Positions 1-64,000 of a stretch of DNA of 64,000 bases are shown piece after piece. A program made the translations under genes and the position numbers. Source of the DNA: Candidatus Scalindua sp. (GTDB lineage Bacteria; Planctomycetota; Brocadiia; Brocadiales; Scalinduaceae); contig JASMMK010000013.1 of NCBI GenBank assembly GCA_030748215.1, forward strand, positions 1-64,000, read 5' to 3'. The notes below the pieces were generated by a model, which saw only the letters and a list, made by a program, of their open reading frames with translations, was not told the DNA's origin and ran no database searches. The stretch's first letter is position 1. Each line of letters opens with the position of its first letter.

Positions 1-81
1 CCAATACTGCCCGAATTTGTTCCTAATCATATCTTCTTTCGCAATAGCCGCCCCAGTAAACGTATCAACTGTTGCTTTCAT
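1..81 (-). CDS. N-terminus of an unrecognised protein (runs off window)
   Basis: An ATG at 79-81 on the minus strand opens a frame that stays open for 27 codons to the window edge and begins MKATVDTFTGAAIAKED. A strong purine-rich ribosome binding site (AAGGGGGG) sits 9 bases before the ATG, which is the main reason to call it a gene. The visible part has no signal peptide or membrane segment and I do not recognise the family. Confidence 0.55.
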   Translation of the reverse strand, partial: MKATVDTFTGAAIAKEDMIRNKFGQYW

Positions 82-818
82 AAATCTATTCCCCCCTTCA
101 TAAAGTTAGGAAAGTAAAAAAAATAAAATTGCGTAGCATAACATAAATTAAGGTGCCTTCCTTACCCTCCCATTACACCACACTACCTAAAATAGAAACC
201 GTGATAGAACAAAATAACTTAACCAGACCTTGTTGGAAACCAAGCTACCAGTCAAGCTAGTAATAGCGCAGTAAAGGAATACGCAATTGTGATACCAAAA
301 CCATTTATGGGAAAAAGCAGCCATCTTCCTTCTCATAAGTACCGAAGGAGACTAACGATAAGAATGTTTCGTTATTTATGGGGCATTTGAACTACAAAAG
401 CGGTAATTGACAAAATGTCATTCCGCAATTAGAACGCAAATTTATTACAGACATAATGTCTTTAATCTACATGGCAAGAAATTATACCTGCAAACTCGCT
501 ATGATTTGAAAAGGAAATGATGCGGGAGGACGCAAGCTGCCTGTAAACATATTTTGAATTTAGAATCAATTTTAGTTTTATGTTTTTCGGCCGCCCAGCC
601 AAATACATAATAGATTATCTAGAATTGTCTTATTGGTACTTCTATGATTATGAGAGAGGGAGGGGGTCGTAAAAACAGGTAAGGGCAAAAAAGCAACCGC
701 AACGATGTAAGAATAATTGATTGTTATTCAAATGGAAAAGCACTGACGGCACTTACAAATAGCAATAGCCCTACCCTCAACGACACTTGGCTATATTACT
801 ATTTTACAGGCGTTAGCC
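82..818. other. 737-bp intergenic region, no gene seen
   Basis: AT-rich sequence between the partial gene at the left edge and the CBS protein. No frame with coding character and a ribosome binding site was found. It should hold the promoter of the left-edge gene. A short patch at about 488-560 (GCAAAC, a hairpin, then GGACGCAAGC) recalls the core of a GEMM-type riboswitch but does not satisfy it fully; see the rejected list. Confidence 0.5.
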
Positions 819-1253
819 TCACATACCACCTGCAATGTAATTTTCGAGTTGTTTAATGGTAAATTCTTTATCAACAATGTACTGCTTCACAACATCACCA
901 ATACTTACAATACCAATCAACTTCTCTCCATCAAGTACCGGCAAATGACGTGTACGTTTTTCAGTTATCAAAGCCATACAGTCGTTAAGTGTATGCTCAG
1001 GCCGAACACAACAAGGCTTTGGATTCATCAGGTCTTTGACCAACGTATCCTTAGAAGATTTCCCTTTAAGAACAATGTTTCTCGCATAATCACGTTCGGA
1101 AAACAGCCCCACAACTTTCTCACCCTCAACTACCACTAACGCACCGAGGTCTTTATCTGCCATTATTTCTAAAGCTTGGTACACCGTCTCCTGAGGTGAA
1201 ATTGTCAGGACACCACTAGACTGATCCTTCAATATTTCTTTTACAGTAAGCAT
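819..1253 (-). CDS. CBS-domain pair protein
   Basis: A 144-residue protein made almost wholly of two CBS domains, roughly residues 7-60 and 73-128. The typical CBS pattern is visible: SPQETVYQALEIMADKDLGALVV followed in each half by VGLFSERDYAR and LIGIVSIGDVVK. Stand-alone CBS pairs bind adenine nucleotides or SAM and usually regulate a partner; which partner cannot be told here. The ATG at 1253 was chosen because GAGACGAGGG precedes it; an upstream in-frame start at 1331 lacks such a site. A short tail (FTIKQLENYIAGGM) follows the second domain. It lies downstream of, and on the same strand as, the octaheme cytochrome, 250 bp away, so it may be cotranscribed. Confidence 0.88.
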   Translation of the reverse strand: MLTVKEILKDQSSGVLTISPQETVYQALEIMADKDLGALVVVEGEKVVGLFSERDYARNIVLKGKSSKDTLVKDLMNPKPCCVRPEHTLNDCMALITEKRTRHLPVLDGEKLIGIVSIGDVVKQYIVDKEFTIKQLENYIAGGM

Positions 1254-1505
1254 GATATAACCCTCGTCTCCTATTTTAGATTCTAATTCTACAATAATAT
1301 CAGTAAATAGACCTGATTTGCTACTGCCCATCCAAAAACCAAATTATCGTCTACCCACAAGCTGTTTTGCAAGCCACCTTGAACCGGTATAATAATGTTT
1401 GTCTATTCCATGTTCAAGTATTAAATTCGGCATTTTCTACTTACAAACTCAATTATAGTTGAAACCCATATCGACCATAGGCTTAAAATCTATAGCAAGA
1501 AGGCC

Positions 1506-3080
1506 TCATTCCTTTCTCTTCCAACCCAGCAACAAATCTGTATACTCCCCATGCTTCCAGAAAGAATAGGCACTGTGTTTGATGCCTATTTTTTCTTCTA
1601 TCTCAGCAAATCGTTTAAGCTTGCTCGCCTCATCCTTTATCTGAATAAGCCATCGATCCTGAGCCCATTCCCAATACCCATAAACAGGGCTGTAATAGGC
1701 GTTATGTGATTTGGCTTTAAAGATAGCATCAATAATATCTACCAGCATTTCGTAGGCCAGTCGCTCAATATTAGACACGTTATATTTCCTCACCTCCCCC
1801 TTTCCAGGTAAAAGACTGAAGACACTGTGACCGGTAGAATCGGGAGCAAGGTCGGCAGGCATGGGATCTATTAGATTGTGATTGTACAGGTCCATCACAA
1901 TGCGCATCGCCTCACGGTATTTAACAAAGCTGAGTTTAACCGCTTCATCCATAGCCTCTAAATGGTCTCTTGCGAAACGGGGTGAATGGCAATCCTTACA
2001 GACCGCAATCCACGCATCTCTTGTCGCCCTGTACTTATCCGCCCCTCTGTCTACAAGAGAAGTGCCCATGAAAGTATAAACGGTAGATGTACTGATGACA
2101 TTATGATCTCCTTTTGGCATATGGCAATATGCGCATGTTGGAACCGTATAGTTTTCCGCGTTGAGAGGCTTCGACCAATCCCAGGTTTGCCCTTCTCCCT
2201 GAAAAATCATACCATGGTATGATTGCATATACATCTCATACTCATATTGCTCAGGGCCGGAATGACAGACAGCACAACTGTTTGGTTTTCTCGCCTCAGA
2301 TGTAAAAAACCGGTGCCGGGTATGACAGCCATCACATCGGTTCTCAACGGCATGACAGCCGAGGCAGGCAGCTGTCTCTTCGGCAGGTTTCTCCGTTTGA
2401 CACCCTAACTCGATTAACTCAAGATGATAGGCATTAGCATGCGAACCTTGACCACTTTGACGATGCCCTTGTAATTGCTTTTCGTGGCACTCACCACAGA
2501 GATTGTAAGAAGGCATTTTGAGCTTTTTATGATTCTTCCCGTGGCATCTGTCACATCCAACTACGTCTTTTCCACTGGACGGTGTTCCGTGTTTGCTCTG
2601 CTTCCATTGAGTAACAATTCCCGGGCTTTCTACCATGTGACAGGTAACGCACTCTCTATTTGTAAACTCTCCTTCTATAGTACTACCGGGATGAAAGATG
2701 TCACTGTTATAATAATATGCGGGGTCGTACCATCGTATCAGAGGCAAAAAACTATAAAGATTTCCGTACGTTCCCTTTCCGGGAAATAGTTTCTCCGGGC
2801 CGGTATAAAAGCTTGTAAGCCCACCCAAATGGTGAACGTTTCCTGAATCATCCGGGCCGACTCTTTCTCCCAGGAGTTCGGCCATCTCGTATTGAAACTT
2901 CATGCCACCCGACACTGCTCCTGATGCTGATGCTGTTTCACCCATAAGCGTTTCAAGGTTTAAGGATTCAGCCTCTTCTGTTTCCCGGGCAGATGAAGTG
3001 ATTGGGACATGCGAAAAGATAAAGACGGATACAATCAAAAGCGGGATGATAAAGAATGGTTTTGTGTTATTATTGAACAT
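1506..3080 (-). CDS. secreted octaheme cytochrome, hydroxylamine oxidoreductase (HAO) family
   Basis: A 524-residue exported multiheme c-type cytochrome. An N-terminal signal peptide with hydrophobic core FFIIPLLIVSVFIF is followed by exactly eight CxxCH motifs (CVTCH, CDRCH, CGECH, CLGCH, CDGCH, CAVCH, CAYCH, CKDCH; about residues 144-365), then a helical, Tyr-rich C-terminal third with no heme. Eight hemes followed by long C-terminal helices is the layout of HAO, hydrazine dehydrogenase and related octaheme enzymes. True HAO carries a Tyr cross-linked to its catalytic heme; Tyr-rich segments lie at about residues 461-473 (AYYSPVYGYWEW), but I cannot assign the cross-link Tyr without an alignment, so hydroxylamine oxidation versus nitrite reduction stays open. 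The ATG at 3080 is preceded by GGAGG at good spacing; an ATG 12 bases upstream contains that site and is unlikely. Monocistronic or paired with the CBS gene downstream; divergent from tdh. Confidence 0.9.
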   Translation of the reverse strand: MFNNNTKPFFIIPLLIVSVFIFSHVPITSSARETEEAESLNLETLMGETASASGAVSGGMKFQYEMAELLGERVGPDDSGNVHHLGGLTSFYTGPEKLFPGKGTYGNLYSFLPLIRWYDPAYYYNSDIFHPGSTIEGEFTNRECVTCHMVESPGIVTQWKQSKHGTPSSGKDVVGCDRCHGKNHKKLKMPSYNLCGECHEKQLQGHRQSGQGSHANAYHLELIELGCQTEKPAEETAACLGCHAVENRCDGCHTRHRFFTSEARKPNSCAVCHSGPEQYEYEMYMQSYHGMIFQGEGQTWDWSKPLNAENYTVPTCAYCHMPKGDHNVISTSTVYTFMGTSLVDRGADKYRATRDAWIAVCKDCHSPRFARDHLEAMDEAVKLSFVKYREAMRIVMDLYNHNLIDPMPADLAPDSTGHSVFSLLPGKGEVRKYNVSNIERLAYEMLVDIIDAIFKAKSHNAYYSPVYGYWEWAQDRWLIQIKDEASKLKRFAEIEEKIGIKHSAYSFWKHGEYTDLLLGWKRKE

Positions 3081-3274
3081 AATTACCTCCATATAATTAC
3101 TGTATCAAAGAGTTTCAGAAAAATAACTCAAATAACGTATGAATCTTAACATTAAATTAAAAAAAATACACTTTTTATTTTCTTAAATATAGCTGATAAA
3201 CATTGATAAATTAAAACGTATATACTATCATTTTAACTGACATATTTTAGAAATTGTTTAATAGGTGTTTCCAG

Positions 3275-4303
3275 ATGAAAGCCATTGCTAAAACAAAACG
3301 TAACAAGGGTATGGAGCTTATAAATGTGCCCACTCCGCGTATAGGCCTGAGAGATGTGCTTATTAAAGTTACACTCGCTTCTATCTGTGGCACGGACGTG
3401 CATATATATGACTGGACGCACTGGGCACGGCATCGCTTCACACCACCCCGCATAATTGGCCATGAGTTTGTTGGAATAGTGGAAAAAATTGGAAATGAAG
3501 TAACTCACGTAAAAGTTGGAGACCGTGTTTCAGCTGAAAGCCATATTTCATGCGGACACTGCTACCAGTGCAGCAACGGATATTCTGAAGTATGCAGAAA
3601 TCTCAAATTACTGGGAGTAGACTATGATGGTGCACTCTCAGAATACCTTGTCTTACCCGAGCATGTCCTGTGGAAAAACAGTTCGGACATTCCTGATAAA
3701 TGGGCTACTATCCAGGAACCTTTCGGGAATGCCATTGATACCGTCATGGCAGAAGATGTCTCTGCAAAGACAGTCTTAATTCTTGGTGCCGGGCCGATCG
3801 GGCTCTTCGCCACAGGTATTGCCAGGGCAAGCGGCGCATCATTAATCATCGTATCAGATCCTAATAATTACCGGTTGGCCATCAGTAAAAAGATGGGAGC
3901 TCACATGGCACTTAACCCCGGGAAAAAAGATATAACCCCTCTCATCCTTGACGCCACAAATAATAATGGTGTAGATGTAGTACTGGAATTCTCAGGAAAT
4001 AATCAGGCCCTGAACCAGGGACTGGAAGTTATTACACCCGGAGGCAGAATATCTATCCTGGGTATTTACGAAAAACGTGTTTCAATTGATCTCAACAAAG
4101 AGGTTATCTTTAAGAAGATCCGAATCTACGGTATAACAGGGAGAAAGGTCTTTTCTTCCTGGCATAAGACATCTCGCTTCTTATCATCCGGCATTGTCAA
4201 TCCTGACCCGATCCTCACCCACCAGTTCCCATTAAAGGATTATGAAAAAGGTATAAAACTCATGAGGGAAGGAAAATGCGGAAAGGTTATTTTGGAAGTA
4301 TAG
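3275..4303 (+). CDS. tdh: L-threonine 3-dehydrogenase
   Basis: A 342-residue zinc-dependent medium-chain dehydrogenase that oxidises threonine to 2-amino-3-ketobutyrate with NAD. Catalytic-zinc residues lie in CGTDVHIYDW and GHEFVG; the structural-zinc lobe is CGHCYQC with a fourth Cys shortly after (SEVC). The Rossmann motif LILGAGPIGLFATG is intact. Length matches the family (about 341). ATG 3275 gives the family's usual N-terminus (MKAIAKTKR); an upstream TTG would add only seven residues. The next gene, 124 bp downstream, encodes KBL, the enzyme that uses the unstable product, so this is the classic tdh-kbl pair. Confidence 0.93.
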   Translation: MKAIAKTKRNKGMELINVPTPRIGLRDVLIKVTLASICGTDVHIYDWTHWARHRFTPPRIIGHEFVGIVEKIGNEVTHVKVGDRVSAESHISCGHCYQCSNGYSEVCRNLKLLGVDYDGALSEYLVLPEHVLWKNSSDIPDKWATIQEPFGNAIDTVMAEDVSAKTVLILGAGPIGLFATGIARASGASLIIVSDPNNYRLAISKKMGAHMALNPGKKDITPLILDATNNNGVDVVLEFSGNNQALNQGLEVITPGGRISILGIYEKRVSIDLNKEVIFKKIRIYGITGRKVFSSWHKTSRFLSSGIVNPDPILTHQFPLKDYEKGIKLMREGKCGKVILEV

Positions 4304-4338
4304 AAATTGTAATTTATGAATTTGAGAATTAAGGGATT

Positions 4339-4358
4339 CCCGCCTAGCAGTCTGGCGG
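4339..4358 (+). repeat. GC-rich hairpin between tdh and kbl
   Basis: CCGCC and GGCGG arms around a short loop (CCCGCCTAGCAGTCTGGCGG). It is much richer in GC than the flanks and resembles fragments of dispersed palindromic repeats. No T-run follows, so it is not a convincing terminator. Confidence 0.45.
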
Positions 4359-4427
4359 ACAAGGAAGAATTATAAAATTAATGAACACCTGATCTCCGCG
4401 TGACCATCGAAAAACTGAAACAATATC

Positions 4428-5603
4428 ATGGACAAACTGAATTTCATTAATGAAGAGTTGGAGAGGCTCAGGGAATCAGGCCTGCTCATTAACATTCGCA
4501 CTGTTGAAGGGCCTCAAGGGGCATGGATTACCGTAGACGGAAAGAGCGTACTCAATCTCAGTTCGAACAATTACCTGGGACTTGCAAATGATTTGCAATC
4601 GAAAACGGCATCTCATAACGCAATTGACACTTACGGCGTAGGCCCTGCGGCTGTCAGGACGATTGCCGGAACAACAGCATTGCATAAAGAGATGGAACAG
4701 AAACTTGCGCAATTTAAGGGAGCAGAGAGTACCATCTCATTCCAGTCAGGATTCTGCGCAAACCTTGCCGTTATTCCGGCAATTGTCGGCAAAGAAGATG
4801 TTGTATTTTCAGACGAGCTCAATCACGCCAGCATCATTGATGGTTGCCGCCTTGCAAAAACCAAAGTTGTGCGATATAAACACGGTAACCCTGAAGACCT
4901 GCAGACAAAAATTCAGGCTGAAAAAGATATTGAGCGGAAGCTTATTATTACTGATGGTGTTTTCAGTATGGAGGGAGATATTGCACCATTACAGGAAATA
5001 GTAAAGATAGCAGAAAAATACAGTGCCATTACCATGGTGGATGATGCGCACGGCGAAGGTGTTCTGGGCAGAGGTGGCAGGGGTATTGTTGACCATTTTG
5101 ACCTGCATGGCAAGGTGGATATTGAAGTAGGCACCATGTCAAAAGCATTTGGAGCCGTGGGAGGCTACATTGCAGGAACTAAGCGATTAACGGAATATCT
5201 GATGCAGAAAGGACGCCCCTTCCTCTTTTCAAGCGCGGTAACAGCTGCCGACGTAGCAGCATGTATCGCTGTTGTTGATACCCTTAGCAAATCAGATAAC
5301 CTGGTCAAGAAACTCTGGTCAAACACCAGATTTTTTCAGGACAGGATGAAGCAGCTCGGATATAATATCGGCATTACAAAAACACCGATAACGCCGGTTA
5401 TGATAGGCGATGCTAAAGTGGCAAAAGAGTTCAGCCAGAAGTTATTCGATGCTGGCATTTTTGCACAATCAATAGGTTTCCCTACAGTACCTGCAGGCAA
5501 GGCACGCATTCGCGCAATGCTTTCTGCCACACATAGCGAAGAAGATCTTACATTGGCAATAGACCATTTTGAGAAAATTGGAAAAGCCATGAAAATTATA
5601 TAA
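4428..5603 (+). CDS. kbl: 2-amino-3-ketobutyrate CoA ligase (glycine C-acetyltransferase)
   Basis: A 391-residue PLP enzyme of the alpha-oxoamine synthase family; cleaves 2-amino-3-ketobutyrate with CoA to glycine and acetyl-CoA. Family landmarks: [14 protein letters not shown] near the N-terminus, [13 protein letters not shown], the aspartate in [12 protein letters not shown], and the PLP-lysine in [16 protein letters not shown]. Length equals the usual 390-400. Follows tdh on the same strand, so the two should form a threonine-to-acetyl-CoA pathway. The related AONS/BioF members share the fold; the tdh neighbour and the motif spacing favour KBL. Confidence 0.93.
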
Positions 5604-5625
5604 TTAGAAAGAGGAAGGTTACAGT

Positions 5626-6531
5626 ATAAAGAGAAAAATCATAATGATTCCGGCTATTGTGTTTGCTGTATTGATTGCACTTTTTATTGGCAAGAATATG
5701 ATTATTAAGACTTCCGTTACAACCGGAGTCAGGGCAATGACAGGCCTTAAGCTAAACATCAGGAGCATGAACGTTGGTGTATTTAAATCATTAATAGGCA
5801 TAAATTAATTGCAGCTGCACAATCCACAGGGATTCGAAGATAAATTAATGGTAGATTTACCGGAAATTTATGTTGACTATAACCTGGGTGCCATTATGGG
5901 AGGGAAGGCACACCTCGAAGAGGTCAGGTTAAATTTAAAAGAATTCACAGTTGTGAAGAATGAAGCGGGCGAACTGAACCTTGATTCACTGCGAGTTGTC
6001 AAGGAAGCAGGGGAAGTAGAAGAATCGGAAAAGAGTGATACAGGAAAAGAGAAAACGGAAATGCCGGATATCCAGATAGATTTATTAGAGTTAAAGATAG
6101 ACAAGGTAATATATAAAGATTATTCAAAGGGAACTTCACCAAAAGAGAAGGTATTTAACGTAAAAATTGACGAACAGTATGAGAACATAACAAACCCTCA
6201 ATCTTTTATACGGCTAATTATTTTTAAAGCCCTTAAAAACACTACCATTGCCAAACTGACCAATTTTGATTTAGGAAAGCTACAAAGTGGAATATCTAGT
6301 GCAGTCAAAAAAACGACTGAGAAGGCACAGGAGGCTAAAGGCAGGGCTATAGAAGCTGGAAAAATTGCGAGTGAAAAAGCTCGGGACACTGCCGGGAAAA
6401 CAGTAGAAAAGGCAATGGGTGATGGAAATGAAGCGAGCAAAAAAGTCCAGGAAGCAGCCAGAGAATCAGTAGGAAAGGCCACAGATAGTATTAAAAAATT
6501 ATTACCTTTCGGGAATAAAGAGAAAGAATAA
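5626..6531 (+). pseudogene. AsmA-like membrane-anchored protein, interrupted by an in-frame TAA
   Basis: One frame runs from about 5626 to 6531 and is broken only by a TAA at 5806-5808. Before the stop it encodes a typical AsmA start: a membrane anchor (IPAIVFAVLIALFIG) followed by SVTTGVRAMTGLKLNIRSMNVG. After the stop it continues with LHNPQGFEDKLMVDLPEIYVDYN, the usual next step of this family, and ends in a long Ala/Lys/Glu-rich helix (residues from about 220 on). The ribosome binding site GAGGAAGG lies 7 bases before an ATA (5626), not before the first ATG (5644), so the start codon may also be altered. A TTG directly after the stop (5809) could restart translation of a 240-residue piece without the anchor. 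Decay or base-call errors both fit. It follows kbl by 22 bp. Confidence 0.6.
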
Positions 6532-6541
6532 AGGAATAAGG

Positions 6542-6802
6542 ATGAATGAAAAAGGTTACACCAAATACCAGCAAAAGGTAATCAAAAATTTTTACGACAA
6601 CAAAGACATTCGCCTTGTACAGAAACTGGGTGAATTAGTCTCGAACTTATACCTGGAAACCAGTGAGAAGAAAAAAGAGACCGGTTGGAAAAAGATTAAG
6701 AAGATGCTTACCGACTTAAAAGTACACCCCGGTGAAGTAGAGTTCCTGACAAAAGACAAAACCCTTTCACTGATTTCTAAAAAACTGGATGAGATATTTT
6801 AG
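6542..6802 (+). CDS. small conserved-looking protein, unknown function
   Basis: An 86-residue Lys/Glu-rich, probably all-helical soluble protein (MNEKGYTKYQQKVIKNFYDN...). It starts 10 bp after the AsmA-like gene, with AAAGGAATAAGG serving as ribosome binding site, and so belongs to that operon. No cysteine, no membrane segment and no motif that I recognise. Codon use matches its neighbours. Confidence 0.75.
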   Translation: MNEKGYTKYQQKVIKNFYDNKDIRLVQKLGELVSNLYLETSEKKKETGWKKIKKMLTDLKVHPGEVEFLTKDKTLSLISKKLDEIF

Positions 6803-6834
6803 CAGGTTAGGCCGCCATCACGACCACAACTATC

Positions 6835-6878
6835 CTTCGACTCCGCTCAGGATGACGTCACACTGAGCGGAGTCGAAG
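6835..6878. repeat. perfect 16-bp palindrome with 12-bp loop
   Basis: CTTCGACTCCGCTCAG at 6835-6850 is repeated as its exact reverse complement at 6863-6878. The loop is GATGACGTCACA. It sits between two genes read rightward, has high GC for this genome and looks like a dispersed palindromic element more than an intrinsic terminator, since only mixed sequence follows the stem. Confidence 0.75.
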
Positions 6879-6909
6879 TGTTATCAACATAAATTTCCTA
6901 AATTAAACC

Positions 6910-7808
6910 ATGAAAATTGCCATTACCGGTTTGTCAGGTTTCCTGGGGCATTATGTAGCAAAGAAACTCTTTGAGAGAGATGTTCAGATGCAGGCGTTGG
7001 TACGGAGCACAAGTGATACTTCACACCTGAATGGATACGAAAGGAAGATTACGTTTGTAGAGGGTGATCTGGGCGACAAAAAAGCCTTAAAGAAACTTGT
7101 TCAAGGTACCGACATAGTCATCCACATGGCTTACGAAAGAAATGGAGAAGGTTTTCGCGGCTCAGCCGGTAAGGATATCAGGCGATTACTGGATGTAAAC
7201 CTATCAGGCAGCCTGGAGCTGTTGGATGCTGCCAAAAACATGGAGCGAAGCAATTCATTTTTACCAGCTCCTGTGCCGTCTATGGATATATCTATCCCGA
7301 TATCAAACTCGACGAACAACACCCCCTTATACCGGATTCAAACTATGGCGCCTATAAAGCTGCAGTAGAGGCATTCTGCCATTCGTATTTCTTGTCAAAG
7401 AGCATTATTACAACCATGTTCCGTCCAGTAGGTATCTACGGAATCGATCCAAATCTTGTCCACTCTGATTGGTACGAATTAATTAAAAACATCAAAAACG
7501 GAGTTGGCGTAGAGGTGGCAGGAGGTGGCAAGATAGTAGATGTTACAGACGTTGCGCACGCCATATATTCAGCAATTGACAACAGAGGTGCTTTCGGGAA
7601 AGTCTATAATCTGTCAGACTTCTATATCGACAACATGTCTATCGCAGAAATGGCCAGAGAGATATGCGGTTCCAAATCCAAAATCAGCGGTACACCCAAA
7701 CAGCCGAAGAATACTATCGATAATACCAAATCAAAAAAGCTTGGTGTGCGGTATGCGGGAACGGAAGGTTTAAGTCAGTATATTAAAGAGTTGATTGAGG
7801 TTGTTTAG
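6910..7808 (+). pseudogene. NAD-dependent epimerase/dehydratase, frameshifted
   Basis: Extended short-chain dehydrogenase with N-terminal GLSGFLGHYVAKKL (Rossmann glycine motif) in the first frame. After AAKNM (near 7240-7246) the protein continues in another frame as AKQFIFTSSCAVYGYIYPD, with the catalytic Ser in TSSC and the YxxxK pair in YGAYK, then runs to 7808. Restoring one base (ATGGAGCG to ATGGGAGCG) gives an uninterrupted 299-residue protein, normal for dTDP-glucose/UDP-glucose-type epimerases. The substrate is unknown. Because nothing else is damaged, a missing base in the assembly is more likely than real decay. Confidence 0.82.
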
Positions 7809-7871
7809 ATATTCAAAAATGATACTATTCAATCTGCAAGGATTACACTTTTAGTTTCGCTTCCCTCCTGT

Positions 7872-10800
7872 TTACATCTGTTTTCTCGCTCCCTCCGGTA
7901 AAGTGGCCATTGCCATCAAGAGGTCATCGTTATCCGGTTTGGATTTTACAAATGAGGAGAAAAGGAGGGTAGCTTCCGTGTAGATACCTTTTATTATTTC
8001 TATGATATTCTCATCAGGAATATTGTTGGAACTTATCACATTTTCCATATTTGATATCAATATGACAAGTGTCCAGTAATCGAGTGGTGTTCGTTTCATC
8101 AAATCGTCACGCAGATAGGTTAGATAATTCCTTAAATTCTCAAGCGTTTCTTCTGATAATGTTTTTCCCTTTCCGTCTTTTGATAGATGCGGATTAGGCG
8201 TGATTACCATTTCAGCAATTTCTTTGGATAGTTCGGCCACGGCGACACGTCCTATTGCCATGATGGAAGCTGCAGTTCTCATTTCAATCTTTCTTTCCTG
8301 AGAAATCTTGATTATATCATCAAATATCATGCAGATATTGTCTTCAAGCAATCTATTTATTTTGTCTAAATCCCAACGCTCGTTCTTTAAATTTTGTACC
8401 CATTCAAGATAAGAGACGAATACACCTCCCAGATTTGTGCTTATATCTGGAGAAATAAATGTACCTTTTCCTGTTACAATCCTGTCGCCTTCAGGAGTGA
8501 CAGGCCCGTTTGCACCCTCCACAATCACTTTTGCCTTTACGCCATACGCATTCCTGTCAATAGCATTCTCAAGTGCAGCAAGGACGAGGAAGTCGACATC
8601 CAGTGCAAAAATACCATCATTTGTGACCTCCCTTCCACCCTCGAATCCTTTCAAGAAACCTCCACCTGTCGTATCTACATATTTCAGAACGGCATCTATA
8701 TTCAAGCCACTTGGATTGTAGATGCCTCCACTGGCATCTGTAATAGCGACTACCTTTGCTCCCTCATCATACAGGAATTTTGCCGGCGGCCTGCCTACAT
8801 TACCAAACCCCTGTATAGCAGCAGTTGCTCCTTTGAGTTTTATGTTTTTATGATCGGCAGCTTTTTTAAGGGCGATAAAAACGCCACGACCCGTTGATTC
8901 GCCCCTGCCAAGCGAACCTCCCTTATCGGCTGGTTTGCCGGTGACGACGGCAAGTGCATGACATTTTGCTTCGGGGTATTTTTTCAGCACCTCCATGCAT
9001 TTATCGAGATATGGGGTCTCCATAGGATAAGAAGGCTGTTCGTGAAGTGAGTAAAATTCATTCATAATTTTACCAGTCAACCCTGTATCATCTGTCACCC
9101 AATCAGATGAATCTTTGTTTTCTACCGAAGACTTCAGATATTCATCTATAAACCACGCCATTTTAGTGGGATTAGTATTGACGTCAGGAGCTGGTATATC
9201 AAGTTGTGGCCCAATAGCATTTCTGCTCTTCAGTTCGCGGCTATATTCTCTGATTATCAATGCATCTTTTCTCTCAATTAAATTTCGCGGGTTTGTGATG
9301 ATACCGCCTTTTGAACCTCCATATGGTATTCCAGCAACAGCGCATTTCCACGTCATCCAGATAGCAAGCGCCCTGACCTCATTGAGTGACACTTCCGGGT
9401 GCTCCCTGAATCCTCCTTTAGCAGGACCACGGGCTGAATTGTGATGTACCCGATAGCCAATTATTTCATCACCTGAAAGCCGTAATGCTTCCACTCGCTC
9501 AGGGGCAAGTAATTTCTTTTTCAAAAATAGAGGAAGTTTTAAGAGATCCGCAACAACCGCAAATTGACTTTCTGCCACTTCGAGTGGACTTGGCATGGCC
9601 ACGGAATGTTCCCGTATCTTTGTATATTCTTTAAGAGTTACACCGGGCACAGAAAACAGTTGGCTGATTCTTTCGAATTCCCCGATATTTTCTCTGTAGT
9701 TTGTTATATTTACTGCAATCCCACTCTTAATCTCGAGGAATCTCTCCAGCTCTTCTGTATTTGCCGCATTAAGATTTACTTTCTCTTTTGCGGGTTCTTT
9801 TGGTTTCAGATGTTCCTTCACAGGAAGATCATCTAAATGGTTAAGTGCAGTCAGTCTCTCACCGGCAAGAAACTTTAATGCAGCCTCTCCTACCGTAAAA
9901 AGGTACGTCTTTGGGGGGGGAGGTTTTGAGCCAAGCCTTTTTTGTGCTGCAGCAACACTGTGAAGACCAAGTATAATCTTGGATTCCGCTTCACTTGCAA
10001 ACACAAGATCCAGGATATGATTTGTACCATGGCAAAACATTTCATCTTCATATTTTCCCGCGATCCCATTGAAGATGATGGTTTTTGCGTCCCGCATCTT
10101 TTTCTGTATAAGAGAGAGCGTTCCGGGACCAACGTCATATGCCTTCAACCGTAAAAATTTTCCACTGATTTTGTTCACTTTAACATGCACCGGATTAAGC
10201 CCTGTCGGCTTTGCCATAAAGTGATCAACGGGAAGTACTATATCAACACCATATCCCTTCGCCAACTCAAGCACTACGGTTGCATTATAAAGCGCCTGCG
10301 CCCGCGAATCCTGATCTGCTTCAAACATACAGCTATCCACATCGTGTCCCTGTACCTTGAGAAATGGAAATGCAATACCACCGACAAAGATCAGCTTGTC
10401 AACCTTACCGTAAACAATAAGGTTTTTCATCGCCTCAACCTTGGCGGAGACGTTGGCACCCCCGATAATAGCGACTACAGGTTTATGAGGGTGCCTCATA
10501 AAATTATCAAGTGCAGTAAATTCCTGCGTAAGCAGGAATCCGGCTACCTTCGGGCCTGAGATAAGGCTCGTTATCGGACCGAGTGATGCATGGTGCCCCA
10601 TATGGGCTGTTACCGGGTCGGCATTTACATAGACATTACAATTGGTAGCACTATGAAGCTGTTTAGCAAACTCCATTACCTCGTTATCATCCTCTGAAGT
10701 TTCACCGCTACGAAACATTACATTTTCCAGAAGAAAGATGCCGTCTTTACTAACAGTGGATTTTACTTCCTCCCCAACACAGTCATCGGTTAAAACAACC

Positions 10801-11186
10801 TCTCTCTCTTCCGATAGGAGTTTTTTCTCCCTCAAAATCTCTGTCAGTCTTTTTGCCACTGGCTTCAGACTATAGCCGTGATGGATCTCTCCATCATTTG
10901 TAACCCCTACAGAGGTATTGTTATCTTTGAAAAAGTTCTCCCTTACACCGTTGTGGGACACAATGACAATTGTCCTTGCTCCCTGCTTCAGTATGTGGCG
11001 AATGTCCATAACAGTCGCCCTGATACGCCTGTCATCAATTATTCTGGCATCCCATACGACATCGTAGTTTACTCTTAAGAAAACTCTCTTCCCATCTAAA
11101 GCGGATTTATGAAGATTGCGGATGGGTGTTTTGTCGGCATATGGATACCACTCGATTATCTTAGTATATTGATCGGTGTTTTTCAT
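7872..11186 (-). CDS. fusion: degenerate phosphoglycerate kinase-like domain + helix-hairpin-helix + glutamate dehydrogenase
   Basis: A 1104-residue protein. Residues about 35-447 follow phosphoglycerate kinase end to end (IIDDRRIRA, LLENV, VVAIIGGANVSAKVEAMKNL, GPGTL) but key positions differ: the DFN substrate motif reads NYD, SHxGRP reads SHNGVRE, the lysine of GGAKVS is Asn, and GGDS reads GLHS. The kinase is therefore probably inactive. Residues about 469-528 form a ComEA-like helix-hairpin-helix segment (VNLNAANTEELERFL). Residues about 534-990 are a Glu/Leu/Phe/Val dehydrogenase with catalytic lysine in IPYGGSKGG, DIPAPDV, and NAD loop GFGNVG, plus an insertion near 685-740. A C-terminal helical tail of about 110 residues is extra. 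Start set at ATG 11186; a TTG three codons upstream is possible. Expected activity: reversible oxidative deamination of glutamate. Confidence 0.88.
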   Translation of the reverse strand: MKNTDQYTKIIEWYPYADKTPIRNLHKSALDGKRVFLRVNYDVVWDARIIDDRRIRATVMDIRHILKQGARTIVIVSHNGVRENFFKDNNTSVGVTNDGEIHHGYSLKPVAKRLTEILREKKLLSEEREVVLTDDCVGEEVKSTVSKDGIFLLENVMFRSGETSEDDNEVMEFAKQLHSATNCNVYVNADPVTAHMGHHASLGPITSLISGPKVAGFLLTQEFTALDNFMRHPHKPVVAIIGGANVSAKVEAMKNLIVYGKVDKLIFVGGIAFPFLKVQGHDVDSCMFEADQDSRAQALYNATVVLELAKGYGVDIVLPVDHFMAKPTGLNPVHVKVNKISGKFLRLKAYDVGPGTLSLIQKKMRDAKTIIFNGIAGKYEDEMFCHGTNHILDLVFASEAESKIILGLHSVAAAQKRLGSKPPPPKTYLFTVGEAALKFLAGERLTALNHLDDLPVKEHLKPKEPAKEKVNLNAANTEELERFLEIKSGIAVNITNYRENIGEFERISQLFSVPGVTLKEYTKIREHSVAMPSPLEVAESQFAVVADLLKLPLFLKKKLLAPERVEALRLSGDEIIGYRVHHNSARGPAKGGFREHPEVSLNEVRALAIWMTWKCAVAGIPYGGSKGGIITNPRNLIERKDALIIREYSRELKSRNAIGPQLDIPAPDVNTNPTKMAWFIDEYLKSSVENKDSSDWVTDDTGLTGKIMNEFYSLHEQPSYPMETPYLDKCMEVLKKYPEAKCHALAVVTGKPADKGGSLGRGESTGRGVFIALKKAADHKNIKLKGATAAIQGFGNVGRPPAKFLYDEGAKVVAITDASGGIYNPSGLNIDAVLKYVDTTGGGFLKGFEGGREVTNDGIFALDVDFLVLAALENAIDRNAYGVKAKVIVEGANGPVTPEGDRIVTGKGTFISPDISTNLGGVFVSYLEWVQNLKNERWDLDKINRLLEDNICMIFDDIIKISQERKIEMRTAASIMAIGRVAVAELSKEIAEMVITPNPHLSKDGKGKTLSEETLENLRNYLTYLRDDLMKRTPLDYWTLVILISNMENVISSNNIPDENIIEIIKGIYTEATLLFSSFVKSKPDNDDLLMAMATLPEGARKQM

Positions 11187-11565
11187 AACTATCAATAAGA
11201 GAAATCAGCCCTGCCGGTTTGTTCTGACAAACCATAAAGTTTCTACTGAAACTATTTTGATAACTACACAATTTTTATACAACAACTAACATGTTGTTTT
11301 CTTTCTAAAGTTAATGGCTCTTTTACGTTACAACTAGACGTTAGTCAAGCCTAATTGCATTCAATAAAAAAAATGGATTACATTTTAATAAGACACAGGA
11401 AATAGAATACGTTGTATAGACCATCGCTAAATTTGTCTGCAAAATCTTATATAATCTTTCAGGGAAAGTATGGTAAAATGCTCCGCATGAATTTTATTAA
11501 GTGATTATCAAGCTTTCTTCTCTGAAAGTTTTTTATTAAAAATTAGAAAGGCAATAGGCGGCATT
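11187..11565. other. 379-bp divergent intergenic region
   Basis: AT-rich spacer between the fusion gene (-) and plsC-like gene (+). It must contain both promoters. No frame, tRNA or strong hairpin was seen. Confidence 0.5.
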
Positions 11566-12342
11566 ATGTTGAAATTTTCACCGAAATCTGCTTTATACCA
11601 ATTACCGATAATATTCTGTCTCATCATCATTTATCGGACTAAAATCGAGTGTGATCTAATCAGGAAACGGTCTCATGATTTTATATTTGGCCGTGCTCAT
11701 GCATTTACAAAACGTCTTTTAAGGCTCCTGCATGTCGAGATTGAAGTATCGGGAATGGAGAACATGATTAGCAAGCCTGCAATAGTCTGCCAGAACCACA
11801 CTTCGATAATGGACATTCCTGCTATACTAAATACGGTAAAAGGAAAATCACTGTTCTGCGGTAAGTTCGAGTTATTCAAAATCTGGGTTTTCGGCAAGGG
11901 GATTGAGATTCTGGGTATGATTAAAGTGTATAAAGATGATAAAAAAACCTGGAGGGTACTATCAGAAGCCGCAAAAAATATCAAAGAGACTAAATTACAT
12001 AGTGGATCTTTAACTCCTTATTTAGTGATATTTCCGGAAGGCACTCGAACAAAAGAGAAGGATTATAAGATGAGCGAATTTAAACGCGGTCTCTTCAGCA
12101 TCGCCGTAAAACATAACCTTCCAATTATCCCTATCGCGTCTTACGGCGGCCTGGATATCACACCCAAAGGAGCGTGGATCTTCAATAGTGGCACTATTTA
12201 TGAAAAGATTTTAGAGCCTTTGTATCCTGCAGATTATGACAGTCTCAGTCTTAAAGAAAAATCCGTCAAACTTCAAAACGACACATGGAATAGGATAAAT
12301 GATGGGCTTAGCGAACTGATTAAAACCCATGGCAATTCATAA
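11566..12342 (+). CDS. 1-acyl-sn-glycerol-3-phosphate acyltransferase (PlsC family)
   Basis: A 258-residue lysophospholipid acyltransferase. The catalytic HX4D box is HTSIMDI (about residue 81), followed by KFELFKIWVFGKGIEILGMI and the acceptor-binding FPEGTRTKEKDYKMSEFKRG. An N-terminal hydrophobic stretch (ALYQLPIIFCLIIIY) suggests membrane attachment. It acylates lysophosphatidate to phosphatidate in phospholipid synthesis. Length is normal for the family. Monocistronic by position; converges on the DoxX gene. Confidence 0.9.
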   Translation: MLKFSPKSALYQLPIIFCLIIIYRTKIECDLIRKRSHDFIFGRAHAFTKRLLRLLHVEIEVSGMENMISKPAIVCQNHTSIMDIPAILNTVKGKSLFCGKFELFKIWVFGKGIEILGMIKVYKDDKKTWRVLSEAAKNIKETKLHSGSLTPYLVIFPEGTRTKEKDYKMSEFKRGLFSIAVKHNLPIIPIASYGGLDITPKGAWIFNSGTIYEKILEPLYPADYDSLSLKEKSVKLQNDTWNRINDGLSELIKTHGNS

Positions 12343-12444
12343 CTCAGGAAAAAGCAGGTTTTGAACCATACCCCCCCCTACGGTATTGGTATGTTGAATC
12401 AAATCTTTCCAGATCATCTGTTCTCACCTGACAGCATTCGTTTA

Positions 12445-12870
12445 TCAGTATCTTCTGCCAGGCCTGTACTGACCGTCCAGGGAGTACTTCCCCGGACCGA
12501 TTAGAATCAAGCTGAAAAACAGAATCCCTGATTCCATTGCATGAGAATATTTAAGGAAGGGATCACCCTTGCCGATGTGCATAATCGCAGCTACTATCAT
12601 AGTTGTAAGTAGAAAAAAACAGGCCGGGCGGGTGAAAAAACCCAGGACTAATAGTATCCCACCTACACATTCTGATAATGCTGCCATAAATCCCCAGGCT
12701 GTTGGAGCAAAACCAACCCCCAGTGCCTTCATGCTTCCGCCAATTATCGCCCATGTTTCCGTACCGGCGGTTAATTTAGGGTAGCCATGGAATGCAAACA
12801 TGACACCAATGCCTACCCGTAGAATAAGCAGACCTGCATCACGATATTTATCAAGAAAACGAAAAACCAT
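12445..12870 (-). CDS. DoxX-family membrane protein
   Basis: A 141-residue integral membrane protein with four predicted helices. The DoxX pattern is clear: LLILRVGIGVMFAFHGYPKL near the start, GFMAALSECVGGILLVLGFFTRPA in the middle, and FFSLILIGPGKYSLD at the end. Family members are linked to redox or sulfur metabolism, without a firmly known reaction. AGGAGAAGG precedes the ATG. Confidence 0.88.
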   Translation of the reverse strand: MVFRFLDKYRDAGLLILRVGIGVMFAFHGYPKLTAGTETWAIIGGSMKALGVGFAPTAWGFMAALSECVGGILLVLGFFTRPACFFLLTTMIVAAIMHIGKGDPFLKYSHAMESGILFFSLILIGPGKYSLDGQYRPGRRY

Positions 12871-12975
12871 AACCTTCTCCTAATTAATTCAATAACTATT
12901 TATACAAATTTTAATTTAGCAAGATATTATAGTTTATGCTAACTTTATATTTACAAAAATGGAGGATTGAATCAT

Positions 12976-13398
12976 TTGTCAATTAACCCTCACTTCCTTA
13001 CAACTATTTCTGGTTTTATGGACAAGAAGAAACTGGCGGTTATTCACATTGTTAAAAGAGAGCTCTCATTGAGTGATGACGAGTATCGGAATACACTTGA
13101 ACGAATCGCCGGTGTTAGATCCGCAAAAGATTTGACCGACGATCAGTTTCATAAACTGATGCATTACTTTGTCAGGACCCGTCATTATCGAGTGGCAAAC
13201 AAAGGGATAACCCTGCGGCAGAAATACTATCTGCGACAGTTGAAAGAGAGACTTCAGTGGGATGACTCCCATTTCCGGAATTACATACACAAATACTTTC
13301 ACAACCGGGACCTAAACACCTATACCAGGCATGACGCCAGCAATCTGATTGTTGCACTGAAGAAGATCCTGAAAATACACGATAACTCCAACAACTGA
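12976..13398 (+). CDS. GemA/Mu gp16-like (DUF1018) regulator
   Basis: About 140 residues. The segment MDKKKLAVIHIVKRELSLSD through DDQFHKLMHYF matches the DUF1018 (phage Mu gp16, GemA) pattern: AVIHIVKREL, DDEYRNTLERI, SAKDLTDDQ. The C-terminal part (ITLRQKYYLRQLKERLQW) is also typical. GGAGG at 12961-12965 sits 10 bases before a TTG (12976), which I take as the start; a TTG at 12967 is too close and the first ATG (13018) has no binding site. In phages this family modulates host transcription or DNA topology; here it stands alone with no other phage gene nearby. Confidence 0.72.
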   Translation: MSINPHFLTTISGFMDKKKLAVIHIVKRELSLSDDEYRNTLERIAGVRSAKDLTDDQFHKLMHYFVRTRHYRVANKGITLRQKYYLRQLKERLQWDDSHFRNYIHKYFHNRDLNTYTRHDASNLIVALKKILKIHDNSNN

Positions 13399-13531
13399 AC
13401 CTAAGATATCTGTAAAACTTTTAATTACAGGTTCAAAAACCCTCTCTTGTCATATATGGGTTTATTTCAGAATCAGGTTTTTCCGTAACATTGAGCACTT
13501 TACAAATTGAATATTGGTGTGGACAGCGGTG

Positions 13532-13750
13532 CTATCTTATGTAAGATCCGCGCGGGCAATTTGCCACGGCGTAACTAACCTGCTTCTCACACGCTTCCCT
13601 GTAGAAATTTTCAATTTCAACGGACAGCTTTACAGACGGCCTTTCAAGCGCTTTGAACATATTACCCACGGACTCAGTAGCCTTTCTAATAGATTGGGCC
13701 AGTTTTGCTATTGCAGCTGCTTTGCTCTTTTCAATTTCATCTTCGTTCAT
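13532..13750 (-). CDS. small helical protein, unknown
   Basis: 72 residues, helical and charged at the start (MNEDEIEKSKAAAIAKLAQS), one Cys pair far apart, no membrane segment. GGAGGAGA lies just before the ATG, and the gene begins 29 bp after the stop of the HisA-type gene on the same strand, so it is probably cotranscribed with it. I do not recognise the family. Confidence 0.65.
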   Translation of the reverse strand: MNEDEIEKSKAAAIAKLAQSIRKATESVGNMFKALERPSVKLSVEIENFYREACEKQVSYAVANCPRGSYIR

Positions 13751-13779
13751 TTCTCCTCCATTTTCTCAACTTACAATAT

Positions 13780-14538
13780 TCAATTCTGAAACCATTCGAC
13801 GACGCTGCGGTATGGAACAGTTCCACCAAAAATATCCAATGCACTGCCTATAGTCAGATCAACACGGTTATTACCAACCTCTTTTACAAGATCGAGGTCA
13901 GAGAGGGCTTTGACGCCTCCGGCATAGGTAACAGGAATCAGAGAATATTTTCCCAGGATTTCAATAAGTTCTGTCTGGATTCCTTCCATTTTACCTTCAA
14001 CATCAACTCCATGTACAAGAAACTCGTCACAATGATCTGCAAGTTGATTGAGTATTTCGGGATTGATAATCTCATTTGTGAATTTTTGCCATCGGTCGGT
14101 TACAATCCAGAAGTCGGATCCTTTTTTTCGACAACTGAGATCCAGTACCAGTCGGTTCTTTCCAACAGTCTCTTGAAGCAACCTAAGCTTCCCCATGTCG
14201 ATCCGGCCATTCGAGAATACATACGATGTAACGATTACATGACTGGCTCCCGCATCAAGATACGCAACGGCATTTTGTGGGGTTATCCCGCCGCCAATAT
14301 GAAATCCACCGGGATAAGCGTGAAGAGCTGAGAGAGCGGCTTCCTCATTGCCCGGTCCAAGTGAAATCACATGGCCACCTGGAAGATTATCTTCCTTGTA
14401 CATTTTCGCAAAATCTCCGGAAGAACGATCTGTCTCGAAATTAGTCTTTAGCGTCTCTGAGTTCTCATCTATAAGGGAGCTTCCAATAATCTGCACGACC
14501 CGACCCTCACGCAAATCAATACACGGCCTGAATCTCAT
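13780..14538 (-). CDS. hisA: phosphoribosylformimino-AICAR-ribotide isomerase, eukaryotic-type HisA
   Basis: 252 residues. It has the HisA start FRPCIDLREGRVVQIIGSSL and the second-half TIM-barrel signature LIPVTYAGGVKALSDL, with FHIGGGI in the middle. The intervening sequence (GGHVISLGPGNEEAALSALH, RLVLDLSCRKK, FLVHGVDVEGKMEGI) resembles the eukaryotic HIS6 branch and not the ordinary bacterial HisA. It isomerises ProFAR to PRFAR in histidine synthesis. No other his genes are adjacent. A small unknown gene follows 29 bp downstream. Confidence 0.83.
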   Translation of the reverse strand: MRFRPCIDLREGRVVQIIGSSLIDENSETLKTNFETDRSSGDFAKMYKEDNLPGGHVISLGPGNEEAALSALHAYPGGFHIGGGITPQNAVAYLDAGASHVIVTSYVFSNGRIDMGKLRLLQETVGKNRLVLDLSCRKKGSDFWIVTDRWQKFTNEIINPEILNQLADHCDEFLVHGVDVEGKMEGIQTELIEILGKYSLIPVTYAGGVKALSDLDLVKEVGNNRVDLTIGSALDIFGGTVPYRSVVEWFQN

Positions 14539-14579
14539 ATGTATCTCGTTTCCCCTTTTAGTTTTTTCATAATTACGTT

Positions 14580-14819
14580 TTATGCTTCTTTGATAATACT
14601 ATGGAGTTCATCTTTAATCTTCAGGCGTTGTTTCTTTAGATCTCGAATATATTCGTCACCGGTAGGTTCCTCATCGCTTTCAATTCTAAAAACATGTTTA
14701 TCAACCTCTTCATACTCCTTCATTAATTTTGAAAAATGATTATTTGTCATTTTCAAATTATGAATCTGCTCTTTATACTCAGGGAATTCTTTAACTAATG
14801 GATGGTGCGATAATGGCAT
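14580..14819 (-). CDS. YdcH/DUF465 family protein
   Basis: 79 residues forming a helical hairpin. The DUF465 features are MPLSHHPLVKEFPEYKEQI at the start and YIRDLKKQRLKIKDELHSII at the end. ATG 14819 is preceded by GGAGG; an in-frame start 63 bp upstream has no such site and would add residues unlike the family. Function in the family is unknown. Probably in the same transcript as hisA, 41 bp downstream. Confidence 0.85.
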   Translation of the reverse strand: MPLSHHPLVKEFPEYKEQIHNLKMTNNHFSKLMKEYEEVDKHVFRIESDEEPTGDEYIRDLKKQRLKIKDELHSIIKEA

Positions 14820-15036
14820 TGTAAAACCTCCAGATTTAAGATGTATGAGACCAATAAATTTATAAAACCGGCACAGTATCACACGGTACTGATCTGGATT
14901 TTTTTATTAAGATCCTTCTCTCCTGATTCTACATAACCGTATGCAGATTTGTCAATTACCGTTATTCTTAGACCGGTCACTTTTTACAGGTTAGAAATAG
15001 TTTGAAATATTTTATCTCGAAACGTATAGTTTCATA

Positions 15037-15486
15037 ATGAAGAAAAAAAGAGTTCCTGACAAATCCGACTTAGATGCTATCAGAGACCAAATACTGGATT
15101 TTGCATGTGCCAAACACGATTTCAAGCCTGAAACAGATGAGTTCCTTCAAAATGGAGATTGGAATGGGGTGTTTATTGTAGAATTCAGAGATAATCCTGA
15201 AGAAGAACGATTATATTGCGAAGCACCGTTAGGCGAGCATTTTATGCGATTCGGGATGGAAATAGAGATTGATGAAGAGATCTGGGAAAATGAATGTGAA
15301 AAGATCCTTCAAGAGGTATCAGGCTATGATGTAGCTGTTTGTCCCGTCCCCGCTGAAGGAGGAGAGAGCAAAAGACGTTGCCGCCTATATTTAAGAGCAT
15401 GGATCCCTAATTTCAGCCAACGCATATTTGGCCTGACCTTAACCAATCTCCTGGATTGTAAAAAAGCGGTTTCGATGATACTTTGA
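15037..15486 (+). CDS. acidic protein of unknown function
   Basis: 149 residues, acidic, soluble, with no signal peptide. Features seen: Lys/Arg start (MKKKRVPDKSDL), an acidic middle (EIEIDEEIWENECEKIL) and a basic C-terminal third (ESKRRCRLYLRAWIP). Four of its Cys residues are spread singly, so no metal motif is evident. Convincing codon bias and a lone position before the FKBP gene. I do not recognise it. Confidence 0.7.
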   Translation: MKKKRVPDKSDLDAIRDQILDFACAKHDFKPETDEFLQNGDWNGVFIVEFRDNPEEERLYCEAPLGEHFMRFGMEIEIDEEIWENECEKILQEVSGYDVAVCPVPAEGGESKRRCRLYLRAWIPNFSQRIFGLTLTNLLDCKKAVSMIL

Positions 15487-15594
15487 ACTTAACGACTAAC
15501 GTATTTTAATTTAACGCTGGAACCGTACATTTGTGCCACAATAGCGACATCGAGTCTTTCCAGCCTATTTTTGTAAAAGAAGAGGATAGTTTTC

Positions 15595-16140
15595 ATGAAT
15601 TTGTACAAACTCAGGCAATTGTTTATTTTTGGATTTATATCATGTGTCGTCATTGGCTCTTTGGCAGTCAAGGCGCAATCAATGGATGTCTCAACAGGTA
15701 AACGGGTTTCAATCGAGTATACACTCACACTGGAAGACGAGACTGTCGTCGATTCAAACGTTGGGGCTGAACCGTTAACCTTTATTCAAGGGTCTCATAT
15801 TATTATCCCCGGTCTGGAAAGAGCCCTGGATGGCATGGAGATCGGAGAGAGCAAACAAGTAACTGTCACTCCGGAAGACGCTTATGGGTATGTTAACGAT
15901 GACTCCATTAGTGAAATTGAAAAAACTTATATTCCTGAAGATTCGCTAAAAATCGGTGCAGTGTTGCAGGGCCAGAGTCCTGATGGAAGGGTTATTATTG
16001 CACGGGTAGTAGAAATTATGGAAGAGACTGTTATGTTGGATTATAATCATCCTCTGGCCGGTAAAACCCTCAATTTTGAAGTAGAAATTTTGGATGTACA
16101 GTTTGCACCAAAAGCGGAAACATCAGAAACTGACGAGTAA
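15595..16140 (+). CDS. exported FKBP-type (SlyD-like) peptidyl-prolyl isomerase
   Basis: 181 residues. N-terminal signal peptide (FIFGFISCVVIGSLAVKAQS), then an FKBP domain with SlyD arrangement: GKRVSIEYTLTLEDETVVDS, PLTFIQGSHIIIPGLERALDGMEIGE, then an insert-in-flap region (QGQSPDGRVIIARVVEI) and VMLDYNHPLAGKTLNFEVEI. That ending is diagnostic of the SlyD/FkpA-like class. It would assist folding outside the cytoplasm. AGAGGATAG precedes the ATG. The His-rich tail of SlyD is absent. Confidence 0.9.
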   Translation: MNLYKLRQLFIFGFISCVVIGSLAVKAQSMDVSTGKRVSIEYTLTLEDETVVDSNVGAEPLTFIQGSHIIIPGLERALDGMEIGESKQVTVTPEDAYGYVNDDSISEIEKTYIPEDSLKIGAVLQGQSPDGRVIIARVVEIMEETVMLDYNHPLAGKTLNFEVEILDVQFAPKAETSETDE

Positions 16141-16171
16141 TATTAGCCGTAAGAGTGGCAAACCAGAAGTC

Positions 16172-18311
16172 TTACTTTTCATAGCCGGTCATTACCTGGT
16201 AGATTTTGTGCATGCCGGTTATATTTCGAAGTTCAAACAACCCCAAATAGCGAATGTTATAATTCCCTGTTTTTACTACAGAGTTGTAAAAAGCCTCAGT
16301 AATAAAAATGCGATCTATTAATGTAAAATCCTCTCGTAAAATACCATCCTTTACAACGACAAGGCCATCTGCCTTAAGCCCTTCTACTCGAAACGGAATG
16401 TTAATATTTGTTCCATGACGATCCTCATCAGGCATAACTCTCACCTCACCAAAATGGATAGCAAATCTCAGATGTATCTGAGGGCCATCCACTACATTGG
16501 AATTGTATGTGTTTACTCTCTCCAGAACCTGGATTGCCGAATCCAGCGCACTCTTTGAATTGGAGAAACAGACCAGAAATCCATCACCTGTACTCTTAGT
16601 AAAGGATGATTTGTTCTCCTTGAATATGGGAAACATTATATCTTCGAGTGCGTTTTTTATGATGTAAGTGGCCCCATCTCCATACAGGTCCATCATTTTG
16701 GATGATTCACATATATCGGCTACCATAACAGCCTCAGGAATTTCCCTTCTGCCACCGGACGATTTCTTTAAAGCATTAATACGATCCTTTATATCTTTGA
16801 AGTCACTGTCACTGGTATAAACTTTACTAAACAACCCACGGGCCTGATGTTTCAATCCCGCTTTTTCACAAGCATCACCTAAATCATACATCTTCGATTT
16901 TATACCAGCATCGGTACAGGAAACTTTTGAATATTCCTGCACATGTTTTTCCGCAGTTTCAAGGTCCTTGATTTTTAAAATGCTGGGCAATAAAATAGTG
17001 AGAATCACTCTTGTGCTGTCCACCTGCTTCCGCCACCTCCTGTAACAACGCAATCCCACGATCATTGTCATTCACTTCCGTCAAATAGATATTGGCCAGC
17101 TCGTAGCGTACACGATCCAATTGGTCTCCGTCCAGCTTTTCACCGGAAATCATATTTTCATAAACTGTAACGCGTTTATCAGAAACCTGCTTCTTTATAG
17201 CCTCCATCTGTACAGGGACGTGTGAATATTTTTCTGTCAACGTTTCTAATCGATCTATCAACATGACAGCTTCCTCAATATTTCCTTCTGCCAGAAAAAT
17301 TGAAATTGATTTTTCGATTACTTTTATAAGAGCTGTTTGATAAGACTTTTTTTCAGGTGTGATTTCCAGGAGCTTTTCAGAACTATGAATAGCATCCAGA
17401 CACTTTCTGTTCCTTATATGTGTATTGATGGATCCAACGAGTTTTTTTTCGTATGTACTGAGATTTTTGATTAATGCATCGAAAGATGGGCGATATCTCC
17501 CTTCATTATGTTTATCTAGCTTAATAGCCTCCTTTATACAACTAATAGCCTTTGGATATTCCATCAAGTGCTGATAAATCCGACTCAAAAAAACGTGTAG
17601 ATGTGGATTGTCAGGTTGTTTGTCGATCTCTTCCCGAGCAATTTTCATTGCATCTTCATATTTCCCGGAACAGCAATGCAAATGGATAAGGATATACAGA
17701 AACTTTTCACTGGCCTTTCCCTTTTTGCGTAATGCATCATAGTTTAAGATTATGTTTTGCACATCTTTTGCCTCGTTAAAAGCGTTGAACAGCGCTGTGT
17801 ATACCTCCTCATTTAAAGGATCAACATCAACGAGATCAAGTAAGCCATTGGTTGCCACTTTGTAATGACGCGGGCATTTAGTACGCATATCCGCATACTC
17901 TTTTACGGCACCATTGTAATCTTTTTTCCGGATTAAGATCTTGGCAGTTAAACTGTACTTTTTTGAATAATATGGGCCTAATACCTTGAGACGATCAAAC
18001 ACTTCCAAGGCGTCCTCGTCCCTGCCTTGAAGATAATAGATTTCTCCTAAAACCTCATTATATCGCATATAGTGGATACCATATTTTTCTGATAACACTT
18101 TCAGGTCTTCTGTGGGAATTGCCTCATGAATCTTATCACAGCAAATAAGCGCCTGGTCATAATCTTGTTTTTTGAAGTAGGCGAAGGAGAGATCATTCAA
18201 AATTTTTACGCTTTGTGGTTCCTGCTCAATTTCCATCTTCCCATATTTGATGACCATATCCCAATCATTGTCCATTAATGCCTTTTTACGATTCTCTTTA
18301 AGTTTGGACAT
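16172..18311 (-). pseudogene. TPR protein fused to class III nucleotide cyclase, frameshifted
   Basis: The first frame (from ATG 18311, GGAG 8 bases before) encodes about 440 residues of TPR-like repeats. It stops soon after FIAQHFK; the next frame continues with IKDLETAEKHVQEY and then a class III adenylate/guanylate cyclase domain. Removing one A from an A5 run (16972-16980) restores a 712-residue protein. Cyclase landmarks: metal-binding Asp in MVADICESS and in KSTGDGFLVCF, and the Asn/Arg pair in NINIPFR. The protein is cytoplasmic, with no membrane segment. The nearby bicarbonate genes make a bicarbonate-stimulated cyclase conceivable, but this is only inference. Most likely an assembly indel. 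Confidence 0.82.
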
Positions 18312-18452
18312 AGTCTAAATCTCCAGGGGTATTAATGACGCTTATGTAAATGTAGAGCATTCAAATATTTATACAGAACCTCTTGATCAAGTGAGTCACC
18401 AATTTTTTATACACATTGTTACTTTAAAATGCAAGAAGAATGAAAAAGGGGT

Positions 18453-19415
18453 TCAGCGCTTAAGAAATTCGATTGCACGTTCTTCCGACCAGTAGCATCT
18501 ATCTTTTTTAAATTGTATAAAGCCGACATGGCCGCCTGATTTAGGTATTTCAAGATAAACGCACTTACTATTTGCAGCCTCCTTAACCGGATAACAACCG
18601 CCCGCAATAAACGGATCGTTACGGGCATTTACAATTAAAGTTGGAACCTTGATCTCCGGAATAAATTGTTTGCTACTGCATCTGTTCCAGTAATCTTCCG
18701 CACTCTTAAAGCCGTGAAGTGGTGCTGTGTACCGATCGTCATAATCCTTAAAATTCTTTATTAAATGATAGTCATCATCGTTTATCTGGCCGGGCATTAT
18801 TTCCATTTTAGCCCTGATCTTTTGATGCAAAGTTATCAAAAATCGCCTCATATATATTTTATTCTTAATCCTGGCAAGTTCCCGGGTACTTGCCCTCAAA
18901 TCACAAGGAACCGAAAAGACAACAGATTTTGCTATTTTACTGTCAACCCGACTGCATTTATTACCAAGATAAAGCAGCGTCAAATTCCCTCCCATACTGA
19001 AACCTATTAATACAATTTCTTTATAAGTCTCTGTCTTTACAGCATGTTGTATTACCAATTCTAAATCGTCAATCGTGCCACTATTGTAAAAACGTAATTG
19101 GCGGTTCATCTCTCCGGAACAGGACCTATAATTCCATGCCAGGGCATCCCAGCCGCTTCGGTTAAGCATCTTCACCATTCCGACGACATAATTTCGATGT
19201 GAACTGCCCTCTAAACCATGAGAAATAATTGCTAATTTATTGCTACCTATTCTCGACCAGTCAGTATCGAGGAAATCGTCATCCGGTGTAAAAATACGTT
19301 CCCTTTCATAAAAACCGGTATCAAACTTCCTTAACAAAGCAGGATAGATTGATTGTATATGTCCGTTCCGGAAGAATAATGGAGCACAATAATCAGATTT
19401 GTTAATTAATGGCAT
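18453..19415 (-). CDS. alpha/beta hydrolase, YheT/UPF0017 type
   Basis: 320 residues. Family pattern: FFRNGHIQSIYPALLR at the start, LAIISHGLEGSSHRNYV (oxyanion region), the nucleophile elbow IGFSMGGNL, VPTLIVNARNDPFI carrying the acid, and SGGHVGFI with the catalytic His. These are esterase/lipase-like enzymes with unknown natural substrate. ATG 19415 was chosen because it gives the normal family N-terminus (MPLINKSDYCAPLFFRNGH); an upstream in-frame start would add 30 unrelated residues. Confidence 0.88.
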   Translation of the reverse strand: MPLINKSDYCAPLFFRNGHIQSIYPALLRKFDTGFYERERIFTPDDDFLDTDWSRIGSNKLAIISHGLEGSSHRNYVVGMVKMLNRSGWDALAWNYRSCSGEMNRQLRFYNSGTIDDLELVIQHAVKTETYKEIVLIGFSMGGNLTLLYLGNKCSRVDSKIAKSVVFSVPCDLRASTRELARIKNKIYMRRFLITLHQKIRAKMEIMPGQINDDDYHLIKNFKDYDDRYTAPLHGFKSAEDYWNRCSSKQFIPEIKVPTLIVNARNDPFIAGGCYPVKEAANSKCVYLEIPKSGGHVGFIQFKKDRCYWSEERAIEFLKR

Positions 19416-19864
19416 AGTACTATGTGGACAAGAAACTGTAAATAAAATCAGATTATATTCAACATGCGCTGGATGTGAAGTAAAAATCTGACATCTAATT
19501 AGCATGATTTCAATAGACCGTATAGATTATAAATACCTGAATTCTGTCCAATAGATTTCTCTCCAGCATCCTTCTTAAGAAGATTAAAAACCTTGTAATT
19601 AAACAATTTTTTGGTTCTAATACGTGTTCTGATAAGTTGAACAGTTGTATATTCTATTACCTCATTCATGGTAGATTCAACCGATTCAGTAATACCAAAT
19701 GATAGCGCTCAATGGTTCTTTGTAACCAATATTCAGCTGTATCTATTTATCGTTTAATAGTACAAATCGAATAGGATTTATCAATTGCTGTACCGATAGT
19801 GTGGCTCCTAATAATCACTAATTAGTTAAATAATTATGGTTACAGCATTTAACGGAGAAAATAA
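19416..19864. other. 449-bp divergent intergenic region
   Basis: Spacer between the hydrolase (-) and receptor 1 (+). AT-rich, holds both promoters. No gene, tRNA or long hairpin was seen. Confidence 0.45.
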
Positions 19865-22168
19865 ATGAAACTATCAATTAAGAGCTACATCATATTTTTG
19901 CTGCTTTTCTTCACCCTACTACCCTTTGTCGCGCTAAAAATCTTCGCTTACCCCAGAATACAGGCAGACCTTAAGACTGTGATCATGGACAATCTTGAGG
20001 TTATCGGAAATAAACAGGCGGAGCTGGTATCCACCTGGATGCACGAAAGGATGAAGGATGCTCTGGTTATTTCAAACGGCCCATTTATGGCTGATAGCGT
20101 AAACACTACAAAAGGAAGCCATGATTATCAAAGTTTCCTACATTATCTGGAGATGATTGTGGCTGAGTATGGTTACATGGGTGCTTTTGTAATCAACGGA
20201 CAAGGAATAGTCGCAGTTGCAACAATTGAAGAAAGCATTGGAAGAGACCTGTCAACAAAGGATTATTTCAAACACGCTATGAAAGGGAGAACATCTGCAA
20301 CGAGTATCATACCGTCTGAAGTTCCGCTTATAAACGAATTTGACGAGAAGGAGGTAGGACTTCCAACAATGATTGTCTCAACTCCCCTAATGAACGAGGA
20401 TGGGGATATAACCGGTGTTGTTGCGTTGAGGGTCCACGTGGGCACCATGAGTAACATGATGCATAGTCAAAAGTTTGGAAAGACAGGAGAGTCATATCTT
20501 GTGAGCAAGGCCGGATACATGCTTTCAGAATCGAGATTCTCCGGACACCTTAAAACACTGGGAAAGGTTAGAACGAGAAGCGCTCTGGAGCTCAAGCTGA
20601 TTAACCCGACAACCGGCAAATTAACTCATGGAGTCCGTCAGTGTGTCTCAGGTAAAAACGGTTCCAATTCGACAGGTTATGAGGATTATAATGGAATACC
20701 GGTATTGGGAGTGTGGCGCTGGTTGCCTGAATATAGTTGGGGTGTTATTACGGAGATCGATCTCGGCGAGGCATATGGAGCAGCACACAATCTTAAATAT
20801 ATTGTTACCGCACTGGTACTGTCGATACTAATGCCCATTGTGTTCATAGCTTATGTTCTTGGAGGAAGACTCTCCTCTCCGATTATTAAGCTTAAGGAAG
20901 TAACTGAAAGGATGGCCACAGGGGACCTGACCCAGAGGGTTACAATAAAAAGAACTGATGAGATCGGAATGTTAGCAACCTCCATTAATTCAATGGCAAT
21001 ATCTTTGGAAGAAAAGACAAAAGAAACTATACGATCTGAAAGACGCTACAGAGAATTATTTAACAGTATCAGAGACGGTATATACCAATGTGAGCCGGGA
21101 GTTGAAGGAACGTTTACATGGGTTAATATCGCTTTTGCAGAGATGTTTGGCTACAAGGCAGCTGACGAAATGATTGGTACAAAGGTAAAGGACATTTATG
21201 CAGATCCTGATGACAGAAAAAGGCTCGTCAAGAAACTTGAAAAAGAGGGACTCTCCTGGAACTTTGAATCTCTGTGTAAGAAGAGAGATGGTGCACAATT
21301 CAACACCGAGCGCACCTCTAAATTAATTAGAGACGATGCAGGTAACCCTTTTCGAATTGAAGGTATAATCAGGGATACTACCAGACGGAAAAAATTGGAA
21401 AATTCGTTGCGGGAATCAGAAGAACATAAAAGGGACCTATTGGACTCGATTAAAGAAGGTATATACCAATGTGAACCGGGAGCGGAAGGGGTGTTTACGT
21501 GGGTTAATCAAGCTGGTGCAGAAATGTTTGGCTATGAATCGCCTGATGAGATAATCGGTACAAAGGTGACAGATATTTATGTAAATCCTGATGATAGAAG
21601 AAAACTCGTAGATGCACTTAAGAAAGATGGAATCTGCAGAAACTTTGAGTCTTATTGTAAGAGGAAGGATGGCACGCATTTCTATACGGAACGCTCCTCT
21701 CATATGACTAAAGACGAAGCAGGTAAACCTGTTCGAATTGAGGGAATAATTAGGGATACTACCGAACAAAAGAAGCTTGAGGATGAGTTGCGGGAATCAG
21801 AACAACATAAAAGGCAACTGTTAAATTCACTTAAAGAGGGTATATACCAATGTGAGCCGGGAGTTGGAGGGAAGTTTACGTGGGTTAATCAAGCTTGTGC
21901 AGAAATGTTTGGTTACGGATCTCCGGAAGACATGATCGGGACAAAGGTAAAGGACATTTATGTAGATCCTGATGACAGAAAAAAACTTGTTGAGTTACTT
22001 GAAAAAGATGGAATCTGCAGGCAGTTTGAGTCCTTTTGTAAGAGGAAGGTCGGCGCTCATTTCTACATCGAACGCACCACTCATTTGATTAGAGACGAGG
22101 ACGGCAAACCTACCCGTATAGAAGGAGTAATAAGAGACACTACCGAGCGAAAGAAAAGAAGTATGTAG
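19865..22168 (+). CDS. membrane receptor: dCache-HAMP-PAS-PAS-PAS, no output domain
   Basis: 767 residues. TM1 at about 8-28, an extracytoplasmic double-cache domain (about 33-305), TM2 near 315-335, HAMP near 336-390 (VTERMATGDLTQRVTIKRTDEI), then three PAS domains with PAC-like ends (each GIYQCEPG ... FTWVN ... GYxxxxE(M/I)IGTKV ... IRDTT). The gene stops directly after the third PAS, so there is no kinase, GGDEF or methyl-accepting domain. GGAGAAAATAA precedes the ATG. The N-terminal half is clearly paralogous to the receptor at 26424-28337. It leads the SulP-1 side of the carbon-uptake locus, so a role in sensing its substrate is plausible but unproven. Confidence 0.88.
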   Translation: MKLSIKSYIIFLLLFFTLLPFVALKIFAYPRIQADLKTVIMDNLEVIGNKQAELVSTWMHERMKDALVISNGPFMADSVNTTKGSHDYQSFLHYLEMIVAEYGYMGAFVINGQGIVAVATIEESIGRDLSTKDYFKHAMKGRTSATSIIPSEVPLINEFDEKEVGLPTMIVSTPLMNEDGDITGVVALRVHVGTMSNMMHSQKFGKTGESYLVSKAGYMLSESRFSGHLKTLGKVRTRSALELKLINPTTGKLTHGVRQCVSGKNGSNSTGYEDYNGIPVLGVWRWLPEYSWGVITEIDLGEAYGAAHNLKYIVTALVLSILMPIVFIAYVLGGRLSSPIIKLKEVTERMATGDLTQRVTIKRTDEIGMLATSINSMAISLEEKTKETIRSERRYRELFNSIRDGIYQCEPGVEGTFTWVNIAFAEMFGYKAADEMIGTKVKDIYADPDDRKRLVKKLEKEGLSWNFESLCKKRDGAQFNTERTSKLIRDDAGNPFRIEGIIRDTTRRKKLENSLRESEEHKRDLLDSIKEGIYQCEPGAEGVFTWVNQAGAEMFGYESPDEIIGTKVTDIYVNPDDRRKLVDALKKDGICRNFESYCKRKDGTHFYTERSSHMTKDEAGKPVRIEGIIRDTTEQKKLEDELRESEQHKRQLLNSLKEGIYQCEPGVGGKFTWVNQACAEMFGYGSPEDMIGTKVKDIYVDPDDRKKLVELLEKDGICRQFESFCKRKVGAHFYIERTTHLIRDEDGKPTRIEGVIRDTTERKKRSM
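21040..22165 (+). repeat. three tandem 381-bp repeats encoding PAS modules
   Basis: The string GGTATATACCAATGTGA recurs at 21077, 21458 and 21839, i.e. at an exact 381-bp (127-codon) period, within receptor 1. Units are highly similar at DNA level, which points to recent internal duplication. A vestige of a fourth linker (GATGAGTTACAAGAATCCGAA) follows at about 22167-22188 out of frame. Confidence 0.85.
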
Positions 22169-22239
22169 ATGAGTTACAAGAATCCGAATGACACAAAGGA
22201 GTATTAATCATTTATGTCTATAAAATCTGTTAATTATTA

Positions 22240-22881
22240 ATGAACATCAGCAATGGGCACAATCAAATTTTAGCTTTTATCTCTAAAATCCATGACGAGA
22301 TGACGAAGCATATAGACCCTGCCCTTTTAATTCCCCTTGAAGAACTGGAACTTGCTCCATTAACCGGAAAAGTGACAAATCAGGAGACAGCATCGTTACA
22401 TCACGTTTCAAAAATAGCAGCCGCCGCTGCACCGAATAAGATTTTCATAAAACAGTCCCGGAGCGAATATAATGATATTAGGCCCGACTTGCTAATTCAA
22501 CTATATTCAATTCTGATTGAAGCGAAGCACAAGATACCTGTGAGGATAATAACAAATTCGATACCTCATATAATCGTATTATCTGAAGACCAGAATGAAA
22601 AAAAAATAGAGATCATGCTCTGGCAGCAACTGTTTGAAAAAGGCGATATTTTCCTTGGAAGAAGAGCATGCCTGAATCATAAAGAGATACCTCCTATAAA
22701 CGTGGATAATTGTAACCTTAAAGGTACTTGGCGAAGAAAAAAAAATATTGATCTGGGGTCATATTGGGCCGGCTATGTTGCATCATATGCAACTGCAAAC
22801 AGTAAAGATATTTTAGAAGTTTATTGCTCCATTTTAAGTACCCTCCTGTCTGATAAAACTATTAATTTTCCGGTTCTTTAG
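22240..22881 (+). CDS. orphan protein, unknown function
   Basis: 213 residues, soluble, no signal or membrane segment. Visible features: a helical start (ISKIHDEMTKHIDPALLIPL), an Ala-rich patch (ISKIAAAAAPNKIF in similar form), a central beta-rich region (IPVRIITNSIPHIIVL) and a WRRKKNIDLGSYWAGYVASY segment near the end. No known catalytic motif is apparent. It starts 71 bp after receptor 1 and precedes SulP-1, so it may be the missing partner or output of that receptor, by position only. No strong ribosome binding site is seen before ATG 22240. Confidence 0.68.
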   Translation: MNISNGHNQILAFISKIHDEMTKHIDPALLIPLEELELAPLTGKVTNQETASLHHVSKIAAAAAPNKIFIKQSRSEYNDIRPDLLIQLYSILIEAKHKIPVRIITNSIPHIIVLSEDQNEKKIEIMLWQQLFEKGDIFLGRRACLNHKEIPPINVDNCNLKGTWRRKKNIDLGSYWAGYVASYATANSKDILEVYCSILSTLLSDKTINFPVL

Positions 22882-23183
22882 ATATTGTAGCCAATATTGA
22901 CGAAATGTAAATAATTCGATTACATAAAGTCAATGTATCAACGGCTATGGTAAAGTTTCAATAAAAAGAACTTGAAAATTAGTAATATTAGTTACGATCC
23001 GCTAATGTTAATAGTAAAGCAGATTCAAGAATCCCCTAACGCTATAAGAGATTTTGTACAGTAAGCCAATGCCTGCTTCTTACTTAATAACGGAGCAAAT
23101 TTTGGCTTTCAAATATTATCATATCTTGTTATCTTATTTATTTAATATTCAATTTGTAGAATCATTTGATACGATATGATACT

Positions 23184-24818
23184 ATGAAGCAAAAAACGTC
23201 TATTTTTTCATCGTTAAATCGGGATTTACCGTCAAGCATAGTAGTACTCTTTGTTGCCTTGCCGCTTTGCCTGGGCATTGCGTTGGCAAGTGGTGCTCCC
23301 CTGTTCTCCGGTCTTATTGCAGGAATTGTGGGGGGGATACTTGTAGGGGCTATAAGTGGTTCCGTACAAGGAGTCAGCGGGCCTGCTGCGGGCCTGGCTG
23401 TAATTATCCTGACTGCACTGCTTACTACGCCATTTGAAACATTTTTATTGGCCGTAGTCATTGCCGGCATAATTCAAATAATCCTTGGTTTGTTAAGAGC
23501 TGGAATTATCGGTTATTTTTTCCCATTGTCAGCTATACATGGAATGCTTGCAGGCATTGGAATCATTATTTTCATAAAACAGTTACCTTATGCATTTGGA
23601 TATGATGGAGAGTGGAAAGGACCTGATTATCATAACCAATTAAGTGATGGCAGCACGTTTACCGCACAAATGCAGTTTTTTGAACATGTAACAGCCGGGG
23701 CTATAATAATTGCTATTATTTCAATGGTAATTCTATTATCATGGGAATTGTACCTGGCAAAGAAACATAAAATATTTAGATTAATTCAGGGACCAATAGT
23801 TGTAGTAGTTGCAGGTGTTATTTTTCAACTTTTAGCAAAAAGTTTTTTTCCTCAATTCCATTTAAGCCATGAGTTCCTGGTACATGTGCCGGTTGCGAAC
23901 AATGTCTCCTCTTTTTTTGGTCAATTTACTTTTCCTGATTTCAGCCAGATAGGCAATAAAGAAGTTTATATTTTGGCCGTTACAATAACACTTGTAGCCA
24001 GCTTAGAAACACTTCTCTGTGTGGAAGCTACGGACAAACTGGATCCTCATAAGAGAGTAACGCCAACCAACCGGGAGTTGTTTGCCCAAGGAACCGGAAA
24101 CATAGTATCCGGGATGATTGGCGGATTGGCGATTACTCAAGTGATCGTTCGAAGCTCAGCAAATGTACAGGCTGGTGCAGAATCAAAAATGTCTACTATT
24201 CTTCACGGGTTTTTTCTATTGATTTGTGTTGCCTTTATTCCAGGTCTTCTCAATCTAATACCTTTACCTGCTCTTGCATGTATTCTATTAATGGTTGGTT
24301 ATAAATTAGCGAAACCTTCTCTATTTGCAAACCAATATAGACTGGGCTGGGAGCAGTTTGTACCGTTCATTGTTACCATTCTTGGAATCGTATTTGAAGA
24401 TTTATTAATAGGGCTCGCGCTAGGATGCTGCGTAGGCGTTGCCATGATCTTAATTCGCAACTTCAAAAATTCTCATTTTTTACACATGCAGACATCTGCA
24501 GGAAAGCATCAAATAAAGATGAGCTTGTCTGAAGATGTTACCTTTTTGAATAAAGGTGCGATCATAAAAGAGTTGGCCAAAATACCTAATGATACCTATC
24601 TGACTCTTGATATGAGTATATGTGCCAGCATTGATTACGATGTGAGGGAGGCTATAAGTGACTTTATTATCTCATCGGACGATAGAAATATAAATGTAAA
24701 ACTGATACAGCCAATTGGCCGCTCTTCCGGCAAAGAAGAGATTTACTCCAAGAGACTTGACAAATGGATCAATGCTTTGCCGGTATCTATAGAAACTAAA
24801 CCATCAAAAGAGTCATAA
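23184..24818 (+). CDS. SulP-family anion permease (bicarbonate/sulfate), copy 1
   Basis: 544 residues, about 11-12 membrane helices followed by a C-terminal STAS-like domain (about 440-535: SEDVTFLNKGAIIKEL ... LDMSICASIDYDVREAI). SulP signature segments are clear: LPLCLGIALASGAPLFSG, GVSGPAAGLAVI and GTGNIVSGMIGGLAITQVIV. Closely related to the copy at 33779-35293. The genomic setting with DabAB and carbonic anhydrase favours bicarbonate as substrate, as for BicA-type SulP proteins; sulfate cannot be excluded. ATG 23184 chosen; a TTG six codons upstream is possible. The 302-bp stretch before it (22882-23183) is AT-rich with no gene seen. Confidence 0.9.
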   Translation: MKQKTSIFSSLNRDLPSSIVVLFVALPLCLGIALASGAPLFSGLIAGIVGGILVGAISGSVQGVSGPAAGLAVIILTALLTTPFETFLLAVVIAGIIQIILGLLRAGIIGYFFPLSAIHGMLAGIGIIIFIKQLPYAFGYDGEWKGPDYHNQLSDGSTFTAQMQFFEHVTAGAIIIAIISMVILLSWELYLAKKHKIFRLIQGPIVVVVAGVIFQLLAKSFFPQFHLSHEFLVHVPVANNVSSFFGQFTFPDFSQIGNKEVYILAVTITLVASLETLLCVEATDKLDPHKRVTPTNRELFAQGTGNIVSGMIGGLAITQVIVRSSANVQAGAESKMSTILHGFFLLICVAFIPGLLNLIPLPALACILLMVGYKLAKPSLFANQYRLGWEQFVPFIVTILGIVFEDLLIGLALGCCVGVAMILIRNFKNSHFLHMQTSAGKHQIKMSLSEDVTFLNKGAIIKELAKIPNDTYLTLDMSICASIDYDVREAISDFIISSDDRNINVKLIQPIGRSSGKEEIYSKRLDKWINALPVSIETKPSKES

Positions 24819-24902
24819 TCGCCTTAAGATGTTTCCGCAAGTTAGATTCTTCATTCCGCACCGCTACATTCAGAATAACATTTTTTGTGTGTCATTAAGG
24901 GA

Positions 24903-25769
24903 CTAAATGCGTGATACCTTCTCTTCAATTAATTTGCAACAAAGCTTATATAATTCACCTGACTTATCGAAAGTATCGTCAGACGCACAATAAGTTCTGA
25001 CATTTTCCTGAAGTTTCATTTTATCATTTAATCCATTTATATTGGTAATCACAACTCTGCCCCTTGTACTAGAATATGCACCAACAAAATCATATACCCC
25101 ACCAACGATTACCAATTTATTTTCTTTTACTCTATCTCCGTAATATTCTAATGCCTTTTCTACCTGGTAATCCACATTCGCCTGGCTCAGGTATGCAAGC
25201 TCCTTTTTTTCGTTACCGATCTTTGGTAACCGGGCGATCACTTTCTCGATGGGGAGCGTTAAAGGGAGCATCTCGCGTTGCACGTCGCGGCCTACAACTG
25301 AAAAATCTACCTTTTGAAGCCTATGAATTGACATTGACTTCTCTTTGGAGAATGTGAGATTAATTCCACCTGGTATTTTCTCCTCATTAAGAGCGGGTTC
25401 TATCACGGAAGCCTTATTTGTCTCTTTTAGTGTCCTCACTTTTGCCAGGCAGGCACCGGCAGCAAAATTCACCGCACCACAATTTGTGTGTCCCAATATA
25501 AGAAATATCTCAGTATTAAGGACAGTTAAAGCGTATGCCAGACTACCCTTGTTCCTGGCAACTTGATTTCCTGCATTACGAACTGTAAATACTTTATTAA
25601 TGAGATCCATACCCAGAATTTGACCCTGTATGCGGGAATCGGCACAGGTTAGTAATGTTATGGGTGGATTTTGAACATCTTCGTAAGCTGAAAACTCCGA
25701 AATGTCACTTCTGCCTACAAATTCTTCGTTATGGACTAACAGATCATAAAGAAAATACCCAACATTCAT
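24903..25769 (-). CDS. beta-class carbonic anhydrase
   Basis: 288 residues, longer than the usual 200-230. Zinc ligands are present as CADSR (Cys42, Asp44, Arg46) and HTNC (His94, Cys97), in the order typical of beta-CA. The core ends with VDYQVEKALEYYGDRV and LVIVGGVYDFV. The segment between the second zinc site and that C-terminal motif (about 105-200) is longer than usual, and a tail of about 30 residues rich in Cys/Lys follows. It interconverts CO2 and bicarbonate. The ATG at 25769 lies 9 bases after GGAAGG. Its gene ends facing SulP-1. Confidence 0.92.
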   Translation of the reverse strand: MNVGYFLYDLLVHNEEFVGRSDISEFSAYEDVQNPPITLLTCADSRIQGQILGMDLINKVFTVRNAGNQVARNKGSLAYALTVLNTEIFLILGHTNCGAVNFAAGACLAKVRTLKETNKASVIEPALNEEKIPGGINLTFSKEKSMSIHRLQKVDFSVVGRDVQREMLPLTLPIEKVIARLPKIGNEKKELAYLSQANVDYQVEKALEYYGDRVKENKLVIVGGVYDFVGAYSSTRGRVVITNINGLNDKMKLQENVRTYCASDDTFDKSGELYKLCCKLIEEKVSRI

Positions 25770-25844
25770 CTTTTCCAACCTTCCTTATTAACTATCCTGT
25801 ACTAGCCAGGCATATAACTCTGCATGATTCTCAAAAAAATCCAT

Positions 25845-26369
25845 CTACTGGTCCTTGCTCTCAGATAACAACTCTTCCAGGTCATGTATCTTTTTTTTCA
25901 AACGAGTATTTTTCGATTCATATTTTGACTTAGCGTCATTCAGTATTTCATTTATCTTACCCATTTGACCATATTGATCTTTACGCTTAGAAAAACCATC
26001 TGCCATGCCCCGTATCTTGTTATGCAAATAAGCCCTCTCTTCTTTAATTTTTGTATTTGCATTCTCAAGTTCCTTATTTACCTTACTCAATTGTTTTTCC
26101 TTCACCTTAAGAGCAGTTTTCAGCTTTCCAATATACTCCTTTTGATTTGCCATATCATCGACGAGTCGATCTACTTCTTCTACTGATCCAAAAGACTTCA
26201 TAATTCTCCTTCGGAATTGTTCCTGAATAGTTCTCTCCCTGGTGTATCCAGATTCTTTTATGTGATTATATTGTTTGATCTTTTTATATGCATAACCAGC
26301 ATTTAAAAATAACAGTATTATAATGATGGTCTTTGCATTTACAGACAATCTGAAATTATTATTTTCCAT
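25845..26369 (-). CDS. membrane-anchored coiled-coil protein
   Basis: 174 residues: a short N-terminus, one membrane helix (TIIIILLFLNAGYAY, about 13-30), then about 140 residues of Lys/Glu-rich coiled coil with heptad character (KLKTALKVKEKQLSKVNKEL). No enzymatic motif. GAGG lies upstream of ATG 26369. It sits between the receptor 2 gene and the carbonic anhydrase on the same strand, with 54 and 75 bp spacing, so the three likely form one transcript. A scaffold or receptor-clustering role is only a guess. Confidence 0.72.
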   Translation of the reverse strand: MENNNFRLSVNAKTIIIILLFLNAGYAYKKIKQYNHIKESGYTRERTIQEQFRRRIMKSFGSVEEVDRLVDDMANQKEYIGKLKTALKVKEKQLSKVNKELENANTKIKEERAYLHNKIRGMADGFSKRKDQYGQMGKINEILNDAKSKYESKNTRLKKKIHDLEELLSESKDQ

Positions 26370-26423
26370 AATTTATAATTCCTCATTCGGTCATATTCCG
26401 TTTCTCAAATCATGGAAGTGCTA

Positions 26424-28337
26424 TTAATCCGTTATATCCCTGAATATACCTTCAACCATAATCGGCTTTCCATTTTTATCACGTACAAGACTGCAGCTGA
26501 CTTCAAAGATAAAACGTTCTCCGTTTTTCTTTCTACAGAAAGCCGTAAATTTTTTACACTCCTCTTCTTTTTCCAATGTATCGATTAATTCCTGCCTCTC
26601 CTCAGCATTTACATAGATATCTACTATGCGTGTTCCCACCACTTCGTCCGGTGAACTATAACCGAGTATTTCAGCTCCGGACTGATTTATGTAAGTAAAT
26701 GTACCATCTATACCAGGAATACATTGGTATACTCCATCATGTATAGAGTTCAACAATGATTTATGTTGCCGCTCCGATACCATAAGTTTTTCTGCAAGTC
26801 TCTTACGTGCCGTAATATCCCTGAAAACCCCAAAAATGAGAATTGGTTTCCCGTTTTCATCTCTCACCATATTAGACGTACGTTCCATGTAAAATTGCTC
26901 ACCATTACTCTTTTTACAATGGGAAACAAAACCCAACCATTCACCATCTTTCTCAAGCTTTTCAATAAGTTTTTTACGGTCATTCTGATCAACATATATG
27001 GTATCTACATTTACCCCAATCACTTCTTCCGGTGTGTTGTATCCGAGAAGCTCTGCTCCGGCTTGATTAATCCAGGTAAAAGTATAAACCCCGTCAACTC
27101 CAGGTTTGCTTTCGTATATACCTTCTTTTATTGATTGAATTCTTCGCTTATATTGCATCTGAGAAGTTGCAAGTGCTATCGTATTTCCCTCCAGTGAGCT
27201 AATCATCTTATTAAAGGCGTCTGCCAGCCCACCAATCTCATCTTTCTGCTTAATGTCAATTCTTTGAGAAAGATCTCCACCAGTTGCCATCCTATCGGTA
27301 ATTGATTGCAAGCGAAGAATAGGGTTCGATAGCCGCCTTCCCACGAGGAATGCTGCGAGTAATACGGGAAAAGCAAGAGCAAAAAGAATAGCATTAGAGA
27401 CAAAATGGAGATTGTGTGACACTTCATAGCCTTCATCGAGATCAATTTCCGTAATAACTCCCCACTTAAATTCAGGTAACCAGTGCCATGCTCCCAACAC
27501 CGTTACACCGTTATAGTCCGTATAACCGTTTCCATTAAAACCGCTATTGCCGGAAATACATTGCGCAACACCATAAGTCAATTTCCCCGTTTCCGGCTCT
27601 GCTACTTTCAATTCCAGTGAACATCTGTTCTTCACTATTCCCTGCTCTTTTAAAGTATCAGAAAACCTGGACTCGGATATCATATAACCTTCCTCATTCA
27701 CAAGATATGATTCTCCCGACTCACCAAACATCAGGGAATACACCATATTACTCAGGGAACCCACGTGAACCCTCAATACAATAATTCCAATAATATCATC
27801 ATCCCTGTTCCTTAATGGAGTTGAAACAAACATTGTTGGCACCCCTATTTCCTTCTCATCAAACTCGTTTACAAGTGGAACTTCAGATGGTACGATATCT
27901 GATACAAATGTATTCCCTTGAATTGAATTCTTGAAATAGTCCTTTTCTGACAAATCTCTTCCTTCATTTTCTTTAACCATCGCTACTGTAACCAATCCTT
28001 TATCGTTGCATACAAAAGCACCCATGTAGCCATACTCAATCGCAACCAGTTCTAAATACCTGAGAGTTTCTGCGTACCCCTTATCTTTCACGGTTAGATT
28101 TACGCTACTAGTCATATAAGGATTGTCCGAAATAACTATGACATCCTTCATCCTTTCACTCATCCAGTTAGAAACCAGCATTGACTGTTTAGCCCCGATA
28201 CTATTCAAATGGAGAATCTGCATCTTCTCTACATCAGCCTCCACTTTAGGAAAAGCAATCATTTTTAAAATAAAAAATGGCAATAATGTAAACACAATCA
28301 GCAAAAAGATAATTTTATTTTGAATAGAAAAAATCAT
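26424..28337 (-). CDS. membrane receptor: dCache-HAMP-PAS-PAS, no output domain
   Basis: 637 residues, paralogue of the receptor at 19865. TM1 at about 7-27, double-cache domain (about 33-300) with segments almost shared with receptor 1 (YGYMGAFV, GRDLS.KDYFK, SEVPLVNEFDEKEIG), TM2 near 313-335, HAMP near 336-385, then two PAS domains ending IRDITD-like at the stop. Like its partner it lacks kinase, GGDEF, EAL or chemotaxis domains. GGAGGAAGAA precedes the ATG. It heads the transcript that runs through the coiled-coil protein to carbonic anhydrase. Confidence 0.88.
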   Translation of the reverse strand: MIFSIQNKIIFLLIVFTLLPFFILKMIAFPKVEADVEKMQILHLNSIGAKQSMLVSNWMSERMKDVIVISDNPYMTSSVNLTVKDKGYAETLRYLELVAIEYGYMGAFVCNDKGLVTVAMVKENEGRDLSEKDYFKNSIQGNTFVSDIVPSEVPLVNEFDEKEIGVPTMFVSTPLRNRDDDIIGIIVLRVHVGSLSNMVYSLMFGESGESYLVNEEGYMISESRFSDTLKEQGIVKNRCSLELKVAEPETGKLTYGVAQCISGNSGFNGNGYTDYNGVTVLGAWHWLPEFKWGVITEIDLDEGYEVSHNLHFVSNAILFALAFPVLLAAFLVGRRLSNPILRLQSITDRMATGGDLSQRIDIKQKDEIGGLADAFNKMISSLEGNTIALATSQMQYKRRIQSIKEGIYESKPGVDGVYTFTWINQAGAELLGYNTPEEVIGVNVDTIYVDQNDRKKLIEKLEKDGEWLGFVSHCKKSNGEQFYMERTSNMVRDENGKPILIFGVFRDITARKRLAEKLMVSERQHKSLLNSIHDGVYQCIPGIDGTFTYINQSGAEILGYSSPDEVVGTRIVDIYVNAEERQELIDTLEKEEECKKFTAFCRKKNGERFIFEVSCSLVRDKNGKPIMVEGIFRDITD

Positions 28338-28928
28338 TTCTTCCTCCGTAATTAAAAGAAATTGTGCTTACAGGTATTTTCCACTTTCCTTTATCTGAAA
28401 ACCTTTTCAACAAATTCATACAAACAAATCTAAATAAATATGACACAATTTTGAAAAAAATAGGACGAAAAAAGCAACAAAAGCTCTAAGTAATATTTTA
28501 TAACACAATAAGGATCACTAGCAGATTTGTTATGTAAGCCTGTTTCTGACAGCACCCATGCCTCTGCCGAAAACATAAAAAAGCCAACACAACCGCTTGT
28601 CCTTTTTATAGAAACATTATGATGGGTGTTGGCTTACTCTTCAATATCTCCTTTTGATTAAGGAGCTCTCATTCAACTTTCCTTACCGAATCTAAAATAC
28701 TTTATATCTAAAATTGACATACAAGCTAACATATTTAATTCCAATATCAACATTTATTTGTATGTACCCATACACCTTATACTACATCCCATTAAGTTTA
28801 CCGTACTTAAGAAAAATGGTATTTTAAAATATCGTAAACGGGACTCAAAAAAAGCAAACTCTGTGATTGGCATCAAACAACACAAGATCTTAACAAATAA
28901 TATGACATATTATCATATTATTTGTGAG
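28338..28928. other. 591-bp intergenic region with one long-loop hairpin
   Basis: AT-rich spacer between dabB (ends at 28929) and receptor 2. AAGCCAACAC at 28581-28590 and its reverse complement GTGTTGGCTT at 28626-28635 form a 10-bp stem with a 35-base loop, possibly a remnant terminator of the dab transcript or a small RNA. No convincing gene was seen. Confidence 0.45.
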
Positions 28929-30929
28929 TTAAGCCTTTTTCTCAACCTCTCCGGAATCACCAATATGACGTGTTTCCTGGTTCTCTGTATTCTTGGATGC
29001 TGCAGGTGCATGCTTCTGTACCCAGCGGAGATGCAAGGTGTCATGCTTGTAGTGGTGACGCATCTGTACCTTATGCTCAGGGAAACCGAGGAAGTTGCTG
29101 AAGTAAAACAGGAAAACCAACACTGTGTTCACCTTAAGGATGAAAAAACCCTTCAAGACAACATAAGGCGCGACGGCTGCAGTATGGTGGACGAGATACT
29201 CCCAGCCAACAAAGGTACCAAGACCCGGCACGCCAACTATTGTGAGACCCAGGAGAAACAGTAGCGCATTTGTGAAAGGAGAACGAGAGAGCCTGGCGGT
29301 ATAACTCGTATGTTTCTCGTCGTCTTGTGAGAGTGCATACACCGTATAGAGGGCAATCATCACAAAGGCGATAGCAAGGACAATCAAGAACACCCAGTAC
29401 CACTGATTTGTCGAATCCACATGCTTTATCAATTGCTCCTCCTGGACAAGACCTACCGTCCAGGCGGAGCAAATGAGTGTAACGAAAAACATGCTTATTT
29501 TGCGTATATTGCAGAAACAGAGAACTGTGAAGCCCACAGCGAGAGACATTAAGAGTACATCTTTGACATCGAAATGATTCCTGTTGATACTGAAAAGTAC
29601 AGCATTAAATATTATCCATGTCGAAGCCACTGATATGCTGAAACTGCCCGCAGATTTCTTGTCAAAACGCAGAAATTTTAAGCCAAGAAACCGGTCTATC
29701 AGATCGAAGGACCGCGATAAGAAACCAAACTCATTTATGGTGAGTGAGTAAAGCCAGTTTCTCAGACTCTCCGGAAACATCGATATGAAGTGTTTCCCAG
29801 TGCTTGTCATCCTGGGACGGCGTGTTTCCATAGTGTGGTAATGATGGAACAACGAAGGGGTGCGCAAGAACTCAAATGTCCGATATATTCCATGAGACAC
29901 CACGTGGATCAGGGCCAGGGTGTATAATCCAAAGAAAACCTCGATGTAAATAATCGCTAACTGTGTTGTAGTGGCATATGCAATAGTATTCTTGGCATCA
30001 GAGTGTTGCCGGCTCATAAGGGTTGTGACAAATGCAGAAAATATACAAATGACAATCGCAAGAACAATGGCATTGGCCGGATGTGCAATTGTCCACACAT
30101 CAGGCCAATATGCCGGAAAGGTCCACTCCTGTGGCCAGACACGCAAGAGAAAAAAAATGGGGATATGTGACGATAATGACCCATAGAAAATCGCACTTGA
30201 AGGTGTGGGGCCCTCCATTGCCCGTGGCAAATAGATCCATGGAAAAATACCTGACTTGAAGAAGCATGCAACAATCAATAAAAACATTGCCCACTCGCAG
30301 CCATGTTCCTGGATCAATGACAGTTTGGTAATATCTTCAATGTGGAAGAAGAGCAGCAACAAGATCAGGGAAAAGAAGAAAATATCACCAAACTCGTAAA
30401 TGAACAGCACGCGTAAGGCATTCTTAAGCGGATTGGAACGATGCTCGTAGAAAGCGATAAGAAGTACCGACGAAAGGCCCAATAGTTCCCAACCCATGAA
30501 CAAATAGGTAGTACTGGAACTGAGAACGATAAGAGCCAGAGCCAGCTGAAAGATAAAATAGAGAGAAAAGAACTTATAATAATACGCATCACGGTGCAGG
30601 TAGAAGAGAGAAAATCGGCCGATGACCGCGATGATTGTAGTCGTAAAGGCCAAAAAAATAATCGTGTGGAGATCCCAATGCACGACGAGTGGCCAGCCTA
30701 TGAGACAGAAGGATTCAATCCTTACCGGTACGGCGTTGAATCCCACGAAAATCAAGGCAATTACGATGTGAATAATATCACTTGCGCATCCCCAGGAAAC
30801 CAGTTTACGGACTAGGCGCTCCTCTCGCTCCTGCACGTTAGTAAAAAACTGGATATTTACATAAAGCACTTTGGCAATTGGAAACAGTACGAAATAGTGC
30901 GCAATGTATGTAATCAAATAGTTTTCCAC
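28929..30929 (-). CDS. dabB: DabB-like proton-conducting membrane subunit of inorganic carbon transporter
   Basis: 666 residues, about 14-16 membrane helices, related to NuoL/MrpA antiporter subunits (LALIVLSSSTTYLFMGWELLGLSSVLLI, FLLIVACFFKSGIFPWIYLPRAMEGPTP). There are no other complex I genes here; the gene lies 10 bp after dabA, which marks it as DabB. The pair couples ion flow to energised CO2/bicarbonate accumulation. I place the start at GTG 30929, seven bases after AGGAG; an adjacent TTG at 30932 is an alternative. Reading further upstream would overlap dabA. The long, hydrophilic C-terminus ends in a His/Lys-rich tail. Confidence 0.87.
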   Translation of the reverse strand: MENYLITYIAHYFVLFPIAKVLYVNIQFFTNVQEREERLVRKLVSWGCASDIIHIVIALIFVGFNAVPVRIESFCLIGWPLVVHWDLHTIIFLAFTTTIIAVIGRFSLFYLHRDAYYYKFFSLYFIFQLALALIVLSSSTTYLFMGWELLGLSSVLLIAFYEHRSNPLKNALRVLFIYEFGDIFFFSLILLLLFFHIEDITKLSLIQEHGCEWAMFLLIVACFFKSGIFPWIYLPRAMEGPTPSSAIFYGSLSSHIPIFFLLRVWPQEWTFPAYWPDVWTIAHPANAIVLAIVICIFSAFVTTLMSRQHSDAKNTIAYATTTQLAIIYIEVFFGLYTLALIHVVSHGIYRTFEFLRTPSLFHHYHTMETRRPRMTSTGKHFISMFPESLRNWLYSLTINEFGFLSRSFDLIDRFLGLKFLRFDKKSAGSFSISVASTWIIFNAVLFSINRNHFDVKDVLLMSLAVGFTVLCFCNIRKISMFFVTLICSAWTVGLVQEEQLIKHVDSTNQWYWVFLIVLAIAFVMIALYTVYALSQDDEKHTSYTARLSRSPFTNALLFLLGLTIVGVPGLGTFVGWEYLVHHTAAVAPYVVLKGFFILKVNTVLVFLFYFSNFLGFPEHKVQMRHHYKHDTLHLRWVQKHAPAASKNTENQETRHIGDSGEVEKKA

Positions 30930-30939
30930 CAAATGTCTC

Positions 30940-33588
30940 CTATGTAATCTGTCCAAACAATAGATGGTCCTGTTCAAGAAAAAATCGTGGATCGTTGCTC
31001 TTATATTCAGGTACATCCACTGTCTCTTCGAACGGTACAAACCGACCTTCCATCCCGCCTTTCCACAAAAAAATCTTGTCCTGGTCTTGATCGTGAACTG
31101 CGAGAGTGATCCAATTGTGTTTCACCAGGCACTGAAAGTGCCCGGGCTCGTTAGTGTACCCGAAGGCCTCTCCAAGTATGGTCTCCATTGTCTCTATCTT
31201 ACAGCAAACGAGCAGGATCAATCGGGTTGGTTCGTGAACCTCAACCATTTGCCAGGGCAATCCCAACTGCAGGTCACTGAGATGGCCATTCATCACACCC
31301 ACCAGTGATGTTACGTTGTGAGGTAGTTTTGTACCGCAACCATAATGCTCGTTGTCAATAAAACTGAAATAGTACTCAAGACTGATTCCCGCAGTTACCG
31401 GTCCCACCGCGCCGAGGGTACCCCTCAAGAATTTCCCTTCAGGATCAACTTTATAATCATAGGAAACTAAAAACGCACGCCTGTCCAGAAAAAGATTTCG
31501 TGTTAAATATCTTGGGCCAACTATGGTAATCGCATTGGTGCAGTGACCATATTCAGGCCTCGGCTGGGTTAGGTCCATAGCACGGCCGTGAGCATAATCG
31601 GCGAATCCCTTTTCCGGCAGGTCTGTTTTAACCTCATCAAAGCGTCTACAGCGTTCTTTTGCATCCAGCATCGCACCACGGTAAATAGTGTCGATATACT
31701 CTTGTAGTTGTGGCTCCAGGGTTTTGGAAAGGTCGAATAAAAGGACCTCGTCACTGCATGTGTTATGATATCCGCCTATGAACAGGGTCGAATCCGGAAT
31801 GATTACACCGTTTTTTGCCAGCCCCGCACGAACTTCAGGTTCGTTGCAAATGGCCGCAAAGAGGCGCCCGTTGGGCGCACCCCGGCCACCCGCACACGCA
31901 CCACAGTCGTGTGCGGCTTCGTGAGGGTTATTTAGACTATTCGATCCATGTCCCAGGATAAACATGTATGGTGAAAAGTTGTCCGATAATCCACTGCCTT
32001 TGAGTATCGCCGTGGCACGTGCAATTCGTTCTTCCAGATCCCACCCTTCTTCATTCTCATGAGTCTCTTTTTTGTAGACCAATCTCGTCTTTGATTCATA
32101 GGCTGCAAGATAACGCCTCAATTTTGAACTGTCCTCAGGCAAGAGAATGTCCATTAAATATGGCATGAAATTAATGATACCGCTGATAATTGTGTGGAAA
32201 AAGCCCCCGACAAAGGTCTTCGAGGCTTGAGTGATCGCCCACTGCACCTCTGCGTAGAGCTGCAGCTTCTTTGGCATTGCATCTTCGAGTTTATCTGCCT
32301 CTTCATAGACTTGCACTGATGGTGTTACCATAGGGTGCGGGCACATCTTGCGGTAATGCTTTCCAGGTGCACTCTTAAATCTCATATCAAGGGCGAAATG
32401 CCCCGCTGCTCCGAGGGTCTCGACATCCGGATCAATCTGCTCCAGCTGGCGGCGGAAAGATTCTTCACGTTCATCGATGCAGCAGAAGACCTGGTAATTC
32501 GGAAGTTTGTATTTCGGCTTATCCTCGATAGCGCACTTTCGATATGCTGATAGGAATTGATTGTAGAAGGTATCCTCATAGGCGCGCTGCCAGATCTCCT
32601 GGCGATTTTCGTCAGTAAGCTGAGTAACTTCTCTGGGGAATTCATCGTAGCTATTTATACCTAAAGCCGTCACCATGGAAGCAACAAAACCGGGATCGTA
32701 CAAAGGAACCGGTTTATAGAATGGAATTTTCATGATTGCCGATCCGCATATGGATGTAACCGCAGCGAGTTCGAGGAGGAGAATAATGGGAACGACCTCT
32801 TTAAAGACTGCCTTGATATCGGGGTTTGGAATCCATTCCGGCATCTCTTCCAGGGATTTAATGGTACCCACCCACCCCCTGTAGCGATACAGGGTGCGAA
32901 ATAGATAGTCATCCAGGTGTTCATCGGGAATGGCCAAGTGTTGAAGCAGAAGTGCTGTTGCCTCATCACATGGGTACTGTTTCATTTCTGAGGTAATACC
33001 ATTCAGAATTTTGATGAATTCTGGCCTGAAGAAAGAGCTCTTAGAGTAAATTTCGCTAAAGCAGTGCCAAAGCCCTTTTTCCCGATGCGGCATCTGCCAA
33101 TAGGATATGCCGAAGTCGAAATATGATGGTAAGAACTTAAAGAGAACTACTGGGCCCATCAACTCGTCTATGTTACGGTTGTGAACATTTTGAACCGCCT
33201 CTTTAAAATAGCCAGGGCGTTGATACGCAGTGTCATTTACAAACTGCTGAATTTTCTCGGACGGTTTAGGGCGAGCATCTGGTTTCTCTGTCATGAGCTT
33301 GAACAGGAGATCTGGCTCAATATTAAGCTCGTGATACTTGAAATATTCTTCGATATTCTTTTGAAGAACGGCCTCTGTAATGCGGCCCCGTTCAAATGAG
33401 AGGAGAAATTCTTCTTCGGACATAAAGGCTTTGGCGTTATAAGCGCGTCCCGCCTGTTTAACACCTTCAAAAAAGTCGTATGTCTCAAAGTGGTGAATGG
33501 TATTGTGGTGAACGAAGAAAGGGAGCGGACCTTGATCCGGCATCAAATGCTTTGCGTGTTCAATAGCATGTTCAATCTTGCCTGACAT
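30940..33588 (-). CDS. dabA: DabA (DUF2309/UPF0753) inorganic carbon transporter subunit
   Basis: 882 residues. The carbonic-anhydrase-like zinc site expected in DabA is present: CIDER (Cys370, Asp372, Arg374) and ILGHGS ... DCGAC with His547 and Cys562, spaced 15 as in the characterised protein. Other family blocks include FFVHHNTIHHFE at the start and YVxD-like HYGCGTKLPHNVTSLVGVMN near the end. The protein is soluble/peripheral and would hydrate CO2 vectorially on DabB. GGGGAGGG precedes ATG 33588. It lies between SulP-2 and dabB on one strand. Confidence 0.92.
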   Translation of the reverse strand: MSGKIEHAIEHAKHLMPDQGPLPFFVHHNTIHHFETYDFFEGVKQAGRAYNAKAFMSEEEFLLSFERGRITEAVLQKNIEEYFKYHELNIEPDLLFKLMTEKPDARPKPSEKIQQFVNDTAYQRPGYFKEAVQNVHNRNIDELMGPVVLFKFLPSYFDFGISYWQMPHREKGLWHCFSEIYSKSSFFRPEFIKILNGITSEMKQYPCDEATALLLQHLAIPDEHLDDYLFRTLYRYRGWVGTIKSLEEMPEWIPNPDIKAVFKEVVPIILLLELAAVTSICGSAIMKIPFYKPVPLYDPGFVASMVTALGINSYDEFPREVTQLTDENRQEIWQRAYEDTFYNQFLSAYRKCAIEDKPKYKLPNYQVFCCIDEREESFRRQLEQIDPDVETLGAAGHFALDMRFKSAPGKHYRKMCPHPMVTPSVQVYEEADKLEDAMPKKLQLYAEVQWAITQASKTFVGGFFHTIISGIINFMPYLMDILLPEDSSKLRRYLAAYESKTRLVYKKETHENEEGWDLEERIARATAILKGSGLSDNFSPYMFILGHGSNSLNNPHEAAHDCGACAGGRGAPNGRLFAAICNEPEVRAGLAKNGVIIPDSTLFIGGYHNTCSDEVLLFDLSKTLEPQLQEYIDTIYRGAMLDAKERCRRFDEVKTDLPEKGFADYAHGRAMDLTQPRPEYGHCTNAITIVGPRYLTRNLFLDRRAFLVSYDYKVDPEGKFLRGTLGAVGPVTAGISLEYYFSFIDNEHYGCGTKLPHNVTSLVGVMNGHLSDLQLGLPWQMVEVHEPTRLILLVCCKIETMETILGEAFGYTNEPGHFQCLVKHNWITLAVHDQDQDKIFLWKGGMEGRFVPFEETVDVPEYKSNDPRFFLEQDHLLFGQIT

Positions 33589-33691
33589 TATTTCCCTCCC
33601 CTGATAAAATAAGAAGCGATATTGACAGAATTGAAAGATACAGGGACCTGTGTCTTATTGCATGGACTCTTACTTACTGAATAAAACCTGC

Positions 33692-33725
33692 CAGGACAGA
33701 ACCTGCTATAGCAGGTTCTGTCCTG
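33692..33725 (-). promoter_or_regulatory. perfect 15-bp hairpin between SulP-2 and dabA
   Basis: CAGGACAGAACCTGC at 33692-33706, loop TATA, exact complement at 33711-33725. On the coding (minus) strand the stem is followed by GCAGGTTTTAT, i.e. only a weak T-run. It lies in the 190-bp gap between SulP-2 and dabA. It could partly terminate transcription or stabilise an upstream message, giving unequal SulP and DabAB levels. Confidence 0.65.
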
Positions 33726-33778
33726 CATTATGTTTAAAGATTTAGTTGACCTACAGTCGAACAGCAATACAACAGTCC

Positions 33779-35293
33779 TTATACCGACTGTGCTTCGTTA
33801 TTGACTGGTAATGTCAATATCCAGTTGTCAAGTTTATCAGAGTTATTCTTTTTACTTCCAGCCTCGGCCAATGGCTTTATCAGCTTTACGTTAATATCTC
33901 TATCGTCAGCTGATTGAATGAAATCTTCTATGGCCTCCCTCACATCATTATCAATACTATAGCATTTACTAAGATCAATAGTCAGGATGGTTCCATCAGG
34001 TACCTTGTCAAATTCCTTTACAATCGCTCCTTTATTTAAAAAGTTGACGTCTTCAGCCAGTGTCATTCTTAAGTGCTTTCCATCTTCACCTCTCTCGATA
34101 TGTAAGAAATGAGAGTTTCTGTAGTTACGGAGTAAGACCACAGCGGTACCGACAGCACACCCAATGCCAAGCCCCACAAGTAAATCAACATATACAATTC
34201 CTACAATAGTAACAATAAACGGCAGGAATTGGTCCCATCCCAGTTTATATGTCTGCATAAATAGAGAAGGTTTAGCTAATTTATACCCAACCATTATCAA
34301 AATGCACGCAAGGGCGGATAGGGGTATAAGATTAAGTACACTTGGAAGGAACGCTACACATATCAAAAGAAATGTTCCGTGAAGAATGGTAGACATTTTT
34401 GATTCTGCTCCGGCTTGCATATTGGCAGAACTTCTAACGATTACCTGTGTAATCGGCAAACCGCCAATCATCCCGGATACTATGTTTCCGGTGCCTTGAG
34501 CAAGTAACTCCCTGTTGGTTGGCGTAACTCTTTTTTGAGGATCCTGTTTGTCAGTAGCCTCCACACATAAAAGTGTTTCTAAACTGGCGACAATCGCAAC
34601 CGTGACACCTAAAACAAGAACCTCTTTGCTGAATATCCCGCTGAAATCAGGAAAAGTAAATTGACCAAAAAAAGAGGAGATTCCACTGGCAACCGGCACA
34701 TGTACCAGGTGCTCCGGAACAACGGGTGCTACGAGATGGCAACAAATACCAACCGCTACCACAACTATTGGTCCTTGTACTAATGTAAACATTTTATGTT
34801 TCTTCATCAGAAACAATTCCCACGCCAACAAAATCACTACTGAAATAACAGTAATTGGTACTTCTGCAACCGCGTGAGGTATCTGTTTTAAGATGATGAT
34901 GATACCAATGCCCGCAAGCATTCCTTTTATAGCCGCGGAGGGGAAAAAATAGCCGATAATACCTGCTTTTAACAAACCAAGGATTATTTGAATTACGCCT
35001 CCAATGACAACGGCAAGTAGAAACGTTTCGAAAGGAGTTGTTTGTAGCGCTTCAAATACGACTACCGCAAGACCTGCTGCCGGGCCACTGACCCCAAGCC
35101 TGGAACCGCTCAAGAACCCTACAAGTATCCCCCCTATTATCCCTGCAATAAGACCTGCAAACAGGGGTGCTCCGCTCGCCAACGCAATTCCAAGGCAGAG
35201 CGGCAGTGCTACAAACACTAACACAATACTTGCCGGAACATCTTGTTTGAGATGAGAAAACATCCCACCTTTTACTTTTCCACTTTCACTCAT
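33779..35293 (-). CDS. SulP-family anion permease (probable bicarbonate), copy 2
   Basis: 504 residues, 11-12 membrane helices plus STAS-like domain (about 405-495: AEDVNFLNKGAIVKEF ... IDLSKCYSIDNDVREAIEDF). Much of the transmembrane part is nearly identical to copy 1 (LPLCLGIALASGAPLF, VTPTNRELLAQGTGNIVSG), so the two arose by duplication; copy 1 has an extra loop of about 40 residues after the fifth helix. GGAGG precedes ATG 35293. It is first in the SulP-dabA-dabB series. Confidence 0.9.
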   Translation of the reverse strand: MSESGKVKGGMFSHLKQDVPASIVLVFVALPLCLGIALASGAPLFAGLIAGIIGGILVGFLSGSRLGVSGPAAGLAVVVFEALQTTPFETFLLAVVIGGVIQIILGLLKAGIIGYFFPSAAIKGMLAGIGIIIILKQIPHAVAEVPITVISVVILLAWELFLMKKHKMFTLVQGPIVVVAVGICCHLVAPVVPEHLVHVPVASGISSFFGQFTFPDFSGIFSKEVLVLGVTVAIVASLETLLCVEATDKQDPQKRVTPTNRELLAQGTGNIVSGMIGGLPITQVIVRSSANMQAGAESKMSTILHGTFLLICVAFLPSVLNLIPLSALACILIMVGYKLAKPSLFMQTYKLGWDQFLPFIVTIVGIVYVDLLVGLGIGCAVGTAVVLLRNYRNSHFLHIERGEDGKHLRMTLAEDVNFLNKGAIVKEFDKVPDGTILTIDLSKCYSIDNDVREAIEDFIQSADDRDINVKLIKPLAEAGSKKNNSDKLDNWILTLPVNNEAQSV

Positions 35294-35454
35294 TTATACG
35301 ACCTCCAATAAATTGCTACTATCTTAACTAAACCACTCTGGACTGAAAGTTCGGAAGTTCAAACGCACGGACTAAAAATCCTATTATTCCAGTGAAAAAT
35401 CTACTGTAAAACTAAAAACGGTAGAGTTACCGTGTCTGTTCTTAGTTAGCTTAT

Positions 35455-35490
35455 AAAAAAAAGGCCCACCAAAGGTTGGTGGGCCTTTTC
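35455..35490 (-). terminator. rho-independent terminator (works on both strands)
   Basis: AAAGGCCCACC at 35460-35470 and GGTGGGCCTTT at 35478-35488 form an 11-bp GC-rich stem with a 7-base loop. On the minus strand it is followed by seven T and closes the FNT gene pair; on the plus strand by TTTTCGTTTT. Confidence 0.88.
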
Positions 35491-35517
35491 GTTTTATTTG
35501 CAAATTTAAATCACATT

Positions 35518-36579
35518 CTATTTTTTAAAATCTTCTTTAATCGTAAATGAAAAGTTGAGTTTGGGTCGCAGATAAATAAACCAGAACGCTAAGCCGGCCA
35601 GAACAATACCACCCACAACATTTCCTATAAATACAGGGAATTGATTGATAACAAAGAACCCTTTCCAGGTAAGATTGGAGAAGTCTAATGTTTTTCCCGC
35701 CATCTTTTCCGCAGCAGCAACAACTTCAGGTTTACTCTTTAAGATTATACCCATAGGGATAAAGTACATGTTTGCTACTAAATGCTCAAATCCACTTGCA
35801 ACAAATCCGCCTATTGGAAATATAAGAGTCATGACCTTGTCTGCCACATTCCTGGCACTGAAACATACCCATACTGCCATACACACCATCGCATTGCAGA
35901 GTACCGCCTTTGCAAAGGCATTGGTAAATGTTAAATTAACCTTTTTGTTGGCAATAAGCAATGCCTTTCCGCCGACCACATAATCATAGAACGAAAATTG
36001 TTGTGCCTTATACACACAGAAAACAACTAATAGGCTCCCTACGAAATTCCCAATCAACGAAATAGTCCAGTGATCAAAGATTTTCTTGGTTGTAATCCTT
36101 TTTTCCATATATCCAATGAAAATCATACAGTTACCCGTAAAGAGCTCTGCGCCACCAACCACAACCATTATCAGACCAAGACAGAATACAATAGCCCCGA
36201 CTACTGCCGTAAGCCCGGCGTGCAGTCCTGAATCACTTATCACTAATGTCGCGAATTGAGCACCCAGCGCTATAAACGCGCCGGCATTAATACCCAGCAA
36301 AAATGTATTTATAGCAGAATCTTTTGCCTTTACACCTGTCACTGCATCAAGCCGTCTTGCGATTTGTGGAGGTGAATAAGCGTCTATATCAATAGACAGG
36401 GGACTTTCTGGTGCCGCTACTACCGTTTTTGTCGTTCTAGCAGGTTTAGCTGCCTTCGTTTTCCTGACAGTTTTTGTCGTTCTAACAGGTTTAGCTGCTT
36501 TTGTTGTCTTGGCAGTTTTCGCCGTTTTAACAGGTTTTGATGTCTTAGCAGCAGTTTTTCCAGTCTTTTTTTCAGCCAT
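35518..36579 (-). CDS. formate/nitrite transporter (FNT) family channel with basic N-terminal tail
   Basis: 353 residues. The C-terminal 290 form an FNT/FocA-NirC channel with six helices; the pore His lies in FVASGFEHLVANMYFIPMG and the conserved Lys in KVNLTF. The first 55 residues are instead a tail of Lys, Thr, Ala and Pro in near-repeats (KAAKPVRTTKTV, KAAKPARTTKTV), as in histone H1-like or KAAKP proteins. It follows the other FNT gene by 14 bp. The channel moves nitrite, formate or related anions; the tail has no known role in FNT proteins. Confidence 0.88.
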   Translation of the reverse strand: MAEKKTGKTAAKTSKPVKTAKTAKTTKAAKPVRTTKTVRKTKAAKPARTTKTVVAAPESPLSIDIDAYSPPQIARRLDAVTGVKAKDSAINTFLLGINAGAFIALGAQFATLVISDSGLHAGLTAVVGAIVFCLGLIMVVVGGAELFTGNCMIFIGYMEKRITTKKIFDHWTISLIGNFVGSLLVVFCVYKAQQFSFYDYVVGGKALLIANKKVNLTFTNAFAKAVLCNAMVCMAVWVCFSARNVADKVMTLIFPIGGFVASGFEHLVANMYFIPMGIILKSKPEVVAAAEKMAGKTLDFSNLTWKGFFVINQFPVFIGNVVGGIVLAGLAFWFIYLRPKLNFSFTIKEDFKK

Positions 36580-36593
36580 TTTGACCTACTTTC

Positions 36594-37508
36594 TTATTTC
36601 TTTGCTGTTCGTAAAAATACAAACCAATAAACACCCGCAACTAATATAATTCCACCAAATAAGTTTCCAAGGACAACTGGAACCAAATTATCAACTATGA
36701 ACCCTTTACCGCAAGTCAGATTCGAAATATCTAAAGGTCCTCCATTTGCCTTTTCAACAGCTTCCATAACGAAACGGTTACCTTTCAAGATAAGACCCAT
36801 CGGAATGAGCCACATATTAACCACGCAGTGTTCGAACCCACAAGCTATCAGACAGGCTATTGGCCAGAGTAAAGACAAAACCTTATCCACGTTATTTCTG
36901 GCGCTATAACACAACCAGATACCCAGACATACCAGAACATTACAGAGAACCCCTCTGGCAAAAGCAACACCAAATGCAAGATTAACCTTGTCATTGGCAG
37001 CAATGACAATTTTGGCTCCTAGCAGATGGTTGTGGGCTGTCCACTGTGCGGAAAAGTATATCCAGAAAACTATACTTAACGCACCTATAAAATTTCCGAT
37101 AAAAGCGATAACCAGATTCCTGGTGAGGTCTCCACTAGTAATCTTTCCGGAAAAATAGGACATGGCAATAATACAATTTCCCGTAAAAAGCTCTGCACCC
37201 GTAATTACGATCAGGACCAGAGCCATGGTAAATGTGATACCACCAACTAACGCATTTAAACCGAAACTGGAGGTTGCAGTATGTGTTACCATCATCATTA
37301 GCTGTGCGCCTAATGCAATAAAAACACCGGCAAGGATACTAAGGGCAAGAGTAGTCAGGAAACCCATATTCGCTTTTGATATTCCCACCTGCCCTACTCT
37401 GTTTGCCATCATCTTGGGGGCATAAGCATCGATATCAATGAATGGAGTATTGGCCAGCTGGGCCGTGCTTGAAACGCTTTCTACTTCTTTTTTCTTCTTA
37501 TCAGACAT
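36594..37508 (-). CDS. formate/nitrite transporter (FNT) family channel
   Basis: 304 residues, six-helix FNT channel. The pore His is in LIACGFEHCVVNMWLIPMG, with the conserved Lys in NDKVNLAFG and RGVLCNVLVCLGIW between. The N-terminus has a short Lys/Glu/Ser head and an amphipathic segment (IDIDAYAPKMMANRVGQVG) also seen in the downstream copy. GGCGG precedes the ATG. First of a two-gene operon. Substrate is probably nitrite in this metabolic setting; formate is the alternative. Confidence 0.92.
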   Translation of the reverse strand: MSDKKKKEVESVSSTAQLANTPFIDIDAYAPKMMANRVGQVGISKANMGFLTTLALSILAGVFIALGAQLMMMVTHTATSSFGLNALVGGITFTMALVLIVITGAELFTGNCIIAMSYFSGKITSGDLTRNLVIAFIGNFIGALSIVFWIYFSAQWTAHNHLLGAKIVIAANDKVNLAFGVAFARGVLCNVLVCLGIWLCYSARNNVDKVLSLLWPIACLIACGFEHCVVNMWLIPMGLILKGNRFVMEAVEKANGGPLDISNLTCGKGFIVDNLVPVVLGNLFGGIILVAGVYWFVFLRTAKK

Positions 37509-38370
37509 GATGTACCGCCTTTCAATATGAAAATAACGGAATACACAGAAAACACAAAGTAAAAGTATTGGTTGTATATGCCGGTGAAACTTGCCGTATT
37601 CTTATACTGTATACAAAGACACCCGTAAATACACGTGGGTGAGAAGCAAATTGAATACCTAGATTTTAAATAAAATGCCGGTTCAATATTATTTCTGATA
37701 GTTTATTACTACTGCCAGGTACCTAAGCATGCATGTATGAAAAATTCCCAACCCACTGTAGATCTTTTCAATATTGCAAATACAATAGACTTATAGAAAC
37801 TTAAAACCTGAGTTTATATTAATTGAAAGATCCCAGAATCTCGGGATTGTACTGTACAAAACTGTAAAAGTAAAATAAAATTTCATAATATCTGACGTTT
37901 TTTCCTAGCAAGACAACGTCTTATTTCAGCCACATTAAAACATGTTCTAACATTTAATCAAATATTCAATTTTCTCATTATATATATATGATACCTGTAC
38001 ATATATATGTGCAATAAGAAGATACAAGTATGCAGCCAGCTCTTTTTTGTCAGTTATCTTAAACTCTGGCAGTATTCGAGGTACAAATTATAATTTTTCA
38101 CAATGGTTCATATTCGCCTTTTTCATATACGAAAAATTGTTTGTTTTTCTGGATTGCCTTTTATAGCTTATAGAACTGCCTGCGCACAGCTGGATACATT
38201 ACTGGAAGCATCGCCCAACAGAAGCCTTCCAGAAATGGAAAACCCGGCAAGGACGTTGTTGACATGTGGTGCAAAATAAGGTAGTCATATCACTAAGAAA
38301 AGTATTTTAACGTCTTCTAATTCTAAGGAACAAAAACAATTTTCTAGTCTTAGTTTAAAGGAGAAGAAAG
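37509..38370. other. 862-bp intergenic region
   Basis: AT-rich divergent spacer between the FNT operon (-) and the YceI gene (+), including an AT dinucleotide tract near 37979-38012. A patch at about 38165-38285 is clearly richer in GC and looks coding-like, with a frame ending QLDTLLEASPNRSLPEMEN, but no start is evident; perhaps a gene remnant. No intact gene seen. Confidence 0.45.
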
Positions 38371-38934
38371 ATGTCTTTAAAACCCGGTTCTTATTGCCTT
38401 AATACAAATTCTGGGAACTTGAATGTTTATACTTTCAAAGAAGGTTTGCTGAGTAAACTAGCCCACGACTTGCTAATCGATATTACTGATTTCAAAGTTA
38501 ATTTGGAAGTACCGGAAGCAGGTTTTACATCGGGAAGTCTAGAACTGGAGATACAGGCAAATTCTCTGAAAGTAGTTTGCGCCCTTAAAGACGGAGAAAG
38601 GACAGATGCGTTAAAAGAGAAAGACGTAGCGGATATTGAAAAGGATATGGGTGGCAAAGTATTACATCCGGATAAATATCCTACCGCCAATTTCCGCTCT
38701 AAATCTATTCAGGAAAAAGAGGGTGGCTATAAAATAAATGGAGACTTAAGCCTGCACGGCGTTACCAAATCTATTGATTTTGATATAGACACCAGTGGTG
38801 GGAGTCTAAAGGGTCTAAAGGGAATGATTACCCTGCTTCAGAAGGACTACGGAATAAAGCCTTTCAAAGCGATGATGGGCACGTTGAAGATAAAAAACGA
38901 AATTAATGTTGGTTTTGATCTGTCCTTAAGCTGA
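38371..38934 (+). CDS. YceI-family lipid-binding protein
   Basis: 187 residues with the YceI beta-barrel pattern: LKPGSYCLNTNSGNLNVYTF, KEKDVADIEKDMGGKVLHPDKYPTANFRS split over two strands, and GDLSLHGVTKSIDFDID. YceI proteins bind isoprenoid-type lipids. No signal peptide is seen, unlike the periplasmic E. coli protein. AAAGGAGAAGAAAG is a strong ribosome binding site. Its end converges with the radical SAM fusion, 32 bp away. Confidence 0.88.
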   Translation: MSLKPGSYCLNTNSGNLNVYTFKEGLLSKLAHDLLIDITDFKVNLEVPEAGFTSGSLELEIQANSLKVVCALKDGERTDALKEKDVADIEKDMGGKVLHPDKYPTANFRSKSIQEKEGGYKINGDLSLHGVTKSIDFDIDTSGGSLKGLKGMITLLQKDYGIKPFKAMMGTLKIKNEINVGFDLSLS

Positions 38935-38966
38935 ACCGGAAAGCACCATACCTGTTATTATTTGCA

Positions 38967-41486
38967 TCAGCAACATGGAACATCTCCTTCGTCTGAAGGG
39001 CTACAACTGTATGGTGCCTTATTTCCGTCATTTACATTAAATATCGTAAACTGTCCCGTATAGGGTGGATTGCTTAATTTTTCTGCAGTATCCGTACATA
39101 CCTCGACAGGTTCGTTTCTTGGGAACAGGTGACCTTCTTCATCCGTTATCGCCTTGTACGGTCCGTGGTAAACAGCCCTCTGCCCGATGTAAACACAACC
39201 CTCTTCCGTTTCAAACTTGTACCCACGCAGTGTTACGGAGTAGAATGAGTATCCCTCCACCTCTTTCCAGAACACCTTGGACAGTGTCTGGAGTCCGTAG
39301 AAACCGGCCTGTTCAAGATAGGCCATAAATTCATCTTCGGTAAGTGCACCGCTGATACACTCACCCCATAACTGTTTGTTAAGTTTAAGATGCGGAGGAG
39401 TCTCAACCTGAGAGACAATATCAGATATTACAATCCTGCCGTGGTCTTTCAGGACTCGCCACATTTCACTGAAAACGGCTTTTTTATCAGGTGATAGGTT
39501 GACTACACAGTTCGACGTAATCAGATCAACCTTACTATTATCAACCGGAATATCTTCCAGGAATCCTTTTCTGAATTCCACAATATCGTAGCCAAGATTC
39601 TTTGCCACCAACTTTCTGTTTTCATTTGCAACCTTCAGCATCTCATCCGTCATATCAATTCCGTAAATCTTCCCCTTCGGACCGACTTTTTTAGCAGCAA
39701 TGAAACAATCAATCCCTGCGCCTGCACCCAGATCTACCATGGTCTCTCCCTCAGAGACCTTAGCAATAATCGTCGGACTCCCGCATCCATAGAACCTGTC
39801 CAATACCTCCTGTGGGATATGACTGGTATCTTCCTCAGAATTTTTGGTCGGGCAGCATAGTTCCTCTTGGGGCTCTTCCGCTGCTTTACCATAAAATTCA
39901 CGCACAATACTCCTGGGCTTATCAACATCAAAAGAGAGTACACAGTTAGAATGAAGAGTGTGAACAGATTGTGAGCCTGCAACTTGTTGATCGGCACCGC
40001 AGACCGCTGTGCCATCACCCATAGACCTTAAGACAGTGGGAGCACTGAATCCTGTTTTTCTATCCTGCATTTTCTTCCTGACTTCGGCAAGTTCAAAGAC
40101 AACATCCTTTGTTATCTCCTTGTGCAGATCGCAATAAGGATCAAGAGCATGTATGCCGACGCCATCCGGAAATCTATCCGACTCCAGCTTGAACCCGTTC
40201 TCCGAGTAAAAGAATGAATGCTCAATATCCCCGCCTCCACATATAAATTTAATATGACACTCCCTACACTTATCCTTATTCTGAAGTGTTGCGTTTCTGA
40301 ATGCCTTGCTCATATTACTGTTTTCCCAGATTTCCCTGAGTGTATTATCAAGAACGTTTCCACATCTCAGGCCTGCATGGCCGGCAAATGAAGCAGACGG
40401 ATAGACGTCTCCTGTTGAATACACACACATACTGTCGTAACATGCATTTCCCAAATCATACCGTGTGCCCCTCTGGCTGTTTGCCCTGAATTTGTATGAG
40501 TCATGGTTGTCGACTGAAATACCTGATTTTTTTGCAACCTCCTTTACTTTTCTCGTTATTTCAATCACCTCATCTATCGGAGGAATGGAGTTATTTCCAT
40601 TGTCAGTGATCCTGCCTCTTTTGTGAGCCCACAAAAGATGGTGAGTTTTCACGCCCAATGAAGCTAGCAACTTTGTCGTTTCCGGTATGTCATCTATATT
40701 GCTGTTTGCAACGACCGTTGTTACCGTTGGAGGAAATCCTGCACTAACAATTTCCTTTATCCCTTCAACTATCAGATTAAAACTACCCTTGCCTCTTAAC
40801 GGATCGTTGATCTCCGGCTTTGAACCATCAAGACTTATCTGGATCTTTAAGAGCTTCTTATCAAACTTTTGTAACTTTTCTATAGTTTCTCCCTTCAGGA
40901 GCGTTCCGTTCGTAAGTATTATAAGTTCTGATTTTTTTTGATTACAGATGTAATCGATAAGTTCAAAAATGTCCTTTCTCATGAGGGGTTCTCCACCCGT
41001 GAAGTAAAAGCGGGATGTTCCCAATACCGCAGCCTCATCAATAATCTTTTTGATGCTTTCTGTTGACAGACCTCCATCCTCATTAGGTGATGAATTAACC
41101 AGGCAATGTGAACATGTCAGATTGCATGAATTATTTGTATGTATCCACAACTCATTGAGCCTGTCCGCATGAATGAAATCTGCACGCCCTGTGTAAGCAA
41201 CCTTCTTTGCCGGTTCTGATGTCAGAAATTCAGACCTTATCAGGTCCTTCAGTAATGTATGAACCTCCTGCCATGCCCTGGTGTAGTCCATATCAAAATT
41301 GTTTGCATAGTTGTTCATCAGCTCTTTAACATTTTTACAGTTCTTAATGTCGTCTATAATCTGACTGCCCCTTTTATCAGTAATAATCCAGTTAGGCATC
41401 TCAGGATCAAGAAACAGGTGAAGTGAGTCTTGTTCTATATGGTAATAATCAGGTGCGTAAAAAACCGATTTTTCATTAATTTCCAT
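38967..41486 (-). CDS. PqqD-like RRE + radical SAM/SPASM + ArsM-like methyltransferase fusion
   Basis: 839 residues. About 1-95 resemble a PqqD-like RiPP-recognition wing (IITDKRGSQIIDDI ... LLKDLIRSEFL). Residues 110-330 are radical SAM with CxxxCxxC at Cys121, Cys125, Cys128 and GGEP at 164; a SPASM cluster domain follows (Cys349, 354, 375, 407, 410, 416, 452). Residues about 545-750 are an arsenite-methyltransferase-like SAM domain: VDLGAGAGIDCF, the ArsM Cys blocks SNCVVNL (Cys660) and GECISGALTEDEF (Cys710). The last 80 residues are Cys-rich and end in two Cys. The ATG at 41486 has GGAG upstream. Substrate is unknown; arsenic or a peptide are both possible. Confidence 0.86.
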   Translation of the reverse strand: MEINEKSVFYAPDYYHIEQDSLHLFLDPEMPNWIITDKRGSQIIDDIKNCKNVKELMNNYANNFDMDYTRAWQEVHTLLKDLIRSEFLTSEPAKKVAYTGRADFIHADRLNELWIHTNNSCNLTCSHCLVNSSPNEDGGLSTESIKKIIDEAAVLGTSRFYFTGGEPLMRKDIFELIDYICNQKKSELIILTNGTLLKGETIEKLQKFDKKLLKIQISLDGSKPEINDPLRGKGSFNLIVEGIKEIVSAGFPPTVTTVVANSNIDDIPETTKLLASLGVKTHHLLWAHKRGRITDNGNNSIPPIDEVIEITRKVKEVAKKSGISVDNHDSYKFRANSQRGTRYDLGNACYDSMCVYSTGDVYPSASFAGHAGLRCGNVLDNTLREIWENSNMSKAFRNATLQNKDKCRECHIKFICGGGDIEHSFFYSENGFKLESDRFPDGVGIHALDPYCDLHKEITKDVVFELAEVRKKMQDRKTGFSAPTVLRSMGDGTAVCGADQQVAGSQSVHTLHSNCVLSFDVDKPRSIVREFYGKAAEEPQEELCCPTKNSEEDTSHIPQEVLDRFYGCGSPTIIAKVSEGETMVDLGAGAGIDCFIAAKKVGPKGKIYGIDMTDEMLKVANENRKLVAKNLGYDIVEFRKGFLEDIPVDNSKVDLITSNCVVNLSPDKKAVFSEMWRVLKDHGRIVISDIVSQVETPPHLKLNKQLWGECISGALTEDEFMAYLEQAGFYGLQTLSKVFWKEVEGYSFYSVTLRGYKFETEEGCVYIGQRAVYHGPYKAITDEEGHLFPRNEPVEVCTDTAEKLSNPPYTGQFTIFNVNDGNKAPYSCSPSDEGDVPCC

Positions 41487-41535
41487 TTTAACTCCTACCT
41501 CCAACAAGACATTTTGTAAAAAAAAGAAAAACTGA

Positions 41536-41720
41536 GCCACTAAAGCACAAAAACACTAAGTGAATACTGATTTTAAATAAACAGATTCGTTGCACTCCAT
41601 CATTTTTCCATCTCCGCATGTTCACATAATAGAAAAGGCGATTATTATTGATGACGAACTCTCTCGATTAAACATTACTATATTTCATGCTTTTTCTTCG
41701 TGTCTTTGTGCCTTAGTGGC
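41536..41720. repeat. MITE-like element with imperfect terminal inverted repeats
   Basis: Left arm GCCACTAAAGCACAAAAAC at 41536 and right arm, ending at 41720, read GTGTCTTTGTGCCTTAGTGGC; the 21-bp ends match with about two differences. Inside is AT-rich sequence. The right end is translated as the last residues of the adjacent membrane glycosyltransferase (CLATKAQRHEEKA), so that C-terminus is repeat-derived. Confidence 0.7.
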
Positions 41721-43145
41721 AAGGCAGGTTCTTAGCCATCCATAAATCAGTAAGACATAAAAGGGGAGGTATTCAGGCAGCTTAAGCCAGTGTACCTCCT
41801 TCCATACCCATTCGTCATTATACCATATCATTTTAGAAAACAGTTCATGGTTCATAAAATAGTAACAGACAACAGTTCCTGTCAGGAGAATCCACGCCCG
41901 GTTTTTGTTAAAACAGAGAAAGGGAATAATACATGTCAGATACCATGGATGCAATGTCGGAGCCAATATTAAAAAAGTCCCAATAGCTACAAATGCATAA
42001 TTTAAGACAAAATTATTTATATCTATATTCCCTCTTTTTTCACTTCCTCCGTTAGAAAGAGGAGAATGCCCATTGCTATCTGTAATGAAAAGATTTAAAT
42101 GCCTTCTATATAAAAGCAGAAGAACCGATCCAAAGATCAGTGCCGTTACTATTTTAGACGCCAGAGGAGAGCCGATGCATAAACAGAAAATCAGAAAATG
42201 AACAGAATCGTTAAAATGGTACTGAGTCCCAAAATGGAGGAGAGTCGAAAACAGCCCTTTACCGGCGCTGATATATGGCAAATATAAAGCGGCAATAACG
42301 GCAAACAGTACTACAACATATTTAAATTTTTTACCAGGAATCAGAAAAGGCGCAATAATGACGAATATAAATTTGGACATTACTGCCAGTGCAATAGAAA
42401 AGACTGTCCTTAAATTTTTTCTAATCGCATAGAGATATAACGCGAGAAGAACAAGGAATATCTGAAGGGAATCGCAATGGCCTCTTGCAGCAAAACTGAT
42501 AAGGACTAACGGGCTCCATGCATACGTTAACACATTAAGTGGATCTTTTCCCATAACCCTTAAAAACTTCAATAATATGAAAATTGATAACACATCAAAG
42601 ATCAGGAAAACCGCTTTCATTGATATTATAGAGTGTGAAATATAATCGGCAGCAGCAAACACCATAAGCGTAAGCGGTGGATATATCGTAGACAGATGTT
42701 TATGATTAATGCCTGAGAAAAAGCCATCCCTGAGATGTTCCAGGCTGGAAGCCTCCGGCGGATGAGAGTAAGGGCTTATCCAGTTCAGTTGCAATTTTCC
42801 TTCCCATAGGTAACGATATATGTCGTCTGAAGGAGCAACCGGTAAAAGCGTAAGTCGAAACATCAATGAAAAAATGATAATGGCCCAGAGAACAGTACTC
42901 GAACTATTGTTATCCTGTTCATCTGTCTCAGCATTTTTTGAAATGTAGAATATGGCAAATATATACGTAATAAAAGAGGTTATATACAAGATAGCAAAAC
43001 TGGGAATACTCTTTTTTATATCACCGCTGTAAGCAATTGCAATGCAAAGAATTTCAATAATAAATCCTGTTATTAGAATAGTTATTAATTTCCTGCTCAT
43101 GTTTTGGTAGAGTTCGTTTCGAAAGGAGTTCTGATTGCTTTTCAA
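41685..43145 (-). CDS. polytopic membrane glycosyltransferase, GT-C/mannosyltransferase-like
   Basis: 486 residues, about 11-13 membrane helices. Landmarks of the GT-C fold: the acidic loop after the first helices (PSDDIYRYLWEGKLQ), YPPLTLMVFAAADY, and HPWYLTCIIPFLCF late. It probably uses a lipid-linked sugar. Its N-terminus overlaps the stop of the DUF3179 gene by four bases if a TTG at 43145 is the start; an ATG at 43100 (MSRKLITILI) is equally plausible and fits the first helix better. The C-terminal LATKAQRHEEKA is encoded by the end of a dispersed element. Confidence 0.75.
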   Translation of the reverse strand: MKSNQNSFRNELYQNMSRKLITILITGFIIEILCIAIAYSGDIKKSIPSFAILYITSFITYIFAIFYISKNAETDEQDNNSSSTVLWAIIIFSLMFRLTLLPVAPSDDIYRYLWEGKLQLNWISPYSHPPEASSLEHLRDGFFSGINHKHLSTIYPPLTLMVFAAADYISHSIISMKAVFLIFDVLSIFILLKFLRVMGKDPLNVLTYAWSPLVLISFAARGHCDSLQIFLVLLALYLYAIRKNLRTVFSIALAVMSKFIFVIIAPFLIPGKKFKYVVVLFAVIAALYLPYISAGKGLFSTLLHFGTQYHFNDSVHFLIFCLCIGSPLASKIVTALIFGSVLLLLYRRHLNLFITDSNGHSPLSNGGSEKRGNIDINNFVLNYAFVAIGTFLILAPTLHPWYLTCIIPFLCFNKNRAWILLTGTVVCYYFMNHELFSKMIWYNDEWVWKEVHWLKLPEYLPFYVLLIYGWLRTCLATKAQRHEEKA

Positions 43146-44188
43146 TTTCCAAAGACTTCAGTATCGTGGAAGTAATCTGCCCAGACAAACCAGTAAACGT
43201 TTAAAAAATTGACAGGTCGGAGTGTTTTGCCCATCATATCCCCTTTTATGCCAATCCCGTTTTCCAAATCCCAGGTAGTGCTTGTTACGCTGTCTGTCGC
43301 ATCACTCTTATTCTTCTCAAAATCAATGACCACTTCACCAACCTGCCTGTCATACACATGAATAGTGCCGGTATCCTTATTTCTATAAACCAGCAGATTC
43401 AATCCCTGAAATTCATCAGTTATTATTGCTGCCTTGTTAAACAGATAGAATGGATAAGCTTTGTGTTTACCATTTACCTCTATTCCAATAACGTTTGTCT
43501 TAATACCCAGCCTTGCATCTATATTTCTGGCAGGAAAAATACCTGTTTCTTCATTCTTATGATATTCTCCATAAGTGTCATAACCAATTGTCCTTGAACC
43601 TTGATAAGAAAGTACAAGTGTATCCGGGTGTAGTTTTTTCCATGCACCCCACGGCACCTTTTGCATCCCGGAATGCTATTAAGCTTCTTTCCTGTCAACT
43701 CACCATCTACGGCCTCGCCGTATGCAATTGGCCAGAAGGATTCTGTTTCGTAATCAAACATTACAAGTGTATTTTTGAGCAATTTGCCGGAAACACCAAA
43801 AGCATACTCTTTATCATCAATTTCCCGGTTATATATAACAGCAAGATTTGCAAGCGGACACCAGGTAACGGCAAAAACCGTATCCCCGATTCTATCATTT
43901 ACTATTTCATGATGGTTCAGGAGATATAAAGAATAAGCACGGCTCTCACCGTTAATCGTTATACCGACAACCGGTTCATGGTCATCCAGGCCTGCTTCTT
44001 CTGCAGGAACAAATTCAGGATTTTTTATAGCAGGTATTGCGTCACGGGGAAGTACGTATTGTATTTCATTTTTTATTTGTGAAGTGTCAGTACCGGCCCA
44101 ACACAAATTACCACTAGAAACCGATGTGCACAAAACTATGCAAAGCAAGCAAAGATGCTTTTTACTAAAAAAAAAATTCAATCAGCAT
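43142..44188 (-). pseudogene. DUF3179 secreted protein, frameshifted
   Basis: The first frame encodes a signal peptide (LCLLCIVLCTSVSSGNLCWA) and half of a DUF3179 domain (VVGITINGESRAYSLYLLNH, VFAVTWCPLANLAVIYNR) up to LNSIPG; the rest (MQKVPWGAWKKLHPDTLVLS ... VYWFVWADYF) lies in another frame after 43664-43672. Adding one G in CCGGGATG restores it. At the 5' end, ATG 44188 has the right context but is closed by a T10 run (44167-44176); with nine T it reads through into the same protein. With both repairs the gene is 348 residues. Function of DUF3179 is unknown. Confidence 0.75.
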
Positions 44189-45699
44189 TTTATTGTTTCA
44201 CTAAACTTCTGAAAGAGAGAGAGTATTCCGACATAAAGAAACCCGATCGCATACATCAACAGAAAAGGTCCGAATACAAATTTTTTATTGCTCGTATATT
44301 GCATAAATCCCATAAAGCAATAAACGCTTAAGAGTATTTCACTGATGAAGAATATCTGCAATGGTAATGAGTAATTTTTTACCAGTAGATTCCTGCCTCG
44401 TTTGATCACACCGTACTTGGGCGTTCTAATAAAATCACTCTTGATATTAAACAGCGCCTCGAGCACTGCCTTTGTATTATTAATAGCAATACCACACCCT
44501 ATAACCATAAGTGCGGGAATAAACATGCATCGTTTCTGCCAATCTTTATAGCCCTTTTTTTGAGAGACTATGTATAGAAATGTAGGAGCAAACGCTCCCA
44601 TCGATATTAATAATATCAGGACCATCATTGTTACAGAGACTGACATATTACTCATCTGCTCTTTTAATAAGATGATGAGAGGGAAGGAGAACATGGCAAG
44701 TATAATCATCATTGGATGGACCATGTACTGGTTCAAATGAATAAATGCCTCTACCTTCTTTATCAGGCTATCGTTTGTCTTGAATATTTGAGGCAGAACC
44801 TTTTTCGCTGTCTGAATCGAACCCTTTGCCCACCTATGCTGTTGAGATTTGTAGGCATTTATATCAACAGGCAATTCTGACGGCGCGACAACATCAAACA
44901 GGAATTTAGTATTCCACCCTTTTAATTGAGCCCTGTATGACAGGTCCAGATCTTCAGTCAGGGTATCAAAATTCCACCCCCCCGAGTCAATAATCGCCTC
45001 CCGTCTCCAGACCCCGGCAGTTCCATTAAAGTTCATATATAGTCCGTTCCATGTCCTGGCACCCTGCTCGATAATAAAGTGGCCGTCCATGCCAATGCTC
45101 TGTGCTCTTGTAAGGAGAGAGTAGTTTCGATTTATGTGCCCCCATCGTGTTTGAACAATAGCGACTTTGGGCCTTTCATAAAAGAATGGAATAGTGTCAT
45201 AAAGAAAGTCTTTATCCGGTACAAAATCGGCATCAAAGATTGCCAGAAACTCGCCTTCCGCCTTTTCCATGCCCAGGTTTAATGCCCCTGCTTTAAATCC
45301 GTCTCTATTGTCTCTGACAACATGTTTAATGTTAAACCCTCTCGCACTGTATTTATTAACCAATTCAGAAACTATGCCCTTTGTTTCATCATTAGAATCG
45401 TCCAGTACCTGTATTTCGTGAAGCTCTTTCGGGTAATCAATATTTACGACTGCTTTAATTAAACGCTCTACCACATGCCTTTCGTTATAAACGGGTAATT
45501 GCGTAGTAACTTTTGGCAACATATCCTTGCTATGATTTAACCAGAATTGTTCCAGAAACTCCTGATTGCCGGAGGTTTCCTTCCTGATTTTTCTTAAAAA
45601 AAGGCAAATCATATAATAGTTATTGATGCCATAAAGGAAGAGCCATAGTGCTGCGGGGCAGTAGAAAATGAGGATTATTATTAATAATACTTTATCCAT
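44182..45699 (-). CDS. membrane glycosyltransferase family 2, cellulose-synthase-like
   Basis: 505 residues. One N-terminal helix (VLLIIILIFYCPAALWLFLYG), a cytoplasmic GT2 domain with LPVYNERHVVERLI, FDADFVPDKDF (DxD), TEDLDLSYRAQLKGW, and the processive-enzyme motif QQHRW, then four to five C-terminal membrane helices. This is the layout of beta-glycan (glucomannan/cellulose-like) synthases. It likely makes or extends a polysaccharide and shares an operon with DUF3179 and the GT-C protein. Confidence 0.9.
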   Translation of the reverse strand: MDKVLLIIILIFYCPAALWLFLYGINNYYMICLFLRKIRKETSGNQEFLEQFWLNHSKDMLPKVTTQLPVYNERHVVERLIKAVVNIDYPKELHEIQVLDDSNDETKGIVSELVNKYSARGFNIKHVVRDNRDGFKAGALNLGMEKAEGEFLAIFDADFVPDKDFLYDTIPFFYERPKVAIVQTRWGHINRNYSLLTRAQSIGMDGHFIIEQGARTWNGLYMNFNGTAGVWRREAIIDSGGWNFDTLTEDLDLSYRAQLKGWNTKFLFDVVAPSELPVDINAYKSQQHRWAKGSIQTAKKVLPQIFKTNDSLIKKVEAFIHLNQYMVHPMMIILAMFSFPLIILLKEQMSNMSVSVTMMVLILLISMGAFAPTFLYIVSQKKGYKDWQKRCMFIPALMVIGCGIAINNTKAVLEALFNIKSDFIRTPKYGVIKRGRNLLVKNYSLPLQIFFISEILLSVYCFMGFMQYTSNKKFVFGPFLLMYAIGFLYVGILSLFQKFSETIKC

Positions 45700-45756
45700 G
45701 AATTGTTATTTGATTGTGTTTTCAAATAATCGTGCATGTTGCCGGCAAGATAGCCA

Positions 45757-45858
45757 TTAGAAATCAATTTCTACATTCAGGGAATCCAGAAATTTATTAA
45801 ACGCGGTAAAAAGCTCCATTACGCCAAGGGCATCATTTAATTCCTTCTTTTTAGGCAC
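45757..45858 (-). CDS. possible small CDS (33 residues)
   Basis: In the gap between the GT2 and DinB genes a minus-strand frame from GTG 45858 reads MPKKKELNDALGVMELF and ends with LDSLNVEIDF. It looks like natural protein but has no clear ribosome binding site. It could also be the tail of a decayed gene. Confidence 0.28.
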   Translation of the reverse strand: MPKKKELNDALGVMELFTAFNKFLDSLNVEIDF

Positions 45859-45884
45859 TTTTACTATCAGATCAAGACATATGA

Positions 45885-46493
45885 TTACTCAGGCCGTTCC
45901 GTGCACGGTTTCTCTCCTGGACCAGGTAATGCCGCCTTTGCAGTACCACCAGCACTCTCCTCTTTAATCAGAGTATCTATGTCAGAATAGGGATAAATCG
46001 TCAGCGCATTATTTTGTTGTAAACCGCCGGTATCGGCAGTTGGGCCATAAGTGCTGTAAATATCGCGTCCCAACATTCGTAATAACATTGTCTGTTGACC
46101 ACGGTGATGTGCAGTGTGAGCAATTCTTCTGGTAACAATCCATGCCCGTGACTTATTAAATTCAAAGAATTTTACCTCTTCTGCCCACCAATTGTTGTCT
46201 TTCTCTTTTAAGGCCTCTACACGTTTTCCTGAATCCTCCGCATAGCGCTTAATGAACTCCAGGCGTGTTTCATTTTCCGGCAATGGCGGCGCTCCGACAT
46301 CAACCCCAAGCATCGCAGTAAACCACTTGTTCTCACCCATACATTGGTGGACCATATGTTCAAGCGCATTTCTCCCGCGTTTATCAGTGGGGTGTGGACG
46401 CGCTGAAAGGTCTTCGTCTTTGAAAGTACTCCATGTACTCAAAGTCTTTGCTCTCTCTGTTTCGTATGTATCTATTAAAAAATTGTAATCCAT
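45885..46493 (-). CDS. DinB-superfamily protein
   Basis: 202 residues, four-helix DinB/YfiT-type bundle. Putative metal-ligand histidines occur in LEHMVHQCMG and AHTAHHRGQQTMLLR. DinB-like proteins are metal-dependent thiol transferases or of unknown role. AAGGGGG lies before ATG 46493. The C-terminal 20 residues (AKAALPGPGEKPCTERPE) are low-complexity and contain a Cys. Confidence 0.85.
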   Translation of the reverse strand: MDYNFLIDTYETERAKTLSTWSTFKDEDLSARPHPTDKRGRNALEHMVHQCMGENKWFTAMLGVDVGAPPLPENETRLEFIKRYAEDSGKRVEALKEKDNNWWAEEVKFFEFNKSRAWIVTRRIAHTAHHRGQQTMLLRMLGRDIYSTYGPTADTGGLQQNNALTIYPYSDIDTLIKEESAGGTAKAALPGPGEKPCTERPE

Positions 46494-46562
46494 AAAAGCC
46501 CCCTTTCATTATTAAATACCGAATAAGTTAAAGATCCTGCTTATTTTTTTGTTTAGACTATT

Positions 46563-47120
46563 TTACTCTTCGTTTAATAGAGTGTCTATAAGTTTCTCTG
46601 TAACACCGGGATTAAAACTTCCGAAATGTTGAAAACGGATTTCCCCTTTTTTATCAATAATCGCCATTTCAGGAGTACCGCGGGTGTGATAACGAATCAT
46701 TGTCTCCGGTAATCTCTGATTAGCAACTTGATTATCAACCCCTACCGGGTAGGTTATATTTTTTTCTTTAACGTATTGCCGCAGTCGTTTTGGAGTTTGT
46801 TGAGAATGTCCTTCAAAGACGGTGTGAATGCCAACCAGTTGAATATCTTTGCGGCCGCTATATTGTTGGTTCCATTTCTCCATAAGTGGTCCTGAAAATT
46901 TGTTACATCCGGGGCACCATAATTGAAAGAAATCTATTACGACAACTTTACCACGCAGACCCGCAAGCGTAAGTCCGTTACTATTGATCCACTCGGAGAT
47001 TACCCACTCCGGAGCCTGATTATCAGAAGAGTCCGCTTCGGCTTTTTCTGCCAAAAGAACACTTCCGTACAAAATAATTCCTGCAACTAACAGTTTTTTT
47101 GACCAAAAGCCATATTTCAT
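46563..47120 (-). CDS. TlpA/ResA-like thioredoxin, exported
   Basis: 185 residues. N-terminal membrane/signal segment (LLVAGIILYGSVLLAEKAEA), then a thioredoxin fold with active site FQLWCPGCNKFSG and a TlpA-like insertion (TVFEGHSQQTPKRLRQYV). The cis-Pro loop is TRGTPEMAIID. It would handle periplasmic or anammoxosome-side disulfides, for example in cytochrome c maturation. ATG 47120 chosen over an upstream GTG. Confidence 0.87.
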   Translation of the reverse strand: MKYGFWSKKLLVAGIILYGSVLLAEKAEADSSDNQAPEWVISEWINSNGLTLAGLRGKVVVIDFFQLWCPGCNKFSGPLMEKWNQQYSGRKDIQLVGIHTVFEGHSQQTPKRLRQYVKEKNITYPVGVDNQVANQRLPETMIRYHTRGTPEMAIIDKKGEIRFQHFGSFNPGVTEKLIDTLLNEE

Positions 47121-47174
47121 CTTACACACTCTTTACTTTAAATATAAGCAGACTCTCTACAAGCGGTAAAGAGC

Positions 47175-47864
47175 CTACTTATATTCACTGTAATTATTAT
47201 CCAGTCTCTCACGCAACTCTTTCCCAAGTAACGTTGCCCTCTCCGTTACATCCGGCCGTTTTTCCAGACAAGGTATAATATCTGGTGTAATTTTCGCATC
47301 CTCGCCGAAAAACGCCTTCACACCGCTTACGCTGCAAACTTCACCATAGCCACACGAAAAACATGCAACAGCGCCTTGCGCGGCAACGGCACCTACACAT
47401 TCAATCTCGTTATAATCAAAGAACCCCTTGATATCATTGCCTGCTATGTCGTACATTTTCATGTCTCTTCCCGGCATCTCCCACTCTCCGCCTCCTCCTA
47501 CAGAAACAATAGCTCCTACCTTACCAGAAAGTCTCATGCCACCCTGTCCGTCTTTGTCGTGCCGGAAACAGTAAAACCGCTCGAGAAAGGAGTGTGTAAG
47601 GGCGTTAAGTCTCCCGAAATAATTAGGAGCGCCAACAACTATTGCATCGGCTTCCAATACCTTGTGCATCAAGGGAAGATAATCATCTCTAACCTTACAT
47701 ACATTATCATCAATACAACCCAGGCAGCATATGCAGCCATTAATTGTCATGCCATGCAAGGATATTAACTCTGTTTCCAGACCGGTTGCATCCAGGACAG
47801 TCTTAACTAACTCTTCTGTTGTGTGGCTCTTTCTCGGACTGCCACTAATACCAAGCACCTTCAT
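47175..47864 (-). CDS. NADPH-dependent FMN reductase / iron-sulfur flavoprotein-like
   Basis: 229 residues. Flavodoxin-like start MKVLGISGSPRKSHTTEEL, then a Cys cluster CICCLGCIDDNVC close to residue 50 as in iron-sulfur flavoproteins, and DAIVVGAPNYFGRLNALTHSF. The C-terminal third has further Cys (VACFSCGYGEVC). A GGGAG lies 11 bases before ATG 47864. Predicted soluble electron carrier. Located 55 bp before the TlpA-like gene on the same strand. Confidence 0.86.
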   Translation of the reverse strand: MKVLGISGSPRKSHTTEELVKTVLDATGLETELISLHGMTINGCICCLGCIDDNVCKVRDDYLPLMHKVLEADAIVVGAPNYFGRLNALTHSFLERFYCFRHDKDGQGGMRLSGKVGAIVSVGGGGEWEMPGRDMKMYDIAGNDIKGFFDYNEIECVGAVAAQGAVACFSCGYGEVCSVSGVKAFFGEDAKITPDIIPCLEKRPDVTERATLLGKELRERLDNNYSEYK

Positions 47865-48082
47865 TCTTGTCATTTCTCCCATATAACTTGTCAATAGATC
47901 CAGACACTGATTATAAGCTTTTTTCTACTCATATCAATATCCAATCCATACTGGAATTCTTCTGAGGAAAACCGAGAGAGATAACATTACTACGCTTAGG
48001 CGAATTAACCCTATGAAATATCAGGCGAGTGCTTTCAGACTTCGAACGTACTATGCGGCTAGAAACAGGCTCGTTTTCAATT

Positions 48083-48586
48083 CTAATTTAACAATTTTTC
48101 CAAAATCTCTTTGCTCGGAGGCCGGTTGTCCTTGTATCGTATCACGCCTTCCTTATCCAGGACTATGTTTAACGGTATGCCTACAACTTGGTACAACCTT
48201 GCAGCGTCTGCATTCGAATCAAGAGCAACAGGATAGTTTATCTGGTTTTTCTTGACAAAAGAGCTGACCTTTTTTTTACTTTCCTGAACGTCTATCCCCA
48301 ACACCTTAAGGCCGTCATCTTTAAGGCCATCGAAATATTCCTTAAGGATCGGTACCTCATGCCTGCATGAAGGACACCATGTAGTACCAAAAACCAGTAG
48401 CGTAACCTTATCTTTCGCAAATGATTCCAGTGCTATCGCCTTTCCTTCAACGGATAACAGCTCAAATGAGACCGCCTTCTGCCCTATTCCAACGCCTGTT
48501 TCGACTCCGGCAAATACTATATTTGTACTGGATGCTGAAACACACATCACTAACGCACTTAATAAAAAGACTGAAAATATTCTCAT
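48083..48586 (-). CDS. TlpA-like thioredoxin, exported (second copy)
   Basis: 167 residues. Signal peptide MRIFSVFLLSALVMCVSASS, thioredoxin domain with FGTTWCPSCRHEVPIL and cis-Pro loop VVGIPLNIVLDKEGV. ATG 48586 places the signal peptide correctly; a TTG at 48634 that overlaps the upstream stop would add a basic, non-signal stretch. It lies directly after the ECF sigma/anti-sigma pair and is probably cotranscribed with them, which suggests an envelope or redox stress response. Confidence 0.87.
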   Translation of the reverse strand: MRIFSVFLLSALVMCVSASSTNIVFAGVETGVGIGQKAVSFELLSVEGKAIALESFAKDKVTLLVFGTTWCPSCRHEVPILKEYFDGLKDDGLKVLGIDVQESKKKVSSFVKKNQINYPVALDSNADAARLYQVVGIPLNIVLDKEGVIRYKDNRPPSKEILEKLLN

Positions 48587-48630
48587 CGCAGTATTTATCT
48601 TCCACCTCCATTCTCTTTCAACTTTACACT

Positions 48631-49431
48631 TCAAGTCTTATTCAACATTTTTAAGATTTCGTCACTGTTTAACATTGAGACGACAACATACTGGCTACCG
48701 GCATTCTTCCATCCCATAATCTTACAGTGGCCACAATACCCTTCATCATAATAAACGACCTTTTCATCTACGGATATTTCCTTCATCCCCGAGAAATCTA
48801 TATTATCTCCCGATCCGGAATCAGGATTACAAAATATCATAAATGAAATCGGAGTCTCATCACGCATATAAAAAACCTGAGAGACTTTCACTCCATCAAT
48901 TTCAGACAATGCCGCGCCGACTAACCTTGCATCATCACCAATTTCAGGTAAGACGATTTTTGAATTGGTTTGACTCCGGAGATATTCCACAACTGCTGAA
49001 GGATCCTGTGAACGGATGTCCAGATCAAGTTGCTGCATCATATAGCTGTGATACTTCGATTCCGCAAGAAAAAGAATGTCATCCTTCTTTGAACTACCCG
49101 GTATCACAAAAAAGCAGACAATCATAATCATCGCTGCCACAATACCCGCGACAGGCACCAGACGTCTTCCGGATAGTAAGTTTTCAACAAATTGTACAAA
49201 GAAGTTAGGTCTCTCTTCTGCTCCTCTTAAAACTGCTTCCATAAGATAATCAGGAGCCTTTACTTCACAAACAGTTTCTCTTACCCTGTTTTGAAGCAGC
49301 CTCTCCTTCTCCATTCTCTGGCCACATTCACAACACATATCTAAATGTGCCAACACCTCAATGTTCTTCTCCACATCGAGTTCATTATCAAGAAAGGCAT
49401 AAAAATATTTTCTAGCATCATTACAATTCAT
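48631..49431 (-). CDS. membrane anti-sigma factor with zinc-finger (zf-HC2) domain
   Basis: 266 residues. N-terminal zf-HC2 anti-sigma domain: CNDARKYFYAFLDNEL, HLDMCCECGQRM (His-x3-Cys-x2-Cys). One membrane helix (VAGIVAAMIMIVCFFVIPG, about 93-112), then an outside domain with a Cys pair (DEGYCGHCKIMGW) that could sense redox state. It lies 72 bp after the ECF sigma gene on the same strand and should hold that factor inactive. Confidence 0.88.
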   Translation of the reverse strand: MNCNDARKYFYAFLDNELDVEKNIEVLAHLDMCCECGQRMEKERLLQNRVRETVCEVKAPDYLMEAVLRGAEERPNFFVQFVENLLSGRRLVPVAGIVAAMIMIVCFFVIPGSSKKDDILFLAESKYHSYMMQQLDLDIRSQDPSAVVEYLRSQTNSKIVLPEIGDDARLVGAALSEIDGVKVSQVFYMRDETPISFMIFCNPDSGSGDNIDFSGMKEISVDEKVVYYDEGYCGHCKIMGWKNAGSQYVVVSMLNSDEILKMLNKT

Positions 49432-49503
49432 TTTTCTCTCTCACTTTTTGATAAGATTAACGCAACTTTGATCATGTTCATATTGTTAACCTGTCTAATT
49501 TTT

Positions 49504-50046
49504 TTATTCTCTTCCATAACCATGTTTTTTTGCATAATCGGCCAGTTTCTCCTTTAACATCTTTCGCCCCCTATATATCCTGGACATCACTGTGCCAACC
49601 GGACAATCTACTATTTTCGAAATCTCCTTGTAAGAAAAACCCTCAACAATAGAAAGCAATATTACCATTCGAAAATCATCAGGCAATGCCTCCAATGCCA
49701 CTTTGATATTATCATCCATAAGGCTGTCAAGCACCGACTCATCATCAAGAATTGACGGTGCCCTAACCTCTTCCTGTAACGATTCATGAAATGCTTCGAC
49801 ACTATCAAAATCAACCAGTGAAGGCTCACGTTTGTCTTTCCGGTATTTATTGATGAAGGTATTCATTAATATCCTGAATAGCCACGCCTTTACATTCCTG
49901 ATCTCTTTATCATCCTGCAAGAACTTAAAAGCCTTCAGATATGTTTCCTGAACCAGATCATCCGCACTGCTTTCATTTTTAGTAAGATACAGTGCGGACC
50001 TATATAAGGCATCTATATGCTCCAGGAGGTGTTCTTTTTGAGTCAT
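49504..50046 (-). CDS. ECF RNA polymerase sigma factor (SigE-like)
   Basis: 180 residues. Region 2: HIDALYRSALYLTKNESSADDLVQETYLKAF as two typical blocks; WLFRILMNTFINKYR. Region 4: LEALPDDFRMVILLSIVEGFSYKEIS, CPVGTVMSRIYRGRKML. It directs RNA polymerase to stress-type promoters and is controlled by the anti-sigma factor downstream. The two form a unit with the TlpA-like gene. Confidence 0.93.
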   Translation of the reverse strand: MTQKEHLLEHIDALYRSALYLTKNESSADDLVQETYLKAFKFLQDDKEIRNVKAWLFRILMNTFINKYRKDKREPSLVDFDSVEAFHESLQEEVRAPSILDDESVLDSLMDDNIKVALEALPDDFRMVILLSIVEGFSYKEISKIVDCPVGTVMSRIYRGRKMLKEKLADYAKKHGYGRE

Positions 50047-50147
50047 GTTTTATTCTTCCAAATAAAAAAAACTGCTTTCCTTCATTTAAGACAAATTTTA
50101 AACAAGGTATATTCCCGCAAAAACAGGAAAAATGAGAGGAAGATGAA

Positions 50148-50804
50148 TTAATATCTTCGGCCCAATACATAAGAGGCAAGTAAGAACTGATTTCTGAAAG
50201 ATGTTCGTAAAATGCCATGATTTTTCCATCTTCTTATGGAAGAAGAGATCCTTTCATCAAGTATGAAAATTTCTCCATGTTTTTTAAGACGGCAGACAAA
50301 ATCAAGATCCTCACAATTTGGCATTTCTCTGAAGCCACCCAACTGTTCAAATACAGACCTCTTAACAAACAGTCCCTGGTCTCCATAAGGTAGTTTAAAA
50401 ACCTTTGAGCGAAAGTTTATACCCTTTTCTATAATTCGATAATGGAATTTATCGGATAGTAACCTGATCTTAAATGCACCACCAACAAATGAACTGCTTC
50501 CAATCACATTCCGAACATTGAAAATATCCTCTCCTGGCAATACACAATCCGCATGAAGAAAAAGGAGAATCTCTCCACCTGAAGATTCTGCGCCTCTATT
50601 CATTTGGATACCACGCCCCATTACGGAAGTAACAACTTTTACATCTTTGTGTTTCTCTGCAATCTTCACTGTCCTGTCCGTACTGCCTCCATCAGCAACG
50701 ACAACTTCAATACCGGGAATATCTATCACCGTCTCAAGGCATTGACTGATCGTCTCTTCCTCATTAAAAGTAGGTATTATTATGGAGATTTCTATTGTTG
50801 GCAT
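50148..50804 (-). CDS. family 2 glycosyltransferase, TIGR04283 type
   Basis: 218 residues. ISIIIPTFNEEETISQCLE, VVADGGSTDRTV, GGEILLFLHADCVLP (DxD-like) and YGDQGLFVKRSVFEQLGGF, the pattern of the group often called rSAM/selenodomain-associated transferase 2. Soluble. Substrate unknown. It lies after the frameshifted GT2 gene, separated from it by a repeat element. Confidence 0.86.
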   Translation of the reverse strand: MPTIEISIIIPTFNEEETISQCLETVIDIPGIEVVVADGGSTDRTVKIAEKHKDVKVVTSVMGRGIQMNRGAESSGGEILLFLHADCVLPGEDIFNVRNVIGSSSFVGGAFKIRLLSDKFHYRIIEKGINFRSKVFKLPYGDQGLFVKRSVFEQLGGFREMPNCEDLDFVCRLKKHGEIFILDERISSSIRRWKNHGILRTSFRNQFLLASYVLGRRY

Positions 50805-50817
50805 AATTAATGTGATT

Positions 50818-50963
50818 CACCGCAAAGACGCAAAGAGCGCAAAGCTTTCAAATATTAATTGTAATAAATATGTTCTATTGTGTCGGCATTAAGAAACCAC
50901 GTAGGGTGGGCATTGCCCGCCAAAACAATTATTTTCCTTTGCATCCTCTGCGACTTTGCGGTG
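50818..50963. repeat. MITE-like element, imperfect terminal inverted repeats
   Basis: Left end CACCGCAAAGACGCAAAGAG at 50818; right end at 50963 reads, in reverse complement, CACCGCAAAGTCGCAGAGG. The 146-bp unit also includes a GC-rich piece GTAGGGTGGGCATTGCCCGCC with its own palindrome. It has no frame. Same architecture and size class as the element at 41536-41720, but a different end sequence. Confidence 0.72.
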
Positions 50964-50972
50964 AGTAATCTT

Positions 50973-51667
50973 TTATTTGAGAAAGCCATACTTGAAAATA
51001 GTATATATGATTTTTACACCCGCACGCACTGTCCCTGAAAACGTACCGGTTATCTTTGATTTACCAATCCGCTTACGATACCTTACAGGCACTTCCACTA
51101 TCCTCAACCCTTTCTTCAACGCCTTGATCTGCATCTCAACAGTCCATCCAAAGTTTTTATCTACCATGTTTAAGGCAAGCAAATCCTTATATTTAATTGC
51201 CCTGAACGGGCACAGATCAGTATACTTGAAGCCCCAGAATAACCGGATTAAGAAGGTCGCCAGTTTGTTGCCGAAGATCGCCTGCGGCAATAACGCACCC
51301 TTTTCTCTTTCACCTGACATTCGGGAGCCTATAACCATGTCTGCGCTATCGTTTATTATTGGTTTTATAACGATATGTAAATCCTGAGGATAGTCACTAT
51401 AATCAGCATCAAGAAACACTACAATATCAGTATGTTGCTTAAGAATTGATATTCCTCTGAGGCAGGCAGCACCATACCTTTCAGCGGCTCCAGTATAACA
51501 TTTGCTCCAAGGCCTTTTGACACAGTAACAGTATTGTCACTGCTGCCATTGTCGACAACAATAACCTCTTCAACTATTTCACCGGGAATGTCATTAAGCA
51601 CCTGTTCGATAGATTCTTCTTCGTTCAGGGCAGGAATGATAATGGAAATTTTTGGATTGTGATGCAT
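50973..51667 (-). pseudogene. dolichol-phosphate-mannose-synthase-like glycosyltransferase, frameshifted
   Basis: The first frame (ATG 51667) encodes ISIIIPALNEEESIEQVLND and VIVVDNGSSDNTV up to LEPLKG. The frame then changes at 51471-51482 and continues YGAACLRGISIL ... FLDADYSDYP, then WGFKYTDLCPFRAIKY and VEVPVRYRKRIGKSKITGT, the family ending. Adding one base in AAAGGTATGG gives an intact 231-residue GT2 protein. A missing base in the assembly is likely. Follows the MEMO gene by 7 bp. Confidence 0.84.
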
Positions 51668-51674
51668 GATGTAA

Positions 51675-52478
51675 TTACTCTACTATTATGCCGGCATACC
51701 CTACTACTTGTTTGTAATCACCGGAGGCTTCGCCACTGGTTTCGTACTTGATTAGTTCAGCCTTTGCGGCATCCCGTTCTTTGGAACAGACCATCATTGA
51801 AATTACGGGGCTGACGCCGCACATGCTGATGTCCTGTTCACGAACGACTCTGTAAAGACCTTCCACTCTTAAAGCAACAATTTCCGCTATTGCAGATTTA
51901 TCTTTCTTATCAGCAGATTGCTGAGACTCATAGTGGGTCATATCAGATGAGGCGACAACAAGCGTATCAGGCCTTATTTTTTTAAGTACATCACCAATAG
52001 ATTTGCCAACTGCACTCAACTCCTCAAAATTGCCAGACCTGACCACAATAACAACAATCTTAACCTGTGAGTTACTATATTGAAGAAAGGGTAATATAAC
52101 TTCTGCGGAGTGCTCGTTTTGATGGGCAACCTTATCTTTCTCAATCAGCTCACATCTGTTCAGTATCTCATTAACAAGTTCTTCGTCTATTGATGTATCA
52201 CCGAGCGGCGTTCGCCATAGCCCTTCTGGCCAGACGGAGAAAGATGCCCCACGTCCCGTATGGTTTGGTGCAAGGATAACAACGGTATCCGGCACTTCGA
52301 TCCTGGAAAAAACATTTCCCATTACGCGTCCGGAATACACATATCCCGCATGTGGTGAGATTGCGCCCAGGGCTTTTTGCTTTTCCGGACAATCTTTAAG
52401 AAGCGTTTTAAGCGTACTCTCTAACTCTTCTTTATTTCCGGGGTAGAAGCTTCCTGATGCGATTGGCGATCTATACAT
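51675..52478 (-). CDS. MEMO/AmmeMemoRadiSam system protein B-like
   Basis: 267 residues. Family pattern: SPIASGSFYPGNKEELES at the start, GAISPHAGYVYSGRVMG, VVILAPNHTGRG, HQNEHSAEVILPFLQYS, VVASSDMTHYES. The histidines correspond to a metal-dependent dioxygenase-like site. Reaction in bacteria unknown. ATG 52478 gives this normal start; an upstream frame extension would be encoded by the two hairpins at 52500-52539 and is unlikely to be protein. Confidence 0.9.
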   Translation of the reverse strand: MYRSPIASGSFYPGNKEELESTLKTLLKDCPEKQKALGAISPHAGYVYSGRVMGNVFSRIEVPDTVVILAPNHTGRGASFSVWPEGLWRTPLGDTSIDEELVNEILNRCELIEKDKVAHQNEHSAEVILPFLQYSNSQVKIVVIVVRSGNFEELSAVGKSIGDVLKKIRPDTLVVASSDMTHYESQQSADKKDKSAIAEIVALRVEGLYRVVREQDISMCGVSPVISMMVCSKERDAAKAELIKYETSGEASGDYKQVVGYAGIIVE

Positions 52479-52499
52479 TTTTCCAGATCCTTCCGGATT

Positions 52500-52539
52500 C
52501 CCTGCGAAAGCAGGGGTTTTCTCCTCCTTTTCAGGAGGA
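52500..52539. repeat. two adjacent short hairpins before the MEMO gene
   Basis: CCCTGC-GAAA-GCAGGG at 52500-52515 and TCCTCCT-TTTC-AGGAGGA at 52522-52539. Both are perfect. The first is a widely dispersed palindrome in many bacterial genomes. They lie in the leader of the MEMO message. Confidence 0.65.
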
Positions 52540-52763
52540 CTCCAACTGTTTTTTTGCTCTCTGTGGTAGGAAATGAAACACAATTGAGTCTATCAGTGAT
52601 TTATATTTGTGTCAAAACCTTTTATCTGATAGAATGATTCCTTGAATATTTTGTGTAAGATAACTCAATCTGCAATTTACCCGCATTGAATCCATGTTCT
52701 AATGTTTTTACCATGCCGGCGCAGTTTCTTACGTTAACTCTTTTACCATTAAATTAATTAGAT

Positions 52764-53771
52764 ATGACAACAGCACTTGCTTTATTGTCCGGCGGACTGG
52801 ACAGTACCCTGGCCATACACGTAATCAAAAAGCAGGGCATCGATGTTATTGCCCTGACCTTTACCACAGTTTTTTGTCTCTGTACATCCAAAGGTAGTTG
52901 TAAGCTGGAAGCAGTAAAGGTTTCTGAAAAACTCGGAATACCGGTTAAGGTTATAAATACGACACACAGTTTTTTGAAAATCGTAAAGAAACCAAAACAC
53001 GGCTACGGCAAAAACATGAATCCCTGTATTGACTGCCGCATAAATATCTTCAGGGCCGCCGGTGAATACATGAAGGAGATCGGGGCAGACTTTATCATAA
53101 CGGGTGAGGTGCTTGGACAGCGTCCAATGTCTCAGAGAAAAGAGGCAATGAAGACAATTGACAAGGAGGCCGGATTAACAGGACTCGTTTTAAGACCTCT
53201 TTGCGCAAAACATCTCGAGCCCACAATTCCTGAAAAAACCGGGCTGGTTAACAGAGATGAATTACTTGAAATTAAGGGTCGTTCACGAAAAGATCAGATA
53301 CAGCTCGCGGACATTTTCGAAGTAACGGATTATCCATGCGCATCCGGAGGGTGTCTATTAACCGATCCGGAATTTGCCAACAGGATGAAGGACTCTGTCA
53401 ATCACGGAGACCCTGGAGTAAATGAGGTTAGTCTATTAAAGGTAGGAAGGCATTTTAGAATTGATGACAAAACCAAGGTTGTCGTCAGTCGCAATGATGA
53501 GGAAAATTCTGTGGTAGAAAGGCTGGCAACAGTTCATGATTTTCTGTTAGAGATGAAGGATATAACCGGGCCGTTGGCCATCATAAGAGGTGAAATTAAC
53601 GAAGAAAAACTGAAGATCGCTGCACAGCTGACAGTAAGAAGCAGTAAGGCGAAATCTGATCCAACTGCTGACGTAATAATATCAAAAGCTCAAGAGGGCT
53701 CAATGCAGAGGGTACTGAATGTCCCTCAAATTGATCCGGATTTGGCAAGAGAGTTAATGATAAAGAAATAA
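52764..53771 (+). CDS. PP-loop ATPase, tRNA-thiolation-like, with C-terminal NFACT-R/DUF814-like domain
   Basis: 335 residues. The PP-loop SGGLDSTLAIHV begins at residue 9. Cys pairs near CLCTSKGSC and NPCIDCRI, and YPCASGGCLL later, suggest a metal or sulfur site as in ThiI/MnmA-like tRNA thiolases. The last 110 residues (HFRIDDKTKVVVSRNDEEN) look like an NFACT-R/DUF814 module. No clear ribosome binding site before ATG 52764. Substrate tRNA or other is not known. Confidence 0.82.
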   Translation: MTTALALLSGGLDSTLAIHVIKKQGIDVIALTFTTVFCLCTSKGSCKLEAVKVSEKLGIPVKVINTTHSFLKIVKKPKHGYGKNMNPCIDCRINIFRAAGEYMKEIGADFIITGEVLGQRPMSQRKEAMKTIDKEAGLTGLVLRPLCAKHLEPTIPEKTGLVNRDELLEIKGRSRKDQIQLADIFEVTDYPCASGGCLLTDPEFANRMKDSVNHGDPGVNEVSLLKVGRHFRIDDKTKVVVSRNDEENSVVERLATVHDFLLEMKDITGPLAIIRGEINEEKLKIAAQLTVRSSKAKSDPTADVIISKAQEGSMQRVLNVPQIDPDLARELMIKK

Positions 53772-54263
53772 ATTAATCTCTTACCGCATCAATAATTGGA
53801 TTATCATTACATACTCACCACGTAATTTTTGTTGGGGAAAAGCGAAAAATTTTACCCAAAAACCCCCAAACACCCACTTTATAATCAACAAAGAACCAAT
53901 CTCATACCATTTTTTTTCACTTCATATCCAAAATTTGATCACTATGGAGAAGAGCATAATTTATGGCAACAACATCTTAACTCCCTGATATAAAAAGGCT
54001 TAAATTTTCAGCCTCTCTTAATCCCTGTCTCTTTATTCTCCAAATCAAAATATTCTTATATATGTTTTGAAAAATAAACTAAAGATTGGCCTCTCCCGTG
54101 CGATGATAGGCTTATATTGTTATATAGGAGGTATAAAACAAGTACCTGATATAATAAAATAACATCTTGACATATTTTCATTTTAAATTAGAATTCATGG
54201 AAGTTTCAAAATTTAAAGCAATTACGTACTACATATAGTACCCATCATTTACATTACTCGAAT
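53772..54263. other. 492-bp intergenic region, nothing seen
   Basis: Very AT-rich. A C-run-rich patch near 53860 and no gene, hairpin or tRNA of note. It should contain the promoter of the hotdog-protein operon. Confidence 0.45.
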
Positions 54264-55172
54264 ATGAACAATACTCACCAGCCATTTTTTGGAATACCGT
54301 TAACCAAGCTCGAAGATTTCCTACAGGATTCGATATACTTCAGAGATACCAGAGCTCGTACGCGTTTTCCAAGCTTAAGACACGGAGAGGATAGTAACGG
54401 GAATGAAAGACTATATGTTTTTGACCGATTTTTAATGCATCATGATTATGTAATTCAAAAAGCATCAGGAAGAAGATTTGTTGAAATAACAAAAGATAAC
54501 AATGAAATTCATAGAAGCGGAAACGTCATCCCCGGTGCAATGACTGTTTCTAAGATAATTCTTCCTCTTGAGATACTGATGCCGGAATTGGAAATACACA
54601 ATGTCAGTATTAAATTCACTAATTCATCAATTTACGATGAAAAAACAAAGGATGTTTTTTCCTTCCAATTTGTAAACCGGGAACAGATACAAATTAACGT
54701 AAACACATACCAGGCGCAGGAAACAGTTGCGAAAACCGTTATTACGGGCAGGATCAATCCTTTCAGAGAAAAAACGACTAAAGTCAAAGAAGAAGATGTT
54801 AATGAAACAAAGCTGAATACCGTCCGAGAATATCTAGGCACTTTGGCAGTTGAAGGCGAAGCATATATACAGAAAGACGTTTATAGAGACTACACATACC
54901 CACTTTCCTACATTGCCACCTTACCGTCCGCTGCAATTGTCACACAAATGGAGGGGGATGGAGGAATGATAAATATGTTGAAAATGGATTTTGGCAATGT
55001 CGATATGATACCCATAACTGATGAAAAAGGGCCGGTAGTAAAACTGGAAAGGGCAAGGCAGAGAACCTCTTTTAATAAAATAATAACAGAAATTGTAAAC
55101 GGGGTTGTCACATATTATCGGGGACTTGCTATAGTCAACCCGGTTGCCAGTTTCAAAAACCCCGCAAAATAA
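54264..55172 (+). CDS. MaoC/hotdog-like protein
   Basis: 302 residues. The segment RRFVEITKDNNEIHRSGNVI resembles the hydratase-2 motif of MaoC-type hotdog dehydratases (Asp and His two to four residues apart), followed by PGAMTVSKIILPLEI. The second half has hotdog-like beta strands but no clear second active-site motif, so it may be a double hotdog with one active half. Probably acts on an acyl chain bound to CoA or ACP. In the family, this activity hydrates trans-2-enoyl substrates. Precedes the DUF192 gene by 7 bp. Confidence 0.6.
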   Translation: MNNTHQPFFGIPLTKLEDFLQDSIYFRDTRARTRFPSLRHGEDSNGNERLYVFDRFLMHHDYVIQKASGRRFVEITKDNNEIHRSGNVIPGAMTVSKIILPLEILMPELEIHNVSIKFTNSSIYDEKTKDVFSFQFVNREQIQINVNTYQAQETVAKTVITGRINPFREKTTKVKEEDVNETKLNTVREYLGTLAVEGEAYIQKDVYRDYTYPLSYIATLPSAAIVTQMEGDGGMINMLKMDFGNVDMIPITDEKGPVVKLERARQRTSFNKIITEIVNGVVTYYRGLAIVNPVASFKNPAK

Positions 55173-55179
55173 CAACCTT

Positions 55180-55668
55180 ATGGATTCATCATTCCGCATC
55201 GCAAGAAAAATCTACTTCCATACCATCCTTCTTTTCGTCCTGTTTCTAGCGCTCCAGGGTTGCACCAATCATTCCCCCATATCAAATGCAAACATATACG
55301 AAATAAAAATAAATGACAAAACGTCTCATGCAGAAGTTGCTTTTACTCGAAAAGGCCGTACAATAGGCTTGATGTTTCGGGAGGCATTAGACAAAGACCA
55401 CGGAATGTTATTTATTTATCCACAAGAGCAAAGTTTATCATTCTGGATGAAAAATACAAAGATCCCTCTTTCGATTGCCTTTATAAATACTGAAGAAGTA
55501 ATTACACAGATAGATTCTATGACCCCCTTCAGCTTAATGAGTCATACATCAAAAGAGAAAGTGAAATACGCTCTTGAAATGGAGCGAGGCTGGTTTGAAA
55601 AAAATGGAATTAAGGTCGGGAGCAAGGTTGGCCTTTCTCCAGAAATTAGAAACTTAAAAACGGAGTAA
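55180..55668 (+). CDS. DUF192 lipoprotein
   Basis: 162 residues. Lipoprotein signal with lipobox ALQGC (Cys at about residue 27). DUF192 body: GLMFREALDKDHGMLFIYP, SFWMKNTKIPLSIAFINT and LEMERGWFEKNGIKVG. Function unknown. ATG 55180 follows the stop of the previous gene by 7 bp and provides the signal peptide. Confidence 0.87.
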   Translation: MDSSFRIARKIYFHTILLFVLFLALQGCTNHSPISNANIYEIKINDKTSHAEVAFTRKGRTIGLMFREALDKDHGMLFIYPQEQSLSFWMKNTKIPLSIAFINTEEVITQIDSMTPFSLMSHTSKEKVKYALEMERGWFEKNGIKVGSKVGLSPEIRNLKTE

Positions 55669-55749
55669 ATATGAAGGCCAGGTCGCTTCATATCACCGCT
55701 TTAAATTTGCAAATTTAACTTTAATACTTAATGTCGGTTTTTCTTATAC

Positions 55750-57456
55750 ATGGAAACTATGAAAGCAATAATTTTTGATCTTGATGATACGCTATACGAT
55801 TGCACGGGCTCGCTACTTGAAGCGTCCCGAAAACGTGCTGCAAAGGCAATGGCTGATGCAGGGTTGCCGTGCACAGAAGAAGAAGCATATTTAATGCAAA
55901 AAGAAATTTCAGAGAAGCATGGACCTTATTTTCCTGTCTTCAATGAAATCGCAAGTAAATACAATAAAGACCACGATTTCATCAGCGCGGCCCTGAAGAC
56001 ATATAATAGCAATGAAGTAACGGACATAAAACTCTTTCCAGATGTAGTGCCAACTTTAGAAAGATTAGCGCTGGAAAAATATAAGCTGTTCCTGCTGACA
56101 ACAGGACTCCACGAAAGGCAACATAAAAAGATAGAGTTGTTGGGTCTGAAACCTTACTTTGATGAAATAATAATTAATGATCAGGAAGTTGGTCTATTAA
56201 TGGAAGACTGCTTTGAGGCAATCGTAAGAAAGTATTCATTAAGCCCTCAGAATGTTATTGTCGTTGGAGACCGGGTAAGGGAAGAGTTGAGGATTGCAAA
56301 AACCAAAGGCATGGTAGCCGTTCAGATGTTACATGGAAGATTTAAAGAAGAAACTGCATATGACAGTTCAAACAAACCCGATTACAAGATAAAACGATTT
56401 TTCCAGCTGCCGACTTTGCTCAAATTGAAAGATATTGGAAAAACGCATGACACACTGAAGATGCTAGCCTTTGGTGGCGGCACGGGTCTCCCAATTGCAC
56501 TTGAAGGCATGAAAACATATAGCAAAGATTTAACGGCAATTGTAACCGTAACAGACTCTGGCAGAAGCTCAGGCGTCATAAGAGAAGAGTACGGTATATT
56601 GCCCCCCGGGGATGTAAGAAACTGCCTGGTAGCACTTTCGGAAACAGAGGAGCAGGAAAAAGATTTATATCAGCTTTTTCAATACCGGTTTGATAAAGGG
56701 TCACTTAACGGGATGAGTCTAGGCAATCTATTAATGGCAGCATTAACGGATTTAACCGGAAGCTTTGATCTCGCCATTAAAAAAGCAAGCAAGATACTGG
56801 CGATCAAAGGAAAGGTTCTACCTTCCACGCTTACCAGTACTCACATTTGTGCCGAATTAAAGGATGGTTCAATCGTAGAAGAAGAGTTGAATGTACGCGG
56901 CCTCAATAAAGCACCGATAGAAAGGCTCTTTCTGAAAACAAACGATACCAAATGTCCACCAGACGCAATTAGTGAAATTGAAAAAGCAGATATAATCGTA
57001 ATTGGCCCGGGAAGCCTTTACACAAGTATCATATGCAATCTTCTTGTCGGTGGTGTTAAAGAAGCATTACAGAACTCAAAAGCAGTAAAAATATATCTCT
57101 GTAATATTGTAACACAGCCGGGACAAACAGATAATTACACTGCATCGGATCATATCAAGGCAGTTACAAGATATCTTGGTGAGGGAGTTTTAGATTATGT
57201 GCTTGTTAATAACAATTTCCCACGTAAGGAGATAATTGAAAAGTATAGAAAAGAGGGAGCTGACATTGTCGCTCTTGATGAAAATCTGGAAAACAATAAT
57301 GTTGCGGTGGAGGTTACCGATTTAATTGAAAATCTAGATCAAAAAAGGATCTTGTGGGAAAAGCAGGATCTGATAAGGCACGATCCTGAAAAACTGGCAG
57401 ATTCTATCTGCAGGATTTTTGCTAAATTATCACTCTCTGGCACTGAACGTAATTAA
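55750..57456 (+). CDS. fusion of HAD phosphatase and YvcK/CofD-like protein
   Basis: 568 residues. About 1-225: HAD hydrolase of the pyrimidine 5'-nucleotidase type with DLDDT (10-14), LTTG (motif II) and VVGDRVREEL (motif IV). From about 236: YvcK/UPF0052 (CofD-like) domain with FGGGTGLPIALEGMK, TVTDSGRSSG, GILPPGDVRNCLVAL, IVIGPGSLYTSII and NIVTQPGQTDNYTASDH. YvcK is needed for gluconeogenic growth and cell shape in Bacillus and binds UDP-sugars. The HAD part may cleave a related nucleotide. No strong ribosome binding site is visible. Confidence 0.87.
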   Translation: METMKAIIFDLDDTLYDCTGSLLEASRKRAAKAMADAGLPCTEEEAYLMQKEISEKHGPYFPVFNEIASKYNKDHDFISAALKTYNSNEVTDIKLFPDVVPTLERLALEKYKLFLLTTGLHERQHKKIELLGLKPYFDEIIINDQEVGLLMEDCFEAIVRKYSLSPQNVIVVGDRVREELRIAKTKGMVAVQMLHGRFKEETAYDSSNKPDYKIKRFFQLPTLLKLKDIGKTHDTLKMLAFGGGTGLPIALEGMKTYSKDLTAIVTVTDSGRSSGVIREEYGILPPGDVRNCLVALSETEEQEKDLYQLFQYRFDKGSLNGMSLGNLLMAALTDLTGSFDLAIKKASKILAIKGKVLPSTLTSTHICAELKDGSIVEEELNVRGLNKAPIERLFLKTNDTKCPPDAISEIEKADIIVIGPGSLYTSIICNLLVGGVKEALQNSKAVKIYLCNIVTQPGQTDNYTASDHIKAVTRYLGEGVLDYVLVNNNFPRKEIIEKYRKEGADIVALDENLENNNVAVEVTDLIENLDQKRILWEKQDLIRHDPEKLADSICRIFAKLSLSGTERN

Positions 57457-57465
57457 AACACACAC

Positions 57466-58164
57466 ATGTCCAAACTCACGTCTCTGGTATCGGCTCGGGT
57501 TAAAGCAATCATATTTGATCTGGACGATACCCTATACGATTGCAGTGGAACACTTGTTCTAAAAAGAAGAAAACTTGCCGCAAAAATCATATCAAAAGCG
57601 ATCAAATGCTCCGAAGCAGAGGCGTTAAAATTACAATTAGAACTTGAAAACCGCCTCGGCCCAAAGTCAGATATTGCAAGTGAAATCGCCAGTTTATACG
57701 ACCTTCCGGAAGAGTTCTGCAAAGAAGTCGCCAATACCATTAATACCCTGGAAGTAGAAGGTGTCATTTTATTTCCAGACACAATGGATTCTATTAATGA
57801 ACTAAAAAAAATTGGCTATAAGCTATTTCTAGTTACCTTCGGCAGTAGGGAGATGCAGGAGAAAAAGATAAAAGTTCTTGGGCTTGAAAAAACATTTGAC
57901 GAAATAATCATAACAGAAAACCCACGGGGAAAGGAAAAATGCTTTAAAGAGATTTTATCTAAGTATGATTTAGAACCTGAACAGGTTCTTTGTGTTGGCG
58001 ATAAGATTAAAGACGAAATAGAAGTGGGGAAGAGGTTTGGTATGTCTACCGCATTGATGAAACATGGCAGGCACTACCATTTCTATAAATCTGAAATCAA
58101 TGAAGAAGGATCTTATCTGCATATTACTAAAGTCTCTGATCTTTTGGAAAATGAGAAGGACTAG
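57466..58164 (+). CDS. HAD phosphatase, paralogue of the preceding fusion's N-domain
   Basis: 232 residues. IIFDLDDTLYDCSGTL, LFLVTFGSREMQEKKI and VLCVGDKIKDEIEVGKRFGM parallel the HAD half of the upstream gene, including the unusual DLDDTLYDC start. It begins 9 bp after that gene, so both would be made from one message. Substrate unknown; tandem duplication is the simplest origin. Confidence 0.88.
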   Translation: MSKLTSLVSARVKAIIFDLDDTLYDCSGTLVLKRRKLAAKIISKAIKCSEAEALKLQLELENRLGPKSDIASEIASLYDLPEEFCKEVANTINTLEVEGVILFPDTMDSINELKKIGYKLFLVTFGSREMQEKKIKVLGLEKTFDEIIITENPRGKEKCFKEILSKYDLEPEQVLCVGDKIKDEIEVGKRFGMSTALMKHGRHYHFYKSEINEEGSYLHITKVSDLLENEKD

Positions 58165-58408
58165 GAAATTTCGGGTATAGAAACCCGGCACATCATTTCA
58201 TCTTCAGCAAATAAATAATAGTCGCTGTCCCTATTATAGGAAAGTGATTCAGGTAATAATTTTTAAAAGATACTTGAATTTTATTAACAATTTTACTATA
58301 TTCCCACAAGTACTAAAAAGCAATCTCTTATCATCGTCTCACCTATCATTTGAAGTTAGGATTGAGGCCAAAACCCGATTACAGTCGGTATTAAATGGAG
58401 AAGGATTT

Positions 58409-59710
58409 ATGGGGAATTTTAACCCACAGGCTGTCGAACTAAACGAAAACATACAACGTGACAATGCCAATATCCTGAATATGTTGTCCGTACGCGGTAA
58501 GGGAATTTTCTTTCCAAAAAAGGGAATCCTGGGTCAGTCTGCGGATGCTAAGGGGAAGGAAATTAATGCCACGATTGGAATTGCACTTGAAGAGGACGGC
58601 TCACCCCTGCGCCTGGGATGTATCGACGACCTGATCGATGTGGAGCCAGCTGCGGCCTTTCCATATGCGCCGAGTTTCGGACGACCTGACCTGCGATCGA
58701 ACTGGAAAGCGATGATCTACGAAAAGAATCCCTCCCTGCAGGGAACCGAGATCAGCAGTCCGGTCGTGACCTGTGCGCTGACCCATGGTCTCAGCATGTC
58801 GGGCTATTTATTTGGAGATGAAAGCGACCAATTGATTACACCGGATCTTTATTGGGGGAACTACCGGCTTATATTTACAAACACTTACGGCATTGGGATC
58901 GAGACCTATGAAACGTTTGAGGGGGGCGGATTTAACGTTGCCGGTCTCCGGGAAGCATTGCTCGGCTCAACCGCAAAGAAATGCCTTGTGTCCCTGAACT
59001 TTCCGAATAATCCCACCGGATACACGCCAACCGTTTCGGAAGTTGCAAAGATACGAGACGTGTTGGTCGAGGCTGCAGACAGCGGACGGGATATTGTCGT
59101 GTTGATCGACGATGCCTATTTCGGATTGGTATACGAGGAAGGAATCACCAGGGAATCGATTTTCGCTGCATTAGCCAACGCCCACGAGCGCCTGCTGGCG
59201 GTAAAAATTGACGGTGCGACGAAGGAAGATTATGTTTGGGGGTTTCGTGTCGGCTATCTCACGTATGGGATAAAAGGTGGAAGCAAATCGGTCTACGAGG
59301 CGCTTGAGGCGAAAACGGCGGGTGCTATACGCGGCACAATCTCGAATAGTTCAAATCTATCACAGTCGCTGCTGAATGCCGCCTATAAGGACGAGAATTA
59401 TAACCAGCAGAAACAGGAGAAATACCTGACGTTACAACTCCGGTACACCAAAGTGAAGGAGATTTTGTCAACACATCCTGAGTATGAGGAGTATTTCACC
59501 GACCTGCCCTTCAATTCCGGTTACTTTATGTGTTTGAAGCCGGTCGCTGTGGATCCCGAGAAAGTCCGTCAGATTTTGCTGAGTGACTATTCCACGGGCA
59601 TCATCGTCGCCAGCGGCGTCATGCGTCTGGCGTATTCGTCCACTCCGTTTGACTTGCTGGAGAAGTTGTTCGACAACATCTTTCAGGCATGCCAGAAAGC
59701 GAAAGCCTGA
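58409..59710 (+). CDS. PLP-dependent aminotransferase, class I/II
   Basis: 433 residues. Fold-type I features: LNFPNNPTGYTPTVSE, LIDDAYFGLVYEEG and the PLP-lysine in KIDGATKEDYVWGFRVGYL. The C-terminal small domain ends with GVMRLAYSS. TGGAGAAGG precedes ATG 58409; the frame is open 55 codons further upstream but with no such site. From about 58560 to 59700 the DNA is visibly richer in GC than its neighbours, which hints at acquisition from another lineage. Substrate unknown. Confidence 0.86.
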   Translation: MGNFNPQAVELNENIQRDNANILNMLSVRGKGIFFPKKGILGQSADAKGKEINATIGIALEEDGSPLRLGCIDDLIDVEPAAAFPYAPSFGRPDLRSNWKAMIYEKNPSLQGTEISSPVVTCALTHGLSMSGYLFGDESDQLITPDLYWGNYRLIFTNTYGIGIETYETFEGGGFNVAGLREALLGSTAKKCLVSLNFPNNPTGYTPTVSEVAKIRDVLVEAADSGRDIVVLIDDAYFGLVYEEGITRESIFAALANAHERLLAVKIDGATKEDYVWGFRVGYLTYGIKGGSKSVYEALEAKTAGAIRGTISNSSNLSQSLLNAAYKDENYNQQKQEKYLTLQLRYTKVKEILSTHPEYEEYFTDLPFNSGYFMCLKPVAVDPEKVRQILLSDYSTGIIVASGVMRLAYSSTPFDLLEKLFDNIFQACQKAKA

Positions 59711-59793
59711 AAGTCCAGTTATCAGTAATAATAAGATGTTTTCGTAGGGTGCACTCTTAAGCATCAAATGTGCTACCAAGGTGCTTACTTAAC

Positions 59794-60993
59794 TCAAGCC
59801 ATCTTATCTTTATCAACTACCTCGCCAGGCAGTGTTCCCAGCCCCGGCCAGATTTTTCTTCCCGGATAGATTGTAGTGTTTATGCCGGTATGTACATCGT
59901 CCGCAATTATAGTTCCAAGCTTTCTTCTACCTGTATCAACCGGCTTCCCCTTCACTGCAGATCTAACATTTTTGTTATCATGTTTTAAATTTGCGGTTAT
60001 TGTTCCGGCACCTAAATTACTATTATTACCTATAACGCTATCTCCTATATAAGAGAGGTGAGGTACTTTAGCATTATCCATAATTATACTGTTCTTTATC
60101 TCTACTGCCTGCCCGATATGGCATCCGTTTCCGATAGAGGTGTTTCCTCTTAAATAACTGTTAGGTCCTATGCGGCAGTTCTCACCAATAACCACATTCC
60201 CTTTTATATATGTCCCGGACAGGATTTCCGTTCCTTTACCTACTTTCAACTCTCCCTTTATGGTAACGTTTTTTTCTACTTTTCCCCTTATGTCTCTCAT
60301 CGTGTCACTCTTTATTTCAGAAACCAGGGTGTTGTTTGCTTCAATCAGATCCCATGGATACCCCACAGAGAGCCAATGCCCTTTTGCCTTTTCACATATA
60401 ACTTTCTCTTTTTTAGCAAGCATATTTATATAATCAACTATTTCATATTCGCCTCTCTGGCTTTTTTTAAGCTTAAAATCAAACACTGATTTATCAAAAA
60501 CATACAGACCCGTATTCGCAATATCGGAAACAAACTTTTTGGGTTTTTCCACAACCTTCTTAACCTCTTTGCCCTTTACAACAAAGACACCAAATCTATC
60601 TGGGCTTTCAACCCCACATCCCAAAACAGCATATTTGTGTTTTAAACACGCCCTTATGTCTCTCTTAGAAAAAATATCATCTCCGCCTATAACAATAAAT
60701 TTGTCCTTAATCAATTGTTCAACATATTTCAGCGCATGCCCTGTTCCCAATTGTCTCTTTTGCTCAACATATCTTATTTTCAACTTCCCATACTTATTAC
60801 CAATTTCACTTTGTATCATCTCTTTCTTATATCCAACTATCACGATAACTTCGTTAACCAGTCCCTGCATGGCATCGAGATTGTGCTTTATTATCTCTTT
60901 ATTCATTACCTTAAGCAGTGGTTTAGGCATAGTTAACGTTAAAGGCCACGTTCTTGTACTTTTTCCCGCAGCCATTATTACCGCTTGTATCAT
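59794..60993 (-). CDS. sugar-1-phosphate nucleotidyltransferase, GlmU-like (left-handed beta-helix)
   Basis: 399 residues. N-terminal nucleotidyltransferase with AAGKSTRTWPLTLTMPKPLL and GTGHALKYVEQLI, then hexapeptide repeats forming a left-handed beta-helix (GKGTEILSGTYIKG, GENCRIGPNSYL, GNGCHIGQAVEI). Resembles the archaeal/thermophile dual-function GlmU-like proteins. It would make UDP-GlcNAc from GlcNAc-1-P or another sugar nucleotide. Starts 1 bp after glmM stop. Confidence 0.88.
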   Translation of the reverse strand: MIQAVIMAAGKSTRTWPLTLTMPKPLLKVMNKEIIKHNLDAMQGLVNEVIVIVGYKKEMIQSEIGNKYGKLKIRYVEQKRQLGTGHALKYVEQLIKDKFIVIGGDDIFSKRDIRACLKHKYAVLGCGVESPDRFGVFVVKGKEVKKVVEKPKKFVSDIANTGLYVFDKSVFDFKLKKSQRGEYEIVDYINMLAKKEKVICEKAKGHWLSVGYPWDLIEANNTLVSEIKSDTMRDIRGKVEKNVTIKGELKVGKGTEILSGTYIKGNVVIGENCRIGPNSYLRGNTSIGNGCHIGQAVEIKNSIIMDNAKVPHLSYIGDSVIGNNSNLGAGTITANLKHDNKNVRSAVKGKPVDTGRRKLGTIIADDVHTGINTTIYPGRKIWPGLGTLPGEVVDKDKMA

Positions 60994-60994
60994 A

Positions 60995-62347
60995 TCAGAC
61001 ACCTATCTCTTTCTTCATGGCGTTTGCAATATCATTTGCCATTTTTTTGATCTCTCTTTTGTCTTCGCCTTCAATCATAATTCTGCATAGATTCTGTGTT
61101 CCTGAATACCGGACAAGGACTCTTCCTTTTTTACCCAACTGCAATTCAGCACTTTTAATATCTTTATTTATTTTCAGCTTGTTAATACTCTTTTTCTCTT
61201 TCACGGCAACGTTAACAAGCACCTGAGGTAGCGACTTCATGCATCCTGCCAGTTTACTAAGTTTTTCGCCACTCTCTTTCATTACTCTCAACAGTTGTAA
61301 GGCAGAAATTATTCCATCTCCTGTGGTTGTATAATTTGAGAATAATATGTGCCCCGACTGCTCACCTCCCAAAACATAACCTTTTTTTCTCATCTCATCA
61401 ACAACATATCTATCACCAACCTGCGTCTTAACAACTTTTATATTTCTCTTTTCCATCGCAATATCAAAGCCTTTATTAGCCATGATAGTTACAACAACAT
61501 GATTTTTCTTTAACGTTCCACTCTCTTTCATTTCAATTGCACATATCGCGATAATATGGTCGCCATCAACACTTCGTCCTTTTTCGTCACAAACAATTAC
61601 TCTGTCCGCGTCTCCGTCCAGCGCGATCCCAATATCCGCCTTTTCCTTTTTCACAACTTCCATCATTTTTTCCGGATGCAAAGCACCGCAATCTAAATTT
61701 ATGTTCAATCCATCCGGCTTGTCATTGAGCACAATAACTTCTGCTCCAAGCTCACTAAAAATATGTGGAGCTGTATTGTATGCCGCTCCATTTGCGCAAT
61801 CCAGCACAATTTTTAACCCTTTAAGACTCATGCTTTTTGCAGAAGCTTTTACAAATTCTATATATCTTCCTTTCGCATCTTCAATTCTGTACGCTTTTCC
61901 AATCAAATCCCCTTTAACATGTTCGGTCTTTACTTCTTCTGATAAAACATATTTTTCAATCTCATCCTCAACAATATCCGGTAGTTTATACCCATCTGCA
62001 CTAAAAATCTTTATCCCATTGTCTTCGGCAGGATTATGTGAAGCGCTAAGAACAATTCCGGCATCTGCATTCAGCGATTTAGTTAGATGTGCAATAGCAG
62101 GCGTTGGCATAGGGCCGACGAGTAAAACATCGGCTCCCACCGAGGCGATACCTGAAGCTAACGCGTTTTCCAGCATATAGCCACTGAGCCTGGTATCTTT
62201 TCCTATGACAATTTTAGGCTTTTCCTTTCCGCATTTCTCCTTAAAAACATGGGCGACGGTTTTGCCAACATTCAATACCACCTCAGGAGTCATCGGGTAA
62301 GCATTGGCAGCTCCTCTTATCCCATCTGTTCCAAACAATTTTCCCAT
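60995..62347 (-). CDS. glmM: phosphoglucosamine mutase
   Basis: 450 residues. Catalytic serine in LSASHNPAEDNG, metal loop DGDADR, and sugar-binding GGEQSGH. Length is as for GlmM. Converts glucosamine-6-P to glucosamine-1-P. The GlmU-like gene follows immediately, so the two probably carry out consecutive steps to UDP-GlcNAc. Confidence 0.95.
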   Translation of the reverse strand: MGKLFGTDGIRGAANAYPMTPEVVLNVGKTVAHVFKEKCGKEKPKIVIGKDTRLSGYMLENALASGIASVGADVLLVGPMPTPAIAHLTKSLNADAGIVLSASHNPAEDNGIKIFSADGYKLPDIVEDEIEKYVLSEEVKTEHVKGDLIGKAYRIEDAKGRYIEFVKASAKSMSLKGLKIVLDCANGAAYNTAPHIFSELGAEVIVLNDKPDGLNINLDCGALHPEKMMEVVKKEKADIGIALDGDADRVIVCDEKGRSVDGDHIIAICAIEMKESGTLKKNHVVVTIMANKGFDIAMEKRNIKVVKTQVGDRYVVDEMRKKGYVLGGEQSGHILFSNYTTTGDGIISALQLLRVMKESGEKLSKLAGCMKSLPQVLVNVAVKEKKSINKLKINKDIKSAELQLGKKGRVLVRYSGTQNLCRIMIEGEDKREIKKMANDIANAMKKEIGV

Positions 62348-62654
62348 TTACATTTGCCTATATTAAAATAATGACTATTCCGGTTTTATTAAACTAATTA
62401 ATCTTGTATTTCTGTAATTTGACATGAACGTTAAATACCTATGGGCACTAACCCGTTTGATAAGTAATTATAGAGGCAGGGCACAAAGAAGGAATAACAA
62501 AGAAGAAAAGACTAAAATCGAAAGGCACTCACTTTAAAAAGCAAGTGCCTTCCAATTTAGCTTGTAAAAATTGAAAACCAAAACGCTAACTATCGTGAGG
62601 TTGCTACGTAATATACGTCTAACTTACACAGAAGACTCAAGACAAAATATATAC
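62348..62654. other. 307-bp intergenic region with terminator
   Basis: Between glmM (-) and HU (-). Contains a hairpin at 62522-62551 described separately; otherwise AT-rich with no gene seen. Confidence 0.5.
62522..62551 (-). terminator. rho-independent-like terminator after HU gene
   Basis: AAGGCACT at 62522-62529 pairs with AGTGCCTT at 62544-62551. On the minus strand the stem is followed by TCGATTTT, weak in T. It separates the HU gene from glmM. Confidence 0.6.
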
Positions 62655-62924
62655 TTACACCATGTCTTTGAATTTCTTACCTACCTTAAAGCCTACAGTT
62701 CTGCTGGCCTTGACCTTAATTGGTTCTCCTGTTTGAGGGTTTCTTGCCGTCCTGGCTTTTCTTTTCTTTACCGAAAAAGTACCAAACCCTATCAGCTGAA
62801 CATTTTTATCTTTCTTGACGCCTTTGGCAATACCACATAATACGGCGCTTACAGCTCTCTCCCCCCCGGCCTTTGATGTCCCTAACTCTTTTGCTACTGC
62901 CTCAACTAATTCTTGCTTATTCAT
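62655..62924 (-). CDS. HU-family DNA-binding protein
   Basis: 89 residues with the full HU/IHF pattern: NKQELVEAVAKELGTSKAGG, VQLIGFGTFSVKKRKARTAR (DNA-binding arm start), RNPQTGEPIKVKASRTVGFK. AGAGAGGGGG precedes the ATG. A nucleoid protein that bends DNA. Confidence 0.95.
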   Translation of the reverse strand: MNKQELVEAVAKELGTSKAGGERAVSAVLCGIAKGVKKDKNVQLIGFGTFSVKKRKARTARNPQTGEPIKVKASRTVGFKVGKKFKDMV

Positions 62925-62981
62925 AAAACCCCCTCTCTAAAAAAGAAAAATATCCAAAATATATAACGTTAACAACCCCTG

Positions 62982-63455
62982 CTACATTGCCATACCAATT
63001 ATTATACCTTCAAATACAAGTTTGCCATTTACTATCCCCTGTACGTCAAAAATTGCTCTTCTGTTTCTTAATTCTGAATTCTTTGCAACAATGATCAATT
63101 TATCGCCCGGAAGCACTTTCCCTCGAAATTTAACCTTGTCTATGCCGCCAAAACCAAAAAACTTTTCTGTGTCAATTGAACTCTTAAAATAGTAGGTGCA
63201 CAATTGCGCGGCAGCTTCTACCATTAATACACCAGGCATCAGAGGGTTGCCAGGAATGTGCCCACGCACCCAGAATTCGTCTTCTTTTACATCCTTATAA
63301 CCAATAATTATTTTGTTCTCAGGTTCAAACTTGAGTATACCGCTTAACTGTTCTATCTCGTAACGATGTGGTACTATCTGCCTGATACGATCAATATCAG
63401 CAGCGATCTCATTTAAATCAATTGTATCTATATCTACGAGGAGTTTCTGCGGCAT
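62982..63455 (-). CDS. (3R)-hydroxyacyl-ACP dehydratase, FabZ-like
   Basis: 157 residues, hotdog fold. The active site resembles FabZ: HIPGNPLMPGVLMVEAAAQ, with His and Glu in position; the preceding segment IRQIVPHRYEIEQL is also typical. A removed first residue pattern suggests chain elongation in fatty acid synthesis, but the sequence differs from standard FabZ (for instance PLMPG instead of PVFPG), so a related beta-hydroxyacyl substrate is possible. Followed downstream by HU, 57 bp. Confidence 0.82.
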   Translation of the reverse strand: MPQKLLVDIDTIDLNEIAADIDRIRQIVPHRYEIEQLSGILKFEPENKIIIGYKDVKEDEFWVRGHIPGNPLMPGVLMVEAAAQLCTYYFKSSIDTEKFFGFGGIDKVKFRGKVLPGDKLIIVAKNSELRNRRAIFDVQGIVNGKLVFEGIIIGMAM

Positions 63456-63550
63456 TGCAAAATACTATTATTAAGATATATTTTTGTCAATAAAAAATTA
63501 TAAATTAAAAACCTGTTTCGTGTTGATTATTACTTATAATCTAAAAGATA

Positions 63551-63628
<78 letters not shown>

Positions 63629-63801
63629 CAAAGAAAGGCCTGCTATAGGCATTTGCAACTGTACCTTGGCAGAACGAAACAGTATACATTATATATCCTA
63701 TAGATCAAGCCGTTAATTTGTATACGTCAACATATGATAGAGGCAGAAACAAAGAAACACATGCACGCTCTATAAAAACACCACTATCTGAAAAATATCC
63801 T

Positions 63802-63954
63802 CTATTTTTTCGCCTTCCTTTTTTCCTTTTTAATTTTATCAACCTTCGGGCCAAAGTTACTTCTGCCATATTGCTCCAATTGTTTGTCATACTTATAACT
63901 CCTTGCAGAAGCCAGTCCCAGGCCATCACCCTGCACACCGTACTCATAAACCAT
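63802..63954 (-). CDS. small basic protein, unknown (start uncertain)
   Basis: From ATG 63954 a 50-residue protein (MVYEYGVQGDGLGLASARSY ... KIKKEKRKAKK) with a Lys-rich end. A GGAGG site lies 7 bases before the ATG. The frame stays open upstream to the window edge, so a longer protein cannot be excluded. Function not recognised. Confidence 0.6.
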   Translation of the reverse strand: MVYEYGVQGDGLGLASARSYKYDKQLEQYGRSNFGPKVDKIKKEKRKAKK

Positions 63955-64000
63955 GATTACCTCCTGCCGGGTATCAACCAGGTAGAAAGGCTCTCTGTTG

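Follow-up and report, generated by a model that had tools for sequence, protein, structure and literature searches.

A phosphoglycerate kinase-family domain, predicted to be dead, joined to a glutamate dehydrogenase in marine anammox bacteria around Candidatus Scalindua

In the family of marine anammox bacteria around Candidatus Scalindua, a phosphoglycerate kinase (PGK) family domain appears to have become the N-terminal, non-catalytic module of a multidomain glutamate dehydrogenase (GDH). The gene lies on the minus strand at positions 7872–11186 of the window, the 64,000-nucleotide stretch of Candidatus Scalindua sp. DNA analysed here, and encodes 1104 residues from ATG to stop codon. In the model that we favour, a degenerate ComEA-type helix-hairpin-helix (HhH) joins the putative pseudo-PGK to an ELFV-type GDH that carries extra residues between its lobes and a helical extension at its C-terminus. 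The GDH would be active and hexameric, and the pseudo-PGK together with the HhH would be a folded unit for assembly or for the docking of partners, which would position or regulate the live-looking GDH, rather than a sensor of three-carbon phosphates. We give this reading a probability of roughly one half. On this view the cell would have two GDHs, with the fusion under a control unlike that of the ordinary enzyme.

The reading frame ends with a stop codon at 7872–7874 and starts either at a TTG at 11195, as in the ORF listing, or at the ATG at 11186 that gives the 1104-residue form. A Pfam profile search finds four families in it, all above their curated cut-offs. With limits quoted on the TTG form of 1107 residues, these are PGK at residues 31–446 (PF00162, E 6.7e-76, 256.2 bits against a cut-off of 27), HHH_3 at residues 470–529 (PF12836, E 5.2e-12, 46.1 bits against a cut-off of 27), ELFV_dehydrog_N at residues 578–686 (PF02812, E 3.9e-41) and ELFV_dehydrog at residues 759–988 (PF00208, E 6.3e-64). 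The search thus confirms the first-pass annotation, which had read a PGK fold, a ComEA-like HhH and a complete GDH in a single protein; beyond that annotation, the protein has about 55 inserted residues between the GDH lobes and 118 further residues at its C-terminus. A promoter scan returned 15 sites where 12.5 were expected, and no terminator was found in the same scan.

The PGK half (9858–11105, minus strand) is, as judged from its sequence, dead. The working PGK of this genome has a VDYN motif; in the window protein its Asp and Asn have become N40 and D42 (NYD), K215 has become N245 (GGANVS), the GGGDT loop reads GLHSV, and R122 and R170 are replaced by M157 and M196. The losses first read here, DFN to NYD, the Lys of GGAKVS to Asn and GGDS to GLHS, are all borne out. 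We take R38, K215, K219, N336, E343 and the GGGDT loop to be functional PGK sites. The roles of D23, N25, H62, R65, R122 and R170 are those given in PMC7729029.

Residues were counted against 17 canonical PGKs of the family in 11 aligned sequences (rows) of the 13 family members, namely the 10 complete rows and L014; the fragments G013 (L015) and G002 (L016) were excluded, and agree with the counted rows except for a Lys at R122 in G013. In 11/11 rows Asn stands at D23 and Asp at N25, so that the pair is swapped and fixed as N/D. K215 is Asn in ten of these rows and Arg in one, and the GGGDT loop is GLHSV or similar. When the fragments are included, R170 is Met in 13/13 rows and R122 is Met in 12/13. 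Other sites are kept: R38 and H62 in 13/13 rows, K219 in 11/11, N336 in 10/11 and E343 in 8/11. With an insertion next to it, the R65 column changes with the alignment (K in four, V in three, Q in two, T in one and E in one of the 11 rows as aligned), and the strict list, of 14 residues, does not include it. Read without a gap, it is Val in 10/13 rows and Arg or Lys in three deep rows (among the 11 counted rows, V in nine, R in L012 and K in L013); the basic patch is not gone from every fusion row. We looked for homologues in which the PGK residues are conserved and found none among the 13 rows.

To place these losses on a common scale, the columns invariant in the 17 canonical PGKs were split into 51 cleft columns, from a list that we drew up ourselves from PGK motifs, and 184 others. 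The fusion rows retain 22–26 of the cleft columns and 75–79 of the others, with no significant difference in any of the 11 rows. By contrast, 18 PGK rows from other loci (L051–L054, L056–L064, L093, L095, L097, L098 and L099) retain 44–51 of the 51 cleft columns; one of them, L099, has kept only 39% of the other columns and yet retains 48 of the 51. The strict list gives the same picture, with 4–5 of the 14 residues kept in 11/11 fusion rows vs 13–14 in the 18 controls. L055 is identical to a canonical family row and is not among the controls; L050, which has no PGK ORF, was omitted from the PGK tree, and L094 and L096 were omitted from the tree, the cleft test and the strict list. In the trees, each half of the fusion forms one well-supported group on a long branch. 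The domain is homologous to PGK (PF00162), but the catalytic and substrate-binding residues of that class are not conserved.

The GDH half gives a different result. With 18 stand-alone GDHs as the reference and 11 rows (the 10 complete rows and L015), it retains 56 of 60 active-site columns vs 53–58 of 105 others in 11/11 rows (p < 1e-7). The same column test, applied to both halves, suggests that the PGK half is dead and that the GDH half looks alive. The catalytic columns are retained in the N-lobe (ELFV_dehydrog_N, 9138–9464, minus strand), and GFGNVG is found in 11/11 rows in the NAD(P)-binding C-lobe (ELFV_dehydrog, 8232–8921, minus strand). All the lysine, aspartate and serine positions examined are likewise kept in 11/11 rows, in line with the earlier reading that the dehydrogenase keeps its catalytic Lys and NAD loop. 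Both ELFV domains, the catalytic Lys and Asp and the dinucleotide motif are present, as in the ELFV GDH class, with scores below the NCBIfam equivalog cut-offs (386 bits vs 750 for GdhA_Arch and 335 vs 620 for GdhB).

The inter-lobe insert (residues 686–742; 8961–9131, minus strand) is missing from the aligned stand-alone GDHs. The C-terminal extension (residues 987–1104; 7875–8228, minus strand) is found on the fusion protein only, in five of 392 phylum genomes, all of them fusion carriers. Neither part has a Pfam match above cut-off, and the best match of the extension to a solved structure has an E of 0.14. Full-length AlphaFold2 on 11 rows gave a mean pLDDT of 48.8, unusable for the PGK and GDH halves; in the extension, helices are predicted at residues 1011–1080 with a pLDDT of 81–91.

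The dead half is not decaying, but is under purifying selection like that on a working PGK, with a dN/dS of about 0.1. Over eight chosen pairs from nine of the 10 complete rows, dN/dS is 0.083–0.122 in the PGK half (where dS exceeds 1 in two pairs) and 0.046–0.131 in the canonical PGKs of the same genomes. For the same pairs, the GDH C-lobe evolves more slowly (0.031–0.082), and the insert (0.112–0.470) and the extension (0.132–0.275) evolve faster. Invariant runs of 9–17 residues occur in the PGK half, and residues 32–42 and 51–67 are invariant in 10/10 complete rows. Changed cleft columns are fixed no more often (14 of 24) than other changed columns (58 of 96), which, in a weak test on 11 related rows, speaks for a constraint on the whole fold and not for a rebuilt ligand site. 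The PGK half combines the fold family, the loss of catalytic residues and purifying selection that mark a putative pseudoenzyme.

We favour an assembly or docking module over a sensor because the cleft is under no special constraint, in a test to which 11 related rows give little power, and because the phosphate arginines are mostly gone. The first-pass annotation had described a dead kinase that may sense a three-carbon phosphate and control nitrogen assimilation. Its first part stands, in that a dead kinase is joined to a live-looking GDH, is kept in homologues and has an intact PGK beside it elsewhere in the genome. The arginine counts and the cleft test lowered the standing of three-carbon-phosphate sensing, which is disfavoured by the loss of R170 in 13/13 rows, Met at R122 in 12/13, Val at R65 (read without a gap) in 10/13 and the lack of extra cleft constraint. 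That the fusion controls nitrogen assimilation is something we infer. The main facts against assembly or docking are the retained R38, H62 and K219, as if part of the cleft still mattered. The basic R65 in three deep rows and the Lys at R122 in one also stand against it, as do neighbouring genes that suggest no partner and the absence of the gene from 4/17 family genomes.

A broader form of the first-pass idea is a sensor in which the old pseudo-PGK cleft can still take up a ligand, be it an anionic metabolite, a nucleotide or something new, and signals this to the GDH. Because R38 and H62 are kept in 13/13 rows, some anion site may survive, and the retention of K219, N336 and E343 in 11, 10 and 8 of the 11 rows, together with a swapped pair that is fixed as N/D amid the invariant residues 32–42 and 51–67, points in the same direction. 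However, both R122 (now Met in 12 rows and Lys in one) and R170 are lost in 13/13 rows, K215 and the GGGDT loop are lost as well, and the cleft has no excess constraint, so that we regard a sensor as possible but doubtful. Somewhat less likely again is that the pseudoenzyme, derived from a carbon kinase, is the allosteric control of the GDH, its cleft having been remodelled about R38, H62 and the N/D swap; were this true, the dead kinase would still read a carbon or energy signal, by which marine anammox bacteria would adjust how they make or break down glutamate. It is improbable that the PGK half has no role of its own and needs only to fold harmlessly for the sake of the GDH. The even constraint across the fold, with no hot spot at the old cleft, would fit such a passenger, but a dN/dS as low as that of a working PGK and the invariant runs would not.

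In the assembly or docking model, the HhH (9609–9788, minus strand) would be a joint. Its nearest solved relatives are EEPD1 and ComE operon protein 1, and these relatives are in keeping with a different arrangement, in which the functional element is the HhH, anchoring the GDH to nucleic acid or a membrane system while the PGK half acts as a spacer. GIG hairpins are the mark of the DNA-binding ComEA-type HhH; GIG is found at neither hairpin in any of the 12 rows. The HhH is also less conserved than the PGK half (27 of 60 positions invariant vs 243 of 424). We infer that the HhH is probably a structural joint and not a DNA-binding domain, and we consider a tether distinctly improbable.

The fusion is carried by 13 of the 17 genomes of the window's own family. 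Ten copies are intact and three are broken, those of G003 and G002 cut at contig ends and that of G013 interrupted by an assembly N run. Four family genomes (G005, G007, G012 and G014) lack the gene, so the family can do without it; given a completeness rating of 94% for G012, the absence there may be real. We found no fusion in 42 other genomes of the order, where the matches listed are PGK or GDH parts only, and saw none in 385 phylum genomes outside the family (of 392 sampled, seven belong to the family). Matches with a high score that extend to the HhH end of the profile occur in only five members of the phylum sample, all from the family, and the best match after these is an ordinary PGK at 204 bits. 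Among the matches listed, at least eight non-family PGKs in this sample sit in frames of at least 600 residues; in the seven of these that were inspected, with the eighth (G125) left out, the PGK is C-terminal in 7/7 and a GDH-like part follows it in 0/7. When 84,980 named species were scanned, 11 loci emerged (eight Candidatus Scalindua, two Candidatus Brocadiaceae bacterium and one Planctomycetota bacterium), which correspond to family genomes already counted; these names suggest that the family is that of Scalindua. As the scan relied on just two short peptide patterns, it may have overlooked a diverged fusion elsewhere. No relative of the fusion was found in viral contigs.

Working relatives of both halves occur in the same genome as the fusion. 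A canonical PGK, the separate intact copy that the first-pass annotation had thought worth seeking, is present in 17/17 family genomes, and a separate GDH-sized ELFV ORF is present in 9/10 genomes with an intact fusion, with a fragment only in G006. In the window's own genome, the PGK half shares 35% identity with the canonical PGK, and the GDH half 39% with the stand-alone GDH. G012 has no match at all to the ELFV dehydrogenase C-lobe. The gene neighbours of the fusion are not conserved: an acyltransferase gene is near in 5/11 loci and, reading by eye, a UbiD-like gene in 4/11. In the window, the fusion gene is divergent from the acyltransferase gene, and with unconserved neighbours no partner can be read from the context.

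The canonical PGK in 17/17 family genomes speaks against a bifunctional fusion protein, in which the PGK half would have remained an active kinase despite its altered residues, or would act on another substrate. The strong Pfam match, the retention in most rows of five residues from the strict list of 14, and purifying selection could be read in this way, but in 11/11 rows the cleft columns are no better kept than the rest, whereas real PGKs show a strong excess, and we consider an active kinase very unlikely. An assembly or frameshift error that joined separate genes is practically excluded: nothing in the fusion gene itself suggests one, although the neighbouring epimerase gene is split in the window, and the same part order runs without a stop in uninterrupted ORFs from 10 separate assemblies, at 73–89% identity. 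The split gene encodes an NAD-dependent epimerase (6910–7808) and forms two ORFs here; L036, L041 and L043 have a single one of about 300 residues.

Other PGK-like ORFs in these genomes have diverged as well. L082–L085 form a second divergent paralogue family with Asn at R170 in 4/4 members. L101 (G013:C20) is a third, very divergent PGK-like ORF of about 510–530 residues with a long insert, and similar frames occur at G006:C258 and G010:C67; the ORF after L101 reads by eye like a phosphofructokinase. Divergent PGK-like rows keep fewer cleft columns than ordinary PGKs (38 of 51 in L101, 35 in T_L081 and 31–33 in L082–L085), which indicates that partial erosion of the cleft occurs in other paralogues too. 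In the window's own genome, L003, at a contig end, looks by eye like the C-terminal end of a paralogue of the L082–L085 type.

Large GDHs with long N-terminal regulatory regions are known as the GDH-180 and GDH-115 class. Like the fusion, these carry a long non-catalytic region N-terminal to the GDH, but they belong to a different GDH class that is not among the four Pfam families matched here. Hexameric ELFV GDHs (Thermotoga maritima 2tmg and others) share both lobes and the catalytic residues with the fusion, which adds about 530 N-terminal residues, the inter-lobe insert and the C-terminal extension. On the PGK side, the available part of PMC7729029 describes dead or multidomain PGKs of kinetoplastids (PGKL, PGK-CNB-TMD and PAS-PGK) in which, as in the fusion, a PGK domain predicted to be inactive from residue loss is fused to other domains; in many of these species it coexists with working PGKs, as in the fusion genomes. 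Kinetoplastids are, however, eukaryotes, and the partners named in that part of PMC7729029 are PAS, cyclic-nucleotide-binding and transmembrane domains, with no GDH. The same source describes the PGK-TIM of Thermotoga, which resembles the fusion in that a PGK is covalently linked to a second metabolic enzyme; in PGK-TIM both enzymes are active, whereas in the fusion the PGK residues are lost and the second enzyme is a GDH. The fusion scores 246 bits against the PGK-TIM family of NCBIfam (PRK13962), far from its cut-off of 883, and no TIM family of Pfam or NCBIfam matches after the PGK, where the HhH and GDH stand instead.

The kind is known, since PMC7729029 reports kinetoplastid PGKs that are dead and joined to other domains, and the PGK–HhH–GDH combination appears to be new. 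Regulation of an active partner by a pseudoenzyme has precedents, but no dead PGK attached to a GDH was found in the literature searched, which leaves out most subscription journals; nor was the fusion found described in the available parts of papers on Scalindua GDH (PMC7438415) and ammonium assimilation (PMC10060263). With a dead and a live-looking half in one chain, and working relatives of both in the same genome, the protein is well suited to studying why a metabolic enzyme is retained once it is dead. For bacteria whose respiration runs on ammonium, an additional, separately controlled GDH would matter for the division of ammonium between respiration and growth.

The window holds several other genes of note. 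A hydroxylamine oxidoreductase-kind multihaem cytochrome is encoded at 1506–3092, and two formate/nitrite transporter genes lie side by side at 35518–37508. At 28929–33588, a gene for a DabA-type inorganic carbon transporter adjoins a Proton_antipo_M gene with an overlap of about 100 bases. Two further ORFs each combine separate domains, a radical SAM domain with SPASM and a methyltransferase domain at 38967–41540, and a HAD-type hydrolase domain and a CofD domain at 55750–57456.
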